Below are positions 1-64,000 of a DNA stretch of 64,000 nucleotides, piece after piece (the stretch's first letter is position 1; each line of letters begins with the position of its first letter). The notes beneath the pieces are model-generated. The model had not been told where the DNA came from. It ran no database searches and saw nothing but the letters and a program-made list of their open reading frames with translations. A program made the position numbers and the translations under genes. The DNA is from an uncultured Acidobacteriota bacterium (GTDB taxonomy: Bacteria; Acidobacteriota; CAIWXX01): contig CAIWXX010000028.1 of assembly GCA_903916735.1 (NCBI GenBank), forward strand, positions 1-64,000, read 5' to 3'.

Positions 1-302
1 AAAAGAGCCATGTTGAGGTATCACCCAAGCTCGCAGAATCAAACCTGGGGCATCCTGGCGCGTCAAATCCGATGGTTGAGGGGATGATAGGGGATTGACT
101 GCCGCTTTGTCATCTGGATCAGAAAGAATCCTCTCGGCGTCCTCGATGTCTTGCAGATCCTCTTCATCTTGACGTTCTTTCTTGCTGCTGTTGTGATGTG
201 CCTGATAGGTTTTACCATCTCGACCGATTCTTCGTTCTGTTGCAATATTATTGCAACTGATTGGTCGATGGGTCTCAACCATCATGTCACTAACTCCACA
301 CA
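1..302 (-). pseudogene. Third ParB/HTH copy, out of frame, running off the window
   Basis: Read from about 300 down to 1 the frame stays open to the window edge. It encodes CGVSDMMVETHRP, then RRIGRDGKTYQAHH, then SSKKERQDEEDLQDIEDAE. It matches residue by residue the HTH-end and charged linker of the copy at 282-896. It has no start codon of its own: the copy lies 317 bases after its equivalent in the upstream gene, which is not a multiple of three, so the upstream frame stops at 282 instead of continuing here. It is best read as a fragment made by tandem duplication. It could be translated if a frameshift occurred, but nothing shows that. The far end after DPDDK differs from the neighbouring copy and continues outside the window. 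Confidence 0.6.
239..257. repeat. Perfect palindrome in copy 3 (9-base arms)
   Basis: Plus strand GTTGCAATA-T-TATTGCAAC. It sits between the HTH codons and the RRIGRDG codons of the third copy. It is one of three private palindromes, one per copy. Confidence 0.85.
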
Positions 303-896
303 TAGGTTGTCGTTTGGTTTAATTTGTCTCAGGCTAACTATGGCCGACTTGGCATGATGCATGCCTTCGCTTGGATTACTGTAGTCTATTTCTGTACTGT
401 CCTCCTGGGTAAAGGGGATTATTTTATCGTCTGGGTCGGCAAGAATCCGCTCGGCGTCTTCGATGTCCTGCCGATCCTCTTCGTCTTGACGTTCTTTCTT
501 GCTGCCGTTATGACGTACCCGATACTCCCTACCATCCAAACCGATTCTTTTTTCGACTCCAAGATTATTGGAGTCAACCGGTCTATGGGTCGAGACCATC
601 ATGTCACTAACTCCGCATAATTCTGCAATCGCCCCGTTGGACAATTTGGGAAATTCTGCAATGGCGATCTGCACGCATCTTTGCTTATCCGGATTCGAAC
701 GCTTCAGACCAACCTTGGCATTAGCATTCAGCGCAAACTTCAGGGCCTCAATCCGTCCTCCTTCCTTCAGATCAGCCCAAATTACTTTCTTGCCGCACTG
801 ATCAGCGGCCATTAGACGATGCCACCCGTCACCTATCCAACTTTTCTCCTTACTGCCGAATAACACAATAGACGGAAATTTATCACCGTTTCTCAT
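282..896 (-). CDS. ParB-like domain/HTH protein (middle copy of tandem set)
   Basis: 204 residues. The N-terminus shows a ParB-type core (GDGWHRLMAADQCGKK, then EGGRIEALKFALNANA). The HTH stretch KLSNGAIAELCGVSDMMVSTHRP follows from about residue 83. A conserved KRIGLDGREY segment comes next, then a very charged, probably coiled linker (KKERQDEEDRQDIEDAE). The ATG overlaps the stop of the upstream copy as ATGA, suggesting coupled translation, but the protein begins in the middle of a normal ParB domain, so it is probably N-terminally truncated. The C-terminus (NDNLCVELVT) runs into the third copy in the wrong frame. The ParB-HTH family partitions DNA or regulates plasmid or phage genes by binding palindromes. 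Function here is inference. Confidence 0.6.
   Translation of the reverse strand: MRNGDKFPSIVLFGSKEKSWIGDGWHRLMAADQCGKKVIWADLKEGGRIEALKFALNANAKVGLKRSNPDKQRCVQIAIAEFPKLSNGAIAELCGVSDMMVSTHRPVDSNNLGVEKRIGLDGREYRVRHNGSKKERQDEEDRQDIEDAERILADPDDKIIPFTQEDSTEIDYSNPSEGMHHAKSAIVSLRQIKPNDNLCVELVT
555..575. repeat. Perfect palindrome in copy 2 (8-base arms)
   Basis: Plus strand GACTCCAA, a 5-base centre GATTA, then TTGGAGTC, at the equivalent site of the second copy. Aligned to the palindrome at 239-257, the core CAA-n-ATTATTG is shared. The outer bases changed on both sides in ways that keep pairing. Confidence 0.85.
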
Positions 897-1255
897 TGCA
901 TTTGTGATTCCTCTTCCTCTGCATACTGAGAGGATTCTTTGTCATCAACCCCATTATTTTCTTCGGGTTCCGTCCTTTCATGCTTGCTGCTGTTGCGATG
1001 TGCCGGACGTTCCTTGCCATCGGCACCCATACGTTTTGAACTTGAAGAATCTTCAAGTTCGGGGGGGCGCATACCATTTATCATCGTATGACTGACACCG
1101 CACATTTTGGCTATTGCATTACTAGACAGCTTAGGGAATTCACTCAAGGCGATTTCAACACAGCGTCGCTTGTCCTCATTGGTTCGCCGACGACCTAATG
1201 TAGCATTTGCACTCAAAGCAAACTTAAGGGCCTCAATCCGCATGGTATCAGGCAT
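893..1255 (-). CDS. Truncated ParB/HTH-family protein (first copy)
   Basis: 120 residues. It begins MPDTMRIEALKFALSANA, exactly where the ParB domain of the next copy has EGGRIEALKFALNANA, so the whole preceding part of the ParB domain is missing. An in-frame TAA sits directly before the ATG. The HTH region reads AIAKMCGVSHTMINGMRPP, followed by SKRMGADGKERPAHR and an acidic tail. Its stop overlaps the start of the following copy by four bases (ATGA). It may be a functional short HTH protein or a decaying fragment; the coding frame is intact, which argues against very old decay. Confidence 0.55.
   Translation of the reverse strand: MPDTMRIEALKFALSANATLGRRRTNEDKRRCVEIALSEFPKLSSNAIAKMCGVSHTMINGMRPPELEDSSSSKRMGADGKERPAHRNSSKHERTEPEENNGVDDKESSQYAEEEESQMQ
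1038..1060. repeat. Perfect palindrome in copy 1 (11-base arms)
   Basis: Plus strand GAACTTGAAGA-A-TCTTCAAGTTC, again just after the HTH codons (it encodes ELEDSSSS on the minus strand). Its sequence is unrelated to the palindromes of the other two copies. Confidence 0.85.
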
Positions 1256-1331
1256 TTAGAGTCATAAAAAGAGTTGACATAACACCCGTTATGCGACGCA
1301 GCCGTAGATATATACCTGATAAATATATCTC

Positions 1332-1360
1332 TTGACATATTTCAAGGCATAGCCTATATT
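1332..1360 (+). promoter_or_regulatory. Sigma-70 type promoter
   Basis: TTGACA at 1332-1337, a 17-base spacer, and TATATT at 1355-1360. A perfect AGGAGG (1367-1372) follows, seven bases before the ATG at 1380. This would give a very short leader of only about a dozen bases. It is among the best promoter matches in the window. Confidence 0.75.
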
Positions 1361-1379
1361 GTCTTTAGGAGGTACGGAA

Positions 1380-1778
1380 ATGAGAAACAAGTTGCTCGCG
1401 GCCTCAATCTTGATGCTGTCAGTCATCGGCGGCTCATCAGCGGGTGAATTCAAGGATCTGCTCGGCTCCTGGAGGATTTCAGGCTTTGGGTTCTTTGTCC
1501 TGCATATCGAATCGATCAGCAATCGAAGTGAGCTCCGAGGGCATGATGAATTCGGGAATGCCTATGCTGGCTGGCTGTATGGGTCGGTGGTACTCATCTC
1601 AGCGGATGGTTTATCCGGCAATGGGATGACCATCTGCTTTGATTATCGGCGGCCTCGGCTGCTGCATAAGCTCATCACCGTGACGACGGCGAATCCGTCA
1701 CAGGTTCAAACCCGATGGTTTGACATAGCCGTAAAGCGCCTAGGTGGTTTAAAATGCTCGCAGTGTCCGACAAGGTAG
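1380..1778 (+). CDS. Small secreted protein of unknown function
   Basis: 132 residues starting MRNKLLAASILMLSVIGG, a typical signal peptide with likely cleavage near SSAG. The ATG at 1380 is chosen because AGGAGG lies seven bases upstream; an upstream in-frame start at 1359 would lie inside the promoter. The mature part is about 110 residues and looks beta-rich (DLLGSWRISGFGFFVLHIE). GSW near the N-terminus and alternating hydrophobics resemble small lipocalin-like stress proteins, but that is only an impression. The tail ends LKCSQCPTR. It may be co-transcribed with the gene at 1791. I do not recognise the family. Confidence 0.7.
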   Translation: MRNKLLAASILMLSVIGGSSAGEFKDLLGSWRISGFGFFVLHIESISNRSELRGHDEFGNAYAGWLYGSVVLISADGLSGNGMTICFDYRRPRLLHKLITVTTANPSQVQTRWFDIAVKRLGGLKCSQCPTR

Positions 1779-1790
1779 GAGGGAAGCGCA

Positions 1791-2021
1791 ATGAAGCACG
1801 AAACACCCAAACGACTGACGACCGCACTGAGCTACGCCGACAAGATCAAGGCCGACCTGGAACGGCCGGAGCCTACACGAGAAAAAAAGGTCCTTACAAG
1901 CTGGACTATCGAGGAGTATCAGCGACTGAAACAAGCTGCGATGAATCACAAGCTACCACTGGCAAGCCTTGTCCACCGGCTGACATTATCGGCCTTGAAT
2001 GCGTTGGAGTCGGAGAAGTAG
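1791..2021 (+). CDS. Small RHH-like DNA-binding protein
   Basis: 76 residues, beginning MKHETPKRLTTALSYADKIK. A strand-like KVLTSWTIEEYQRLKQAA followed by two helices (HKLPLASLVHRLTLSALNALE) fits the ribbon-helix-helix fold of CopG/MobC-type plasmid proteins, but no diagnostic residue settles it. A GGAGGG lies eight bases before the ATG, and the gene follows the secreted protein by 12 bases. An RHH regulator would fit the accessory nature of this end of the window. Confidence that it is a gene is fair; confidence in its role is low. Confidence 0.55.
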   Translation: MKHETPKRLTTALSYADKIKADLERPEPTREKKVLTSWTIEEYQRLKQAAMNHKLPLASLVHRLTLSALNALESEK

Positions 2022-2260
2022 CCGGATCATCATAAAAGGCAGGCGAAATGCGGCCTTCGAGGTCGGGGTGATACCCCAGAGTCGGCTACCGACCGGCTTT
2101 TATCGCCTATTCTCGGATGAACTGAAAAGTCGGCCTCTAACCCCGAAACCCGTTTTGAGTGAGACTAGAGTGAGACTACATTTCTACAAACGTAGTAAAT
2201 CGCTTTTTGGATTCAGGGCGTCGATGCTCGCGAAAGCCTTGATTCATGCGGGTTTTATCA
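2022..2260. other. Non-coding stretch between RHH-like gene and tRNA 3' end
   Basis: No convincing gene. It contains an 11-base tandem direct repeat, GAGTGAGACTA at 2157-2167 and 2168-2178. An open frame that runs into the tRNA and ends MVPEEGVEPS is a familiar artefact of reading across a tRNA. If the left end is an integrated element, its attachment site would be here, at the tRNA 3' end. Confidence 0.4.
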
Positions 2261-2350
2261 TGGTGCCGGAGGAGGGGGTCGAACCCTCATGAAGCTAAGC
2301 TTCACGGGATTTTGAGTCCCGCGCGTCTGCCAGTTCCACCACTCCGGCAC
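2261..2350 (-). tRNA. tRNA-Leu (CAA)
   Basis: On the minus strand the acceptor GTGCCGG pairs with CCGGCAC and is followed by an encoded CCA (2263-2261). The anticodon stem CGGGA/TCCCG encloses CTCAAAA, giving anticodon CAA. A long class II variable arm (GAAGCTTAGCTTC) and a T-loop GGTTCGACC confirm leucine. Its 3' end faces the accessory segment 1-2260. Confidence 0.95.
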
Positions 2351-2688
2351 TGGGTGGCGAGTATCTTACTGCATTATCTGAAAGAGTTCCAGATACGAAT
2401 AGTTGCCGAAATCCGCGGATAAGGAATGGCGGCAAGCCATCAGATAGTCTCGATAGACCCGGCATGACGGCTCGGCAGGAGCCTCTCCCTCCCAAACCAT
2501 CGATCAGGGGAATGCTTGATATACGGAGGGGGAGGGCTTGGCATCCTCGCGCGCCGCCGTGCCGCAGAGGCTCTGAAGCCATTTTGTCGCAATAGGCGTG
2601 TGCTTACTCGCGGATAGGGGAGTTGCTGGTTTCCCATGATTGGAAAAATTCCCGACGCCGGCTGCTGACCAGCGACTGAGAACTACTC
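2351..2688. other. Non-coding stretch upstream of tRNA-Leu
   Basis: It must contain the tRNA promoter on the minus strand, which I could not place with certainty. An imperfect inverted repeat, AGCCTCTCCCTCCC (2480-2493) against GGAGGGGGAGGGCT (2525-2538), could form a GC-rich hairpin. No protein gene is supported; the apparent minus-strand frame ending VVELADARDSKSREA is the tRNA read as protein. Confidence 0.4.
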
Positions 2689-3966
2689 TTATCGAGACAT
2701 TCCGGGTCTGGATGTGGCTGATGCGGATGTCACTGGTTTGTTGAACGTCGAAATATAGTTTTTCAACCCGTCGAGCATCGCTTCAGCAAGATGTCCACGA
2801 TAGGTAGGGCTCCTCAGCAATTTCTCCTCGTTGGAGTTGCTCATGAAACATGTTTCAATCAGGATAGCGGGCATCTGCGCGCCGATGAGGACATAGAACG
2901 GCGCCTGCTTGACGCCAAGGCTTCTCGCATGCTTATTGTATTTCGCCATGTTCCCGACGAGGCTGTGTTGCATGATAGACGCGAATTCTCGGCTTTCTTC
3001 AATTTTGCTGTTCAGTGCGATTTGCTGGACAAGCGTCTGCAACTCACCGAGGTTCTTCGTGGAAATAGCATTCTCTCGCGCGGCGACCTCGATCGCCCTT
3101 TCGTCAGTCGCGAAATTCAAGAAATAGGTCTCGGTCCCGTATGTGTTCCTGTTCTTCGTGCTGTTGATATGGATGGACACAAACAGATCAGCCTTCAGCG
3201 TATTGCTGATGGCGGTCCTCTCCTCAAGAGGAATGAAACGGTCATCCTCTCTGGTCAGCACAACTCGGCAGTCCAGATTCTGTTCGACGAGTGCCTTCAG
3301 TCTCTTTGCAAAATCCAGGGTCAGTTTTTTTTCTTGCAGGCCGCTCCGGTTCATGCACCCCGGATCCGTGCCTCCATGTCCCGCATCGATCACGATGAGA
3401 TGGACTCCCAGCCCGAGCTGCCGTGCCATGGAGAGAGTGCCATTGGAGTTGGCGGATGGCGGTGTCACAGGAACAGGTGAAATTATTGGAGTCGTTGCTT
3501 TCGACGGCGGCGCCTCAGGCGGTGGTGTTGCCGGAGAAGTGGTTTTCGGCGCTCCTGATGGTCTCGCCGCGGGCATCCCTGTTCCCATAACATCGATCAC
3601 CAGGCGGTATGGATTGGAGATCATGAATGAGGAAAGCCGAGTCTCCTCAAGAAAATCGAGAACGACACGCACCGTTTTGCCGTCGTATTGTCCAACGCGG
3701 ATCTGTTTGAGCAGTCCGGCATCGACTTGCATGCTCCGCGAAGCAAGCTCTTTGGTCAGCAAACTGCTCGCCAAATCAAAGAAAATTCGAATCCGGCCGG
3801 GTTCATTGATGCGGCCTACCGAATATTCCGTCTTGCCACCCAGGTCGATGACGATACGCGTATAATCTTGACTGACGAAATAGCGGATGTTGGTGACTGG
3901 AGTCAGCGCGGAGGCCGGCAGCGCGAGCGCCATCATCAGCATAATAAGCGATGGTGTTCTGCGCAT
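2689..3966 (-). CDS. N-acetylmuramoyl-L-alanine amidase (AMIN + Amidase_3)
   Basis: 425 residues. Periplasmic zinc amidase that cuts the amide between MurNAc and the stem peptide, used in cell separation. Residues 1-20 are a signal peptide (ending ALPASA). Residues 24-130 form an AMIN domain (NIRYFVSQDYTRIVIDLGG), which targets septal peptidoglycan. A Pro/Thr-rich linker spans 131-180, and the Amidase_3 catalytic domain spans 188-410. Zinc ligands are visible as H197 in IDAGHGG, E212 in QEKK and H266 in SIHINS; the catalytic glutamate is E371 in LIETCFMSN. The architecture is that of AmiB/AmiC. It is a single gene, divergent from dcd, with nothing unusual. Confidence 0.93.
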   Translation of the reverse strand: MRRTPSLIMLMMALALPASALTPVTNIRYFVSQDYTRIVIDLGGKTEYSVGRINEPGRIRIFFDLASSLLTKELASRSMQVDAGLLKQIRVGQYDGKTVRVVLDFLEETRLSSFMISNPYRLVIDVMGTGMPAARPSGAPKTTSPATPPPEAPPSKATTPIISPVPVTPPSANSNGTLSMARQLGLGVHLIVIDAGHGGTDPGCMNRSGLQEKKLTLDFAKRLKALVEQNLDCRVVLTREDDRFIPLEERTAISNTLKADLFVSIHINSTKNRNTYGTETYFLNFATDERAIEVAARENAISTKNLGELQTLVQQIALNSKIEESREFASIMQHSLVGNMAKYNKHARSLGVKQAPFYVLIGAQMPAILIETCFMSNSNEEKLLRSPTYRGHLAEAMLDGLKNYISTFNKPVTSASATSRPGMSR

Positions 3967-4220
3967 CTCTATATAATCTCAAGAGAATACTAGCTCTCTG
4001 TATGAAAGTGAGTCAAGCAAAAATGCCGGGAGATACAATGAAATGAAGCCTCATCCAGCTCATTGGACTGCCTTTCTCCTCCCGATCCGGCACCTCTCTG
4101 CCTCCGCATGCCTGCCCTTGCAACAGGAACAGAGTTTTATCAGAGAGTTGAAGACCTTCGGATCATGCAATTTCTTCTCGTGTTCCGATGCCGATTAGTT
4201 TTATGGTATGGTAAGGGCCT

Positions 4221-4775
4221 ATGATCAAACCGGATTCCTGGATCAAACGCAAAGCCGTTGAAGAACGGATGATCGAGCCTTTCGAAGAGAAGCTGGTTCG
4301 TGGCGGGGTGATCAGCTATGGCCTTTCTTCGTATGGATATGATCTGAGACTCGCCGGCGAATATCATATTCTCACTGCCAGCAACACCAGCAGTCGTGTC
4401 ACGGATCCCAAAGATATGGACGGCACGGCTTATGCAAAATATCGAGGGGAAAGCTTCCTGGTACCGGCCAATTCATATATTCTGTCGCGCAGCCTCGAGT
4501 ATTTTCGAATTCCGAAGAACGTCATGGCCATTGTTCAGGGGAAATCCACTTACGCCCGATGTGGACTGTTCGTCAATGTCACGCCACTCGAGGCCGGCTG
4601 GGAAGGCTACATCACGATGTCCATCGCGAATCTCTCTCAGATGCCTGTGAAGCTCTATGCCGGTGAAGGAATCGCGCAGGTCCTCTTTTTTGAATCCGAT
4701 CCCTGCGAAACAAGCTACGCGGACAGAGCTGGGAAATATCAGGGGCAAAAAGACATCACACTCCCCAAAGTATAG
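4221..4775 (+). CDS. dcd: dCTP deaminase
   Basis: 184 residues, the usual length. It deaminates dCTP to dUTP for thymidylate synthesis; the enzyme is a cytosolic trimer. Diagnostic stretches are GKSTYARCGLFVNVTPLEAG in the middle (nucleotide contacts and the catalytic glutamate of PLEAGWEG) and YADRAGKYQGQ near the end, the mobile C-terminal nucleotide lid. The ATG follows GGTAAGGGCCT closely. It stands alone, divergent from the amidase. It could be a bifunctional dCTP deaminase/dUTPase, but the sequence resembles the plain Dcd type. Confidence 0.95.
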   Translation: MIKPDSWIKRKAVEERMIEPFEEKLVRGGVISYGLSSYGYDLRLAGEYHILTASNTSSRVTDPKDMDGTAYAKYRGESFLVPANSYILSRSLEYFRIPKNVMAIVQGKSTYARCGLFVNVTPLEAGWEGYITMSIANLSQMPVKLYAGEGIAQVLFFESDPCETSYADRAGKYQGQKDITLPKV

Positions 4776-5150
4776 CCTCTGAAGCCGCCCCATCAATTGA
4801 GCTCACTTTTTGAGTTACCGTTGCACGCATTCGAGTGTGAGGCATGGACATTTATGGAAGCAATACAAAATCATTTTTTCTGCCATGATCAAGCCCCAGG
4901 ATGATTGAACGCCTCTTTCCAGCTTCGCATTAATTTATCGCGGCGAATTGATGGTTGACAATCATGAATTGGGAGGTGATATGTTATGTATACGATTGAT
5001 CACTTGCCAGAAGGTGGAAAACGGCTCACTGCCAGACAGCACAAAACCGAATGGAGGCTTGAAGACCATGGGTTTGTACTTTGCCGGTTCGTCCGGCCCT
5101 TGTTTCAGGGCCCGGATGGCGCGTCGTCAGTTTTTCCGTCGGAGTGGACA
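4776..5150. other. Non-coding gap after dcd
   Basis: About 375 bases. No supported gene, RNA or terminator. An open frame covers much of it in continuity with the following gene, but it has no domain signal and the family start lies at 5151. Confidence 0.4.
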
Positions 5151-5567
5151 ATGATCGTCACAAACTCGCTGCAGATCCAATCGAAAGGTCACAATCATTT
5201 CATCGATATCACAAAGGATGTCGACGGAGCCCTCAAGAAATCAAGTCTGAAAAACGGTTCGATGACCCTCTTTGTGCCCGGCTCCACTGCTGGATTGACG
5301 ACGATCGAATACGAAGACGGAGTTTTGAAAGATCTTGATGAACTTCTTGAAAAGCTCGTCCCGAGCTCCCGTCCTTATCACCATGATGCCACATGGGGCG
5401 ACGGAAATGGGTTCTCACACCTACGAGCCGCTCTTATTGGGCCCTCACTCGCGATACCCTTTTCCGATGGACGGCTGATGCTGGGGCAGTGGCAGCAGAT
5501 CATCTTCATGGATTTCGATAACCGGCCCAGGCATCGTGAAATCGTTTGTCAAATTTCGGGGGAGTGA
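5151..5567 (+). CDS. YjbQ/UPF0047 family protein (FVPGSTAG subtype)
   Basis: 138 residues from the ATG at 5151, chosen because the family begins near the KGHNHFIDIT segment and GGAG lies eight bases upstream; the frame is open further upstream without family similarity. Visible motifs are LFVPGSTAGLTTIEYEDG, WGDGNGFSHLRAALIGPS, and DGRLMLGQWQQIIFMDFD with a terminal GE. Members of this family have been reported to have thiamine-phosphate-synthase side activity, and their true role is uncertain. This copy belongs to the subtype with PGSTAGLTTIEYE, unlike the second copy at 18154. It lies five bases ahead of a small winged-helix gene and is probably co-transcribed with it. Confidence 0.85.
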   Translation: MIVTNSLQIQSKGHNHFIDITKDVDGALKKSSLKNGSMTLFVPGSTAGLTTIEYEDGVLKDLDELLEKLVPSSRPYHHDATWGDGNGFSHLRAALIGPSLAIPFSDGRLMLGQWQQIIFMDFDNRPRHREIVCQISGE

Positions 5568-5572
5568 CGGCC

Positions 5573-5842
5573 ATGTTTCATGATGTGTCCACGAACAAAG
5601 ACAAATTGTTGAAGATCCTTTATGAGTGGAGACGCGAGACGATGGCCGAGTCGGTCTGCGTTCATGATCTATCTGCCAAGGTCGGCCTCGAAGATGCCGA
5701 TATCCAATCGGTGTTACAGGATCTTCTGGAAATCGGATACGTGAAGACCGGTACGCCGGTCGATCCCTCGCAGATTTCGACATGGGTCAAGATTACCAAA
5801 GCCGGAAGAGATTACCTTCGTGAGAAGGCCATTGTCGATTGA
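5573..5842 (+). CDS. Small winged-helix protein
   Basis: 89 residues starting MFHDVSTNKDKLLKILYEW. The pattern of helix, helix, recognition helix (VHDLSAKVGLEDADIQSVLQDLLEIGYV) and wing (WVKITKAGRDYLREK) is that of a stand-alone winged helix-turn-helix, similar to the MarR/PadR core. The start at 5573 is chosen because GGGGGAG overlaps the end of the preceding gene. Tight spacing suggests it is expressed with the YjbQ-like protein and may regulate that unit. Target unknown. Confidence 0.75.
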   Translation: MFHDVSTNKDKLLKILYEWRRETMAESVCVHDLSAKVGLEDADIQSVLQDLLEIGYVKTGTPVDPSQISTWVKITKAGRDYLREKAIVD

Positions 5843-6245
5843 GGTCGGCGAGTCGGGCAAAGGTTGCCGAGAAGATCTTTCCGATGACCGACCATGGCCT
5901 CATGGCGCCCTAACGCGGCTTAGCCTCAACCAAACAAGGTGGATTTGACAACCATCGCACCCGAACCTCTCAGGAATGCAGGAAGAGATGAAAGCAGGAG
6001 CGGATTTATATTTCGACCAGCAGGGGCTTCATAAGCCATTCCTGCATTCCTTTCTTCCTGGCTTCCTGAGAGGAATTCATGATTATGCACTGTCACAGGT
6101 CTTGCCATTTTGTGCACAGAGTTGACTGGTCAGATACTAAGAACTGGGATTGGCAATCAGGAGCTCCTCGGCCTCAATTTCTACTCCCCAGAAAACATGG
6201 AATAGGAATGGCGCGCGCAGGGTATGATTACTGGGAGGGTCAAGC
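5843..6245. other. Gap carrying MITE-like repeat copy 1
   Basis: About 400 bases without a gene. The middle (5961-6078) is the repeat described separately; the rest shows nothing recognisable. The region just before 6246 contains GGGAGGGT, the ribosome-binding site of the next gene. Confidence 0.5.
5961..6078 (-). repeat. MITE-like interspersed repeat, copy 1
   Basis: About 118 bases with inverted ends: CCTCTCAGGAATGCAGGAAG at 5966-5985 against CTTCCTGAGAGG at 6062-6073. The reverse complement aligns along its whole length with 37627-37746. The ends are best conserved and the middle differs most. No coding capacity. Confidence 0.75.
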
Positions 6246-7082
6246 GTGGATTGTCACGAATTCGAACGCATGGCGGGTGCCTATCATGATGGGAATTCGG
6301 CACCGGACGAACGAAGGAGAATTGAGGAACATCGGCAAAGTTGTAGTCGGTGTGCGAGTTTTCTCAACGAGTTAGGTTCCCTCGGTAATGCCCTCCTGAA
6401 CTGGCGGATGTCCGATCGAGTGGACTGGACTGCCTTCGAGCGGCGCGTCATGACTGCTGTGGAAAAGCCACGAACCAGCCGGTGGTGGGCCTTCCCGGTT
6501 ATCAAGTGGTCGGCGCTCACCGCTGCTGCCTCTCTGGCTGCCGTAACGACCGGATTTCTGCTCTGGCACAACCAGATCCCGCAGACTCCCAGTGAACCAA
6601 AGATACTCACCGCCAAGGGACCCTCACGTACATCCTCCGAATTCCGGAAGCTCTCATCGGAAGAAGATTCTGATGCCAGAACCCTTTACTATCGCGGGCT
6701 CGAATTAATGAAAAATGGCCGGCCTGATCGCGCCGGACAGCTTTTTTCCGACATCAGGCAGCGATACCCGGAAAGCGGTTTGGCTGCGGCATCGGATTAT
6801 TACCAGGCCTACATCACGGATAGTGCAATTGACCCGGCCCAGCTTGACGAGGGCACTCTTCGATTACGGCTCGCCGTTTGGGAATCAATTCGTCTGGATG
6901 CGCTCGGCAGCGAGGAAGTTGAGCAGGCGCTCTTTTATCGGGCCAAGATTGGATTCCATCTTGCCGAAAGGAGCCGTTCTCCTCTGGAAAAGCAGCATGC
7001 CCTGGAACATGCACTTGCTTATCAATCCCGTTTTCCAGGACGTTCCCCTGAAGTTGAAACCTGGCTGGCCCGGCTCCGATAG
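6246..7082 (+). CDS. Membrane anti-sigma factor with zinc finger and TPR-like tail
   Basis: 278 residues, GTG start preceded by GGGAGGGT. The N-terminus is a ZAS/zf-HC2 domain: C3, then H29-x3-C33-x2-C36 (HRQSCSRC). A transmembrane helix follows at about 86-107 (SALTAAASLAAVTTGFLLW). The periplasmic part, from about 145, has a TPR-like repeat (YRGLELMKNGRPDRAGQLFSDI). Such proteins hold an ECF sigma factor at the membrane until a signal releases it; the obvious partner is the sigma gene 175 bases downstream. The order anti-sigma then sigma is less common than the reverse. The TPR tail could sense a periplasmic partner. Confidence 0.85.
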   Translation: MDCHEFERMAGAYHDGNSAPDERRRIEEHRQSCSRCASFLNELGSLGNALLNWRMSDRVDWTAFERRVMTAVEKPRTSRWWAFPVIKWSALTAAASLAAVTTGFLLWHNQIPQTPSEPKILTAKGPSRTSSEFRKLSSEEDSDARTLYYRGLELMKNGRPDRAGQLFSDIRQRYPESGLAAASDYYQAYITDSAIDPAQLDEGTLRLRLAVWESIRLDALGSEEVEQALFYRAKIGFHLAERSRSPLEKQHALEHALAYQSRFPGRSPEVETWLARLR

Positions 7083-7139
7083 CCTCCGAGTTACTGGCGC
7101 CGTGTTTATGAGTACTGCGTCACGTCCCGCCTAGGAAGT

Positions 7140-7225
7140 AGTGAAGCCGCAGATGAACATGGATAAATACGAATCAAATGCCCGAAATCGAGGTTCATCC
7201 GATTTTTCCTGATCTGATTCTGAGT
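7140..7225. repeat. Degenerate intergenic repeat of the GCAGATGAACA kind
   Basis: The gap between the anti-sigma and sigma genes holds GCCGCAGATGAACATGGAT followed by AAATACGAAT. It resembles the imperfect short repeats often found between genes in environmental genomes. That resemblance is from memory, and no second copy is seen in this window. Confidence 0.3.
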
Positions 7226-7257
7226 TCCAATTGTTGGTGTGATAATCTGTTCCCCTG

Positions 7258-7809
7258 ATGAATTCGCTGAGTGCTGATGAAGATGTTGATCTGGTAAGGA
7301 AGATTCTCGCCGGCGATGAAAACTCCTACAGGCAGATCTTGCGTAAGTATGAACGCCGTATCTATTCAATCTGCTATCGAATTCTGTGCAACGAAGCAGC
7401 GGCGGAAGATGCGGCACAGGATGCTTTCATTCGGGCCTATTTTGCACTGAAGCGGTATGACCAGAACAGGCCTTTTCTTCCGTGGTTGATCAGGATTGCG
7501 GTCAACCGGGCGATCAGCGTAGCCGAGCGCGAACGAGTCTACGAGCCGCTTCCGCAGGGGTTTTTGGAAACGGCAGGCGAAGATGGGACGTCCGATACGG
7601 CATCGCAGGGAAGGGAATTGGAACGCGCCGCGAGAGACGCCGTCGCCGGCCTGCCTCCAAAATTGCGGGCTGTTGTCGCGCTGCGCGTTTTTGAGGAATT
7701 GAGCTACGGCGAAATTGCTGAGACCTTGCGGCTTTCGATCGGGACGGTCATGAGTCGCCTGAGCCGCGGGCGAAATCAAATCAAGTCCAAGCTGGTGAAA
7801 TTTCTCTGA
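7258..7809 (+). CDS. RNA polymerase ECF sigma factor
   Basis: 183 residues. The region 2 signature is FIRAYFALKRYDQNRPFLPW with ICYRILCNEAAAEDAAQDAF before it. Region 4 is LPPKLRAVVALRVFEELSYG followed by EIAETLRLSIGTVMSRLSRG, the -35 recognition HTH. Length and layout match the RpoE group. It lies downstream of the zinc-finger anti-sigma factor, its likely controller. A GATAAT at 7241-7246 preceded by TGT could be a -10 element only 11 bases before the start codon, giving a very short leader; this is tentative. No strong ribosome-binding site is visible. Confidence 0.93.
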   Translation: MNSLSADEDVDLVRKILAGDENSYRQILRKYERRIYSICYRILCNEAAAEDAAQDAFIRAYFALKRYDQNRPFLPWLIRIAVNRAISVAERERVYEPLPQGFLETAGEDGTSDTASQGRELERAARDAVAGLPPKLRAVVALRVFEELSYGEIAETLRLSIGTVMSRLSRGRNQIKSKLVKFL

Positions 7810-7864
7810 TGACAACTCACCTCGATCCTCTTTTTCATTACCATCATTCCAGAAGCACGATCCA

Positions 7865-9931
7865 TCATCTTGGAATTTCCGAGGCACCTTGAGCGGCTTG
7901 CTTTCGTAATGATCGAACCGCATTCATCATCTGATCAGGGAGTTTTTCCGAAATTCCATCCAGGAGATCGATGGCTTCTTTTTTTCGACCTTCCGTCAGC
8001 AGGAGCCTCGCAAGGTTGATCTTGATGGTCGGAGAATCGGGATCGAGTTGCACGGCCGAACGGAGTAGTTGTTCGGCTTCCTGTGAGTCTCCGCAGTTGA
8101 TAGCGGCGACGGCAGCTCCATTCAGGAGCGACGAGGACGGCCGCCCGATTTCTCTGGCGCGCCGGTATGCGTCTGACGCACTCCGGCAATCGTTGCGTTG
8201 GTTGAAGAGATGCCCGAGGTTTGTCCAGGCATCTCGAAAGTTCGGATCCAGATTGATGGCGCGGCGCAATTGGTCTTCTGCTTCCTTCACCCTGCCATCC
8301 ATCGCAAACGCGATTCCCATTTCATTGCACACCTGCGCCTCATCGGCACCCGAAACAAGTGCGGTGTGCAACAGATCGCGAGCTCGCGCCGTCTCTCCGC
8401 GGTCGCAGCATCGACGGGCAAGAGCGATGAGAAGGCGAGGATATCCGAGGCGGGCCGATTTCGAGAAAAAGTCCTCAAGTGGCTTTTCCAGGCCTGCTTT
8501 TTCGAGGCTATCGGCATAGAGAGTTGCCAGTTCGGGATTATCCGGTTCTCGCGCGACTTCAGGTTTCAGGAGGGCCGCTGCCTGCTCTGGCGAACCAGCA
8601 TCGACCAGTGTCGTTGCCTGATCGATGATCGCGAGCAGCAGGATGCGATCTTTTGGATCCGGCAGGTTCTTTTCGATTGTGCTTCCGCCACCCTGGATGT
8701 AGCCCAGTGCCTTGAGCGCCTGGCGTGTTTCGGCATCCGGCTGTTGAGGTTCAGGCGTCGTATCCGACTTGATCTGTTCAGCCAGCTCGGTGCTCATCCC
8801 AGCCATTTCCGGGCTGCCGGTGGAGTGCAAATTGCGAGACTCTCCGGCGTCGGATTCGAGATCGTAGAACTCGGGGGTGGGCGCCGAAATGAATTTCTTC
8901 TCGGCTGTCCTCAGGGCTCGGAGTTCCGACCAGCCGAGTTCAAGTCGAGGGTAAAAACTTTCGGCATAGATGCTTGGATGCGATTCTCCCTTCAGGAGAT
9001 CGACGCCATCCACGTTCATAGTCGCTGCTATTCCGATCGCGGAGAGAATTGTTGGAAAAACATCGACAAGAGAAACCAGGCGCGCATCTCTTTTGCCGCG
9101 TTCAATCCCTTCGCCTCGCAGAATCAGCGGCACATGCAGCGTTGCGTCATAAATGAACACACCATGAGTCTTTTCGCCGTGTTCACCGAGACTCTCACCG
9201 TGATCTCCTGTAATGACGATGAGTGTTCGGTCAAGAGTCTTCCCCAGATATTCGATGAGCCTGCCGACGGCCGCATCGGCCACTCGTATCTCCGAGTCAT
9301 ATGGCGAAAGGCCTGGGAATTCAGGATGGATATTATAAGGAATGTGCGGATCGAAAAAATGAACGAAGAGAAAAAAACGTCCTTCCCGATGAGTTTCAAC
9401 CCATTTGATCGCAGCATCGACTGTTGCGTTTGCGCTGCGTTCAAGATAGGTGAATTCGCTATTCGAATCAGAATCAGGGCGGTCATCGTATGTTTGAAAT
9501 CCCTGCCCCAGTCCGAAACGGTGATTGAGGGGGAAGCCGCTGACGAACGCCGCAGTTGCGAACCCCCTTTCTTGCAGGACTTCCGAAAGCAAGTGCAGGC
9601 GATCGGGTACCTGGAAAAGACCGTTGTCGCGAACGCCGGTGTGCATTGGGTAGAGTCCCGTCAGGAGACATGTGTGAGAAGGCAATGTCAGCGGGACGGC
9701 GCTGAAAGCTCTCTCAAATACCGTGCCTTCCTGGGCAATTTTATCGATGGCTGGAGAAGTGCCGGCTGAATAGCCGTAGCAGCCGAGATGATCGGCACGA
9801 AGAGTGTCAATGGAAATGAGCAGAACGCTGTCTGGTTTGTGGGAAGATCTGCATGAGATCAACCCCGCACAAATAGTAATAATCGCCAAAATCCCGAATC
9901 GGCGAAGATGAACGTGATCGGTGCGATGCAT
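7865..9931 (-). CDS. Sulfatase-fold lipoprotein with TPR tail
   Basis: 688 residues from the ATG at 9931, chosen because it gives a lipoprotein signal with lipobox LISC (C27); the frame is open upstream without a sensible N-terminus. Residues 35-370 form an alkaline-phosphatase/sulfatase fold: IDTLRADHLGCYG (metal-binding D42), PLTLPSHTCLLTGLYP, FFDPHIPY, and TGDHGESLGEHG (metal-binding D243/H244). The nucleophile position is Thr (T82) and the following Arg of the sulfatase C-x-P-S-R motif is His. It is therefore probably not a formylglycine sulfatase but a phospho- or sulfo-hydrolase/transferase using Thr. Residues 440-680 hold TPRs (AWTNLGHLFNQRNDCRSASD). A paralogue is encoded at 18580-20799. 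Confidence 0.85.
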   Translation of the reverse strand: MHRTDHVHLRRFGILAIITICAGLISCRSSHKPDSVLLISIDTLRADHLGCYGYSAGTSPAIDKIAQEGTVFERAFSAVPLTLPSHTCLLTGLYPMHTGVRDNGLFQVPDRLHLLSEVLQERGFATAAFVSGFPLNHRFGLGQGFQTYDDRPDSDSNSEFTYLERSANATVDAAIKWVETHREGRFFLFVHFFDPHIPYNIHPEFPGLSPYDSEIRVADAAVGRLIEYLGKTLDRTLIVITGDHGESLGEHGEKTHGVFIYDATLHVPLILRGEGIERGKRDARLVSLVDVFPTILSAIGIAATMNVDGVDLLKGESHPSIYAESFYPRLELGWSELRALRTAEKKFISAPTPEFYDLESDAGESRNLHSTGSPEMAGMSTELAEQIKSDTTPEPQQPDAETRQALKALGYIQGGGSTIEKNLPDPKDRILLLAIIDQATTLVDAGSPEQAAALLKPEVAREPDNPELATLYADSLEKAGLEKPLEDFFSKSARLGYPRLLIALARRCCDRGETARARDLLHTALVSGADEAQVCNEMGIAFAMDGRVKEAEDQLRRAINLDPNFRDAWTNLGHLFNQRNDCRSASDAYRRAREIGRPSSSLLNGAAVAAINCGDSQEAEQLLRSAVQLDPDSPTIKINLARLLLTEGRKKEAIDLLDGISEKLPDQMMNAVRSLRKQAAQGASEIPR

Positions 9932-10499
9932 ATAATTCTGCCGATATTCTATCCGGAATTGGCCTTGGGAAAATGAAATTTGAAATTTTTCCAGGGCCGC
10001 CGACAAAAGCCGACTTCGGAATAGGGAGGCGTGCGGTTCCAGCGAGATCACAGCGCCCGGCTTTTTGGGTGGCATCCCCGCTGATCAGAAATTACAAATG
10101 TAAGGAATAAGAAAAACCGGTGATTTTGCCCTATTTATTTCATCTCATCTTGTTCCTCTTCCAACTTCGCTGGCTCATCCAAATTTCCAGTTATTCGCCA
10201 CTGAAATATCATATCTCATCCCCAAAATCCGGTATTTCGTACCAGAATCCAAGATTTTGGATTCCGACATTTGACAAATCGTCGCAAGAATAAAAATATC
10301 CATTTGAAATCAGCAATTTACTAATCTAGCCTGGCTGCCTTACGTTGGCATTCCGATTGCTTATGAAAAGACAGAAGCTCAATAGGATTTCGTTTTCTGT
10401 TCGTGGGGGAACCTGCAAGGAGGTGGGATAGAGGAAGGGGACGCTTACCACCCTATAGGTCGGATTGCTTTGATCCAATTAATCGAAAAGGAGAGATGA
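9932..10499. other. AT-rich intergenic region before the TonB receptor
   Basis: About 570 bases between two divergent genes, presumably carrying both promoters. TTGACA at 10271-10276 is the best -35 candidate but lacks a convincing -10 element at the right distance. AAGGAGAG (10488-10495) is the ribosome-binding site of the receptor. No gene or RNA is recognised. Confidence 0.45.
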
Positions 10500-13406
10500 A
10501 TGAACGGTACAAACATTGGCAAAAGCCTTATCATGGCCCTCGCCGTCGTGCTCATCACGACACCGCTTCTCTTCGCACAAGCAGATACCGGCTCAATCGA
10601 AGGGACAATTCTCGATTCGGAAGGCGGCGTTCTTCCGGGTGTGACGATAACGGCCAAGAACGTTGCCACCGGCATGATGCGCGTTGATACATCATCTGTC
10701 AACGGTCATTATCGCCTGGCTGCGCTTCAACCCGGCGTCTTTAATGTGACAGCCGAGTTAGCCGGTTTCCAAGCCACACTTCGTGAAAACATCACTGTCA
10801 ACGTCGGAAGAGCCGTGGCGCTTGATTTTAGCCTTGGCGCCGCGAAAGTCGCCGAAACGGTGACGGTCACAGCTGAAGCGCCTCTGGTTGAAACCTCGCA
10901 GTCCGATCTGTCGACGATTGTCAACGAGAGGCTCATCACCAACCTTCCACTCAACGGCCGCAAATTCCAGGATCTCGCACTGATGGCCCCTGGCGTCAGA
11001 ACGGGCAACTATTATGATCCGACCAAAACCGAAATAGGCGGAACGTCCATGGGCGGTCAGCAGGGACGGACTGTCTTCTTCTCGATTGATGGCGGCGATG
11101 ATCGTGACTCGGTCGTCGGCGGCCTGCTCCAGCAGTACCCTCAAGATTCGATTCAAGAATACGAGGTTGTGACCCAGCGGTTCGGGGCTCAGTATGGGCG
11201 CTCGCCGCAGGGCGTTGTAAGTGTTGTCACCAAGAGCGGCGCCAATGATCTCAATGGCAGCGTGTTCGGCTTCTTCCGTGACGACAGCTTGAACACCAAT
11301 TTCTATTTCAATAAAAACAAGAGGATCGAAGGCGAGGATGTCAAGCTGCCGAAAGCAATAGACAAACCGCCCTTCAGCCAGCAGCAATTCGGTGGTTCTG
11401 TGGGTGGCCCAATCAAGGCGGATTCTGCGTTTTATTTTGTTGCCTACGAGCACAACCGCAGGAATGATTACACGACGATCACAACCAACGGAGCTTTGAA
11501 GAGTGAGGAAGGCAACTTCGCGAAACCATTCAAGAACGATATGGTGGTCGCCAAGGTTAACTGGAATTTGTCTTCAAAGAACAACATGTATGTTCGATAC
11601 GCCCTTGAGAACAATAAACGCCAGCATGACTTCATCGGCGGGAATACATTGGCGTCATCGGGTGCTCTGAACACCAACAAGATCTACTCGGTCCTCGGCT
11701 CCGAAACGACGATTCTCTCGGCCGACAAGCTGAATGAAATCCACGTGCAGTATAACCATTTCCTGAACGACATCACGGCTGAAAATCCCAACCTTCCGGG
11801 AATTTTCACACCCGATTTCAATTTGGGAGCCAATCTGAACACGCCACAAAAGACGATCCAGAATCGCATTCAAGCTCGCGATGATTTTTCGATGCGGAAA
11901 ACCGGCTGGATGGGTGATCACGACTTTAAGGTGGGTGGTGAGATCATCCGGACGCATTTCGGCGGGTTCTTTGTGCCGACTCTTTATGGCATCTTCCGCT
12001 ATGACAACAACGATTATCAGCATTCGCAGGCGACCTCGTTCAGCGGCTCAGCTCAGCCGAAATCGATAGCAGACGGCGGCGGCAAGACCGATGAGAACTG
12101 GACCTATTTCGGCGGCTATCTCCAGGATGACTGGAAAGTCAATAACAAGTTCACGATCAACCTGGGGGTTCGTTACGAGGTTGAGAAGGGGCCGTTCAAC
12201 GTCAATTTCCCCGGCAGCAAGGCGATTGTGCTGATTGATACTCTCACGGATGCTGCGGGATTGGCGAAATCGAGCGATCGCAAGACGGACAAGAATAACT
12301 TTGGACCGCGTATCGGATTCGCGTGGGATGTCACGGGCGATGCCAAAACCGTTGTCCGTGGCGGCTACGGGTTGTACTATGATGAACTCTTCCAGAACAT
12401 TACCCTATACGAAGGATGGATGGACCCCGACAACCCGACCCAATTCGTGTCGATTGGAAATCCTGAATTCACCTATCTGGATTACATCAACAACATGAAC
12501 TACTGGCGGAATAAGTTACTCGATCCAACGTGGAAATCTCAGACACTTCGATTCACGGACAATGCGCTCGTACAACCAATGGCTCATCAATTCTCCGTAG
12601 GTCTATCGAGACAGATCCGTGACAACATTGCAGTGGACGCGGATTTCGTGCACGTGTTGAGCCTGGATGAAATCGCCCGCAGAACGATCAATGGCGGCGA
12701 CGCAAGAGCGGGATATGCAGATCGCAGCACGGCGAAGATATTCCCGGACTACCAGGCGATCTACGTTGAAGGCAACCGAGGCCATTCGCAGTATGATGCA
12801 TTGCAGCTGGCCATGCGAGCTCGCTACAGCAAATACTCGCTCCAGCTGTCCTACGCCTACAGCAAGGCCAAAAACATCGCCAACGACTTCAACACGCAAC
12901 CCAGCAACCAGAACAACTGGGAAGCCGATTGGGGCTATTCTCCGAACGATCAAACCCACGTCTTCGCATTGGGCGGTGTGTTTGCGCTCCCATGGGATTT
13001 CCAGCTGAGCTCGGTCATCGCAGCTCGAAGTGGGAAGCCGTACAACACCCGAGCCGGCGTCAACCTGGATAATCAGGGGGGTTCCGGCGCCGATAGACCC
13101 AATCCCGGATATGTCCTGCCGGATGGTTCCACCTACGATGGCACACGCAATAACAACCGCACAGGCGGTTACCTGAGTCTGGATCTCCGATTCTCCAAGA
13201 TTTTCCGTCTTGGCGACAAGGCCGGAGTCGAGGCTCTGTTCGAGGTGTTCAACCTCACGAACCACGCGAACTTCGATGTGGACAATGTGATCACCGATGT
13301 TCGATCGAGAACCTATGATCCAGTCAACCTGATTGCTGGATTCGGTGATCCCACGAACACTTTCGCTCCACGCCAGGCGCAATTCGGCGTCAAGTTCACG
13401 TTCTAA
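10500..13406 (+). CDS. TonB-dependent receptor, Oar-like
   Basis: 968 residues. Outer-membrane beta barrel for energised import or adhesion. Signal peptide 1-27 (ending LLFAQA). A carboxypeptidase-regulatory-like domain follows at 30-115 (GSIEGTILDSEGGVLPGVTI, then GHYRLAALQPGVFNV). The plug domain lies at about 120-240 (TVTVTAEAPLVETSQSDLST, NLPLNGRKFQDLALMAPGVR). The long barrel ends in an aromatic, QFGVKFTF, as expected for outer-membrane insertion. This arrangement is abundant in Acidobacteriota and Bacteroidota. The substrate cannot be told from sequence. It is a single gene with its own terminator. Two start codons, at 10496 and 10500, sit side by side after GGAGAG; only the second is in frame. 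Confidence 0.92.
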   Translation: MNGTNIGKSLIMALAVVLITTPLLFAQADTGSIEGTILDSEGGVLPGVTITAKNVATGMMRVDTSSVNGHYRLAALQPGVFNVTAELAGFQATLRENITVNVGRAVALDFSLGAAKVAETVTVTAEAPLVETSQSDLSTIVNERLITNLPLNGRKFQDLALMAPGVRTGNYYDPTKTEIGGTSMGGQQGRTVFFSIDGGDDRDSVVGGLLQQYPQDSIQEYEVVTQRFGAQYGRSPQGVVSVVTKSGANDLNGSVFGFFRDDSLNTNFYFNKNKRIEGEDVKLPKAIDKPPFSQQQFGGSVGGPIKADSAFYFVAYEHNRRNDYTTITTNGALKSEEGNFAKPFKNDMVVAKVNWNLSSKNNMYVRYALENNKRQHDFIGGNTLASSGALNTNKIYSVLGSETTILSADKLNEIHVQYNHFLNDITAENPNLPGIFTPDFNLGANLNTPQKTIQNRIQARDDFSMRKTGWMGDHDFKVGGEIIRTHFGGFFVPTLYGIFRYDNNDYQHSQATSFSGSAQPKSIADGGGKTDENWTYFGGYLQDDWKVNNKFTINLGVRYEVEKGPFNVNFPGSKAIVLIDTLTDAAGLAKSSDRKTDKNNFGPRIGFAWDVTGDAKTVVRGGYGLYYDELFQNITLYEGWMDPDNPTQFVSIGNPEFTYLDYINNMNYWRNKLLDPTWKSQTLRFTDNALVQPMAHQFSVGLSRQIRDNIAVDADFVHVLSLDEIARRTINGGDARAGYADRSTAKIFPDYQAIYVEGNRGHSQYDALQLAMRARYSKYSLQLSYAYSKAKNIANDFNTQPSNQNNWEADWGYSPNDQTHVFALGGVFALPWDFQLSSVIAARSGKPYNTRAGVNLDNQGGSGADRPNPGYVLPDGSTYDGTRNNNRTGGYLSLDLRFSKIFRLGDKAGVEALFEVFNLTNHANFDVDNVITDVRSRTYDPVNLIAGFGDPTNTFAPRQAQFGVKFTF

Positions 13407-13429
13407 GCACCATTTCGATTTTCCACTCA

Positions 13430-13458
13430 GGCGGTCCCGAAAGGGGCCGCCTTTTTTT
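13430..13458 (+). terminator. Rho-independent terminator of the TonB receptor gene
   Basis: GGCGGTCCC-GAAA-GGGGCCGCC forms a strong GC stem with a GAAA tetraloop and one T-G wobble. Seven T residues follow at 13452-13458. It lies 24 bases after the receptor stop codon. Confidence 0.93.
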
Positions 13459-13812
13459 AGGCTGCGCATTTGCTCAGCCGGCGGATATTCGTGTCGGGTT
13501 GGGCTGAAACAAATCGTTGAGGCCGCCGCAAATAACCGATAGACGAGGAATTGAAATAGCCGGCCTTTTTCCGCGTTGTAGCCCCTTCCTGCCATCGGTC
13601 GTCTGGTTGGTATATGATCGATGAAATACAAGGTTGATAGAGAGGTGTTCTGAAGGATTTGGAAAGGCAGTCGTCATGAGAATTCAATGCCGCAACGATC
13701 GCCTCTGCTCCACCGCGCCTCCGCTCCTCTGCTCCTATCCATCTGCTTCTGCGAATCCGTCGTTTTGTGTTTTGTTTGATAACCATTCCAACATTTCGCA
13801 TGAGGGAGCTTC
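13459..13812. other. Gap before the export operon
   Basis: About 350 bases between the terminator and the adaptor gene. It holds the low-complexity CTCTGCTCC-type stretch listed separately, and GAGGGAG just before 13813. No promoter was placed with confidence and no gene is supported. Confidence 0.4.
13701..13762. repeat. Low-complexity GAGCAGAGGAGCGGAGG-type repeat
   Basis: On the minus strand the sequence is a run of imperfect GGAGCAGAGGAGCGGAGGCG units. It looks like a decayed short tandem repeat lying between genes. It is not coding, although a spurious minus-strand frame with RSRGAEARWSRG crosses it. Confidence 0.45.
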
Positions 13813-14967
13813 ATGACATCCCGATCAATCCGGCGTCTCACGATCATCGCCATCATTATTATCGCCATCGTCGTTTTGCGCATGACGGTCTTCCGCCCGA
13901 AGCTCGTACCGATCACGGTCTTCCGTGTCGCATCCGGGCGTGTCGAGGAGATCGTCACAAACAGCAAGGCCGGCACGGTGAAAACCCGCCACCGGGCGAC
14001 TCTCAGCACAGAGATCGGTGGGCGAGTGGCCGAGCTGCCGATTCGCGCCGGCACGCGGGTTCGCATGGGTGATATCCTCGTACGACTGGCCGATGCTGAT
14101 TTCAAAGCTCAACTGCAGCTGGAGAGGCGATCGCTTGATGCAGCGGTTGCGGCTGAGGAAGAAGCGCGAGAGGCTGTTGAGCAGGCCGAACGGGATCTGG
14201 CTCGCAACCAACGTCTGTTGCAAGAAGGAATCATCGCGCAGAGCGCTCTCGATCTGCTCCAATCTCAGCGTGACCGGGCGGTTGCTGCGCGCAGTGCGGC
14301 TCAGGCTCGAGTCCTGCAGACTCAGGCCGCGGTCGATGTCGCCGTCGCCAACCTCTCGAAGACGATCCTCTTCGCACCCTTTGATGGAGTCATCGCCGAA
14401 GTTCAAACCGAGGTGGGAGAGTGGATCACGCCATCTCCTCCGGGGCTGCCGATGCCGCCTGTCATCGATCTGCTCGATATGAAAGATATTTATGTGAGCG
14501 CGTCGCTTGATGAAGTCGATGTCGGGAAGGTCCGCTGTGGACTTCCTGTTCGCGTGACAATGGACAGTTACCCGGGCAGATCTTTTACGGGGCATGTCAC
14601 TAGGGTTGCGCCCTATGTGCTCGATATCCAGCAGCAGAACCGCACTTTCGAAACGGAAGTGGAATTCGATGATCCTGCTTCGGTCGCGGATGTTCTTCCT
14701 GGAACATCCGCCGATGTGTCCATCATTCTGGCCGCGCACGATTCGGTGCTCCGCATCCCAAGCTATGCTCTGATGGAAGGGAACCGGGTGATGCTCGTGC
14801 GCGATGGAAAGCTCGCCGTTGTGCCCGTTAAAACAGGGCTTAAAAACTGGGAGTTCGTGGAAACCACGTCGGGACTTTCGGCGGGAGACGTCATTGCCGT
14901 GTCGCTTGATCGGGTGGAGGTGAAGGAAGGCGCCAAAGTGATGATCGAATCGGAGACGCTGAAATGA
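13813..14967 (+). CDS. Membrane fusion protein (MacA-like adaptor)
   Basis: 384 residues. Periplasmic adaptor that links an inner-membrane ABC transporter to an outer-membrane channel. An N-terminal anchor helix (LTIIAIIIIAIVVLRMTVF) is followed by a first barrel/lipoyl half (GGRVAELPIRAGTRVRMGDI). A long helical hairpin, rich in Ala, Glu and Arg, spans about 100-185. The second lipoyl half is FAPFDGVIAEVQTEVGEW, followed by beta-barrel and membrane-proximal domains. It is the first gene of a four-gene unit and overlaps the ATPase gene by ATGA. The substrate (lipid, peptide or polyketide) is unknown. The outer-membrane partner is not in the window. Confidence 0.88.
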   Translation: MTSRSIRRLTIIAIIIIAIVVLRMTVFRPKLVPITVFRVASGRVEEIVTNSKAGTVKTRHRATLSTEIGGRVAELPIRAGTRVRMGDILVRLADADFKAQLQLERRSLDAAVAAEEEAREAVEQAERDLARNQRLLQEGIIAQSALDLLQSQRDRAVAARSAAQARVLQTQAAVDVAVANLSKTILFAPFDGVIAEVQTEVGEWITPSPPGLPMPPVIDLLDMKDIYVSASLDEVDVGKVRCGLPVRVTMDSYPGRSFTGHVTRVAPYVLDIQQQNRTFETEVEFDDPASVADVLPGTSADVSIILAAHDSVLRIPSYALMEGNRVMLVRDGKLAVVPVKTGLKNWEFVETTSGLSAGDVIAVSLDRVEVKEGAKVMIESETLK

Positions 14968-15629
14968 TCCAGCTCCGGGCTATCTCGCGCGATTATGAAG
15001 TCGGCAATCGGCCCGTGCATGCCCTTAGCCACCTGGATCTCTCGATCGCGCGAGGCGAATATTTTTCCATCATGGGGCCATCGGGCTCGGGCAAGTCGAC
15101 TCTCCTTAACATCATCGGGTGTCTGGACCGGCCGACGGCGGGCTCCTATATGCTGGACGGGAGAGAGGTGGCGCATCTTGGAGAGAATGACCTCACGCTT
15201 GTGAGGCGTCACAAGATCGGTTTCATCTTCCAATCGTTTCACCTTGTCCCCCGGCTGACGGCTGCCGGCAATGTGGAGCTCCCGATGGTATTCGCCGGCA
15301 TCGAAAAGGGGGAGCGATCCGACCGCGCCGACCGCGCACTTGAAGCGGTTGGACTATCGCAGCGAGCCGATCACCGGCCTGAACAACTGTCAGGTGGGGA
15401 ACGGCAGCGAGTCGCGGTTGCCAGGGCCATTGTCATGGGTCCCTCGATCCTGCTCGCCGATGAGCCCACCGGGAATCTGGATTCCGAATCCGGGGGCGAG
15501 ATCGTGCGGCTCATCGAAAAAATGAATTCCGACGGGCTGACTCTTCTTGTCGTCACTCATGACCCCGCTATCGGCAGCCGCGCCGGAAGTCAGATCAGAC
15601 TCGCCGATGGATATACAAGTAATAAGTAA
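14964..15629 (+). CDS. ABC transporter ATPase (MacB/LolD type)
   Basis: 221 residues. The Walker A is GPSGSGKSTLLN, the Q-loop lies in FIFQSFHLVPRLTAAGNVEL, the signature is LSGGERQRVAVARA, and the Walker B is ILLADEPTGNLD; the H-loop is VVTHDP. The sequence belongs to the LolD/MacB-type group that works with mechanotransmitting permeases rather than importers. It starts within the stop codon of the adaptor gene (ATGA overlap). It powers the two permeases that follow. Confidence 0.93.
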   Translation: MIQLRAISRDYEVGNRPVHALSHLDLSIARGEYFSIMGPSGSGKSTLLNIIGCLDRPTAGSYMLDGREVAHLGENDLTLVRRHKIGFIFQSFHLVPRLTAAGNVELPMVFAGIEKGERSDRADRALEAVGLSQRADHRPEQLSGGERQRVAVARAIVMGPSILLADEPTGNLDSESGGEIVRLIEKMNSDGLTLLVVTHDPAIGSRAGSQIRLADGYTSNK

Positions 15630-15670
15630 AAATGCTGTACGACAGTGATGTCTCTTTAAGAATTTTTACT
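15625..15670. repeat. Inverted repeat between ATPase and first permease
   Basis: AGTAAAAAT (15625-15633) is complementary to ATTTTTACT (15662-15670), enclosing 28 bases, and is followed by a T-rich run. It overlaps the stop codon of the ATPase gene. It could form a weak AU-rich hairpin or act as an mRNA processing or attenuation site in the operon. Confidence 0.4.
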
Positions 15671-15696
15671 TTTTGCTTTTTTCTTGTTCTCAGCCG

Positions 15697-16902
15697 ATGT
15701 TCATAAGTGATCTCATTCTTTTCTCAGCCGGTGCTATCCGGAAGCATCGTCTTCGCACGGTTCTGTCCATTCTCGGAGTGGCCATTGGAGTCGCATCGGT
15801 CATCCTGTTGACAAGCCTCGGCGAAGGAGCCCGGCAATATGTGATCGAAGAATTTGCGGCGCTCGGCACCAACATCCTGATCATATTGCCGGGGAAAATT
15901 GAAACGACAGGCATGGCGCCCTTTATCGGAGGGACGCCTCATGAGATCACGATCGAGGATATCCAGGTCCTGCGCCGGCAGATTCCGGGAGTTCGCAACA
16001 TCGCCCCGATCGTGCCGGGCATGGCAACCGTGCGCTTTGGCGAGAAAAGCCGCGACATCACTGTCGCCGGCACGACCAGCGAAATGCAGGGTGTGAGAAA
16101 ACTCCATATCAATATCGGACGTTTTTTGCCGCCGGGGGAATTGGATCGTGGGCAGCACGTCTGTGTCATTGGTCCAAAAGTTCAGGCGGAACTTTTTGCC
16201 GGCACCAATCCGCTCGGCGAAATACTCCGCATCGGCGATGAGCGCTTCCGAGTCATCGGAGTGATGGCGCCGCGAGGCATGTCGCTCGGGATGGACCTCG
16301 ATGATGTAGTTTTCGTGCCGGTCATCCGGGCGATGAAGATGTTCAACCGCGAAGGTCTTTTCCGAGTGCTCATCGGCACCTATTCCTATCAGGATATCAG
16401 CCGACTTCGAGCGGCCGTTCTGGCGTTCATGAAACAGCGGCACGATGGCGTGGAAGACGTTACAGCACTCACCCAGGACTCGGTCATCTCCACCTTTGGC
16501 CGGATACTGACGATTCTGACGGCGGTTCTGGTTGGGATTGCCGCTATTTCTTTGAGTGTTGCCGGCATTGGGATCATGAATGTCATGCTTGTCTCGGTCT
16601 CAGAGCGAACACGAGAGATCGGCCTTCTGAAGGCTGTGGGGGTGTCATCATCGCAGATTCTCGGCGCTTTCCTGGTCGAGGCAGCGGTTCTTTCGACTTC
16701 AGGTGGAGCCGTGGGTCTCGCAGTGGCTTTCAGTCTGACGAGGGTCATGCGAGTGCTCTACCCGAGCTTCCCAATAGAACCGCCGGTATGGGCCGTGCTG
16801 AGCGCTATTCTCGTTTCGATTTCAGTCGGCATGATATTCGGAGCCTTGCCGGCCCGCCGCGCATCGCGCCTCGATCCCGTGGCGGCTCTTGCAAAGAGAT
16901 AG
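15697..16902 (+). CDS. ABC transporter permease (MacB-type), first copy
   Basis: 401 residues from the ATG at 15697. Four transmembrane helices are expected: one N-terminal (KHRLRTVLSILGVAIGVASV), then a large periplasmic domain, then three at the C-terminus (ending LPARRASRLDPVAALAKR). The FtsX-like region is MNVMLVSVSERTREIGLLKA. The N-terminal GEGARQYVIEEFAALGTNIL is typical of MacB. A frame open upstream to a TTG at 15673 gives no better N-terminus, and no clear ribosome-binding site is visible. It is followed after two bases by a second permease of identical length. Confidence 0.88.
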   Translation: MFISDLILFSAGAIRKHRLRTVLSILGVAIGVASVILLTSLGEGARQYVIEEFAALGTNILIILPGKIETTGMAPFIGGTPHEITIEDIQVLRRQIPGVRNIAPIVPGMATVRFGEKSRDITVAGTTSEMQGVRKLHINIGRFLPPGELDRGQHVCVIGPKVQAELFAGTNPLGEILRIGDERFRVIGVMAPRGMSLGMDLDDVVFVPVIRAMKMFNREGLFRVLIGTYSYQDISRLRAAVLAFMKQRHDGVEDVTALTQDSVISTFGRILTILTAVLVGIAAISLSVAGIGIMNVMLVSVSERTREIGLLKAVGVSSSQILGAFLVEAAVLSTSGGAVGLAVAFSLTRVMRVLYPSFPIEPPVWAVLSAILVSISVGMIFGALPARRASRLDPVAALAKR

Positions 16903-16904
16903 CA

Positions 16905-18110
16905 ATGAAAGGAATTGTGGATCTCCTGGCGCTGGCAGTGAAAGCGGTCGTCGCACATCGCCTCCGATCGGCCCTGACGACTCTCGGGATCGTCGTGGGA
17001 ATTGCCTCGGTGATCCTTCTCACATCTCTCGGCGAAGGAGCTCGAATTTACATCCTGACCGAATTCACGCAGTTCGGTACCAATCTTCTGACGGTGACTC
17101 CCGGTCGGGTCCAGACGGGCGGCATGCCCGGATCGGTGCTTGGGACAATCCGCAAACTGACGATCGAAGATGCCGAAGCGATTCGCCGCGCACCCGGCGT
17201 CGTCAGCGTCGTGCCGGTTTCATTCGGGAATGCGCGAGTCGAAGCCGGCGAACGAGCTCGGAGTGTTTTTATCTATGGCGTGACATCGGATGTGCCTGAT
17301 GTCTGGAGATTCGCTGTTGGACAGGGCCGGTTTCTGCCTCCGGGCGATCCGCGCCGCGGCGAGCCACTGGTCGTGCTCGGCCCGAAACTCAAGCGGGAAA
17401 TTTTCGGCGAGCTGAACCCGCTTGGCGAGCATGTGCGCATCGGCGGCCGGCGATTTCTTGTGATTGGAGTGATGGCTCCAAAAGGGCAGTTTCTCGGATT
17501 CGACATTGATGATTCTGCCTATGTTCCGGTTTCTGCGGCGCTGAGCCTTTTCAATCGCGATGAGTTGATCGAGGTTGATGTGCTTTTTACAAGCCATATT
17601 CCAGAGAAAAGCATTGTCGATGGTATCCGTAAAATCATGCTTGAGCGGCGCGATCAAAAAGAAGATTTTACGATCACAACTCAGACCGAAATGCTCGATG
17701 TCATGAACCGCATCCTGACCATCGTCAGCGTTGCGGTCGGGGGCATTGGAGGGATTTCCCTTGTTGTCGGAGCCATCGGCATCCTGACGATGATGTTGAT
17801 TTCGGTCGGCGAACGAACGGCCGAAATCGGCATGGCGAAGGCGATCGGTGCCAGCCCCACTCAGATTCTGCTGCTTTTCCTGTTCGAAGCATCGCTTCTC
17901 AGCCTTGCCGGCGGAGTGCTCGGCATCGGCATCGGAATGGGCCTCGCCTATCTCATACAACTAATTTTCCCTGGATTGCCTTTTCATACTCCGCCGGAAT
18001 TTGTTGTCGCCGCGCTTCTCGTCAGTTTCGCGGTCGGCCTCGCGAGCGGTGTGCTGCCGGCGCGGCGTGCCGCGGCGCTCGATCCCGTCGAAGCTCTCCG
18101 GGCGGAATAA
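16905..18110 (+). CDS. ABC transporter permease (MacB-type), second copy
   Basis: 401 residues, the same length as the preceding permease and colinear with it ([60 protein letters not shown], ending [18 protein letters not shown]). It probably arose by tandem duplication and forms a heterodimer with its neighbour on the shared ATPase, instead of the usual MacB homodimer. The start at 16905 lies two bases after the previous stop; the longer upstream frame overlaps the first permease and is not supported. Confidence 0.88.
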
Positions 18111-18153
18111 AAGGAGAACACCATTATTTTCAAGAAAGGATAATAGCGTCGAT

Positions 18154-18573
18154 ATGAAGAGTCACCGGAAAGAATTGTGGTTCAATATTCCGAACAGGCG
18201 GGGATTTGTCAATATTACGCCGCAGGTTGAATCGACACTTCGTGAGAGCGGGATTCAAGAAGGACTCTGTCTCGTCAATGCGATGCATATCACCGCGAGT
18301 GTCTACATCAACGATGATGAACAAGGTCTTCTGCAGGACTATGAAACATGGCTTGAAAACGTGGCACCGCACGAGCCGGTTTCCCGCTACAAGCACAATC
18401 GAACCGGGGAAGACAACGGCGATGCTCATCTCAAGCGGCAGATCATGGGCCGGGAGGTCCTTGTCGCAGTCACGGAAGGCCGGCTGGACGTCGGCCCCTG
18501 GGAGCAGATTTTCTACGGCGAGTTTGATGGGCGGCGCCGCAAGAGAGTGCTTGTGAAAATCATCGGGGAATAG
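18154..18573 (+). CDS. yjbQ: YjbQ/UPF0047 family protein, second paralogue
   Basis: 139 residues. Motifs: [59 protein letters not shown], and [18 protein letters not shown] with a terminal IIGE. This is closer to the E. coli YjbQ form (HITAS at the putative active-site His) than the copy at 5151. Reported activity of the family is a secondary thiamine-phosphate synthase; the real role is unsettled. The start at 18154 is preceded by AAAGGATAATAGCG. It could belong to the permease operon (43 bases after it) and it converges with the sulfatase-fold gene six bases away. Confidence 0.88.
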
Positions 18574-18579
18574 TGCCTG

Positions 18580-20799
18580 CTATCTGTTGTTGAGATTCTG
18601 CAGCAGGCGCATTATTTCAGGCTGGCTCGGATTCAGGATGAGTGACGCGCGCAACGTTTCCCTGGCTCCGGCTCTGTCGCCTGCTTCAATCTGAGCCATG
18701 GCCATGCTGTTATAGCATCCTGTCGTTCTGACGCCGGCTGTGATGGCTCGCTGGAAATAGGGGATCGCGGCAGCGGGATTTTGGTTCTTCGCGAGAGCGC
18801 CGGCAAGTGATATCAGGGCAGGCCCGTTTGTCGGCTCGCGCTCCACAACGTCTTTGAAAATTTTCACCGCAGAATCCAACTGTTCCGATCGCACAAGGCA
18901 GATGCCGTGCTTCAGCGCAAGCGCAGTATCCTCAGGCTCCAGCTCGCTTGCCTTCCTCATCAGATCTGCGGCTGATGCGAAATCAGAAAGGAGAATATCG
19001 ATGTCCGCGGTCGTCTGGAGTGCCGATGTGCTCTCAGGTGATAGCGTGAGCGCGCGCATGGCCTCTGCTCGCCCTTCATCCGGTTTCCCTATCGATACCA
19101 GTGAACGCGCCAGAGACAGCGCGGCTTCCGGTGATTGTGAATCCATCTGAGCGGCACGTTGAGCTGTTGTGACAGATTGATCGATCTTTCCTGCGAGGCG
19201 CTGTATGTCGGCGAGATCGGCGATCATTGGAGCCGCCGCTTTCCCTTGACGATCCAGTGACTCGATCACCGCGGTTGCTTCGTTGTACTCCTTGGCATCG
19301 GTAAGAGCGACGGCCAGAATCTTCCAGGCGAGCTGGTTTTCGGGATCGGCGGAGGTGACTTCCTTGAGTGCAGCGATGGCTGCTGGAGGATCGCTGTGAG
19401 CGGCAGCGATGGCGGTTTCCAGGCGATTCGCGAGCCCCACCACGTCTTTTGGATCGCGGCCTGTCACGTTCACAGCCCCTGCTCCGGAAATGTATCCGAG
19501 ACTCGCGAGTTTCCCGGCAGTCTCACGATCAAGTTGATTCACAGACGTGTCGGGAGCTGCTGTCACGGTCTCTTCAGTCTTCAAGCGATTTTTCAGCGAT
19601 GTCACGATGGAGGGATTTGAAGATGCGACATTATGCACCTCAGCGGGATCGGCTCCGATGTCATAGAGCTCAATCGAAGGCGCGTCGATGAATTTCCATT
19701 TGGAATCCCGCGTGGAGCGGAGCGGCGCCCAGCCGCAGTTGAGCAGCCCGAAGAGGGATTCGGCATAGGCCGATCGCTCTTGAGGGAGCGATTCAAAAAG
19801 GATGTGCCCATGCATCGTCTCCGGAATTGAACAACCAGCCAACCGGAGAATCGTCGGGGCGATGTCCGACAGCATGGCGATCTCGCTCACAATGCGCGGC
19901 CGCAAACCGGGTCCTTGAATGATCAGAGGAACTCTGATGGTCGAATCGTAGACGAACAGGCCGTGTGTGGATTCGCCATGGTCACCCAGACTCTCTCCAT
20001 GATCCGATGTCACGATCACGATTGTCGGGCTTCTTTGGAGTTCATCGATGACCCGAGTCAGTTGCGCATCGACGTATGCGATCTCACCGTCGTATGGTGT
20101 TGAGGCGCTGAGATACTCGGGCGGCGGTTCGTACGGGGCGTGCGGATCGAAGTAATGAATCCAGAGAAGGAATGGGCTGTGAGCCTTGGCGAGCCATCCC
20201 AAAGCGGCTTCCGTCGTCCGATCGGCTTTCCTCTCGACATAGGCCACTCGCCCTGATGATCCATGCGGCATGTGATCGTCATATTTTTGAAAGCCACGTG
20301 ATAACCCGAACCGATGATCCAGCGGGAAGCCGGAGATGAAGGCCGCCGTCTGATAGCCGGCGGCGGCAAGTGCTTCGGCGATGACCAGGGTTTTGTCGCC
20401 GAGAGTGAATGACGCGTTGTCGCGAACACCTGCATGCGGCGGAGTCAGACCGGTCATCATCGTGACGTGGGATGGAAGTGTGAGCGGCACATGTGCGATG
20501 GCTTGATCAAAACGAATGCCCTTCGCTGCCAGCCGGTCCATCGTCGGGGTCGCCGCCTGAGTGCGCCCATAGCAACCGACGTGGTCGGCGCGGAGTGTAT
20601 CGATGGTGATGATGACGATATTCGGCCGGGTCGGCGGGTGGTCGCCAAGCCGGCCCGGCCATATGCGCCAAGCTAGCCACGCGAGGAAGCAGAGTGCCAG
20701 AGGCGGTAGGCAATAGAAAACTATTCTGGTATGGCGGGATTGTGCTCTTTTCCCCTTTTGCTTTTCTGCCTTATGCCGCCCACTCCGCGCCTTTGGCAT
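18580..20799 (-). CDS. Membrane-anchored sulfatase-fold protein with TPR tail
   Basis: 739 residues from the ATG at 20799. The N-terminus is basic (MPKARSGRHKAEKQKGKRAQ) followed by one transmembrane helix (FYCLPPLALCFLAWLAW). The phosphatase/sulfatase domain runs at 58-400: ITIDTLRADHVGCYG, PLTLPSHVTMMTGLTP, FDPHAPYEPPPEY, TSDHGESLGDHG. As in the paralogue at 7865, the nucleophile position is Thr (T107) with His in place of the sulfatase Arg. Several TPRs fill the C-terminal half. Start and stop of the neighbouring genes overlap as TAATG, so it is translationally coupled to the acyl-CoA dehydrogenase. A longer upstream frame only reads the dehydrogenase gene out of frame. Confidence 0.85.
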   Translation of the reverse strand: MPKARSGRHKAEKQKGKRAQSRHTRIVFYCLPPLALCFLAWLAWRIWPGRLGDHPPTRPNIVIITIDTLRADHVGCYGRTQAATPTMDRLAAKGIRFDQAIAHVPLTLPSHVTMMTGLTPPHAGVRDNASFTLGDKTLVIAEALAAAGYQTAAFISGFPLDHRFGLSRGFQKYDDHMPHGSSGRVAYVERKADRTTEAALGWLAKAHSPFLLWIHYFDPHAPYEPPPEYLSASTPYDGEIAYVDAQLTRVIDELQRSPTIVIVTSDHGESLGDHGESTHGLFVYDSTIRVPLIIQGPGLRPRIVSEIAMLSDIAPTILRLAGCSIPETMHGHILFESLPQERSAYAESLFGLLNCGWAPLRSTRDSKWKFIDAPSIELYDIGADPAEVHNVASSNPSIVTSLKNRLKTEETVTAAPDTSVNQLDRETAGKLASLGYISGAGAVNVTGRDPKDVVGLANRLETAIAAAHSDPPAAIAALKEVTSADPENQLAWKILAVALTDAKEYNEATAVIESLDRQGKAAAPMIADLADIQRLAGKIDQSVTTAQRAAQMDSQSPEAALSLARSLVSIGKPDEGRAEAMRALTLSPESTSALQTTADIDILLSDFASAADLMRKASELEPEDTALALKHGICLVRSEQLDSAVKIFKDVVEREPTNGPALISLAGALAKNQNPAAAIPYFQRAITAGVRTTGCYNSMAMAQIEAGDRAGARETLRASLILNPSQPEIMRLLQNLNNR

Positions 20800-21956
20800 T
20801 ATTTCTTTCTTGCAGCTTCCTTGATCAGTGATTGCCCGATCACATTTCTCTGGATCTGGTTGGTCCCTTCGTAGATCTGCAAAATTTTCGCGTCTCTCAT
20901 CATTTTTTCGACCGGGTATTCCCGCATATAGCCGGATCCACCCATGACCTGCAATGCATCGACCGTAACCTTCATGGCCATGTCGGTTGCGAATGTTTTC
21001 GCCATTGCGGTTTCCTTGGATATGTCTTTTGCTCCGCTGTCGACATATCGCGCCACGGAGTAGACGAGGGCGCGAGCCGCTTCGATCTGTATTGCCATGT
21101 CGGCGAGCATGTGCTGAACGGCCTGGAAGCTGATGATCGGATGCTCGAACTGATGCCTCTGCCGAGCAAACTTTGTCGCCTCCTCGAACGCTCCCTGCGC
21201 GACACCGACACCCTGGGACCCGACGCCGGCGCGCGCCTGATCGAGTGTCTTCATTGTGATGATGAATCCCATGCCTTCTTTGCTGAGGATGTTTTCCTTG
21301 GGGATTCTGCACTGATCGAACACGAGCTCGCGGGTCGCTGATGCTCTGATGCCCAGCTTCCGCTCCTTCTTTCCGAATTCAAACCCGGGTGTTCCTTTTT
21401 CCACGATGAATGCCGATGCGCCTCGCGGGCCTTTCGACTTATCCGTTAATGCAATCACCGTGTAGATTTCAGCCTCCCCGCCGTTGGTAATCCACTGTTT
21501 CGTGCCGTTAAGGATGTATTCATTTCCTTCAAGCCGTGCCGTCGTCCGGATACCTCCGGCATCGCTTCCGGCGCCGGCCTCGGTGAGCGCAAATGCGACA
21601 AGCCTTTTGCCCTTGGCAACCGCAGGCAGAAACTTCTTCTTTTGTTCGTCTGAGCCGAAGAGCCGGATTGGAGTGGATCCCAATGCATTGGCCGCATAGG
21701 ATGTCGACACTCCCAGACAGATTCTGGAAAGTTCTTCAGTGGCCAGACACAGTTCGAGGCAGCCCTTTCCGAGTCCGCCGTATTCCTCGGGAACAAAGAG
21801 GCCGAAAATATCCGATTCTCCGAGCACCTTCATTATTTCCCATGGAAATTCGTCCTTCTCATCCAATTCCGCCCTGACAGGCAGCACTCTTTCTTCGGCG
21901 ATCTGCCGAACGAGATTACGAATTTCCTGTTGTTCTTCAGTTAAAAAATAATCCAC
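20799..21956 (-). CDS. Acyl-CoA dehydrogenase
   Basis: 385 residues, the usual length. FAD enzyme that makes the alpha-beta double bond in acyl-CoA during beta-oxidation. Visible landmarks: FALTEAGAGSDAGGIRTTA and WITNGGEAEIYTVIA (FAD and substrate loops), QFEHPIISFQAVQHMLADMA, and the catalytic base E363 in QIYEGTNQIQRNVIG. It has a GTG start with GGAGG nine bases upstream. It looks like a short- to medium-chain (butyryl-CoA-like) enzyme. Electron-transfer partners are not nearby. The following gene is coupled by TAATG. Confidence 0.95.
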   Translation of the reverse strand: MDYFLTEEQQEIRNLVRQIAEERVLPVRAELDEKDEFPWEIMKVLGESDIFGLFVPEEYGGLGKGCLELCLATEELSRICLGVSTSYAANALGSTPIRLFGSDEQKKKFLPAVAKGKRLVAFALTEAGAGSDAGGIRTTARLEGNEYILNGTKQWITNGGEAEIYTVIALTDKSKGPRGASAFIVEKGTPGFEFGKKERKLGIRASATRELVFDQCRIPKENILSKEGMGFIITMKTLDQARAGVGSQGVGVAQGAFEEATKFARQRHQFEHPIISFQAVQHMLADMAIQIEAARALVYSVARYVDSGAKDISKETAMAKTFATDMAMKVTVDALQVMGGSGYMREYPVEKMMRDAKILQIYEGTNQIQRNVIGQSLIKEAARKK

Positions 21957-22220
21957 GAAAATGACCTCCTCTTATATGTCCGTTCTCACCCTGCTCATAC
22001 ACAGGGATGCCGCTCAGTATCTCCAGACCCACCGTCGATGTCAATCTCGCAGGCTATTATCGAGGGGTTTCGCAGCGCTGGAGGCGCGGAGGTATGACCT
22101 CTGCATGAAGATCGTTCCTGTTGCGAATGAGGGAACCAATTTGGTACGATACCCGGCGTTTTGTGGTGGCGCTGAGATGATCGTTTGGCAAATGGTTACT
22201 CATTCTTGCAGGAGATACAA

Positions 22221-22940
22221 ATGAAAGTGAAGATCGTTGCCTTGTTACCGCCTTTACTCATTGCGTTTGGAGTTGTTCTTTCCGCTTCAGATGTTCCTCA
22301 AAAAGAAACCGAAAGCACAGTACCGGAACTGATGGATTTTCATGAAATCATTTATCCGATCTGGCATTCCGCATATCCGGCAAAGGATTATGCTGAATTA
22401 CGATCCTATGTGAAGGACGTTGATGCCGGCGCCAAGAAAATGTTCGATGCCAAACTCCCCGGTATTCTCCGTGATAAAGAGGCTGATTGGAAAAAGGGAA
22501 TCGAAACCCTGAAACAAGCAGTCATCGCCTATGATCAGGCCGTTGCCGGCAAGGATGATCAGGCTCTTCTGAATGCCGCGGAGAATCTGCATTCCACCTT
22601 TGAAATGCTGGTTCGAATCATCCGGCCGGTTTTGGAAGAGGTTGATGCTTTTCACCGAGTGCTCTATGTCGTCTATCACAAGTATCTGCCTGAAAAGCAC
22701 TATGATCAGATCAGGACCGCGAGCCAGGAACTGGTTCTCAAGGCCGGCGTCATTACCAAAGCGACTTTGCCCGAGTGGCTTAAAGACAAAGCCGAGCCCT
22801 TTAAGGCGGCGGCTGAAAGATTACAGGCCGAATCGAAAAAACTTGCAGATATCTGCACAACAGGGAAGTCGGGTGACATCGATCAGGCTGTCGAAGAATT
22901 GCACTCTCAATATCAGGCACTCGAAAAAATCTTCGATTAG
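22221..22940 (+). CDS. Periplasmic helical protein with duplicated three-His repeat
   Basis: 239 residues with a signal peptide (MKVKIVALLPPLLIAFG, about 1-22); the ATG at 22221 follows GCAGGAGATACAA. The mature protein is almost entirely helical and is an internal duplication: residues 40-132 align with 144-236. Each half has FH-x7-H followed by PxKxYxxxR and later LHSxxxxL. The histidines H41, H49, H124 recur as H145, H153, H228, all at an offset of exactly 104. There is no CxxCH. The conserved His suggest a metal- or haem-binding helical bundle; this is inference, and no family is recognised. Confidence 0.75.
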   Translation: MKVKIVALLPPLLIAFGVVLSASDVPQKETESTVPELMDFHEIIYPIWHSAYPAKDYAELRSYVKDVDAGAKKMFDAKLPGILRDKEADWKKGIETLKQAVIAYDQAVAGKDDQALLNAAENLHSTFEMLVRIIRPVLEEVDAFHRVLYVVYHKYLPEKHYDQIRTASQELVLKAGVITKATLPEWLKDKAEPFKAAAERLQAESKKLADICTTGKSGDIDQAVEELHSQYQALEKIFD

Positions 22941-23221
22941 CATCGGCCTGCTGATGCTTCGATGCTTGCAAAAGGAGAGAGCCGGGCTCACTCATCTTCT
23001 CCAGTTGACCTGGCAGGAAGGCGGAAAGCACATTTTAATATCGCAGGCGAGGGCCTCTTTGGCTCAAAATCGGCTCTGACAACGACCAGGCTGAGTCGCG
23101 GCGGTGAGCAGGCTCACCAGCACCTCGGCCGTTCCAAAGAGAATAGGAATCTCCTTTGCAATTTCAACGCCGCCAGGTTATCGAATAGCCCCTGGTATTG
23201 CATCGTGGATTCTCTTTGGAT
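22941..23221. other. Gap after the three-His protein
   Basis: About 280 bases with no supported gene. An open plus-strand frame (22962-23228) has no domain signal. Confidence 0.35.
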
Positions 23222-25135
23222 ATGTTAGCCTGGATGAGTCCACAGACGAGCCTTACTGCCACCAAACTCATCGCTCTGGCATTTTTGCTTGTGGCATTAT
23301 TCCCTTCCGCGTACATGCCTGCAGGCATTGGTCTTGATCATTCGTCTATATGGGGAATCAATGTCGCCGCCCATCTGAATTACATCTTTGGAAAGGACGT
23401 CAACTACACAGCCGGCCCTTTGGGATATTTACTATTTCCTCAAGACATCAAAAACAATCTGATCGAAGCTCTCTGTGAGCGCTTGATTGTCCATGGCATT
23501 TTGGCGTGGCTACTATTCTTATATGTCCGAAAAGCGCAGCGGGCGGTTTTCGTTCTTCTTTTCGTCATCACTTTTCTATTTTCTCTTGGCCTTGGGCTTT
23601 CACATGAATATCAGCTGCTTGTTCTTCAGGCACTTGTTCTGGCGGCATCGCTGGATGGGACCGTGCGCCCAACTCTTGGCGCATTCCTCGGTGGCGTTAT
23701 CACGGGATTTGGTGTGGTTACCAAATTTTCGATAGGAATGGCTGCTCTCCCAACACTCCTCCTGGCTGAGATCCTGAGACTCAGGGAAAAATCTCGGGAG
23801 CAGCGACTGGCTGGTGCAGCCTCATTCGGAGCCTTTTTTGTATTTTTGCTCGGTGTCATCCTTTTCCATTTTCAATCCTTTTCGACATTTTTGGAGTGGC
23901 TTCGAATATCGTGGGAGATTACATGGGGTTATACGGCCGCCATGAGCCTCCCCAGCCGTTTGCCTTTGCGTCTGTTGGGGCAGATTTGTCTTGCCGTCTA
24001 TGTCATTCTCATGGTGCTTCTCTTTCAAAAACGATCCGGCCTACAGCGAGTGGCGCTGCTCTTTTCCATGCCAATCATGCTCGCCTACAAGCACGCATTT
24101 ATTCGGGAAATAACCCACTTCCTTAACTTCTACCCTCTGATTCTGGCGTTGATAGCGCTCTTGATACTTTTCAGTGAAACACTTCGCGAAGTGCGATTAT
24201 TCGGCTTGTGCGGGTTTTTCATTTTTGCGATCGCCATCACTTCCATAGACATGGTCAAGCACCTCGATGCCTCCAGAGTCATTCAAGGGATCACCGGAGT
24301 GACCGGGGTGAAAAATATCTATTCGCTGACGACACTTCCAACGACACGAGCGGAAATGGCGGTTGAGGGGCAGGCCAGTCTTGCGGGCGACCGTTTGCCG
24401 GAAAGCTGGGTGCAGCGAATCCATGCTGACAGAGCATCAGTTGATGCAGTGCCGTATGAAACAAGTATCATGCCGGCAAATGATCTGCCATGGCAGCCGA
24501 ACCCAATTATTCAGACCTACCAAGCCTATACTCCTTACCTTGATCAGAGATGCTATCGGCATTTCATGAGCTCGCGTGCACCGGGGTATCTCGTCCTCCA
24601 TTTCTCCACCATTGACATGCGTCACCCATTGCTGGAGGGCCCGGCGACCATACGAGCCATCCTCGATCATTACGCACTCGCTGACTATCGACAAAAGCCT
24701 GATCGAATACTCCTCGAACGAACGGCATCAGCGAAAAATTCCACATTGGATGAAGTCGCCCGGATGGCCTGTCAAATGGGAGAATGGGTGACCGTCCCAC
24801 CCTCGGACGGCCGCCTTTATGCTGGAATCGATATGCCGCTCACATTTTCCGGGCAAATGAGCAGAGCCTTTCTCACGATCCCTCCGGTCACGATCGAAGT
24901 GGGCTATGCCGATGGGAGATCGATCCCCTATCGACTCATTGTTGATTCCGCTGTTGACGGCCTGCTCCTTAACGAACTGCCATCCACAGTCGAATCTGCT
25001 GCCGCCCTGTTCAACGGGCGCCCTTATGAGAAAGTCACCAAGTTCAGGATTGGAGGCACGGGCTCCCTTTCGTATGACATACATTACACCGTTCGATGGC
25101 TTCGCGAAAAGAGGATACCACCGGTACCGAATTGA
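23222..25135 (+). CDS. Large polytopic membrane protein, GT-C-like
   Basis: About 637 residues. Roughly ten transmembrane helices lie in the first 370 residues, followed by a soluble, probably periplasmic domain of about 260 residues. An early loop reads LDHSSIWGINVAAHLNYIFG then VNYTAGPLGYLLFPQ. That pattern recurs in uncharacterised membrane glycosyltransferase-like proteins, with an acidic residue in the first loop as in GT-C enzymes. The start is uncertain: ATG at 23222 or 23234. It lies directly before, and converges with, the polysaccharide operon, so a role in surface glycan assembly is plausible but unproven. Confidence 0.65.
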   Translation: MLAWMSPQTSLTATKLIALAFLLVALFPSAYMPAGIGLDHSSIWGINVAAHLNYIFGKDVNYTAGPLGYLLFPQDIKNNLIEALCERLIVHGILAWLLFLYVRKAQRAVFVLLFVITFLFSLGLGLSHEYQLLVLQALVLAASLDGTVRPTLGAFLGGVITGFGVVTKFSIGMAALPTLLLAEILRLREKSREQRLAGAASFGAFFVFLLGVILFHFQSFSTFLEWLRISWEITWGYTAAMSLPSRLPLRLLGQICLAVYVILMVLLFQKRSGLQRVALLFSMPIMLAYKHAFIREITHFLNFYPLILALIALLILFSETLREVRLFGLCGFFIFAIAITSIDMVKHLDASRVIQGITGVTGVKNIYSLTTLPTTRAEMAVEGQASLAGDRLPESWVQRIHADRASVDAVPYETSIMPANDLPWQPNPIIQTYQAYTPYLDQRCYRHFMSSRAPGYLVLHFSTIDMRHPLLEGPATIRAILDHYALADYRQKPDRILLERTASAKNSTLDEVARMACQMGEWVTVPPSDGRLYAGIDMPLTFSGQMSRAFLTIPPVTIEVGYADGRSIPYRLIVDSAVDGLLLNELPSTVESAAALFNGRPYEKVTKFRIGGTGSLSYDIHYTVRWLREKRIPPVPN

Positions 25136-25153
25136 GGATGACGAGAAATCGGC

Positions 25154-26095
25154 CTATGAGCCGAGTTTCTGCATAAAATAGTCGATCGTCATATGGAGGC
25201 CGTCTTCGAGGGACGTTTGTGGATCCCATGAAAGGAGGCTCCTGGCGAGGGAGATATCCGGCTGCCTGACTTTGGGGTCATCTTGCGGCAGCGGATGGAA
25301 CGTGATCCGGCTCTTGCTGCCCGTCAGCTTGATGATCGTCTCGGCGAGATTGAGAATGGTCATCTCGCGCGGATTACCGATATTGACGGGACCGTTCGAA
25401 CCGGATGTCATCAGACGGAAAAGTCCTTCAACTTCATCGGCAATATAGCAGAAACTGCGCGTCTGCTTTCCATCCCCGAAGATCGTGAGATCCTCGCCCC
25501 GAAGTGCCTGTGAGATGAATTCGGGAATCGCCCGCCCGTCCTTGACCCGCATTCGTGGCCCATATGTGTTGAAAATTCGCGCGATCTTTACATCGACTCC
25601 ATGAACGCGGTGATACGCCATGATGAGCGCCTCAGAAAAGCGCTTTGCTTCGTCATAGACTCCACGTGGCCCGACCGGATTGACATTGCCCCAATATGTT
25701 TCTTTCTGCGGGTGCTCAAGTGGGTCGCCATAGACTTCGCTCGTCGATGCTATCAGAAATGTGGCCTTCTTCTCGCGGGCCAGCCCCAGGGCTTTGTGTG
25801 TGCCGAGGGAGCCGACCTTGAGGGTTTGGATCGGCAGTTCAAGATAATCGATGGGGCTAGCCGGTGAAGCGAAATGAAGGATGTAATCGAGCTTCCCTTC
25901 GATGTAAATGTAATTAGTGACGTCTTGCTTGAGGAAGAGGAAATCCTCATTCCGGATATGCGCGATGTTGCCGATGTCGCCGGTGATAAGGTTGTCCATG
26001 GCGATGACAGAGAAGCCCTTGGCGAGGAGATAATCGCAGAGGTGCGAGCCGATGAACCCTGCTCCTCCTGTAACGAGCGCGCGTGGTTTACTCAA
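25154..26095 (-). CDS. UDP-glucuronate decarboxylase-like epimerase/dehydratase
   Basis: 313 residues. NAD-dependent SDR enzyme that makes UDP-xylose from UDP-glucuronate. Rossmann motif GGAGFIGSH (10-18), [11 protein letters not shown], catalytic Y147 and K151 in [12 protein letters not shown], and [10 protein letters not shown], all typical of the UXS subgroup rather than GalE. TTG start preceded by GGGAGC. It is the last gene of the polysaccharide operon and would supply a pentose donor to the glycosyltransferases upstream. A close alternative is another nucleotide-sugar epimerase/dehydratase. Confidence 0.88.
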
Positions 26096-26221
26096 AGGTT
26101 TAAGCTCCCTTTTTCAAATTGAAGCATCATGTGTTGGTCTTTTCTTTATTCGTACAGATCGTGATGTCGCCTCGTGAGGGTGATGAGGATAAAGTTACGG
26201 TTCCTATGTGACACAGGCCTC

Positions 26222-27640
26222 TTAATATGCGTTTGGATCGTAAATTCCACGTCGCAGGGTCAGCCAAAGAATGCGGAAATCGAGAGTCAGCGACCAGTTT
26301 TCGATGTAATAGAGGTCGTACTCAATTCGCTTGGCAACCGAAGTGTTCCCACGCCAGCCGTGCACCTGAGCCCAACCCGTCATTCCGGATTTGACTTTGT
26401 GCCGCAGCATGTACTGCGGGATTTTCTCTTTGAACTCTTCAACAAAGTTCGGTCTTTCGGGCCTCGGCCCAACGAGGCTCATGTCGCCGACGAGGACATT
26501 GAAAAACTGCGGCAATTCGTCGACGCTGAACTTGCGAAGAAAAGTGCCAAGCCAGGTCCGCCGGGAATCGTCCTTGGATGCCCATACTGGGCCGGTTTCC
26601 TTCTCGGCATCCTCGTGCATGGATCTGAACTTGTAAATCATAAATTTCTTACGGTCCATACCCATGCGTTCCTGCTTGTAGACAACGCCGCCGCGCGAGC
26701 TGAGCTTAATGGCGATGGCGATGACGATGAACGGCACTGCCAGAAGCACCAGTGCGATCGATGAGACGATGATATCCATGAAGCGCTTCATGACGCTGTT
26801 CCAGCCCTTGAGCGGCGTGTCATGAGGGTTGATGATGGGCATTCCGTCGAGCTCCTCCAGGCTTGTTCGGATCGCCAGAAATTGGAGGAGATCGGGAACG
26901 ATTCGTGCTTCAAGGCATTCCCGGCTGGCCTGGTTGACGATATGGAGAATTTTCTTGTGCGCTTCGAGAGGCAAGGCCACATACACCACATGAAAGGCAT
27001 GCTCGGTCGCCAGGCGATCGAATGCGGACGACGGGCCGATGACCGGGATTCCGTAAAATTCCTTGCCGATCTTCCGGGGATCGTCATCGAGATAACCCGT
27101 GATGGTATATCCGAGCTCGCCGTGCCTGAGAATTCGTTCGGCAACCGACTGCCCGACATCACCGGCGCCGACGATCAGTATTTTCAGGAGGTCTTTCCCC
27201 TTCCTCCACGCCATCTCCATCGTGTGACGCAGCAACTGCCGGCCCATCATTGTGAGAACGACATTGAGGGCGAAGAAGATCGCGAGCATGCCGCGAGACA
27301 TCTCGAATGTGCTCTTCCCATAGATGCGAACATAGTCGATCGCCGCCAGCATGAGGAGAATCCCGAGGCCGCTGCTTGTGATGATTGAAAACAGCTCCTC
27401 CACCCGAGACCGCCCTCGCTTCAGCTTATAAAGCCCATGAAGTCGGAAGAGAAATGGCCATAAAACGGCGATCGCGCCAATCACATAAATGTAGTATCGC
27501 AGCGGGAACATGCCTTCGACGTTCGGCAGAATCTCCACTTTGAAGCGAAGGAAAATCGAGAGCAGGTAGGCGAGGACGGACGTGCCGAGGTCTGTGGCTG
27601 CGAACAAGAAGACGGTGATTTTAGCTCGCCGCTTCAGCAT
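26222..27640 (-). CDS. Polyprenyl-phosphate sugar-1-phosphate transferase
   Basis: 472 residues. It starts polysaccharide assembly by moving sugar-1-phosphate from a UDP-sugar to undecaprenyl phosphate. The N-terminal half has four membrane helices and a CoA-binding-like Rossmann domain (ILIVGAGDVGQSVAERIL, LDDDPRKIG). The C-terminal catalytic domain (from about 285) starts with MKRFMDIIVSSIALVLLAVP, with YKFRSMHEDAE, the catalytic FSVDELPQFFNVLVGDMSL, and VGPRPERP. This is the WbaP/WcaJ type. Its start overlaps the preceding GT4 gene by seven bases. Confidence 0.94.
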   Translation of the reverse strand: MLKRRAKITVFLFAATDLGTSVLAYLLSIFLRFKVEILPNVEGMFPLRYYIYVIGAIAVLWPFLFRLHGLYKLKRGRSRVEELFSIITSSGLGILLMLAAIDYVRIYGKSTFEMSRGMLAIFFALNVVLTMMGRQLLRHTMEMAWRKGKDLLKILIVGAGDVGQSVAERILRHGELGYTITGYLDDDPRKIGKEFYGIPVIGPSSAFDRLATEHAFHVVYVALPLEAHKKILHIVNQASRECLEARIVPDLLQFLAIRTSLEELDGMPIINPHDTPLKGWNSVMKRFMDIIVSSIALVLLAVPFIVIAIAIKLSSRGGVVYKQERMGMDRKKFMIYKFRSMHEDAEKETGPVWASKDDSRRTWLGTFLRKFSVDELPQFFNVLVGDMSLVGPRPERPNFVEEFKEKIPQYMLRHKVKSGMTGWAQVHGWRGNTSVAKRIEYDLYYIENWSLTLDFRILWLTLRRGIYDPNAY

Positions 27641-28767
27641 CTGCCCTCGTTCCAGAATTCCGCGATCATGATTTTTATCCCGCTTTCGAAATTCGGCCTG
27701 GAAAATTTCAGGCTATGCTCTCGTACGGCTTCAGTATTGAACTCGATTTGCCTAACCTTGTCAATAGTTTCGGCCAGGGCACGAGGGTTTTCGTCCCGGA
27801 AAAACGCTCCCGTCTTCCCTTCAATCACCGTTTCCAATGCCCCGCCTAGGGCCAGGGCGATCACCGGCCGGCCACACGCTTGAGCTTCGACCGGCGCTAT
27901 CCCAAAATCCTCCTCACCGGGGAGGACAAATGCGAGGCAGCCTCGATAGAGCGATCTCAGTTCCTCCGGAGAGACATTCCCTACGAAGCGAGCCGTTGAC
28001 GGCTGGATTTTTTCGAGTCGTGGCTGTTCAGGACCGCTCCCGACAATCACATATTCAATCCCGGCCATCGTCGCTGCTTCAATGCCTCGATCAACTCTCT
28101 TGTAGGGCACAAGTGCCGACACTGTCAGCAGATATTCACTCGATGGCTTCATCGTGTCGGGAGTAAAAAAATTAGTATCCACAGGCGGGTGGAGAATGAG
28201 CGAATCGCGGCCATAATAGCGGGAAATTCGGCCGGCGGTATTGGCTGAGTTGGCAAGAAAACGCCCAACCCGACTGCTACTCTGAATATCCCATCGCCTG
28301 ACGCGAGGCATCATCAGCCGGGCCGCAAAATGCATGAAACGGCGACTTGGTGGGAAATACTCATCGAAGAGCTCGTAGGCGTAGCGCATCGGCGTATGAC
28401 AGTAGCAGATGTGGCGGGAGCCGGGCGGAGGCCTAACCCCCTTAGCGGCACAATGACTGCTGCTCACGATCAAGTCGAATCCGGTGAGGTCGAGTGATTC
28501 GATGGCACGAGGGAAAAGCGGCAAATAATAGCGATAGAATTGACGCACATACGGCATCTTTTCGATGAATGTGCTTTTCGTGTTCATTCGTTCAATTGCG
28601 GGCGCCTGCGATCCGGGAACGCGAAAGAGTGCGAAGAGAGTCGCTTGAGGGAAAATATTGCAGAGGCATTCGAGGACTCTTTCGCCTCCCCGATCCGTGA
28701 TCAACCAATCATGGATGATGGCGGTGCGGGTTGGATTCAGACCAGGGAGAATCAATGGCTCACTCAT
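27634..28767 (-). CDS. Glycosyltransferase family 4 (a)
   Basis: 377 residues. Retaining GT-B enzyme. Acceptor-side N-terminus IIHDWLITDRGGERVLECL; donor-binding half VSALVPYKRVDRGIEAATMA and the E-x7-E type EEDFGIAPVEAQACGRPVIA. ATG at 28767 is preferred over an upstream TTG (28797), which has no ribosome-binding site. It overlaps the sugar-transferase gene. The HDW-x2-DRGGE start resembles mannosyl- or glucosyltransferases that act early on lipid-linked sugars, but specificity cannot be read. Confidence 0.88.
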   Translation of the reverse strand: MSEPLILPGLNPTRTAIIHDWLITDRGGERVLECLCNIFPQATLFALFRVPGSQAPAIERMNTKSTFIEKMPYVRQFYRYYLPLFPRAIESLDLTGFDLIVSSSHCAAKGVRPPPGSRHICYCHTPMRYAYELFDEYFPPSRRFMHFAARLMMPRVRRWDIQSSSRVGRFLANSANTAGRISRYYGRDSLILHPPVDTNFFTPDTMKPSSEYLLTVSALVPYKRVDRGIEAATMAGIEYVIVGSGPEQPRLEKIQPSTARFVGNVSPEELRSLYRGCLAFVLPGEEDFGIAPVEAQACGRPVIALALGGALETVIEGKTGAFFRDENPRALAETIDKVRQIEFNTEAVREHSLKFSRPNFESGIKIMIAEFWNEGRC

Positions 28768-28879
28768 TCTTTTTGTATCGCCGGTGAATGCCCGCAATCT
28801 GCTTGCAGGCGTCAGGCCGCCGACAAGGCATCATCGTCTCGTCGCAGCATTTCCCTTATGGGATGATGTCATTGTGCGT

Positions 28880-29989
28880 TCATTTATCGGGTTCCTCTTT
28901 GGCATTTCTTCTCTTTCGTTGGCGGCCCGCCTTTTCGGAAATATGGCCGATCGCAACGGCTTCATAGATCGCGAGGGTTTCGCGGGCGCATGCATCGAAG
29001 CTGAACCGAGATGCGTTCTCGATCCCCTTCTCTCCCAGATCAGATCGGAGATGTGCATTCAGAGCCAGCCGTTTCATTGCTGCCACCAGGTCAGATATTT
29101 CGCCTTGCTTGAAAAAGGTCGCGCTGGTACCGAGTGTTTCCAGAAAAACGGGAATACCTGATGCGATGACGGGCGTCCCGGATGCTTGCGCTTCCACCGC
29201 CGGCAAACCGAACCCTTCGTAGCGGGAGGCGCAAATGAGGGCGAGTGAGCCGCGGTAGAGGCGCGCGAGATGATTTTTGTCGATGTAGCCCAGAGCCCGG
29301 ATGCCGGGCGGGAGAGGCTGGTCGGGCAGAGGGCCTGTTCCGGTCAATACGAGATCGATACCGTCATGATTGCTGGAAAACCGTGCATAGGCATCTAGAA
29401 TCAGCGAAAGATTTTTGTGCGGCTTGTTATTCCCGACGCTCAGGAAATAGGGGCGATCGGCTTTCTCCGGCTCTCCATTCGTGGAAAAATTGGGATCGAC
29501 CCCGTTGTAGACACGATAGACGCGGTTGGTGGCAGCAGGGAAACGCCCGAGGATATCCGCGCGACTCGAATCGGACACGGTGATCACCGCCGTGGCCACC
29601 GATACGGCGCGTCTGATGAAATGCCTAGCGTAGAGTCTGGCTGGGAGTCCCGGCAGATTTTCAGGATACAGCAGGTGAATGATGTCGTGGAGCGTCACGA
29701 CGGCAGGGCAGGGGAGAAAGTAGGGGATGACGTAATGGGGTGAATGGAAGAGATCAGCATGGCACGTGCCGATGGCTTTGGAGATGGCCAGGAGCTCGGC
29801 GACGCTGTAGAGCCCCGCTGTCACGATCTTGAGTGGGCATACGGCGCCGAGTCTTTCGGCGTCGCTTTCAAAGCAGAGGAGGACATACTCGTTACGGGTA
29901 TCGATCCGCACCAGGTTGAGGACCAGGTTTTCGATGTAGGTCCCAATCCCATAATCCCTGATCTTCCGGCAATCAATAGCGATCCGCAT
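28880..29989 (-). CDS. Glycosyltransferase family 4 (b)
   Basis: 369 residues. GT-B fold: N-terminus MRIAIDCRKIRDYGIGTYIE; acceptor-domain VVTLHDIIHLLYPENLPG; donor domain FLSVGNNKPHKNLSLILDAY and YEGFGLPAVEAQASGTPVIA. The C-terminal tail is very basic (KAGRQRKRRNAKEEPDK), which may help membrane association. It is separated from the next gene by 112 bases and from the flippase by 103 bases. It has closest internal resemblance to the two GT4 genes at 32462 and 33553, suggesting old duplication. Confidence 0.88.
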   Translation of the reverse strand: MRIAIDCRKIRDYGIGTYIENLVLNLVRIDTRNEYVLLCFESDAERLGAVCPLKIVTAGLYSVAELLAISKAIGTCHADLFHSPHYVIPYFLPCPAVVTLHDIIHLLYPENLPGLPARLYARHFIRRAVSVATAVITVSDSSRADILGRFPAATNRVYRVYNGVDPNFSTNGEPEKADRPYFLSVGNNKPHKNLSLILDAYARFSSNHDGIDLVLTGTGPLPDQPLPPGIRALGYIDKNHLARLYRGSLALICASRYEGFGLPAVEAQASGTPVIASGIPVFLETLGTSATFFKQGEISDLVAAMKRLALNAHLRSDLGEKGIENASRFSFDACARETLAIYEAVAIGHISEKAGRQRKRRNAKEEPDK

Positions 29990-30092
29990 GCCAATAGCTT
30001 ATCGCAGACTCGTCTTCCCGCGAAATGCGATCGCAAGTAGGTCTGGGAACGGGTGCGGGTTTCTGTCGGCTCCCCTCTATCTCACCCCATCC

Positions 30093-31499
30093 TCATGCCG
30101 CTTGCCGGCGAACCACATCATTCAACAGTTCCCTCAGCTCCCCTATCTTCAAAATCCCGATGACATGAGACAGGAACAGGTGCACACTGAAAGCAATGCA
30201 GAGAAATGCAATCAACGGGCATTGACGAACCCCATAGAGAATCACTCCAAGGACAGCGCCTTCCGTCAGAATTTGCAGGAACACTTTGGGGAGGCCGTTG
30301 ACGAGCCTTCTCACATACCAAAGGTTCTGTGCAAGGTCGAACCCGACGCATGCGAGCATGGCCCAGGCCGTTGCTCTATAGCCGCCTATCCATGTGGCGG
30401 CACCGACACCAAACAGACAGACGATCATGCTCCGAAAGCCGACCCAAAACCCCCTTCGCTCCAGGCCGGCGGATAGCATCGTCCTGAAGCACACCTCGAT
30501 GAGGGACATCATCGCCAGAACTCCAGCGAGAATCGGGACGATGGGCCCGGCGACAGCGAAGCGCGATCCCAACCGGAGAAGGTTGAATAGATCGCCACCG
30601 CGCAGCATGAGAATAAGGCTGATCGGGATGAAATAAAAAGAAACAGCGCCTGCGGTTTTCTTGAAAATATTGTCAACCTGAGCTCGATCATGAGCGAATG
30701 CAGATGAGAGTCTCGGCAGAGCGGCTGTGACTAGGCTCGACGGCGCCATAAAAAAAATCATCACAGCTTTGTTGGCCATGGAGTAGACGCCTGCCTCATA
30801 ATCGCCTCGAATCCGTGACAGCAAGAGGACATCAACCTTCCAGAAGATGGCGTAGACCATCAAGATCCCCATGAATGTGGTCACGGTTCGGAGATGTGGC
30901 AGTGCGGTGTGGGTGGACGTGTGAGCCTTGGGCAGGCGCGCCGTGGCGATACCATAGAGAATAAGCGCCGATCCCTTACCGATGACGTGTGCCGCCATGA
31001 GCAGGAGCAGGTTGAAGTGAAAGAAAATGACGGCAACGGAGAGGCTCAGGCGCAGTGCGTTTTCGAACAAAGAAATCCATGCGACTGTTTTTGTCCGGCC
31101 GAGTCCGATAAAAGTGGCATCGCAGAGTGACACCAATGCGAAAGGGAGAAGCGCCAGGCTGCCGATGCCCACGGCCTCGATCATCGGTTGAGAGTAACCG
31201 GCGATTGTCGTCCCGCACACGGCTGTCAGAATTGATGCGATACAGATCCACAGCACGTACCTTCGGATGCCTTGCAGCAACCCCCGAGCCTCTTCCGGCG
31301 CCCGAGCCGCTTCCCGCGTCAGATAGCTGTCGAGGCCCAGGCCACCGAAAAACTGGAACACGGTCAGAATCGTAATGCATGCATTGAACTGCCCAACAGG
31401 CTCAACTCCGTGAATCCGGCCCAGTGCATAGAGGATGGCGAAGGTTGAGGAGGGAGCGAAGATCTTGGCGAGGAAAATCAGGCCGGCAGTGCGTCCCAA
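30093..31499 (-). CDS. Polysaccharide flippase (Wzx/MATE-like)
   Basis: 468 residues with about 12-14 transmembrane helices spread along the whole length (for example LIFLAKIFAPSSTFAILYAL, then VFQFFGGLGLDSYLTREAA). This is the Wzx/polysaccharide-synthesis fold that flips lipid-linked repeat units across the inner membrane. TTG start six bases after the GT2 stop, with AGTAGGAT as ribosome-binding site. Its presence with an initiating transferase suggests Wzx/Wzy-dependent assembly, but no Wzy polymerase was recognised in the operon. Confidence 0.85.
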   Translation of the reverse strand: MGRTAGLIFLAKIFAPSSTFAILYALGRIHGVEPVGQFNACITILTVFQFFGGLGLDSYLTREAARAPEEARGLLQGIRRYVLWICIASILTAVCGTTIAGYSQPMIEAVGIGSLALLPFALVSLCDATFIGLGRTKTVAWISLFENALRLSLSVAVIFFHFNLLLLMAAHVIGKGSALILYGIATARLPKAHTSTHTALPHLRTVTTFMGILMVYAIFWKVDVLLLSRIRGDYEAGVYSMANKAVMIFFMAPSSLVTAALPRLSSAFAHDRAQVDNIFKKTAGAVSFYFIPISLILMLRGGDLFNLLRLGSRFAVAGPIVPILAGVLAMMSLIEVCFRTMLSAGLERRGFWVGFRSMIVCLFGVGAATWIGGYRATAWAMLACVGFDLAQNLWYVRRLVNGLPKVFLQILTEGAVLGVILYGVRQCPLIAFLCIAFSVHLFLSHVIGILKIGELRELLNDVVRRQAA

Positions 31500-31505
31500 A
31501 AAATC

Positions 31506-32465
31506 CTACTCTTTTTTTGCCGCTTGTCGCGGATTCTTGTGGTTGGACAGATCGTATTCCCACACCGTCGAAAAGACTTTATGGCGCAGGTGAATCCGCT
31601 CTGGGTCCTCTTTTGTGATGAGCGCCCAGAGGTAACGAGCGCCCGTTTTGAGGAGGAGATAGAGCTTCAATATGTGTGCGCGGGTTTGGCTGTAGTGTTT
31701 GGAATAGAAATAGAGCTGGCTCCAGCGATACTCTGTGTCTGCTTTGAGACGGTTCATGCCTGTTGATTTTCCGCCGAAATGAACGATGCGCCATTCGGGG
31801 TCGTAGCAGATGCGAAGGCCTCTGTTGCGGATTCTTTCGCAGAGATCCACTTCCTCCGTGTACATGAAGAAATTTTCATCGAGCATACCGACGTCGACTA
31901 ATACAGAACGCCGGGCGAGGAGAAATGCGCCTGAGACCCAGTGAGGGTAGAACACTCTCAATCCGAAAACCCGCCGCCTTAGCTTGAAAACTATTTTCGA
32001 AAAATATTTTTGGAAAAATTCGTTTGTGAAGTTGAGCATCCCGCCGAAAGAAACCTGCAGCTCGCCCTCCCCGTCTTCCAAGGCACAGCCGACGGCGCCG
32101 AGTGTCCGATCCTCTTCCAGCCGTTTGACCATTGCTTCAATCGAGCCGGCGCGAACGACCGTATCATTATTAAGAAAAAGCACACATTCCCCGGACGCTC
32201 GTAAAATCCCCTGGTTGTTGGCTTGAGCAAACCCGACGTTATCGCTATTCTGGATGATTGTGATGGCAGGGAACTCTCGGCTGACCAATTCGGATCCTGC
32301 GTCGCTCGACGCATTGTCCACAACGATGATTTCATAGGCGAATGGGAGCCGGGCTTCAAAAATCGATTTGATGCAGCCGATCAAGTAGCTTTGGCAGTTG
32401 TAGCTGACGATGATAATGGATAGTTTCACGGGAGTCATTTGAGGATTGTCGGGTGGGGAACTCAT
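31506..32465 (-). CDS. Glycosyltransferase family 2
   Basis: 319 residues. Inverting GT-A enzyme: SIIIVSYNCQSYLIGCIKSI at the N-terminus, VVDNASSDAGSELVSREF, the metal-binding LFLNNDTVV and the catalytic-side FMYTEEVDLCERIRNRGL. This is the rhamnosyltransferase-like subset. Its ATG overlaps the stop of the GT4 gene upstream (ATGA). The C-terminal part has no clear membrane helix. It is likely to add a sugar to the lipid-linked repeat unit. Confidence 0.92.
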   Translation of the reverse strand: MSSPPDNPQMTPVKLSIIIVSYNCQSYLIGCIKSIFEARLPFAYEIIVVDNASSDAGSELVSREFPAITIIQNSDNVGFAQANNQGILRASGECVLFLNNDTVVRAGSIEAMVKRLEEDRTLGAVGCALEDGEGELQVSFGGMLNFTNEFFQKYFSKIVFKLRRRVFGLRVFYPHWVSGAFLLARRSVLVDVGMLDENFFMYTEEVDLCERIRNRGLRICYDPEWRIVHFGGKSTGMNRLKADTEYRWSQLYFYSKHYSQTRAHILKLYLLLKTGARYLWALITKEDPERIHLRHKVFSTVWEYDLSNHKNPRQAAKKE

Positions 32466-33556
32466 ACGCTGGCTGTTTCCTCAATGAATGTCAGAAAGGC
32501 TTTGGCCGCTGCGACTGGTGTATGCCGTGCAGCGAGTTTGAATCCGCTTTCGCGCATGGACAAACGCGTTCTCTCTTCGGAGAGGATGTCGGCGATGGCT
32601 CGAGCGACATCCTCCGACGAAGATGGATCGACCAGTCTGGCGCTGTTTGAAAAAATCTCCTCCAGACTCGACCCCCGGCTCGTCACGACAGGCACCCCAT
32701 AGGCACTGGCCTCCAGGGGGGGCAGTCCGAATCCCTCATATTCGGAAAGATACACCATGACCGTAGCCTTCCGATACAGTTCCCGGATGGTCCATTCGTC
32801 TGTGTAGCCGGTGAAAATGATGTGGTTGGAAATGCCCAGTTCATCGGCCATGCGCCCATAATCGATGTGGGGAGTCGTTCGATTTTCTCCGGCGATCCAG
32901 AGAGTCGCATCGGGATAACGATCGAGAATCTGCACGCAGGCTCGCAGCAGTGTATCCGTTCGGCGGCGCTGAAAGAGCGATCCAACCGAGAGAATCAGTG
33001 GGCCCTGCCCATGACGGGGGATGGCAGGCTCAGAGCTGTTCTCCAACAATTCAGGATCCAGACCCACCGTCAGGACATAAACACGATCGGCTGGAATTTC
33101 ATAATGCCGCAGAATTTCAGATCGAGAAAATTCGGAAATTGTGGCAACGGCCCGCGCTCTCCTGGCGGAGAGGCGCGAGAGTGCCGTACGCTTCATTCGC
33201 TCCTTCCGTGTGAACCATTCCGGATGGCTGATGAAGGCGATGTCGTGAAGGGAGAACACGGAGGGGATTTTTGCGAAGAGTGGAAGCCAATAGCCGGGCG
33301 TGAAAAAAAATTCAATCGCATCCTGCCGCAATAATGAAGGAAGCCGAAACTGCTCGCGGAAGAGCCGTCGCCCTGAGCCGCCGATGGCACGAGGAACAAA
33401 TCGCTGCCCGGCCGGCATGACAGCGTCTCCCATATGGTAGAGGAAGAACTCGTGCGGTACCGGCATCTCCGCAAGCCCGTGAAGAATGGCCCGCATAAAA
33501 CGGCCGACGCCGGTCGGCTTTCCGCCGAGTTCACTGCAATCAATTCCGATTCTCAT
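32462..33556 (-). CDS. Glycosyltransferase family 4 (c)
   Basis: 364 residues from the ATG at 33556, which overlaps the stop of the gene upstream as ATGA; a longer upstream frame reads that gene out of phase. N-terminus MRIGIDCSELGGKPTGVGRF; VFSLHDIAFISHPEWFTRKE; donor-side LSVGSLFQRRRTDTLLRACV and YEGFGLPPLEASAYGVPVVT. The PTGVGRF start is shared with the next gene upstream, so these two are probably duplicates. Sugar specificity unknown. Confidence 0.9.
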   Translation of the reverse strand: MRIGIDCSELGGKPTGVGRFMRAILHGLAEMPVPHEFFLYHMGDAVMPAGQRFVPRAIGGSGRRLFREQFRLPSLLRQDAIEFFFTPGYWLPLFAKIPSVFSLHDIAFISHPEWFTRKERMKRTALSRLSARRARAVATISEFSRSEILRHYEIPADRVYVLTVGLDPELLENSSEPAIPRHGQGPLILSVGSLFQRRRTDTLLRACVQILDRYPDATLWIAGENRTTPHIDYGRMADELGISNHIIFTGYTDEWTIRELYRKATVMVYLSEYEGFGLPPLEASAYGVPVVTSRGSSLEEIFSNSARLVDPSSSEDVARAIADILSEERTRLSMRESGFKLAARHTPVAAAKAFLTFIEETASV

Positions 33557-34653
33557 TGCCCGGCCACGCGTCGATAAGTTTCGATCGTCCGGCGAGCTGT
33601 TTCTTCCCAGGAAAACATCGGCCATCGCCTCCGGCCGGCTTGAGTGAGCGCCGCCCTTTCTGTTTCGTCGGACCAGAGGCGATCCAGAATGGAAGCGATC
33701 TGTTCCGGTTGCTGCGGATCAAAATAGTGCGCTGCGTCGCCGGCGACTTCCGGGATGGATGTTGCTGATGATGCCGCGATGGGGACACCGTGCTGCATTG
33801 CTTCCAGCAGAGGCAGGCCGAAGCCTTCACAGAGACTCGGGAAGACAAACACGCGTGCTCGCGCATACTCCGCAGCAAGTTCCAGGCCGTTCATATAGCC
33901 GGCAAAGATGATTCGATCCTTCACCCCGGATGACAAAGCCATCGTCCGGAATTCCGAAGAGCCGGCCCCTGGAGGCCCCACGAGGCGCAGCTGAGCATCT
34001 TTTTCTTTCATGCGCGAAAAGGCCCGGATGAGATTCCCGATGTTTTTCCGATGCTCGATCCGACCGACAAACAGGATGGAATCCCGCGGTCTGTCTGATA
34101 TCACGGGAGCGAGTGGGCGCGTGCCAAGAGGGATGATTCGCACCTTCTCGGGATCGACCTGCAAGCGCTCGATAATCTCTCGTTTGGAATATTCCGAATC
34201 CGTGATGATGCCATCTGCCTTGCGAGCGTGTTTGTGGACAAGAGCCGGGTAGTGTGTCGACATCTCCCGGTCGACAAGTTCCGGGTGCGATAAGAAAAAA
34301 AGATCGTGGATCGTCACGATCGTTCGGGCTTTTCGAGCCGGCAGGATCAGAGGATGAGGTGAATGAGTGATATGAATCGATTCGCGAAAGAGGAGATCGA
34401 GTGGAGGAGAGCCGAGGAAATGCCAGGCGGCGTTGAGCACGCGCACCGGAATGTACCAATCCCGGAAACAGCTGTTCGAAAAAGCGGGCAGGGATTCACG
34501 ATTGTATCGCTCCCGCAGCGAACTGGAGAAGAGCAGATATCGATTATCACGATCGATAGACGCAAGAGCGGGGAGGAGGCCGGCAAGATAAATTCCGACC
34601 CCGGTTGGCCGCCGCAACAGCGGCCGGCAGTCGATGGCTATTGTGATGCTCAA
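33553..34653 (-). CDS. Glycosyltransferase family 4 (d), first gene of operon
   Basis: 366 residues, TTG start at 34653 without a clear ribosome-binding site. N-terminus ITIAIDCRPLLRRPTGVGIY; IVTIHDLFFLSHPELVDREM; donor-side LFVGRIEHRKNIGNLIRAFS and CEGFGLPLLEAMQHGVPIAA. It is the most upstream of the eight genes in the minus-strand polysaccharide unit, with the operon promoter expected in the gap after 34653. A TTGAAG-n17-TACTCT pair reading on the minus strand just upstream is a weak candidate. Confidence 0.88.
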   Translation of the reverse strand: MSITIAIDCRPLLRRPTGVGIYLAGLLPALASIDRDNRYLLFSSSLRERYNRESLPAFSNSCFRDWYIPVRVLNAAWHFLGSPPLDLLFRESIHITHSPHPLILPARKARTIVTIHDLFFLSHPELVDREMSTHYPALVHKHARKADGIITDSEYSKREIIERLQVDPEKVRIIPLGTRPLAPVISDRPRDSILFVGRIEHRKNIGNLIRAFSRMKEKDAQLRLVGPPGAGSSEFRTMALSSGVKDRIIFAGYMNGLELAAEYARARVFVFPSLCEGFGLPLLEAMQHGVPIAASSATSIPEVAGDAAHYFDPQQPEQIASILDRLWSDETERAALTQAGRRRWPMFSWEETARRTIETYRRVAGQ

Positions 34654-35077
34654 GGAAGGAAGAGTAATTCAATCGCGCGTTCTCTTCAAGTTTTTCCGGA
34701 AATGCCCGAGTTCTTAAAATGAATACCTGTCAGCACGGGATTGGCGTTAGTCAGGAAGAGCGGTATATTATTCTCCAAGAGGCTAGAGAAATGACCACAA
34801 TATTTGGCACCGGCCTCCTGCTCATCCGGGTCGCGGACCTGGAAGCACAGGCGGTCTATGCCGATCGTTCAATTGCGGGTGTTCGAGAGTTATTCGGGAG
34901 TGATCTGCCGGCAGATGATGAATTCCTTCCAAGGTTTCGGCGTTTGTTTGGCAAAACTCTTCGAAAGTTATTACCCGACGCATTTTCGACCGCCTGTTAA
35001 GAGGAGGGCTTCGATCGAGGAAAAGGCCGCTTTCGAGGCAATCATTGACACTGTCGTCATCGTTGGAGAAGGGTGCG
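34654..35077. other. Divergent intergenic region of the glycan loci
   Basis: About 420 bases between the minus-strand polysaccharide operon and the plus-strand TolB/PKD/LamG gene, so promoters in both directions are expected. A 93-codon plus-strand frame (34719-35000) exists but has no domain signal and no ribosome-binding site. I see no RNA gene or terminator. Confidence 0.4.
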
Positions 35078-37528
35078 ATGGCACGGAAATGGCCCTGGAT
35101 TCTGACAGCTGCCTTCCAGGCACTCTGTCTTGCTATCGGTCTTGCCGCTGAATCGCCTCTTTCTTCTCCCCAGCCGGATGATCAGATGCGAATCGAAGGG
35201 GATGGCTATCTTGTCTGGGAAACCAACAGGACGGGCGCCTGGAGGATCTGGACCTGCCGGCTTGATGGAAGCGGTCTGCAGCAACTCGCTCATGATGTCC
35301 GCGGCCGGCAGCACTGCTGCCCGCATATCTCCCCGGATGGAGTGAGAATTGCGTACGCGAGTTTTCCAGAGATGGCGGATACTTATCGAGATGGTTTGGC
35401 CGTTGGCGAACTTCATCTGATCAAGCCTGATGGCTCGGATGACAAGATCATCGTCCCCAGGGTTCGTACATATGGAGAAAACAGAGCGGTTGTGTGGAAG
35501 AGCTCATCAGAGCTTATATATATTTCCGGTGACGGATACACGATGCTTCTTAATCTGGTGGACGGCACGTCAAGCCGCTTGACACGAGAACCGTATGCAA
35601 AAAACGGCTACCTGATCAATTCAACCTTGACATGCGCAACCACCGGCACGCCCGTTTTCGCGCCGTTCGACAAAAAGAAAGGCATGATCGGTGATCCGGG
35701 GAAATGCGGGGGATGCCAGCCGTATTTTTCGAATGATGGAGTCTGGGGATTCTGGACGGCCGGCGCCGGCGGCCCTCTGAATGCGATCGACCTGGAGAGT
35801 AAGGAAATTACTACAATTGTAGAAAAAAATGATCCCAGGCTTCCTGCCGGCCTCGGGTACCTTTACTTCCCGATGCTATCCCGCGACGGGCATCTTTTTG
35901 CCTTTGCCGCATCACCCGATCAACATGATCATTTCACGTCCGATTATGAAATCTTCGTTGCAGAGATCGACCCGAAGACGTTGCAGATTATCGACCGGCC
36001 TGTCCGCTACACGCATCATCCGGCGACTGATCGCTATCCTGATGTTTTCCTCGAACCCCTGGGACTCGGAGACGAACAGGTGGAAGCGTCCGGCTCTGTG
36101 ACATTTAAGGCGTCGACATTGCGAGGCGTTTGGGAATGGGATTACGGGGATGGCACAAAAGGCGCGCTCCCCTCGCATAAGTACTCCGCAGCCGGCGTCT
36201 ATCATGTGCGGGCCACGCAAGGTACTGTTGTTGTGACCGGCCGGGTTGCGGTTTCCAAAGCATCTTCGCCGGCGGTGGCCGCCGTCGCTCTTCACGGAAA
36301 ACGCCAGGTCGATGTTGTGTTCAATGAGCCTGTGCAGTTTCAGGATTTGAAGCTCACTCTCGATTCTCACCGCGCGATAGCCACGTGGGCGACCGGTTCG
36401 GACCATCGAGCTCTTCAGATCACTCTTGCCGATGATCTCACCGCGAACGATTGGCTTAACATTGATGGCGTCTTGGACCTGGCACAGCAGCCTAACCGGA
36501 TGCCTCCGGCTCGACTGGCACTCTCGCCTCCGTCCTGGCCTTCGAAGATGGATGGATTGCTCTTTCTTTGGAAGGACGCCGGCTCTTTGAATAGGGTGAG
36601 CGATCATGAGTCCGAGCGGCTCTGCAGCGTCACTGCAGAGGGGCGTGCGTGGATTGATCGAAATGGATCGATGACGCTTCGTGGTGGATCCTTCCGGGCT
36701 GCCGACAGGGACTCAGCGGCAGTCGTCTCAGGCTGCCGGCGAACCAACAACATCAGCATCGAGGCGACGATCATGCCTGGTGAGCCCATGACTGACGGTG
36801 CCATCATTGCGCTCTCCGGAGGCACCCGCTTTCGCAATTTTACCGTGGAACAAAAAGGAGGTGATTTGGTTTTTCGACTCGGCCGCGAAAGGGCTTTCAT
36901 CAAGTGGCCGCAGGGAAAGGATTCCCTCGACCTTGCCCTGACCTACACACCGGGGCGGCTCACCTACTATATCGACGGCCTCCTGGCGGGCGACAGTCGC
37001 GACATACTCGGCGACTTTTTTCATTGGAAGCCCCAACGTCTGGAGTTTGGCCGCGAGCACGGGAGTGATCGACTGTGGATGGGCACGATCGATGGAGTCG
37101 CCATCTTTGATCGTGTCATGAGTGCCGAGGAGATTCAGGAAAACTGTGGACGCTACAAGGATGCAATATCGAAACGGGTTCCTGCACCTAAAATGGAAAT
37201 CGATGCCATATTGCAGCATTCTTCCAATGTGCCGTCCCTTGACCGGATCAACCCCTACCGCGATGCGCTCGCGGTCGATGAGTATCAGGTGCAGCGAGTG
37301 CTGACGGGGGATTATGCACCTTCGGTGATTCGGGTTGTCCGCTGGGCCATCATTAACGGTGAAGTGCTGCCGCCGCCTGGAGGGATTCGACGTCTCTTCT
37401 TGGAAAAATTTTCCGCGCAATCTCAGCTCCAGAGCATCTACCTTTCAGACACACTCAACGAAAATTTCGCGTTGGATCTCTACTTCGATCTGGGCTGGCC
37501 TCCAGCGAATACGAGCGCAGGTCGGTGA
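35078..37528 (+). CDS. Secreted TolB-propeller/PKD/LamG protein
   Basis: 816 residues. ATG at 35078 follows GGAGAAGGG; residues 1-23 are a signal peptide. Residues 35-330 form a TolB/WD40-like propeller (TNRTGAWRIWTCRLDGSGLQ, HISPDGVRIAYASFPEM). A PKD domain follows at about 340-385 (WEWDYGDGTKGALPSHKYSA), then an Ig-like domain (VDVVFNEPVQFQDLKLTLD). A LamG-type lectin fold lies at about 560-690 (WMGTIDGVAIFDRVMSAEEI). A C-terminal module of about 110 residues (VDEYQVQRVLTGDYAPSVIR) is not recognised. It is probably extracellular and glycan-binding. It sits between two polysaccharide loci, about 400 bases before algI. Confidence 0.8.
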   Translation: MARKWPWILTAAFQALCLAIGLAAESPLSSPQPDDQMRIEGDGYLVWETNRTGAWRIWTCRLDGSGLQQLAHDVRGRQHCCPHISPDGVRIAYASFPEMADTYRDGLAVGELHLIKPDGSDDKIIVPRVRTYGENRAVVWKSSSELIYISGDGYTMLLNLVDGTSSRLTREPYAKNGYLINSTLTCATTGTPVFAPFDKKKGMIGDPGKCGGCQPYFSNDGVWGFWTAGAGGPLNAIDLESKEITTIVEKNDPRLPAGLGYLYFPMLSRDGHLFAFAASPDQHDHFTSDYEIFVAEIDPKTLQIIDRPVRYTHHPATDRYPDVFLEPLGLGDEQVEASGSVTFKASTLRGVWEWDYGDGTKGALPSHKYSAAGVYHVRATQGTVVVTGRVAVSKASSPAVAAVALHGKRQVDVVFNEPVQFQDLKLTLDSHRAIATWATGSDHRALQITLADDLTANDWLNIDGVLDLAQQPNRMPPARLALSPPSWPSKMDGLLFLWKDAGSLNRVSDHESERLCSVTAEGRAWIDRNGSMTLRGGSFRAADRDSAAVVSGCRRTNNISIEATIMPGEPMTDGAIIALSGGTRFRNFTVEQKGGDLVFRLGRERAFIKWPQGKDSLDLALTYTPGRLTYYIDGLLAGDSRDILGDFFHWKPQRLEFGREHGSDRLWMGTIDGVAIFDRVMSAEEIQENCGRYKDAISKRVPAPKMEIDAILQHSSNVPSLDRINPYRDALAVDEYQVQRVLTGDYAPSVIRVVRWAIINGEVLPPPGGIRRLFLEKFSAQSQLQSIYLSDTLNENFALDLYFDLGWPPANTSAGR

Positions 37529-37930
37529 TGGCACGTTCACAGGCGACTCTCAGGATGAGCCGGCTTAAGGTGTTACCGGGGGAATCTGTGCATAAAATGG
37601 CAAAAATTGTGAGAGGGCAGGATCGTGAATTCCTCTCAGGAAGCCAGGAAGCCAGGAAGAAAGGAATGCATGAATGACTAATAATACCAACACTAGTCGA
37701 TATGAAAAATCCGTTCCTGCATTCCTCGCTTCCTGAGAAGTCCGGGTTTGCGATTGGTGCAATATCCTTCTTTGGTTCTGGCTATACCAGGTTAGGGGTT
37801 TCAATGGAGAAGCAGAAATGCTGACCTGCGAAGGGATCGACTCCGTCAGTCAATCGCTTACTCATTCAACAGGTTTCATGGCCGCTTTTCGACGATGTCA
37901 TCGCCCCTATCAGGGGAAAGAATTGTAAAA
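37529..37930. other. Gap carrying MITE-like repeat copy 2
   Basis: About 400 bases between the TolB/PKD/LamG gene and the MBOAT gene. Its centre is the repeat described separately. The rest has no recognisable gene; GGGGAAAG just before 37931 is a possible ribosome-binding site. Confidence 0.45.
37627..37746 (+). repeat. MITE-like interspersed repeat, copy 2
   Basis: About 120 bases: GAATTCCTCTCAGGAAGCCA at the left end and CTTCCTGAGAAG at the right. It matches the reverse complement of 5961-6078 along its length, with one extra GCCAGGAA unit and a diverged middle. The two copies lie in opposite orientation, 31.5 kb apart. Confidence 0.75.
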
Positions 37931-39421
37931 ATGGTCTTCAGTTCGCAGCTTTTCATTTTCTATTTTCTCCCACTGACGCTACTTGTTTATTACGGCCTTC
38001 CGCGTCGAGGGAAACACCTGTTCCTGACAATCGCCAGTTATGTTTTTTATGGCTGGGCGAACCCTGGTTTCGCTCTTTTGATGTTGCTCTCGACCGTCAT
38101 TGACTATTGCGCAGGGCTCATCATCTCCGGATCGCGTATCGGCCATGGGCCACCCCGACCTCTGGATAAGGGCGTGCCGCGGACTCGTGTTCAGAAAACG
38201 ATGCTGGTCGTTTCAATCGGCGTGAGCCTGAGTCTTCTCGGATTTTTCAAATATTTCAATTTTGCCACCGAAAACTACAACCAGTTCATCTCGTGGCTGG
38301 GCTTCCCGGATTTTCGCCTCGATCATATCCTCCGCATCACGCTGCCGCTCGGCATCAGCTTCTATACTTTTAAAACCATCAGTTACACGATTGATGTCTA
38401 CCGCGGGGAAACCGGGGCCCTGCGCAACTTTGTCGATTTCGCCTGCTTTGTCGCGATGTTTCCGCAGCTTGTGGCCGGGCCGATCATCAGGTTCAGTCAT
38501 ATTTCAGAACAACTCCGTTCACGATCCTACACGATGGAGACGTTTGCTCGCGGTATTGCTTTCTTCTCCATGGGCTTTGCCAAAAAAATCCTTCTGGCAA
38601 ATCCCTGCGGCAAGATCGCCGACACCGTCTTTGGCGCCGGATCGGCCGGGGTGATCGACTCATGGTATGGTCTCTTCGCCTATGCCTTCCAGATCTATTT
38701 CGATTTCAGCGGCTACTCAGACATGGCGATCGGCCTGGGACTCATGTTCGGGTTCTCCTTTCCCAAGAACTTCGATGCGCCTTATCGTTCGCAATCAATC
38801 AGCGAATTCTGGCGGCGGTGGCACATCTCGCTCTCCTCCTGGTTGCGAGATTATCTCTTCCTGCCGATCGCCTATTCAATTTCACGACGGATTGAAGCTG
38901 ATCGTGTTTTCAGAATGAAAACGGAAACATTCATTTATGCCGGTGCCACTCTCATCACGATGCTGCTCGCCGGTCTCTGGCATGGGGCCGCATGGCATTT
39001 CGTGATGTGGGGCGCTTTTCATGGCGTTTTTCTGGTAATTGACAGGATGGCCGGGAGAGGCGGCTTGTTGAAGCGCTTTCCGCGTCCTGCACGCGTCGCC
39101 GGCACATTCCTTCTTGTACTCTTTTCGTGGATTCTCTTCCGTGCGGAGAACCTCCCTGAAGCAGGGCGTTACGTCTCCGGTCTGTTCGGCTTTTCGCCCG
39201 TGCATCCTGAGTCATACCTGCTCGGGGGGCTCATTCATAACCCATACTACCTGTTGACACTGTTGGCGGCAGCCGTCGTGACATGGGGCGGCACGCCGAC
39301 ATGGGAGTGGACACGGCAGCTTCCATTGACAAAAGCCATTGCGTGCCTGCTTCTCCTGTGGCTCTCTCTTGCCACCCTCTCATCACAGGCCTATAACCCG
39401 TTTATCTATTTCATCTTCTGA
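37931..39421 (+). CDS. MBOAT O-acyltransferase (AlgI-like)
   Basis: 496 residues with about 11 transmembrane helices. It moves an acetyl group across the inner membrane for O-acetylation of an exported polysaccharide. MBOAT hallmarks are SISEFWRRWHISLSSWLRDY and, with the catalytic histidine, LLAGLWHGAAWHFVMWGAFH; the N-terminal FYFLPLTLLVYYGLPRRGK is also typical. The ATG at 37931 is preferred because it starts the hydrophobic FSSQLFIFYF helix. It is followed by two AlgJ/AlgX-like genes, making a complete acetylation cassette next to the polysaccharide operon. Confidence 0.93.
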   Translation: MVFSSQLFIFYFLPLTLLVYYGLPRRGKHLFLTIASYVFYGWANPGFALLMLLSTVIDYCAGLIISGSRIGHGPPRPLDKGVPRTRVQKTMLVVSIGVSLSLLGFFKYFNFATENYNQFISWLGFPDFRLDHILRITLPLGISFYTFKTISYTIDVYRGETGALRNFVDFACFVAMFPQLVAGPIIRFSHISEQLRSRSYTMETFARGIAFFSMGFAKKILLANPCGKIADTVFGAGSAGVIDSWYGLFAYAFQIYFDFSGYSDMAIGLGLMFGFSFPKNFDAPYRSQSISEFWRRWHISLSSWLRDYLFLPIAYSISRRIEADRVFRMKTETFIYAGATLITMLLAGLWHGAAWHFVMWGAFHGVFLVIDRMAGRGGLLKRFPRPARVAGTFLLVLFSWILFRAENLPEAGRYVSGLFGFSPVHPESYLLGGLIHNPYYLLTLLAAAVVTWGGTPTWEWTRQLPLTKAIACLLLLWLSLATLSSQAYNPFIYFIF

Positions 39422-39433
39422 GGTTGAATCGAG

Positions 39434-41029
39434 ATGGAACGTAAAGAGATCACGTTGACGGCAAACGTGAAAACGAGCCTGAACCCGGCGACGGCTTGGT
39501 TATTGCTGATTGTGTTCCTTCTGACCCTCTTTTCGATTCCCGGGATTCAGCTGATTGGTGGAATTAGTAGCCCATCCGTTCTCCAACCGATGGGATTTGG
39601 GCCCGATCCGGCAATGCTTCTGCATCATCCGTTTCGATTTAACCGCGCGCTACTTGAGCGGGCGAAAACGATTGAAGAAAGCCTCGATCACGACTCCATT
39701 CTCACACGCCTGCTTCTGCCGCACTACCAGTGGATCATGACATCGGCATTCAATGTCGGCAACGAAAAAGCATACTGCGGTCAGAAAGGATGGATTCACT
39801 ATCGGCCGGAATTCGAATATCTGACCGGAGCCGGTTTCCTTGAGAAAAATCCCAAGCCCCTCCGCGCGATTCTGGACTTTCATAGAGAATTATCCGGCAT
39901 TCCGCTGATCGTCCTGCCGCTGCCGTCCAAGATGGGTGTTGACCCGGGGACTTTTGCGGATTCATTGCGCGGTGTGGCGGCACCGCTTCAGAATCCATCG
40001 TATCATGCATTTTGCGAGACTCTGATCGCGAATGGCATCCAGGTGTTTGATGTGACGCCGATTCTGTTTGGCGCCGATAGTCATACGAATCAATATCTCA
40101 TGACCGATACTCATTGGCGACCGGAAGCCATGGAATCTGTGGCACATGTGCTCGCTATCTATATTCAAAAGCATGTTAATCTGCCGATTCATCCACCACC
40201 TGGTTTTCTGCGCTCAATATCGGAGGCCGAAAACTCCGGAGACCTCGCCGTCCTCTTGCAGCTCCCTCCTTGGCAGAAACTGTTCGCGCGAGAACGAGTC
40301 CAGATAACGAAGGTACTCAGGTCAGATGGAACTCCATGGCAATCTGATCCCTCGGCGGATATCCTTCTATTGGGCGATAGCTATGCGAATGTTTATTCGC
40401 AGGCCGGCCTCGGCTGGGGTGAATCGGCGGGTTTCTCCGAGCAGTTGAGTTATTATCTGGCACGTCCGATTGATCGTCTTGCGATCAATAGCGGCGGTGC
40501 TGATGCGACGCGCCGGCAACTGAGCGACGATCTTCAGAGGGGGATTGACCATCTGAAAGGCAAGCGCGTTGTGATCTATGAATTTGCGGATCGCGAGCTC
40601 TCCTCGGGATTCTGGAAAGCGTATCCTCTGGACCGGCAACGTGATAACACGAAACAATTCTCAAGTTATTCTGAATCACTGGGCGGCTTCCAGGTGAAAG
40701 GTCGAATCGTTTCGATGTCTCCAATGCCGGATCCGGGAAAAACACCGTATCGTGATTGTATCGTGTCGATACGATTACGGGTGACTCAACCTCAGGAATT
40801 TTTTCAAACTCCGTCGAAAAAAGCGGATGTTCTGATCTATGCGTGGGCCATGCAGGATGGTATTCTGACGAAAGCTGCCGGCTATCGAATTGGGCACATG
40901 GTTGAGGTGAAAATCAGGGCATGGCAGGAAGTGGCGGCACTCTATGAGAGCTATCAGAGGACCGAATTGGATGATGAAGATGCCATCGATCTGCCCGTCT
41001 TTTGGGGGGAGGGGATCGAGGCGCCATGA
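39434..41029 (+). CDS. AlgJ/AlgX-like SGNH protein, first copy
   Basis: 531 residues. One N-terminal membrane anchor (TAWLLLIVFLLTLFSIPGI) and a periplasmic SGNH-hydrolase-type domain. MTDTHWRPEAM carries the catalytic Asp-x-His and LLLGDSYANVYSQAG the catalytic serine. This family passes acetyl groups from the MBOAT protein to the sugar chain. The C-terminal 130 residues (VSMSPMPDPGKTPYRDCIVS) form an extra beta-rich module that may bind glycan. It starts 12 bases after algI and its stop overlaps the next gene (ATGA). Confidence 0.88.
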   Translation: MERKEITLTANVKTSLNPATAWLLLIVFLLTLFSIPGIQLIGGISSPSVLQPMGFGPDPAMLLHHPFRFNRALLERAKTIEESLDHDSILTRLLLPHYQWIMTSAFNVGNEKAYCGQKGWIHYRPEFEYLTGAGFLEKNPKPLRAILDFHRELSGIPLIVLPLPSKMGVDPGTFADSLRGVAAPLQNPSYHAFCETLIANGIQVFDVTPILFGADSHTNQYLMTDTHWRPEAMESVAHVLAIYIQKHVNLPIHPPPGFLRSISEAENSGDLAVLLQLPPWQKLFARERVQITKVLRSDGTPWQSDPSADILLLGDSYANVYSQAGLGWGESAGFSEQLSYYLARPIDRLAINSGGADATRRQLSDDLQRGIDHLKGKRVVIYEFADRELSSGFWKAYPLDRQRDNTKQFSSYSESLGGFQVKGRIVSMSPMPDPGKTPYRDCIVSIRLRVTQPQEFFQTPSKKADVLIYAWAMQDGILTKAAGYRIGHMVEVKIRAWQEVAALYESYQRTELDDEDAIDLPVFWGEGIEAP

Positions 41030-42054
41030 AAATGAAATCATTGATTCAACTCTGCCTGATGATGGTGCTTGGTCCGCTTCTCTTCATGGCTCTCAGCAAG
41101 GCTGCGGCCCTTGGGAGTGCTGATGTGAAAAAGATCATCGACGAGATCGCTCGGAAAGCCGCAGCATCTTCGGGATTGCTTCCGATTCAAGGCAAAGACG
41201 GTTGGCTGTTTTTCAGTCCTGATCTGCGCTGTCTCTGTACGGGCAGGTTCTGGAATGAATCGACCGGGGCTCTTCCGGCGATTCTGGATTTTAAAGCACA
41301 GCTTGACCGCGCTGGAATTGAACTCCTCTATGTGCCGGTTCCAGCGAAAGCATCGATCTACCCGGCCAGGGTCTGCGATGCGATCAGTCAGACCGCGGGC
41401 TCCATCCGAATAGATATTGTTCAGCAGGAATTTCACGCTCTTTTAAAAGATCGCGGTTTGACTGTGATTGATCTGACGCCGGCATTTCTGGAAAACCGAA
41501 ACGCCATCGCAGGGCCTCTTTATTGTCGCCAGGATAGCCACTGGTCTGGAGTTGGGTGTGAAATCGCGGCTCGAACTGTGGCTGATGCCATCCGATTGAA
41601 GCCATGGTTGAAAGGTGTGCCGCGGAAGAATTATTCAACCGAGGAGCGTGAGATTGAAATTACCGGGGATCTTTGGCGATCGATGCCTGATCCAAAGCCG
41701 ACAAAAGAGAAGCTCAAATTGAGGTTCATTGGCGAGCGGGCGGGTTCCGGAATGGTTCCCGTAGCCGATTGGAGGGAGAGCCCCGTCTTGCTATTGGGCG
41801 ACAGTCACAATCTTGTTTTCCATGTCGGAGCCGATATGCTTGCCACCGGCGCAGGCTTCGCCGATCAGCTAGCCTATGAGCTCGGATTCCCTGTTGATGT
41901 TGTCGCGGTCCGAGGATCGGGGGCAACTCCGTCCAGACTCAACCTCATGCGCCGCGGCGACAGCCTTGCCGGGAAGAAACTCATCATCTGGTGTCTGAGT
42001 GTTCGCGAATACATCGACGAGTCGGAATGGAGGAAGATCCCGGTTGTTCGATGA
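41026..42054 (+). CDS. AlgJ/AlgX-like SGNH protein, second copy
   Basis: 342 residues from the ATG at 41026, which overlaps the preceding stop. Signal or anchor MKSLIQLCLMMVLGPLLFMA. Catalytic motifs: CRQDSHWSGVGCEIAARTV (Asp-x-His) and LLLGDSHNLVFHVGADML (Ser). It lacks the long C-terminal module of the first copy. Having two SGNH proteins with one MBOAT suggests two transfer steps or two acceptor sites, as with the AlgJ/AlgX division of labour in alginate synthesis. An alternative start is the ATG at 41032. Confidence 0.85.
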   Translation: MKMKSLIQLCLMMVLGPLLFMALSKAAALGSADVKKIIDEIARKAAASSGLLPIQGKDGWLFFSPDLRCLCTGRFWNESTGALPAILDFKAQLDRAGIELLYVPVPAKASIYPARVCDAISQTAGSIRIDIVQQEFHALLKDRGLTVIDLTPAFLENRNAIAGPLYCRQDSHWSGVGCEIAARTVADAIRLKPWLKGVPRKNYSTEEREIEITGDLWRSMPDPKPTKEKLKLRFIGERAGSGMVPVADWRESPVLLLGDSHNLVFHVGADMLATGAGFADQLAYELGFPVDVVAVRGSGATPSRLNLMRRGDSLAGKKLIIWCLSVREYIDESEWRKIPVVR

Positions 42055-42490
42055 TCAACGATGGGAGAATTGAATCAAAGCCGTGAGCTATCGGCACGAA
42101 TCCTGGGAGAACGATGATGGAAGCATTTCTAATCTGCGCATTGACTCATTACCGGCAGCATTGAAAGCCTATCAAGATGAAATTGCAGACAGCATCTATG
42201 TCACAAGGCCGATCATCTCAGGCAAGAGCCGGAAATCGGCTGCAATCTCGCAGTGGCCGATCTGATTGACGGCCGTTCGCCCGTATGAGGGTGGAACTCT
42301 GACCCTACCACTTCTGAAAGCTCCCATATAGAATACCGCGAATGCAGAAACGACGAGAGGGCAGCACGGTGATGAGGAAGACGAGCTGGTGCCGATATCC
42401 TTACGAGAGAGAGAGCTGTCATCCAACCAATAGCCGGTTTTTCCCGAGAATTGAAAACCGAAACTCGTGATCTGATAACCCAGGAGCTTA
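42055..42490. other. Intergenic region before GT-C gene
   Basis: About 435 bases. A short plus-strand frame (42083-42265) has no support. CAGGAG at 42481-42486 is the ribosome-binding site of the next gene. No terminator or RNA recognised. Confidence 0.4.
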
Positions 42491-43960
42491 ATGCGTCAGC
42501 GTGTTTTTATCACAGCCGCTCTTCTGGCTTTTCTCGCGTTCGGCATTTCTCGCATAGCCGTCATCAACGGATTTATCGAAATGGACGAGGTTGTTCACTA
42601 CCTGCAGGCTCGGTATGCGCCGCATCATCCATTTCTTTATGCATCCATCTGGGCTCGCCCTCTCTTCGTTCTCCTCTACACACCGGCGTGTCAATTTCCC
42701 TTCGATGTGGCTCGTGGATTCACCCTGTTGATGGCGGCGTTTGCGGGCTATTTGGCATACCGTGAGAGTGACCGCAAAGGAATCCCATGGCCCGCTCTCG
42801 CATTTGCTTTGACAGTTGCGCAGCCTCTGTATATCAAACAGTCTTACACGGTCATGACCGAACACACGCTCGCCCTGCTCCTCATCGCCTCACTTCATTT
42901 CTGGGAAACGGATCGCCGTGATCTTTCCTGTTTTCTCATGTCCTTGACGCCGCTTTCCCGACCGGAAGGCTTTTTTCTCGGGCCGCTGTGGTTCCTTTTG
43001 GTGATCCTCGATCGAAACGCCGCGGTGCGTGACCGTCTGCGCCGTTCGTCGATTCTCCTGACGGGACTGCTTCTCTGGGCGCTCATCAGCCGGCTCTTCT
43101 GCGGGACGCCACTCTGGTTTGTACAGAACTTTCCATGGGTCCATCATGGGAGCGCTCATAATGCGACTCTCTGGGATTTCCCGGCGCGTCTTCCACAGTT
43201 CGCATCACTACCCGTGATAGCCCTGGCGATGATCGGCCTCGTGACGATTCGGCGTTACAAACTGCAGATGGCATCTCTTCTTTCATTTTTTCTAATCGCG
43301 CTGCATTCTCTTTTCTGGGCGCGTGGATACTTCGGTTCTACCGGTTACCTTCGCTATTTTGTGCCGATTTCGCCCTTCATTGGTATGACGGCGGCTGCCG
43401 GTTTTTCTACATTGGTAGAATTTTGTACCGGACAATTTGTTCGCTTCATGCCGCGTCTCAAACTCCAGGCGGCCCGTCTCTCCGTGATCGCAGTTCTCCT
43501 GATCGCTCTCGTCTCTCTCTATGTTGCACATCTCAGGGCTTATCCTGTTCGGATGCCGGCGCCGCGTCCGGAGGCGCTGATACTGCTGCAACTCCATGAA
43601 CTCCTCCAACCGGCAATCAATCAGGGAAGAATTGTGTATTGTTCCGATCCGCAGTTCTACCTCCTCGCGGATCACGATCCCTGGGATGTCGGGTTGACTA
43701 ACCGGGCATTCCTTCGATTTATCCGAAATGATCAATTGAAGTTAAGGGATCTTCTGGCTTCTTTCCCGAAAGGTTCACTCATTATTTTTGATCATTTCTG
43801 GATGGAGACATTCATGGGTGTCGGCCAGGATGATCTATCCGCCATCGGCTATGCACCCGTCGTAAATGATCACGTGCGCACGATGCCGGATGGAAATGTC
43901 ATTCGTCTCTTCATCAAGGCCGGCGCCGCGCCTGTCTCGAAATCACCCCCAGTCCGATAA
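42491..43960 (+). CDS. GT-C type membrane glycosyltransferase
   Basis: 489 residues with about ten transmembrane helices and a short C-terminal periplasmic region. The first periplasmic loop carries VINGFIEMDEVVHYLQARYA, with the acidic DE pair used by GT39/ArnT/Alg9-type enzymes with polyprenyl-phosphate sugar donors. A later loop has TEHTLALLLIASLHFWE and SRPEGFFLGPLWF. AGGAG lies four bases before the ATG. It probably adds a single sugar to a glycan or lipid on the periplasmic side. Donor unknown. Confidence 0.8.
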   Translation: MRQRVFITAALLAFLAFGISRIAVINGFIEMDEVVHYLQARYAPHHPFLYASIWARPLFVLLYTPACQFPFDVARGFTLLMAAFAGYLAYRESDRKGIPWPALAFALTVAQPLYIKQSYTVMTEHTLALLLIASLHFWETDRRDLSCFLMSLTPLSRPEGFFLGPLWFLLVILDRNAAVRDRLRRSSILLTGLLLWALISRLFCGTPLWFVQNFPWVHHGSAHNATLWDFPARLPQFASLPVIALAMIGLVTIRRYKLQMASLLSFFLIALHSLFWARGYFGSTGYLRYFVPISPFIGMTAAAGFSTLVEFCTGQFVRFMPRLKLQAARLSVIAVLLIALVSLYVAHLRAYPVRMPAPRPEALILLQLHELLQPAINQGRIVYCSDPQFYLLADHDPWDVGLTNRAFLRFIRNDQLKLRDLLASFPKGSLIIFDHFWMETFMGVGQDDLSAIGYAPVVNDHVRTMPDGNVIRLFIKAGAAPVSKSPPVR

Positions 43961-44247
43961 AGAGAACATTCTTTTTATTCGGCCGCTCTTGTTACGACGG
44001 CCACATAGAGACCCGGCACCACCTTGGCCGTTCGAGGTTGTGTGATTTCGAACCATATGGCGACTGACAGGAGAACCACAGTTGCCGCCGACCAGGCGAC
44101 AATTCGTCGGATTGCTTTCTTTCACTCCGCCTTGAATTGCATGGGGTGCATAATGGCGCCGTTCATTTGGCAACAATAGCGCAGCCTTTGATTTCCTCTG
44201 GTCAAGCCCGTGATATAATCCATGAGCATACTTCGAAAGGCATTTGC

Positions 44248-44958
44248 ATGGATAAACGGATCGCCGGAGCTGAGGCTGCGGTTTCACTTGTCAAAGACGG
44301 CTCCACTATCATGGTCGGCGGATTTGGGCTTTGCGGCATACCTGAAAATCTCATCCATGCCCTGCACAGGAGCGGCGTTAAAAACCTAACGATTATCAGC
44401 AACAATGCGGGGATCGACGGCGCCGCCCTCGGATTGCTGCTCGAAACACGGCAGATCCGGAAGGTGATTGGCACGTATGTCGGCGACAACAAGATCTTCG
44501 AGGAACAGCTCCTCAGGAAGGAGATCGAAGTCGATCTCATTCCGCAGGGGACATTCTCCGAGCGGATTCGCGCGGGCGGTGCCGGCATCGGCGGGTTCTA
44601 CACGCCGACGGGCGTCGGCACACTGATCGCCGAAGGGAAGGAGACTCGCACGATCGACGGTCGTGAGTTTCTGTTGGAAAAGCCGCTTCACGCCGATTTC
44701 GCCTTCGTCAAAGCCACGATGGGTGATATTTGGGGAAATCTCGTCTACCGGAAAACAGCCCGCAACTTTAACCCGATGATGGCGACGGCCGCCGACTGTA
44801 CCATCGCCGAGGTCGAGACGCTTGTGGCACCGGGAGGAATCGCGCCGGACATGATTCATACGCCCGGCATTTATGTGAAGCACATTTTTAAGGGCGAATT
44901 TTATGAAAAACGTATCGAAAAGAGAACGTATCGTCAGACGGGTGGCACAGGAGCTTAG
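44248..44958 (+). CDS. scoA: 3-oxoacid CoA-transferase subunit A
   Basis: 236 residues. With subunit B it moves CoA between succinyl-CoA and acetoacetate (or another 3-oxoacid). Motifs [20 protein letters not shown] and [20 protein letters not shown], typical of the CoA-binding alpha subunit. The ATG at 44248 follows AAAGG. The usual family ending [11 protein letters not shown] is followed by TGGTGA, so the stop codon lies within the next gene, giving a 56-base overlap with scoB. Other CoA transferases such as AtoD are close alternatives. Confidence 0.92.
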
Positions 44959-45565
44959 GGACGGCTATTACGTCAACCTGGGGATCGGCCTCCCGACACT
45001 GGTTGCCAATCACATTCCCAAGGGAATGGATGTGATTCTCCAGTCGGAAAACGGGATGTTGGGCGTCGGCCCGTCTCCTCTGCCGGGCGAAGAGGACCCG
45101 GATCTGATCAATGCCGGCAAAGAAACAATTACAGAAGTTCCGGGCACGGCATATTTTTCTTCAGCCGATTCATTTGCCATGATTCGTGGCGGGCATATGG
45201 ATCTGACTGTTCTCGGCGCCATGGAGGTAGACGAAAGCGGGAGTCTCGCGAATTGGATGATTCCCGGCAAGATGGTCAAGGGAATCGGTGGCGCCATGGA
45301 CCTCGTGGCCGGATCCCGCCGCGTGATCGTCGCGATGGAGCATACGACGAAGGATGGAGGGCACAAGATTGTCAAGACATGCACATTGCCGTTGACGGGA
45401 GTTGGGGTTGTCGACAGGATTATCACAGAAATCGCCGTCATCGATATTTCTGAAGGCCGGCTGGTATTGCGGGAAATTGCCGATGATACAACCATCGATG
45501 AGGTTCAGCGGCGGACGGCTCCGACACTCATCATCGATCCTCACATTGGGAAGATTCGGATATGA
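44903..45565 (+). CDS. scoB: 3-oxoacid CoA-transferase subunit B
   Basis: 220 residues. Catalytic beta subunit: the nucleophilic glutamate lies in [40 protein letters not shown] and [20 protein letters not shown] follow, all typical of ScoB/AtoA. Its start lies inside the last 56 bases of scoA (frame +1), ensuring equal synthesis of both subunits. No lyase or thiolase is nearby, so the pathway (ketone-body use or branched-chain breakdown) is open. Confidence 0.94.
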
Positions 45566-45611
45566 CTCGAAATCGCACGATCACTGGAACTTGTGGGACT
45601 AAGGCATACAT

Positions 45612-45624
45612 GCAATATTATTGC
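45612..45624. repeat. Short perfect palindrome GCAATA-T-TATTGC
   Basis: It lies in the gap after scoB. The 14 bases TGCAATATTATTGC here are identical to the centre of the palindrome at 239-257. A 14-base match could easily be chance, so only the palindromic form makes it worth noting. Confidence 0.4.
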
Positions 45625-45687
45625 GTGATGACATTCGTCGAATCCTGCCGGAGTCGAATGAAGATGAGTCGGAATCGGGGGTAAATC

Positions 45688-45990
45688 ATGGAGTCGCAAT
45701 CGATCATCATCGCATATCTTCAGGCGCCGAAGGAGAGGTATTGGGGTATCCTGTTGACTCTGAACCAGTCGGGGCTCACTCTGCGCGGCATGGATCTCGC
45801 GTCCTTTGATGATTGGACACAACAGGTGGCTCGTAGCGAAGAGCCTTCCATCGGGCTGACGACAATGTTTTTCCCGATGGCCCGCATTGAGAAACTCATT
45901 CTCGATGAAGCAACCGGCTCGGCGCTCTCCTTCTCCGATCAGTTTCTCACTCGCGTGGGGCGTAGCGTCAGAGAGTACCTGGAGCTCTAA
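45688..45990 (+). CDS. Small Sm-like conserved protein
   Basis: 100 residues: SIIIAYLQAPKERYWGILLT, then LNQSGLTLRGMDLASFDDWT and TMFFPMARIEKLILDEATG. The pattern of short strands, with YWGILLTLNQSGLTLRGMD, resembles an Sm/LSm-type small barrel, and the FFPMARIEKLILDE strand fits the second Sm motif. Similar short proteins occur in Acidobacteriota, as far as I recall. If the fold is right it could bind RNA or act as a scaffold; this is inference. The true start may be this ATG; no strong ribosome-binding site is visible. Confidence 0.6.
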   Translation: MESQSIIIAYLQAPKERYWGILLTLNQSGLTLRGMDLASFDDWTQQVARSEEPSIGLTTMFFPMARIEKLILDEATGSALSFSDQFLTRVGRSVREYLEL

Positions 45991-46080
45991 GCGTCGCCAC
46001 GCCTCCGATGCCTCTCGATATCAGCCTTCCGTGCCGACATGGCGACAGGAACGGGGTTTTCTATTCTAGGCCATGCACCT

Positions 46081-46098
46081 CCAACCGATCTCGGTTGG
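46081..46098. repeat. Perfect hairpin CCAACCGA-TC-TCGGTTGG
   Basis: Eight-base stem with a two-base loop in the gap upstream of the histidine kinase. A related AACCGAGAACGGTGGTT stretch lies about 50 bases further on. No T-run follows, so it is not an obvious terminator. Confidence 0.55.
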
Positions 46099-46251
46099 TG
46101 TTCAACAGCCGGTTATGCCACGAGGAGCGTTCGTTGCCGGGAACCTACAACCGAGAACGGTGGTTGAGCGGTTCTGTTGCTCTACCACGGTTTCTCTTTT
46201 ATATTTTCCAGTGATGACGATTGGATAATGGTTTGAAAGACGTACGGCTCT

Positions 46252-48714
46252 ATGAAAAAAATTAAGAGATCACATGGCTTGATATCGGCGCCTCGGAGCC
46301 GCGGATCCCTGGCAGATGAGATGGCCAAGGCGGCGACAACCGAGAAAAATCGCCGGCGGTCGACTCAGCTCAACGCGATCCGTCAGATGGCGCTGGATAT
46401 GACGACTGAGCTGAATCTGGATACCCTCCTTCGCTCGATCTGCTCGAATGCGATTGAGCTGCTGGGATGCGCCAGTGGTGGGCTTTATCTCTACCGGCCT
46501 GAAATGGACCTTTTGGAATACTGCATTGCTCTTGGGACCATCTCATTGCCTCTCGGACATACGCTTCGGAAAGGCGAAGGACTTTCGGGAAAAATACTCG
46601 AAACAGGCCGACCTCTTGCTGTCGATGACTACATTCATTGGGAAGGCCGGGCCACCCAATTCGATGGTCAGCCTGCGAACGCTGTTGTCGGAGTCCCGAT
46701 TCGGTGGGTAGATCATTTCCTGGGCGTTCTGAATGTCATGGCCCTGGCCCCTCGGCGGTTTACACCTGAAGATGTCGAAATCCTGAGCCTTCTGGCCACT
46801 CACGCAGCCGCCGCCATTGAAAATGCCGCCCTCTATGAACGGGTCCGCACATCAGAGGAGCGTTACCGCGTTATTTCAGAACTCAAGTCCGACTTCGCGA
46901 TGTCTTACTGCATCGAGCCCGGTGGGAAGCGCGTGCTGGAATGGGTGACGGATTCATTCGTCCGTGTCACGGGATGGACGTTCGAAGACGTTTCGCGGAA
47001 TGGGTGGGGTGGCCTCGTTCACCCCGATGATGCGTCTCTCATGCTCGATCATCTCCATTCTGCGCTTTCGGGGAATCCTGTTGTGACAGAGTTTCGCATA
47101 GCGACCAAGGCGGGTAAGGTTCGCCGGCTTCACATCAGCGCCCGCCCTATCTGGGATGCCGACCACACGCGAATCGTTCGCATTTATGAAGCGGCCTCCG
47201 ATATCACCGAGCGAAACCGGGCTGAAGAGGCGCTGAGGGAGAGCGAAGGCAAGTACAAATCGCTTATGGACCAGCTCCCGGTCGGGGTTTATCGTACGAT
47301 GGCCGATGGACAAATCTTGCATGCAAACCCGGCGGTGGCATCCATGTTCGGCTACAAAAGTGTGGAAGAACTTTTGGAATCATGCCGGGCGCAAGATGTC
47401 TATCAGGACCCGCAGGAACGCCGAAAACAAGTTCTGGAATGGAAGCTGACCGGGGGGGTTACCAGCCATGAAATCAGGCTTCTCCGGCGAGATGGAAAAC
47501 AGATTTGGGTGCGTGATACAGGGCGGGTCTTTCTCAATCCATCGGGTGAGATCAACTATATCGACGGAATCATGGAGGACATCACCGAACACAAGAGAAT
47601 GGAAGAGGAACTTCTGCAGGCGCAGAAGATGGAAGCGATCGGGCGTTTGGCCGGCGGAGTGGCTCATGATTTCAATAACCTCATGCAGGTCATGTTGAGT
47701 CTCTCCCCACTGCTCCTCTCCCAACGCCATAACCCGGATCGAGTCGCTGAAATCGCGGCTGAGATGGAGCATCAGGTAAAACGCGGAGCTCACCTGAGCC
47801 GGCAGCTCCTGCTCTTCTCGCGGCGCCATACAACCAAGTTCGAACAGATTGATCTGAACTCATTGACCTCCGATACGGCGGAGCTGTTGCAGCGGCTGCT
47901 GCGCGAGAATATTGTTCTCCGTCTCGATCTCGCGACGGAGCAACTACCGGTTGAAGCAGATCTAGGTCAATTGGAGCAGGTGCTGATCAATCTCGCCTTG
48001 AACGCCACCGATGCAATGGATGAAGGTGGGACACTCACAATCCGCACTCATGCCCAGGGGTCCGACTGGGTTGTGCTTTCAGTCAAAGACACCGGTCATG
48101 GAATACCGGAAGAGATACGCGAACGTATTTTTGAACCCTTCTTCACGACGAAAAGTTCGGAAAAGGGGACAGGTCTGGGGCTCTCAGTTGTTCATGGAAT
48201 CGTTTCTCAGCACAAAGGCCGCATTGAGGTCACGAGCCGAGTCGGCGAAGGGACCGTCTTTGATGTTGTGCTGCCATATGCGCGGGGCGATGGAATTCTT
48301 ACAGCCGATGCGAATACAGCCGCTTTGGAAAAAACCTTTGCGGGCTATGGCGAACGGGTGCTTTTGGTTGAAGATGAGGAAGCGGCCCGAGAAGGCTTGC
48401 GCGATCTCCTCGGCGTTCTGGGCTATCATGTCATCGATGTCGATAGCGGTGAGCAGGCTCAGTTACTGCCACCGGAAACCGAAGTCGATGTGCTTCTCAC
48501 GGATGTGATGCTTCCCGGCATCTCCGGATCCGATCTGGCTGATCATCTCAAAATCCGATGGCCGGATTTAAAAATCATTCTGATGTCCGGATATACCGAG
48601 GATGTTGCCGTGAGGCGTGGTGTTCGAAACAAGCGGTTGCGGTTTCTTCAGAAACCGTTTGATATGCGGGCTCTTGGCCGAGAACTACGCGCCGTGCTGG
48701 AAGAGCCGAATTGA
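46252..48714 (+). CDS. Hybrid sensor histidine kinase (GAF-PAS-PAS-HK-REC)
   Basis: 820 residues, no transmembrane helix, so cytosolic. GAF domain at about 40-200 ([20 protein letters not shown]); PAS 1 at about 215-325 ([20 protein letters not shown]); PAS 2 at about 335-450 ([20 protein letters not shown]). The dimerisation domain has the phospho-accepting H472 in [14 protein letters not shown]. The ATPase part has [23 protein letters not shown] and [12 protein letters not shown]. The C-terminal receiver has D751 in [12 protein letters not shown] and K in FLQKPFDM. It has no output partner alongside, so phosphotransfer to a distant regulator is likely. It lies convergent with the FG-GAP gene. 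Confidence 0.93.
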
Positions 48715-48731
48715 CAAATCTCCCCGCCGGC

Positions 48732-50156
48732 CTATTGATGATAATAAATCAGGTTGCCGTTATTCTCCCAATCGGTGATGCCCATATCCAATTTGACTGA
48801 GTGTTGATAGGTGATGACGATGCTTTTCGCGGGGGGCGTTTTCAAAGAAATCCAGCTGTTCACCAAGTTGCAGCAATAGCTGGAAGAGTGTAGCGGCTTT
48901 CCATCCACGACCACCCGAAGAATTTTTTCAATTGGTTGCCTGTCCAAATAGTACAAGCTGCGAGGCGCAGATTTGATTTCGCTGAGAGAATGCAGCGCTT
49001 TTGTTTTCCCAGTGACGATATCTTTGTTCTCTTTCGCCGTCCTCAGGCCGTCCCGATTCACATCGCCGAAAAAGATCGCTTCTGCGACAAGCGAGGGAGT
49101 GGAGTCCCAGGTTGGAGTGGCAGGCAACCCAGAGCTCGTATTAAGAAAAATATGGACTTTGTCCCACCAGGCACCTGTCGCCATATCCAGCCGGCCATCG
49201 TTGTTCAGGTCGGCCAGGGCGACTGCGGAAACCATGCCGGCGTCGTATGACCAACTGTAAGTCGGTGTGAAGGACCGGCCTGTGGCGGCATACAACTTGA
49301 AAAGCCCGGCACCTCCGGGCATCTGATTGTTGTCACTCACGATCAGATCCCGGCGTCCATCCCCGGTCAAATCACCGAGGGCCAGAGTGTTGGCGAATTG
49401 AGTCATGCTATCGGTGCTGTGCCAGTCAGGCACTTTCCTGATCACACCCTTGTTGTTCCGATAAATCCAATTTGAAGTCCCGCTGCCGATGGCGACCACA
49501 TCCTGATCCCCGTCGTCATCAACATCGCAGAACTCCATGTGATCCAGGTTGAGTGTATCCGTTGTCTGCCAGGATGGCGAAGATTCCAACACACCATTAT
49601 TGTTAAAGAAAATGAAGTTCGGCCAGCGTCGAGACCCATACGAGTCTGTCGAACCAACCAGCAGATCCAGGTCCCCATCCCTGTCCGGGTCGCCGAATGC
49701 ACAATGCCATGCATTGAAGCTGTTTGACGAGATCCAATCAGGAGTTCGGGAGAGGGTTCCATGTTTGTTGAGGTAGAGTTTTACTCCCGGCCTTCCCCCA
49801 TCAGCCACCAGCACAGTGACGGCAACATCAAGCCAGCCGTCCTTGTTGACATCTCCAACCGCTAAATGCCCATGCTCATCGATATCATCGGAGATCCAAC
49901 TGGGACTTGTTTCCAGGATGCCCTTCTTGTTGATGTAAACACATAGCGGTTCACGCCTCATGTCGTTGCCGTTGGAGACCACGAGATCCGGCCATCCATC
50001 ATTATTGAGATCGGCAAACTGCCCGCCGGTTGCGTAGTGTTGATCCGTGGACCGCCAATCCGGGCTTGTCTTGTAAATGGTTTGCCCTTGAAGATGAACA
50101 ACCGCGAGAAGGCCGGCCAGGACCGGCAGATGCTTCTGAATCGATCCTCGTCCCAC
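48732..50156 (-). CDS. Secreted FG-GAP/VCBS repeat protein
   Basis: 474 residues with signal peptide KHLPVLAGLLAVVHLQGQ. Seven calcium-loop motifs of the DxNxDGxxD type are visible (DLNNDGWPD, DVNKDGWLD, DPDRDGDLD, DVDDDGDQD, DLTGDGRRD, DLNNDGRLD, DVNRDG), fitting a seven-bladed propeller. After it comes a C-terminal domain of about 100 residues (VVVDGKPLHSSSYCCNLVNS). The GTG start overlaps the stop of prmA by one base (TAGTG), so translation is coupled to a cytosolic methyltransferase, which is odd. Probable role: extracellular adhesion or glycan binding. Confidence 0.8.
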   Translation of the reverse strand: MGRGSIQKHLPVLAGLLAVVHLQGQTIYKTSPDWRSTDQHYATGGQFADLNNDGWPDLVVSNGNDMRREPLCVYINKKGILETSPSWISDDIDEHGHLAVGDVNKDGWLDVAVTVLVADGGRPGVKLYLNKHGTLSRTPDWISSNSFNAWHCAFGDPDRDGDLDLLVGSTDSYGSRRWPNFIFFNNNGVLESSPSWQTTDTLNLDHMEFCDVDDDGDQDVVAIGSGTSNWIYRNNKGVIRKVPDWHSTDSMTQFANTLALGDLTGDGRRDLIVSDNNQMPGGAGLFKLYAATGRSFTPTYSWSYDAGMVSAVALADLNNDGRLDMATGAWWDKVHIFLNTSSGLPATPTWDSTPSLVAEAIFFGDVNRDGLRTAKENKDIVTGKTKALHSLSEIKSAPRSLYYLDRQPIEKILRVVVDGKPLHSSSYCCNLVNSWISLKTPPAKSIVITYQHSVKLDMGITDWENNGNLIYYHQ

Positions 50157-51004
50157 TATTTTTTATCTCTTTCCGCCGTGAATGTGACCCATTCCCCTTC
50201 GTGCCGCCGCTTGACGATAGAGAAATGGTGCCGCTTCAATGCACCCGTCACCTGGGCTTCTTGCCGCCCAGCGAGGATGCCGGCAAGGACGAGCCGGCCG
50301 CCGTCGGCGCATTTTTCCGAAAGAGCCTGCATGTGAGCAAGGATGATCTCGGACGAGATGTTCGCCAGCACCATCTCATATATTCTTCCAGTGACGGCCG
50401 CTAGGTCACCATGAATCGCCCGGACGATCCGCTCGACACCGTTGCTGGATATGTTTTTCTTTGCGATGTCGACGGCGTCTGGATCGTTCTCGACTGCATC
50501 GACCCGGCGCGCTCCGCATTTGGCCGCAGCAATGGCCAGGATTCCACTTCCTGTGCCGACATCCAGAACTGTCATACCCGCCCCGACGAATGACTCGACG
50601 GCCTCGAGGCAATGTCGTGTCGATGCATGTGAACCGGTTCCAAACGCGCGTTCGATTGGAATATTGATCGTGTGTCTTCCCGTCCTCTCGATCCCATCCA
50701 CCGGCGTAATAAGAAATGCATTCCCGACTTGGATTGGCACCTGAGTCTGTCGGAAAAATCGAAGCCAGTCTTCGTCCTCGATGATCGAGTAGGTGACAAG
50801 CGTCGACGGTGGCGCTCCCTTTTCGATGATCTTCTTCAAACGTGGCAGGCTGACCTGATGATCGAAATAGGCAACAATTCTGAGTTGTTTTTTTGAGATC
50901 TCCTCTTCCTCGATCCCAATCGTAGCAAAATCATGGCAGTGCGAGACGACGACCTCTGAGAATTTCGGCGAACAAGAAATCTCGATCCTCTTGAAAATTT
51001 TCAT
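50156..51004 (-). CDS. prmA: Ribosomal protein L11 methyltransferase
   Basis: 282 residues, the usual size. SAM-dependent enzyme that trimethylates L11. The N-terminal L11-binding domain is followed by FGTGSHASTRHCLEAVESF, the SAM motif LDVGTGSGILAIAAAKCGA, ENDPDAVDIAKKN, and the substrate-site VLANISSEIIL. ATG at 51004 is chosen since AAAGGATTCGG precedes it; a longer frame starts earlier without family match. Last residues ERDKK lead straight into the GTG start of the FG-GAP gene. Confidence 0.93.
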   Translation of the reverse strand: MKIFKRIEISCSPKFSEVVVSHCHDFATIGIEEEEISKKQLRIVAYFDHQVSLPRLKKIIEKGAPPSTLVTYSIIEDEDWLRFFRQTQVPIQVGNAFLITPVDGIERTGRHTINIPIERAFGTGSHASTRHCLEAVESFVGAGMTVLDVGTGSGILAIAAAKCGARRVDAVENDPDAVDIAKKNISSNGVERIVRAIHGDLAAVTGRIYEMVLANISSEIILAHMQALSEKCADGGRLVLAGILAGRQEAQVTGALKRHHFSIVKRRHEGEWVTFTAERDKK

Positions 51005-51131
51005 CCGAATCCTTTTCCACAAAATCTGCGGAAATCACTGTGGAAATAAGAGAAAAAACCTCCGAAACTCACTGACAGCATTGACGTTTCTTCAGATTGC
51101 ACATCTGTTCGGCATTTGCGAATAGCCGTTA

Positions 51132-53129
51132 TTATTCAGTTACTTCGGCTCGCCGCGAATCCCAATAGATATAGGCGACGAGGAGCGCGCACATGATGAT
51201 ACCGATCGGCTCTCCCAGCGAAGTGTACCAGTGCGTTGGTTCTCCATCGATCCATTTTCCATCCTGCAAAATTTGCGGAATGCCGAAGCTGATGAAGCGA
51301 TTAATGCCGAAGAAGCGCAGGACGATTCCGACGATTCCCATTAAAGCGCCGCCCGCGATGAATCCGGAGGCGATGAGAGTTCCGCGGGTGATACGTGCGG
51401 CGCCAACCTTCGGGTCACGCGCCCCTTTCTCGAGACGATGTGCGATGTAACCGCCGAGAAGCAGCGGAGTGTTAAGCTCCATGGGCAAGTACATGCCCAG
51501 GGCGAAAGCGAGAGGCGGGAGCTTGATCAATTCCATGGTGACCGCGATGAATGCTCCAACTCCGTAGAGAATCCACGGCACAGGCTCTTCCGACATCATT
51601 GATTTGATGATCGTTGCCATCAAATTGGCCTGAGGGGCGGGTATCTTGACCCAGCCTTCAGTTCGATTGATCAGGAAAATGGCAAGACCGACGAAGAAGG
51701 CGGCCAGGATGATCCCGATGAACTTGAACCGCTCCTGATTACGAGGCGTTGACCCGCACCAATACCCGATTTTCAAGTCCGTGACAAAGCCGCCTGCGAC
51801 GCTGAGAGCCGTACAGACAACGCCTCCGATGAGGAGTGATGAGAACATTCCGGCCGGCCCACGCAACCCTAACTTGACGAGCACCAAGCTGCTGAGAATG
51901 AGCGTCACGAGTGTCATGCCGGAAACCGGGTTGGTGCCGACGATCGCTGTTGCATTGGCGGCAACGGTTGTAAAGAGGAAGCTCAGGATAAAGGCCATCA
52001 GGATTCCGACAAGTGCGATTGAAAACGTCGTAAGCGATTTGAAGAAGACGAGAAGGCACAGTCCCGTGATCCCGATGACCATGATGACGGTCGACATGCG
52101 GATATCTCTGTCCGTGCGGATGTTCTCGCCATGAGCTCCCTTGAATATCTCACGGAATCCCAGCGAAAAGGATGCGATGATTATTTTCATGTTCTTGATG
52201 ATACCGATGAACCCGGCACACGCCATCGCGCCGATGCCGATTTTGCGGGCATAAACCGAAAAGATGTCGGTCGCAGACATGACCGAAAGAGGCACCGTTC
52301 CCGGGTAGACCGGCATGGAGACGTGACTACCGATGTAGCCGATAATCGGCACGATAATCAGACAGGACAAGAAACTCCCGGCGCAGATAATCGACGAATA
52401 GCGGAAGCCGACGATATAGCCCAGGCCGATGATCGAAGCCAGCCCATCCAGGCGAAACATCATCTTGGCTTTTTCGGTGAGTACCCGGCCAAACTCGAAT
52501 GTCTGGAGCGTGATGTTGTCCTTCCAGAGGTTGAAACTGGTTGCGAGCAGATCGAAAATCCCGCCGATTCCCATGGCGGTCACGAGCACTTTCGCCTGTT
52601 CGCCGCCGGCCTCGCCGGTGATCAGCACTTCCGTTGTGGCGGTTGCTTCGGGGTAGGGGAGCTTCCCATGCAACTCGGCGACAAAATACCGGCGCAGCGG
52701 AATCAGGAGAACGATGCCGAGGCATCCTCCAAGCAGCGCCACGAGAAAAATCTGGTAAAGATGGGGAGTCAGTTGCAGAATGAAGAGCGCCGGGATTGTG
52801 AAGATGGCCCCGGCGACGACGACTCCGCTGGCTGCCCCAATCGATTGAATGATGACGTTCTCGAGGATCGTGTTCTTGCGGCGGAAGAGGCCGCTCATGC
52901 CGACCGCAAGGATGGAGATCGGGATGGCTGCTTCGAAAACCTGCCCGACACGCAATCCCAGGTAGGCGGCTGCAAATGAAAAAATGATGCAGAGCAGCAT
53001 TCCTGCAAAGAGGGACCTGACGGTCACCTCTTCGATCACCCTCTCGGCAGGGATAAACGGGATGTACTTCTCTCCAGGTTTCAATTCCTTGTAGGCATTG
53101 TCGGGAAGTGTCTGTGCCACGGCTCTCAT
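51132..53129 (-). CDS. OPT family oligopeptide transporter
   Basis: 665 residues, about 15-16 transmembrane helices. Proton-coupled uptake of small peptides. Hallmarks are GKLPYPEATATTEVL near residue 155 and TNPVSGMTLVTLIL near residue 400, with RSLFAGMLLCIIFSFAAAYL at the start of the first helix. This is the bacterial oligopeptide subgroup rather than the yellow-stripe metal-complex type. AAGGAG lies just before the ATG. Its neighbour is a secreted or periplasmic S9 peptidase in the same orientation, so the pair may degrade and import peptides. Confidence 0.92.
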   Translation of the reverse strand: MRAVAQTLPDNAYKELKPGEKYIPFIPAERVIEEVTVRSLFAGMLLCIIFSFAAAYLGLRVGQVFEAAIPISILAVGMSGLFRRKNTILENVIIQSIGAASGVVVAGAIFTIPALFILQLTPHLYQIFLVALLGGCLGIVLLIPLRRYFVAELHGKLPYPEATATTEVLITGEAGGEQAKVLVTAMGIGGIFDLLATSFNLWKDNITLQTFEFGRVLTEKAKMMFRLDGLASIIGLGYIVGFRYSSIICAGSFLSCLIIVPIIGYIGSHVSMPVYPGTVPLSVMSATDIFSVYARKIGIGAMACAGFIGIIKNMKIIIASFSLGFREIFKGAHGENIRTDRDIRMSTVIMVIGITGLCLLVFFKSLTTFSIALVGILMAFILSFLFTTVAANATAIVGTNPVSGMTLVTLILSSLVLVKLGLRGPAGMFSSLLIGGVVCTALSVAGGFVTDLKIGYWCGSTPRNQERFKFIGIILAAFFVGLAIFLINRTEGWVKIPAPQANLMATIIKSMMSEEPVPWILYGVGAFIAVTMELIKLPPLAFALGMYLPMELNTPLLLGGYIAHRLEKGARDPKVGAARITRGTLIASGFIAGGALMGIVGIVLRFFGINRFISFGIPQILQDGKWIDGEPTHWYTSLGEPIGIIMCALLVAYIYWDSRRAEVTE

Positions 53130-53280
53130 TCTCCTTGGAGTGATGTAAAAAAAATTTATCGGTCCTCAGCCCCGATTGAGTCGCTCGTCAATCCGTTCCA
53201 TTGCCTGGTCTGCGACAGGCATATCCAAGACGTAATTTCAGAGTTCTGTTTGCAGGGCAGATCATGTGAGTCATTTCCAC

Positions 53281-55284
53281 TCATTTGAATTGTAAATAGG
53301 TCTTCCACCAGTCGAGAATTCGAATGGTTCGATCAAAACGATGATGAGGCTCGCCGATGGATCGCCACTCATGGCTTTCTCTGGGGTAACGAAGGAAGAC
53401 GACTTCCTTGCCGAGCCTCTTGAGCGTGATGAACCACTCTTCCGCCTGTTGGATGTTCGTGCGGTAGTCATCTTCGCCATGGATGATCAGGAGCGGCGTC
53501 TGCACATTTTTGGCATAGGTGATCGGCGATTGTTTCTTATAGAGGCCATCCTTCTCCCAGGGCAATCCGAATTCACTCTCCCAATCGATCTGACAGTCAT
53601 CCGTTCCGAAGCTGCTCGTGAAGTTGCAGAGTCCTTCTTCGGAAATCGCCGCGCAAAAACGGTTGGTATGACCGATGATCCAATTCGTCATGATTCCGCC
53701 ATAGCTCAAGCCTGTGACGGCGATCCGTTTCGGGTCGATGAACCCCGTTGCCACAGCGGCATCGACGGCTGCCATCATGTCCTGGTAATCGCGGTTGCCC
53801 CAATCAGCTTTGATGGCATCGGCAAAGGCCTGGCCGTAACCCGAGCTCCCTCGCGGATTGCAGTAGAGAACGACATACCCTTGTCCGGCCCAGAGCTCCC
53901 GCTCGAAGTTGAAAGCATTTCCATAAAACCAGATTGGGCCCCCGTGGATCGTCAGGATCAGCGGATATTTCCCGGTCGAATTAAAAGCGGGAGGCTTGAG
54001 AAGCCATCCATCTATTGATGTTCCATCGGCGGAATGTATCGGGAGTTTCTCCGGCGCACCGATCCAATGGTCCTTGAGCCATTCTTGTTGATGAGAGGTC
54101 AGACGCTTCAGGTTCTTGCCATCGATCGTGGAAAGATACACTTCAGTTGATTCGACCGCCGTCTGGCGCCCGTGCAGCAGGAGTTCCGTTCGTTCGTTGA
54201 AAAACGGGTATTCGACCTGCCCCTCGCATCCAATTAGTTTGATGGGAGTACCGCTTTTTGTTGAATCACACTGGAAAAGCGCGGTGTCTGCGCCGATCTC
54301 GAGCAGAATGTAAATCGACTTGCCGTCGCGACTCCATCGAGGCGCGCACAGCCGTTCATCGTTGTATCCCTCAAAGGATACATTCCGATCGAATGCGCTC
54401 GTGAGATCGACAGCGTTCCGACCGCCGGCGTCCATCGACCAGAGATCGTACATGGCGTACCAATCGGTTGCGCGCCGGGATCTCAGGTAAGCGATCCGCC
54501 GGCCGTCCGGCGAATATCGCGGATTCTCTTCGCTTTCGGGTGTGTCCGTCAGTCTTTCTATTTTGCCGCCGCCGGTTGGGATCGAGCAGATATCGGTATT
54601 GTAGTTGAAGTCGTGGTCTTGAGTCAGATTGGCGGTGAAGAGGATTCGTGCGCCATCGGGCGAGTATGTCGGATTGGCGACCGAGATCATGCTGTCCGTC
54701 AATTTTCTCACCGCACCCGTCCGGAGATCGCCCTCAAAGATCTGTTCTTCGTGTTCGTCCAGGTAACCAACCCCGTCAATCCTGTACCGGTACCGCGTGA
54801 TCACCTTCACATCCGTCTCTTGTTTCTGGGCAGGCACCTTCGCGAGGAAACAGAGATGAGTTGAGTCCGGTGACCATGTGATCGACGACATGTCGGAATC
54901 CAGCGTGAAAGGCGCAAAGGGTTCGCCGCCGTTTCGTGGCATCAGGAAGATTCGCGACGTGCTTTCCCTGCTGGAAATAAAAGCCAGCCATCGGCCGTCG
55001 GGCGAATAGCGTGGTTCGGAGTCATGCCCGTCACCGTTGGTGAGACTGCGAGGCGCAGAATCGCCCGTCAGGCCCACTTCATAAATATGACTTAGATATG
55101 AATTTTTATTACGGTTGATCGTCGACAGAACATAGGCTGCATAGCGCCCATCCGGCGATGGAACGATCTCGCTGACAGAGGATTCGTTCCAAAGATCTTC
55201 AGGGGCCAGCGGCTTGGTTTCGGAGGCGGGAAGCAGGAGAGCCAGGGACATACACAGTCCAATTGCACTGATGCTTATATTCAT
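53281..55284 (-). CDS. S9 family prolyl-oligopeptidase-like peptidase
   Basis: 667 residues from the ATG at 55284, chosen because it gives a signal peptide (ISAIGLCMSLALLLPASE). A TolB-like beta-propeller follows at about 30-400 (repeats of YSPDGRWLAFIS and YSPDGARILFTA). The alpha/beta-hydrolase domain is C-terminal. Catalytic residues are S527 in GLSYGGIMTN, Asp in HGEDDYRTNIQQ and His in RESHEWRS. Acylaminoacyl-peptidase-like enzymes of this kind trim short peptides. It lies 151 bases from the OPT transporter gene and probably supplies it. Confidence 0.92.
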   Translation of the reverse strand: MNISISAIGLCMSLALLLPASETKPLAPEDLWNESSVSEIVPSPDGRYAAYVLSTINRNKNSYLSHIYEVGLTGDSAPRSLTNGDGHDSEPRYSPDGRWLAFISSRESTSRIFLMPRNGGEPFAPFTLDSDMSSITWSPDSTHLCFLAKVPAQKQETDVKVITRYRYRIDGVGYLDEHEEQIFEGDLRTGAVRKLTDSMISVANPTYSPDGARILFTANLTQDHDFNYNTDICSIPTGGGKIERLTDTPESEENPRYSPDGRRIAYLRSRRATDWYAMYDLWSMDAGGRNAVDLTSAFDRNVSFEGYNDERLCAPRWSRDGKSIYILLEIGADTALFQCDSTKSGTPIKLIGCEGQVEYPFFNERTELLLHGRQTAVESTEVYLSTIDGKNLKRLTSHQQEWLKDHWIGAPEKLPIHSADGTSIDGWLLKPPAFNSTGKYPLILTIHGGPIWFYGNAFNFERELWAGQGYVVLYCNPRGSSGYGQAFADAIKADWGNRDYQDMMAAVDAAVATGFIDPKRIAVTGLSYGGIMTNWIIGHTNRFCAAISEEGLCNFTSSFGTDDCQIDWESEFGLPWEKDGLYKKQSPITYAKNVQTPLLIIHGEDDYRTNIQQAEEWFITLKRLGKEVVFLRYPRESHEWRSIGEPHHRFDRTIRILDWWKTYLQFK

Positions 55285-55419
55285 AACGGGGTATTCTAAT
55301 ACAGGGATGGCTGAAGGCAAAGAGGATGTCATCTCCCAGGAATTCCGTCACGCCTCCAAGCCCGCGTAGCGCTTGTCGATGACTGGCAAAGGGCGCACGA
55401 AAACCGCTATGATGACACC

Positions 55420-57507
55420 ATGCGACGTGATAGATATATTTTTATTTCCATTATTATATTGGCACTCGGTATTCGAATCGCGTGCACGGAGTTGGTCTTT
55501 CCACACGGCTATTTTCTAAAATACCCCGCGTTGATCGATGAGCTGGATCGTGGCGCGGTTGATCGAGCCCTTGATGGAAGCTATATCTATCTCTCATTTC
55601 ATCGTCTTACTCGCCTGGTCTTTGGCTCCGATCTGAGATGGCCGCTTTATCTTCAGCTTCTCATCGGTTCCATGTCTGCCGGCTTCCTGGGGATGATTGG
55701 AAAGCGACTTCTTGGCCGCTGGGCGGGCTTCCTTGCGGGCATTCTCGCGGCTTTCTCTTCCGGCCTCATCATTCATGACTCGATCTTCGAACCGGAATCT
55801 CTTCTTGTTTTTTTCACATTGAGTTTTGTTTTCTTTTTGATCTGCTGGGAAGAACAGCCAAGAAGTTATCTCATGTCCGCTCTGGCGGGCCTCACTTATG
55901 GAGTCGCCGTCGCAACGCGCCCGGTCTTGCTTCTTCTCATCCCTTTTCTTATTTTTCGGCGACCCGAAAAAAAACGACGCTTCCTGGCTTTTATCATCTC
56001 AGCATTTTTGCCGATGGCGGCCCTCCTCTTCCACAACTACGCCATGCTCGGCACCTTCACACTGTCAACGATGAATCCGGGGACGGTCTTATATGAAGGC
56101 CATAATCCATGGGCCTGTGGAGCTCAGAGTGCCTATCCTCTTGTGCTCAAGGAACAAGAAATGCAGTATCCAGGCCGCTCTGACTATGCCCATGTGCTTT
56201 ATCGACAGATCGCGCGATCGGTCCTCGGCCCCACAGCATCGATTCAGGAATGTAATCGTTATTGGTTTGGCCGATCACTGAGCTTCATGAAAGAGGAACC
56301 GCGGGCCGAGTTCCATTTGCTTCTCAATAAGCTTCATTTCCTTACTTCCTCTTATGAACCTCATGACGTCGAGCAGGCAGCCGCCGCCGAGGAGTCTCTC
56401 GCCCGGTGGCCCGTCGTGCGATTTAGTGCCGTCGCCGCTTTTGGATTCCTTGGGATCCTCTTAGGCCTGACTGACGCGCGGCGATTTGCCGTGGCTTATT
56501 TACTTTTGGCATGTTTCGCATCCACAAATCTCATTTTTTATGTTTCAGCTCGCCAGCGCCTGCACCTCGTCCCATGGCTCATATTTTTTACCGTTTTGGC
56601 TCTTACGGAAATGATCACAATGGGTCGATCGCGGAAGTATCTTTCGCTGACGGCTTCTACGACGTGCGTGATACTCTTCTATGCAGGCACTTCTCTCATG
56701 CCTGCGGCCGCTCAAGAGCTGATTCGTCTCCGCTCAGATGGCCGTCAAGCAGGACGATTCTATAGAGCCGCCATGCAGACACTGCGAATCGATGAGAGAA
56801 CCGATGATATCGTCAAGGCCCTGGCGACCGCTCCTTATGCTGCCGATAAGCTCCGACTGACCGGCGTGAACTACGATTCGGCATTCTATGGACGCGTGGT
56901 GGAAATTCTGCAAACGAGAACCGGAAAGGCGCCGACCGACATGAGCCTCTCTTTCAATCTGGGGATCGCGCAATTGCTGGCCGGCCACCCGGCTGCAGCT
57001 CGCATCGAATTCCTAAAGGTCGCTGCATCAGGGCAATGCGTTTATCGATACTACTTTGGACCGTCGAGCCCGCATTACTATCTCGGGCTGTGTTCCGAAC
57101 GAGATGGGGGAAATGATGATGCACTTCTAGAATATGGCTTCGCCCTTGAGGATCAGCCCGGCTGTCCATGGACAATGGGTCGTCGTGCCGATCTTCTGCG
57201 AAGGCTCGGAAGAGATCACGAAAGCCGGCTCACCGTGGCCGTGATGGAGCGCATCCTTGATCCTGCAACAAAAAGTCTGTCTCTCGGGATGGCCGCTTAT
57301 GAGGCGGGCGATTATATCGAGAGTACACTTCAGTTTCGAGAGCTCACGCGAATACTTCCCGATTATATGAAAGCACATATTTTTCTCGCGGCATCACTCG
57401 AGCGTTCCGGCGATCTCGCAGCCGCCGCGACGGAATACGATCAGCTTTCTCGATTCAATTCAACCTTGGCGTTTCCGGAGGCGGGGTACCCGCGCCGTCC
57501 CAATTAA
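55420..57507 (+). CDS. GT-C-like membrane protein with C-terminal TPRs
   Basis: 695 residues. About eleven membrane helices span residues 1-420, with the first loop LVFPHGYFLKYPALIDELDR (acidic pair as in GT39-type enzymes) and ATRPVLLLLIPFLIFRRPEK further on. After the last helix, residues 500-690 form TPR-like repeats (FNLGIAQLLAGHPAAARIEF, YYLGLCSERDGGNDDALLEY, AHIFLAASLERSGDLAAAAT). The combination suggests a transferase that docks on a protein partner. No clear ribosome-binding site precedes the ATG. Sugar and acceptor unknown. Confidence 0.75.
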   Translation: MRRDRYIFISIIILALGIRIACTELVFPHGYFLKYPALIDELDRGAVDRALDGSYIYLSFHRLTRLVFGSDLRWPLYLQLLIGSMSAGFLGMIGKRLLGRWAGFLAGILAAFSSGLIIHDSIFEPESLLVFFTLSFVFFLICWEEQPRSYLMSALAGLTYGVAVATRPVLLLLIPFLIFRRPEKKRRFLAFIISAFLPMAALLFHNYAMLGTFTLSTMNPGTVLYEGHNPWACGAQSAYPLVLKEQEMQYPGRSDYAHVLYRQIARSVLGPTASIQECNRYWFGRSLSFMKEEPRAEFHLLLNKLHFLTSSYEPHDVEQAAAAEESLARWPVVRFSAVAAFGFLGILLGLTDARRFAVAYLLLACFASTNLIFYVSARQRLHLVPWLIFFTVLALTEMITMGRSRKYLSLTASTTCVILFYAGTSLMPAAAQELIRLRSDGRQAGRFYRAAMQTLRIDERTDDIVKALATAPYAADKLRLTGVNYDSAFYGRVVEILQTRTGKAPTDMSLSFNLGIAQLLAGHPAAARIEFLKVAASGQCVYRYYFGPSSPHYYLGLCSERDGGNDDALLEYGFALEDQPGCPWTMGRRADLLRRLGRDHESRLTVAVMERILDPATKSLSLGMAAYEAGDYIESTLQFRELTRILPDYMKAHIFLAASLERSGDLAAAATEYDQLSRFNSTLAFPEAGYPRRPN

Positions 57508-57648
57508 CAGTTCCTGGTGCCGTGCCCCGAACGCTTTTTCATAAAGCCACGCCGCTTTTTTCGATCTGCCGCGAGGATCCATAGTGCGCGTTAAGGAATA
57601 CTCGATAGTTGACGCTGGAGACCTTGAGATCAGCATGCGAAATGCTGA

Positions 57649-59943
57649 TCACCCTTTCCTTGTTCGGTGAAGATGAATATATGCACGGCAGAAAGCCGGC
57701 AAGAGATGCCAATCGCCTGCTCGAACAGCGCGGACATAGAGGCCGGCGGCTTCGAGAGTGCGTCCTTCCAAGGCATGATATTCCCCGGCGTAGAGGTACT
57801 TTATTTGGCGAGGAACTTTTTCATCGGATAGATAATTCTCCACTTTCGTGAGCCCAAGCATCAATGACGCCGTTTGGGGAACACCACCAATTTCCGATTC
57901 GGTAAGCTCCAGCAACAATTCCCTTGTCTGTAGCCTTTTGCCGGCATCGATACACATGAGCGAGAGGTCGATCTGGTCGAGCGCGGCCTCTTGGATCGTC
58001 CCATGTGGTCTCTGGAGCTCTCGACCCAGGATTTCGATCGCGCCGTCATGATCGCCTTTCTGCCATGCATCAAATGCCTGCCACTCGGTGAAGAGTTGTT
58101 CCGGAAGTGGATCGCCTCCAAGTTGTCTTCTCATCCGGTCGGCGATTGCTTCCGCTTCCTGATTTCTTCCGGCAGTTGAAAGAGTCAATGCTTGACAGTA
58201 AATCCCGCAGATGGAGAATCGAGGATTAATGCCGGTGAATTCTTTTTCCATCCGGCGATAGAGTTCCAGAGCTGCTTCCCAATCTCCCTGCATGAATTGC
58301 ATGAGCCCCAGCAGATTTTCTGCTTCATAGCGTGGCTTTCCAATTCGCTTGTACGTGCGCAAAAATTCCTGTAGTGCCTGTCGGCACTTTTCATCATCAG
58401 GTTGGTTGGCCGCCAACTTCAGCGCGGCCCGTTCGGTCAGCAACGGTAGGTTAGTGAAATGATCAATAATGAATTGAGCCGCTTCCAAACCTCGGTCTGA
58501 CCGTCCGGATCCAATGAACAGGGAAATAAGCTGGTTGATCTCATTGGCGATGCCATACCTCAAATCCTCATCGAGCGCTTCTGCTTCGAGACCGGCGAAA
58601 TACCGAAAAGCATCATCGAGCGCTCCGGCCTCGGACATGGCTTTGCCGATGGAAAGCCGGGCCAGATCCCGATAAAACTCATTGGCCGGAGACGCTTTGA
58701 CACGCCGAAAAACCTCTTCGGCTTCATCGAACTTCTTCTTTGCAATCAGACAGACGCCGACTTTGGCGAGTGCTTCGCCGGCGATTGCCTTTTCCGAGTG
58801 GTCGTGCATGACCTGCTCGTACTCAATCTGAGCGACATCGTATTGGCCTCGGTCGAAGAGACGATCGCCAACCTCAATTGGCTGCGACAATTCCGGCACG
58901 CGCGCTCGATAGATCCGCAGATTATCGATGCGGAGAATGCCGTCATATGTGCCGATTCGCACGATGGCATTTTGATTCGGGTGAAGAGGGATGGGATCGA
59001 GATAACTGACTATTTTCTTGCCGTCCATCGACATTGAGAATTGGTTGCTGCGGCGCACAACGGTTATGTGGTAAGAGTGCCCAGCTTGAATCTCCGGCAT
59101 CATGGCAATTTTAACCTCGGTTCCATTCCGATCGATCGAGGCAACATCATGATCCGAGCCTGCTCCGGCATAGTACCCATCCTGAATCGATTGAAGGTCA
59201 TGATGCAGAAACACAGCCACTTCCCGTTTGGCGCTCTCGGGGGGCATAACGACATCAAATTGAATTTTGACCTGGCCGGCGAAATGGGGGACGAGATCGA
59301 TGTTGACGAACCCACTGCCTTCGCCCTGCAATCCTCTCGATGCAATCATCCATCGTCCGGAGGAAACCTGGTAATCGGATCCCACCTCCCATCGATCGAA
59401 ATCATCGGCAAATACCTGGACCCAATCGGAATTGTCGGCCATATTTTGATTTCGAATGATGAGGAAGATCGCGAGAGCGAATATGACAGCGACGATGAAC
59501 GCCGAGAGTAACCAAAAGCCCCTTTTCCCCGTGCTGGATGATTCCTCCGATTCCGGCTCGCCCTGAGCCTCAGGCGGCAAGTCGGGAGAAGCCTCCGAGC
59601 TCGCGGCTTCCGCCACATTGTTCGAAGATGGAGCCGGCGTCGCCATGGCCGTGGCTTCTCCATCCCATTTGTATCCTTCGCCTCGGACAGTTCGAACAAG
59701 TCCTCCTTGGTCACCCAGAGCCTTCCTCAGCTCTGACACCTGGAAAGTCAGGACTTCCTCAACAACGAAAACACCGGACCAGAGCTGTTCGAGAAGTTGC
59801 TGCCGGGTGAGAACCTTTCCTGCGTTCTGCAATAGGATCAGCAGAAGATCGCTGGTTTTCGGTGCCAGAGATATCTTCGCGTCTCCCCGACAGAGAGCTC
59901 TCCGATTCGGGTCAAAGTGAAAATCGCCGAAGATGAAATTCAT
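57649..59943 (-). CDS. CadC-like membrane regulator: winged helix + lectin-like + TPR
   Basis: 764 residues. Cytosolic winged helix of the OmpR/PhoB kind at 1-95 (LTRQQLLEQLWSGVFVVEEV, LRKALGDQGGLVRTVRGEGY). An acidic/Pro linker follows, then one membrane helix at about 143-163 (WLLSAFIVAVIFALAIFLII). Outside, a concanavalin/DUF1080-like beta-sandwich occupies about 175-360 (DDFDRWEVGSDYQVSSGRWM, GYYAGAGSDHDVASIDRNGT, RIGTYDGILRIDNLRIYRA). Many TPRs fill residues 365-760. A receptor-type transcription factor without a kinase. The lectin-like domain suggests sensing a glycan or polymer. It lies divergent from an FGE-like gene. Target genes not evident. Confidence 0.85.
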   Translation of the reverse strand: MNFIFGDFHFDPNRRALCRGDAKISLAPKTSDLLLILLQNAGKVLTRQQLLEQLWSGVFVVEEVLTFQVSELRKALGDQGGLVRTVRGEGYKWDGEATAMATPAPSSNNVAEAASSEASPDLPPEAQGEPESEESSSTGKRGFWLLSAFIVAVIFALAIFLIIRNQNMADNSDWVQVFADDFDRWEVGSDYQVSSGRWMIASRGLQGEGSGFVNIDLVPHFAGQVKIQFDVVMPPESAKREVAVFLHHDLQSIQDGYYAGAGSDHDVASIDRNGTEVKIAMMPEIQAGHSYHITVVRRSNQFSMSMDGKKIVSYLDPIPLHPNQNAIVRIGTYDGILRIDNLRIYRARVPELSQPIEVGDRLFDRGQYDVAQIEYEQVMHDHSEKAIAGEALAKVGVCLIAKKKFDEAEEVFRRVKASPANEFYRDLARLSIGKAMSEAGALDDAFRYFAGLEAEALDEDLRYGIANEINQLISLFIGSGRSDRGLEAAQFIIDHFTNLPLLTERAALKLAANQPDDEKCRQALQEFLRTYKRIGKPRYEAENLLGLMQFMQGDWEAALELYRRMEKEFTGINPRFSICGIYCQALTLSTAGRNQEAEAIADRMRRQLGGDPLPEQLFTEWQAFDAWQKGDHDGAIEILGRELQRPHGTIQEAALDQIDLSLMCIDAGKRLQTRELLLELTESEIGGVPQTASLMLGLTKVENYLSDEKVPRQIKYLYAGEYHALEGRTLEAAGLYVRAVRAGDWHLLPAFCRAYIHLHRTRKG

Positions 59944-60217
59944 ATCTCGCGTCAGAGACGCTCTTGGATTCTCCTACGATCTTGCCCGCTTGACAAGGGA
60001 ATTCACGAACGTGTGACAAAGATGACATCTGGATGATCCACATGGAAAGGGCTGCTTTTGTAAGACGCCTCACAGAACCATGCACGATCTTGATAAATGG
60101 GATCATAAGGATTTCCTTCTAAATGGTTTATTGAATCTTAGCTGGATGCTCAGGCCGAGATGAGGGGCCGGGTGCTAGATTATTGGTGAGGAATTGATAG
60201 GCAGACGGATATAGATT

Positions 60218-61300
60218 ATGAAACGCATCATGAAGAGAAGATTGATTCTGGTCCTGCTTGTCTTCGTTCTCTTTCTCATGCACGGAAGAAATCAGACAAC
60301 CAGTGGTGATGGCGCACTCCTTGAATTTATAAATTCGTTCTTTTTCTCAAATCTTCCTAATTCCCATGCCATGGGCGCGTCAGGAGTCCATCCGTCTGCC
60401 GCAAAAAGCAGAGTTCTGATCGATGAGGGATTGACCGCGTCGGGGATCGCAGGACGCCTTTTATTTATCCCGGCAACAGGACCAGATGGTTACCATCAAG
60501 GCTCGCCGGAGGACGAACCATGCCGGGGTTTTGATGAGAGGCAGTTCCGGCATGTCTTGACGCGGAATATGGCAGTCATGGAAACGGAAGTGACTCGACA
60601 GATGTGGGCGGATCTCAAGCATCAGCAGCCGACACTCCCCGATGATCCGACCTACCTATTGCGCGGCGCCGGGGCGACCAATCCAATTCAGCATGCCACC
60701 TGGTATGAAGTTGTACTTTTCGCGAATCTCCTCTCCATACAAGGCGGCTTGCCGCAATGTTACTTCACGACTCAATCGAAGACACATCCGATCGATGCCA
60801 ATAATTACCAGGATGGCGCCTATTATTGCGATTTTTCAGCCCTGGGATACAGGCTCCCGGCAGAAGGGGAGTGGGAGTATGTGGCGCGCGCAGGCACCAT
60901 GACCCCGTTCTGGGCCAAGGAAGATGGCTACAATCCTCTGTCCTGTTCATCGTGCGCCGGCCGCCTGCCTGCACTTAGAACTGCTGCCATTTTCTGCAAT
61001 AGCGACTCCGGCGGCACACGCCCCGCCGGCACTACATCCCCGAATCCATGGAATATTAAAGATGTCTCGGGGAATGTGGAGGAATGGTGCTGGGATTGGT
61101 ACCGGGCTGAATATCCAAAAGGGGCGGTCACGGATTATCACGGGCCCTCTAACGGCATCTACCGCGTGACACGCGGCGGTTCATGGCTCTGGTCGGCACG
61201 AGCCTGCCGGTCTGCGAGCCGAATGAGTGCCAGACCTTCAAACCGAGGTTCCGGGTCGATTGGATTTCGCCTCGTTCGAACTCTACCATACTCAAAGTGA
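60218..61300 (+). CDS. FGE/SUMF1-like secreted protein
   Basis: 360 residues with a signal peptide (RLILVLLVFVLFLMHG). The sulfatase-modifying-factor fold is clear: MAVMETEVTRQMWADLKHQQ, GYRLPAEGEWEYVARAG, DVSGNVEEWCWDWYRAEY, RVTRGGSWLW, IGFRLVRTL. In true formylglycine-generating enzymes RGGS is followed by two copper-binding cysteines six residues apart. Here the first is Trp and only the second Cys remains (RGGSWLWSARAC). So it is probably not a formylglycine generator but one of the many FGE-like proteins of other function. The window's own sulfatase-fold proteins have no Cys to modify. Confidence 0.82.
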   Translation: MKRIMKRRLILVLLVFVLFLMHGRNQTTSGDGALLEFINSFFFSNLPNSHAMGASGVHPSAAKSRVLIDEGLTASGIAGRLLFIPATGPDGYHQGSPEDEPCRGFDERQFRHVLTRNMAVMETEVTRQMWADLKHQQPTLPDDPTYLLRGAGATNPIQHATWYEVVLFANLLSIQGGLPQCYFTTQSKTHPIDANNYQDGAYYCDFSALGYRLPAEGEWEYVARAGTMTPFWAKEDGYNPLSCSSCAGRLPALRTAAIFCNSDSGGTRPAGTTSPNPWNIKDVSGNVEEWCWDWYRAEYPKGAVTDYHGPSNGIYRVTRGGSWLWSARACRSASRMSARPSNRGSGSIGFRLVRTLPYSK

Positions 61301-61962
61301 ATCGGCACCGCCAACAAGATCGTAGAGGGTGGGTGAATAGGAATATCCAGTGTTGGTTGCGGCAACACGGCGTGGGCGATGATCTCGATCTGAGTACGCA
61401 CACCAAAGCTTCCGACTGCACTTCGGGCACTATCTACAGAATGATGTGGACTCTGGCGGACTTGTGTGACACGGGTTTTGGATCGAACAGCAGTGGCAAA
61501 TACGGATTGACCTGGCCTTTGAACCAGAATTCCAGGTGCCCAACCTGTGTTGCGAAGGTCGCTGTACACAACTCAATATTTTATCGATATCGACTTCCTG
61601 CCATTGTCTCCGGTGGACGGAGGATGGTTGTCTTTGGCTGTGTCGGGATGCTGACCTACTACGCCAGTAGTATTTTAATTCGGGGGCATAAAAGCAAATG
61701 CCTCTCTCCGCTGAAGCATCCAAATCGGGATAGCAATCCGCTGCTCTGCCATCCGGATCCTACAAAACGCCTTCTTGATCAATGCGGATAAAATGCTCAA
61801 CCTAAAACTGATGAATGGCTATTACACCCTCTTTTGGCGCGGGGGCTTGAATCAAATTGCAGGAGTATTCCGTGGTGCCGCAGGCGGCTTTCTCGATATG
61901 AATTTGACTAAGACCCTGACTCGCGGATCGGGGTCTTTTCCAGAACGCGAAAGGTTTTCCCG
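61301..61962. other. Gene-free stretch of about 660 bases
   Basis: No convincing gene. Frames on both strands exist but show no domain, signal or ribosome-binding site. Two inverted repeats are visible: TACTAC-GCCA-GTAGTA followed by TTTTAATT at about 61657-61680, and AGACCC (61910-61915) with GGGTCT (61931-61936) followed by TTTT. The second may be a terminator for plus-strand transcripts. Confidence 0.45.
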
Positions 61963-62151
61963 CTATTCTCGCGGAGGTTGAGGGCCCGGCACGATTCCAG
62001 CCAGATCGGGATCCGCTTCCCCGGCAGGGCGCAACTTATTGTCCTTCGCTTCTTTTCTCTGGTTGCGACGTTCCTGCTTTTCCTTCTGTTTCTCCAGCTT
62101 GGCTCTTTCACGAATACGCTTTCCCTGGGTCGCTCTTCCGGGCTTGGCCAT
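61963..62151 (-). CDS. Small basic protein of unknown function
   Basis: 62 residues starting MAKPGRATQGKRIRERAKLE, then KQKEKQERRNQRKEAKDNKL and the tail DPDLAGIVPGPQPPRE. A helical, Lys/Arg/Glu/Gln-rich body with a conserved GIVPGPQ tail. AGGAGG lies five bases before the ATG at 62151; the longer upstream frame is not needed. Short proteins of this look are found in other bacteria and I recall them near RNA-related genes, but their function is not known to me. It follows the DEAD-box helicase gene in the same direction, so it may act with RNA. Confidence 0.7.
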   Translation of the reverse strand: MAKPGRATQGKRIRERAKLEKQKEKQERRNQRKEAKDNKLRPAGEADPDLAGIVPGPQPPRE

Positions 62152-62308
62152 CGAGACCTCCTTATACGTAGAAATGCATGATGTGCTCAAAATCACGCAT
62201 GTGATCTATTGAGATGACGGTGAGCCGGTAGAGCCGACGCGACAACTTAGAAAGTAAAAATCTCATTCGCGTTACATCCGGAATTTTTTGCTTCGCATAT
62301 TCACGGCC

Positions 62309-63409
62309 TTATTGATGACTGTGACGAGGCCCGGCGTACATATGAGAAATCCTGCGCCACTGACTCAGGTCTTCTGGTATCACGAGGCAGAGGGATTCCC
62401 CTTCGGCTCCAGCGCGGGCGGTTCTTCCAATGCGATGAACGTAATCCTCCGGCACATGAGGTATGTCGTAGTTAATGACATGAGCAATATGCGGAATGTC
62501 CAGGCCTCGCGCAGCGATGTCGGTCGCCACAAGAATCCGGTAGGCACCGGATCGAAAGCCTTGAATCGCGTGGTTGCGCTGGCTCTGGCTTCGGTCTCCG
62601 TGGATGTGGGCTACTGAATGGCCGAATCGCGCCAGGTGCCGGGCCAGGCGATCGGTCCTCCGCTTAGTCCTGGTGAAGATCAGGACCGAGCCTTTTCTCT
62701 CCTTGAGCTCATCCATCAGCACGTCGTTCTTGGCGGCGCCGGTTGTCCGAACCATGGACTGCTTGACTTCCTTGACCGGCTGGGACACGGCCCCGACGTT
62801 GATTCGCACGGGGTCCTTAAGGAATTTTTCCGCCAGCCCGAGGATGTTGTCCGGGATCGTGGCAGAGAAAAGCATCGTTTGCCTGGATCCGGGCAGGTAG
62901 CGCCGGATTTCGTCGAGCTGCGGGGCGAAGCCCATGTCGAGCATTCGGTCGGCTTCATCCAGAACAAGGATTTCGGACGTCCATAGCATGGCCGTGCCAC
63001 GGTGGAGGTGGTCCAGAAGCCTCCCAGGAGTCGCAACGATGATCCTGGGCTTTCGCGCGAGCATCCGGATTTGCTGCTGCATTGAGGCTCCGCCGATCAG
63101 AAGCGCGGAGGTGATGCCGGGTGTTGCAATGGTGAGTTTCTCAACGATGTTGATGATCTGTTCAGCCAACTCGCGTGTCGGCGCGAGAATCAGTGCCGAT
63201 TTCCGTGGGGCATTCAGCAGGTGGATGATCAGCGGTATGGAAAAAGCTGCGGTCTTTCCGGTCCCGGTTTGAGCGCAGCCGATGAGATCTCGGTTGGAGA
63301 GCGCGACTGGGATGGCTTGAGCCTGAATGGGGGTCGGTGTTTGGAAGTGCATTGCTTCCAGCGCCTGTTCGATAGAAGCAGGCAAGTTCATTTTCGTAAA
63401 GTCAGACAA
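62309..63409 (-). CDS. DEAD-box RNA helicase (RhlE-like)
   Basis: 366 residues, almost only the two-domain helicase core with no C-terminal extension. All motifs are present: Q-motif with TPTPIQAQAIP, AQTGTGKT, PTRELAEQ, TPGRLLD, DEAD in VLDEADRMLDMGF, SAT in LFSATIP, ATDIAARGLDIP and HRIGRTARAG. It unwinds short RNA duplexes in ribosome assembly or RNA decay. TTG start with AGGAAA upstream; an ATG seven codons in is the alternative. It is followed by the small basic protein and preceded by the RRM gene, a set that resembles a cold-shock RNA-remodelling group. Confidence 0.93.
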   Translation of the reverse strand: MSDFTKMNLPASIEQALEAMHFQTPTPIQAQAIPVALSNRDLIGCAQTGTGKTAAFSIPLIIHLLNAPRKSALILAPTRELAEQIINIVEKLTIATPGITSALLIGGASMQQQIRMLARKPRIIVATPGRLLDHLHRGTAMLWTSEILVLDEADRMLDMGFAPQLDEIRRYLPGSRQTMLFSATIPDNILGLAEKFLKDPVRINVGAVSQPVKEVKQSMVRTTGAAKNDVLMDELKERKGSVLIFTRTKRRTDRLARHLARFGHSVAHIHGDRSQSQRNHAIQGFRSGAYRILVATDIAARGLDIPHIAHVINYDIPHVPEDYVHRIGRTARAGAEGESLCLVIPEDLSQWRRISHMYAGPRHSHQ

Positions 63410-63566
63410 TTTGTTTCCTAATTAAAAGTAAAAAATCACCCGCCATGAGAACCATGAAGCTCCCATGGCAGGGGAATACAGGGACACACGGATCGGGCAG
63501 AGACAAGGATCCCTGCGTACTGTGCAGAGCCCGTTCGGAAAAAGGTCGGTCTCAGAGGAGCGTCGA
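63410..63566. other. Spacer between RRM and helicase genes
   Basis: 157 bases without a gene. On the minus strand AGGAAACAAA leads into the TTG start of the helicase. AT-rich near the helicase, so a helicase promoter or a long leader is possible. Confidence 0.35.
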
Positions 63567-63893
63567 TTAGTAGCGCCGGCCGTAGCCACTGCCACTGCGG
63601 CTTCCGCGGTCCCGGTTGCCGCCGCCGAATCCGTCGGTGCGGGGGGCCATCGGCTTGGCTTCATTGACGGTCAGCGGACGGCCGTCTTGGTTGTAGCCGC
63701 TGAATTTCTTGATCGCATTGGCCGCTTCCTCTTCAGTCGACATCTCGACGAAACCAAAGCCCTTGCTCCGGCCGGTATCACGGTCGTTGATGACTTTGGC
63801 CGATTCGACCGTGCCGCATTGAGAAAACGTGTCATTGAGGAACTGGTCGGTTGCGGTGAAGGGGAGATTTCCGACGAATAACTTTTTGCCCAT
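63567..63893 (-). CDS. RRM-domain RNA-binding protein with Gly-rich tail
   Basis: 108 residues. One RRM: RNP2 is LFVGNL (5-10) and RNP1 is KGFGFVEM (44-51), the latter with the two aromatic stacking residues. Residues 80-108 are rich in Gly, Arg, Ser and Tyr (GFGGGNRDRGSRSGSGYGRR), like the tails of cyanobacterial Rbp proteins and bacterial cold-shock RRM proteins. AAGGAGG precedes the ATG. It has its own promoter at 63971-63976, and it lies upstream of the DEAD-box helicase on the same strand. Probable role: RNA chaperone or mRNA binder. Confidence 0.93.
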   Translation of the reverse strand: MGKKLFVGNLPFTATDQFLNDTFSQCGTVESAKVINDRDTGRSKGFGFVEMSTEEEAANAIKKFSGYNQDGRPLTVNEAKPMAPRTDGFGGGNRDRGSRSGSGYGRRY

Positions 63894-63970
63894 ATTAGCC
63901 TCCTTAAGGCTGACAGCCGCTAAAGAGGTATGGGCACCATTGCCCGCAGACTCAGTCGCGACAAGAACCC

Positions 63971-63976
63971 ATTATA
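63971..63976 (-). promoter_or_regulatory. Extended -10 promoter of the RRM gene
   Basis: On the minus strand TGC-TATAAT, a perfect -10 hexamer with the TGn extension. The -35 region is poor, as is common for extended -10 promoters. It gives a leader of about 70 bases before the RRM start codon; that leader contains inverted segments (AGCGGCTGTCAGCCT) that could pair. Confidence 0.65.
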
Positions 63977-64000
63977 GCACAGTGGACAATAAAATACATA

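Follow-up and report, generated by a model that had tools for sequence, protein, structure and literature searches.

Palindromes embedded in ParB-like genes of mobile elements covary with the recognition helix and the hairpin encoded around them

The window (i.e., the whole stretch of 64,000 nucleotides analysed here, from an uncultured Acidobacteriota bacterium) begins at the end of contig C28 with three open reading frames on the minus strand, each of which contains a palindrome directly after its helix-turn-helix (HTH) codons (Table 1). Among the 13 perfect dyads present in the window (arms of at least 8 bp, loop of at most 5 nt), these three are found at one codon position in three homologous frames. 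An earlier note, made from the sequence alone, had described three tandem ParB/HTH copies, each with a perfect palindrome. All three palindromes are present where it placed them, and the frames are homologous, but the copies are unequal in length and domain content, with A missing the first half of its HTH, and perfection holds only for A and C, since palindrome B has one mismatch at bp 2 and is hence imperfect toward its centre. ORF B showed weak PHROG matches to ParB-like partition protein. The note's further observation that A and B keep a common core while flanking bases changed in pairs was borne out: both share the inner core CAATA as well as the helix SDMMV, and three pairs, counted from the centre, are altered on both sides (bp 6, G-C to C-G; bp 8, T-A to C-G; bp 9, G-C to A-T), all of them in the outer arm. 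Palindrome A has C at bp 5 from the centre, matching the code for helix SDMMV given below, and palindrome C occurs nowhere else in the genome, even with as many as 3 mismatches allowed.

Table 1 Coordinates of the features discussed; positions without a prefix are those of the window.
Feature	Position	Strand	Remark
Palindrome A, GTTGCAATA-T-TATTGCAAC	239-257		9-bp arms, 1-nt centre
Palindrome B, GACTCCAA-GATTA-TTGGAGTC	555-575		8-bp arms; centre as in A
Palindrome C, GAACTTGAAGA-A-TCTTCAAGTTC	1038-1060		11-bp arms
Recognition helix codons, copy A (CGVSDMMVETHR)	265-300	-	translation
Recognition helix codons, copy B (CGVSDMMVSTHR)	582-617	-	translation
Recognition helix codons, copy C (CGVSHTMINGMR)	1067-1102	-	translation
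Second module, copy A (RRIGRDGKTYQAHHN)	190-234	-	beta-hairpin in the homologue's model
Second module, copy B (KRIGLDGREYRVRHN)	507-551	-	beta-hairpin in the homologue's model
Second module, copy C (KRMGADGKERPAHR)	995-1036	-	beta-hairpin in the homologue's model
ORF A	1-303	-	truncated, start inside HTH; 107 aa once joined to contig C89
ORF B	282-896	-	204 aa; second half of ParB-N domain, HTH, hairpin
ORF C	893-1255	-	120 aa; HTH and hairpin, no ParB-N domain
Copy D	C101 (L005):1-447	-	palindrome CACTGGCAAC-C-GTTGCCGGTG, 9/10 pairs
Element extent, C28 (window)	1-2348
Element extent, C101 (L005)	C101:1-1376
Element extent, C89 (L027)	C89:1-4965
Site CATACTGCGCAC(A/T)GTGCGCAGTATG	L397:2377-2401; L400:2337-2361; L401:2297-2321		inside portal-like ORF

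A fourth copy, D, with its palindrome at the same place, was found in the same genome on contig C101. It is chimeric, beginning as in C and ending as in A, and its helix reads CGVSHTFIEQI. The first 141 bases are identical between C101 and C28, and this 141-base repeat also stands at the end of contig C89, where genes for a D5_N primase and an ERCC4 nuclease are found. The two element copies adjoin tRNA-Leu genes (CAA and TAA), and it therefore looks as though one integrative element is present twice in the genome, beside two different tRNA-Leu genes. Contig C89 contains a shared part of the element, with small HTH ORFs too. The site-bearing genes of the window are shortened paralogues within this integrated element, and copy A is probably a relic.

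The predicted structure of one homologue (L129, pLDDT 89) shows a ParB-N-type domain followed by the HTH helices (residues 121-128 and 132-143), a low-confidence linker with its minimum at 148-150, which is the region encoded by the palindrome, and a beta-hairpin (155-159 and 165-169) that corresponds to the second module. Foldseek matched this model to ParB, Noc, KorB and sulfiredoxin, and profile searches matched ParB chains. Judged by the model, the homologue family has the ParB/sulfiredoxin N-terminal fold, all or half of which is missing from the window copies. Because their ParB-N domain is incomplete, a ParB-type clamp is doubtful in these copies. At the place equivalent to Box II, the ParB motif of CTP binding and hydrolysis, the family has the invariant motifs DGFHR and xN..HG.R, which differ from GERRxRA. 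In one small ORF (L135, G121:C57), a PPKRIGADGKxR segment is repeated around the HTH, which suggests segmental duplication inside such genes.

Homologues were gathered by protein similarity alone from viral contigs, genomes and plasmids, so that the set comprises phages, prophages and plasmids; initial scans of viral and genome contigs with single proteins returned no relatives, and these were found with alignments of distant homologues. In a set of 223 non-redundant genes (<85% DNA identity to each other), 125 had a dyad with at least 10 of 13 pairs centred 10-30 nt downstream of the final arginine codon of the HTH; 24 control zones elsewhere in these genes had only 0-7 each. With at least 12 of 13 pairs required, the counts were 45 in the post-HTH zone and 0-1 per control zone. 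Widening the zone to 10-110 nt gave dyads of at least 9 of 11 pairs in 158 genes, against 5-18 in control zones. Among these homologues, the dyad is confined to the post-HTH position. About 30% of homologues have no clear dyad (at least 9/11) within 110 nt; the missing signal is partly explained by longer linkers (the HHDTV group) and by an upstream site, as in L108, where a family-type site precedes the gene, in intergenic DNA, instead. Across 221 loci (1.29 Mb), 96 typed dyads were located in the linker and 7 elsewhere, including the upstream site of L108. Most loci have one site. Two genes have tandem copies inside the gene (three in L380, two in L289) at 66-nt, iteron-like intervals, and beyond these no extra copy of any gene's own site was found within ~3 kb. 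One private palindrome per tandem copy, as initially proposed for this locus, is not particular to tandem copies: private palindromes are a trait of the family, which is large and consists mostly of single-copy genes. These counts are not independent events, as the homologues share kinship, for which the representative sets and swap pairs used below correct only partly.

The dyads are not a by-product of the encoded protein. Synonymous resampling left 5.3 dyads and shuffling of codon order left 2.1, compared with 128 observed, which upholds the earlier claim that the palindrome itself is selected. The outer motif is translated in differing frames among genes, and it is therefore the DNA, not the peptide, that is under conservation. 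At bp 2-5 all four bases are in use (1.75-1.87 bits per position), and 90-99% of the pairs are complementary, as opposed to ~30% after permutation. A selected inverted repeat might also act as an RNA hairpin in the mRNA, either for translational control or as an RNA-binding signal, and the transcripts can indeed fold (z between -3.2 and -5.4 for four of the five examined). However, pairing continues right up to the centre of one base or none (bp 1, 81%; bp 2, 89%), where an RNA loop could not pair, and the mismatches lying no more than 10 bp from the centre comprise 5 G.T and 21 A.C, the opposite of what G.U tolerance in the sense RNA would leave. Rfam matched only tRNA, and the bases track residues of the DNA-recognition helix, as set out below. 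An RNA hairpin, raised as the alternative in the earlier note, is hence very unlikely.

The covariation between helix and palindrome was computed over 126 distinct combinations of helix and half-site. The residue after CGVS predicts bp 5 (Asp, C in 16/16; Glu, C in 18/19; His, G in 36/42; Asn, T in 14/15; Gln, A in 9/10), with a mutual information of 1.45 bits against a null of 0.22, and the next helix residue goes with bp 4 (Lys, G in 22/22; Arg, G in 10/10; Asp, C in 9/10; Pro, T or A in 18/18). This signal persisted among representatives whose N-domains were <70% and <60% identical. The comparison of recognition-helix changes with palindrome changes, which had been suggested as a check, thus yielded a residue-by-base correspondence. 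All four copies of the present genome fit it, with Asp and C in A and B and His and G in C and D, and copy D, which was left out of the set used to derive the code, carries exactly the SHTFV site. A nearly identical site recurs at distance: L007, a distant full-length homologue from the same phylum, has a 28-bp perfect palindrome (TTATCACTGGCAACGTTGCCAGTGATAA) directly after the helix CGVSHTFVEKS, and this palindrome is almost that of copy D. Four relatives from the window's clade were fetched later; L404, L405 and L406 fit the His-to-G and Asp-to-C entries, and L407 has no dyad at the post-HTH place.

The outer half-site follows a different part of the protein. The second module was read only from residues beyond the palindrome, with classes defined by regular expressions. 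Modules of the TKHG type occur with the outer arm CACT in 44 cases and ATCT in 7, those of the RNG type with ATCT in 30 and CACT in none, and those of the H(P/H)(K/R)TG type (HxTG) with TACT in 10 of 10. This association was strong in N-domain representatives at the 70% cut (p = 4e-10) and weaker at 60% (Fisher p = 0.011, 16 genes). Mantel correlations were 0.42 for helix and inner half-site and 0.47 for second module and outer half-site, compared with 0.14 for helix and outer and 0.01 for second module and inner, so the two dependencies separate cleanly, as a double dissociation. Genes with the helix residues H-K-T-V and the inner sequence GGGGAA have the arms CATACT, TATCT or TCACT, tracking which of the three modules is present. 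In the window, likewise, the statement that the HTH parts differ between the copies needs amending: the helices of A and B are nearly the same and their inner core is identical, and their paired changes lie in the outer arm, which follows the second module.

Gene pairs that are otherwise 80-100% identical differ mainly from the helix to the hairpin (L036/L033, L350/L371, L350/L365 and L382/L379). L033 and L036, from Chlorohelix plasmids, encode a ParB-HTH fused to a DNA methyltransferase, and their genes are nearly identical between the two plasmids with the helix-palindrome cassettes swapped. Downstream of the ParB-HTH gene of L350 there is a helicase ORF (4570-6540) with what seems to be an intein-like insertion at Walker A, absent in L371. 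Matched changes in both arms could also arise without selection if template switching perfected quasi-palindromes at a mutational hotspot, as a single event can alter both arms. Such an artefact leaves unexplained the residue-to-base code, the dependence of the outer arm on a separate module of the protein and the likeness of sites between genes that are very distant but have similar helices, and we consider it scarcely credible.

In all likelihood, the palindrome is a double-stranded DNA site cognate to the ParB-like HTH protein whose codons surround it. Its position, its conservation beyond coding needs, its covariation with helix residues and hairpin class, and its cassette-like replacement between near-identical genes are demonstrated here; binding, dimer geometry and function are only inferred, as we have no binding data. 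The idea that the site is embedded in the gene and coevolves with the protein reading it passed every test that was run (position, recoding, four-base pairing and helix covariation), with binding itself inferred. In our proposed mechanism, a protein dimer would bind the palindrome symmetrically, and in each half-site the recognition helix would contact the inner 5-6 bp and the beta-hairpin, encoded just downstream, the outer 4-5 bp. With the site placed in the codons of a putatively disordered linker between two DNA-reading modules, helix, site and hairpin would therefore travel together as one cassette, and specificity could shift without losing the match.

What such a site does for the element is less certain. 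We give about even chances to a role as a nucleation mark on the element's own DNA, parS- or ori-like, within a phage replication/recombination module. Its neighbours in the prophages examined are genes for PDDEXK, AAA_24, DUF669 and RusA proteins on one side and a DEAD helicase on the other, and in L007 the gene lies beside an ERF recombinase. Within ~3 kb, a ParA-like gene was absent from 126 of 128 loci (a KGGxGKT-type ORF was seen in the other two). One rival is an intragenic operator, in which binding within the gene body would let the protein repress the operon that encodes it, without any role in partition or replication. A single site in most loci, the intergenic upstream position in L108 and the fold match to ParB relatives such as KorB, which act as repressors, would all be in line with it; repression, however, needs no strict placement between the codons of helix and hairpin, two genes have two or three tandem copies, and additional sites lie 6-26 kb away in one genome. 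Autorepression alone is thus possible but rather unlikely, and self-marking for replication or partition is slightly favoured over it.

Another candidate is a replication origin or initiator site inside the initiator gene. The ori of phage lambda is part of gene O (PMC5043065, PMC4488673), and O dimers bind near-perfect inverted repeats there (PMC5043065). The gene neighbourhood described above and the iteron-like copies of L380 and L289 would suit an origin. Of the features of the lambda O system, the in-gene dyad is met (its binding being inferred), but iterons and an AT-rich region are not: most loci have only one site, and profiles around it show no AT-rich neighbour and merely a weak change in GC skew. 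Nor is the C-terminal helicase-recruiting domain met, as a crude regular expression for the O/DnaT-like W..F..W motif found it in 2 of 213 C-terminal tails. The O/DnaT-like C-terminus seen in L129 is, by the same count, not general. We regard such an origin or initiator site as unlikely. With no ParA nearby and no AT-rich unwinding region, therefore, neither the parS nor the origin reading of the nucleation mark is proven.

One genome contains many such loci. From CP087563.1 (Planctomycetes bacterium syqfu), 11 loci were fetched, mostly with differing sites. At L398, L399, L402 and L403, family-type palindromes of several specificities occur in clusters 6-26 kb from ParB-HTH genes, apparently outside long ORFs, and one of them matches the in-gene site of another locus exactly. 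In three prophages, the site inside a portal-like ORF (Table 1) lies ~15 kb from the ParB-HTH gene and is identical to the in-gene site of the viral locus L063.

We found no account in the literature of family-wide embedded, helix-matched sites, although our coverage was incomplete and subscription papers were mostly outside it. On balance, we lean towards an undescribed large class of mobile-element ParB-like proteins that are self-addressed: the gene stores the exact site of its product between the codons of two DNA-reading modules, specificity evolves by cassette exchange, many related elements can share a cell and stay free of cross-talk, and a readable recognition code could be drawn from the hundreds of protein-site pairs in sequence databases. 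An in-gene site would solve target-finding for phage DNA-binding proteins, as the sequence alone yields the protein-site pair. Hundreds of natural pairs would make HTH recognition rules, modular two-part recognition and protein-site coevolution directly testable, and the matching may explain the separateness of many related prophages, at least 11 loci coming from the one planctomycete genome.

Several known systems share part of this arrangement. In Bacillus subtilis, a parS site is located inside spo0J, the ParB gene; as here, the gene of a ParB-fold protein contains a palindrome, placed in the linker that follows the DNA-binding domain. Spo0J, however, uses one universal parS with many genomic copies, whereas the present family has a gene-specific, helix-matched site and no ParA nearby. 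StrR-type regulators of antibiotic pathways combine ParB-N and HTH and bind GTTCRACTG-N11-CRGTYGAAC. Their domain order is similar, and the annotation of some phage homologues reads streptomycin biosynthesis regulator, but L044, the sole Streptomyces homologue read, has no strong dyad at the post-HTH place. In lambdoid phages, type-specific pairing is known, and lambda O is likewise a phage protein with dyad-symmetric binding sites in its own coding sequence (binding being inferred for the present family); its fold is unrelated and it relies on four iterons and an AT-rich region, in contrast to the usually single site and residue-to-base code seen here. A 2025 survey of the ParB-CTPase fold takes in members from phages and plasmids, among them fusions to methyltransferases and other domains, without mention of gene-embedded palindromes (PMC12704722). 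In the ParB/Noc specificity switch, one base of the palindrome is determined by residue 173 of the recognition helix, and the Gln form prefers adenine (PMC7383237), as it does here; by our own motif alignment, the key helix position after CGVS appears to be the counterpart of this residue. Few positions distinguish the ParB site from the Noc site, and that work does not describe either as gene-embedded, whereas in the present family all inner positions vary.
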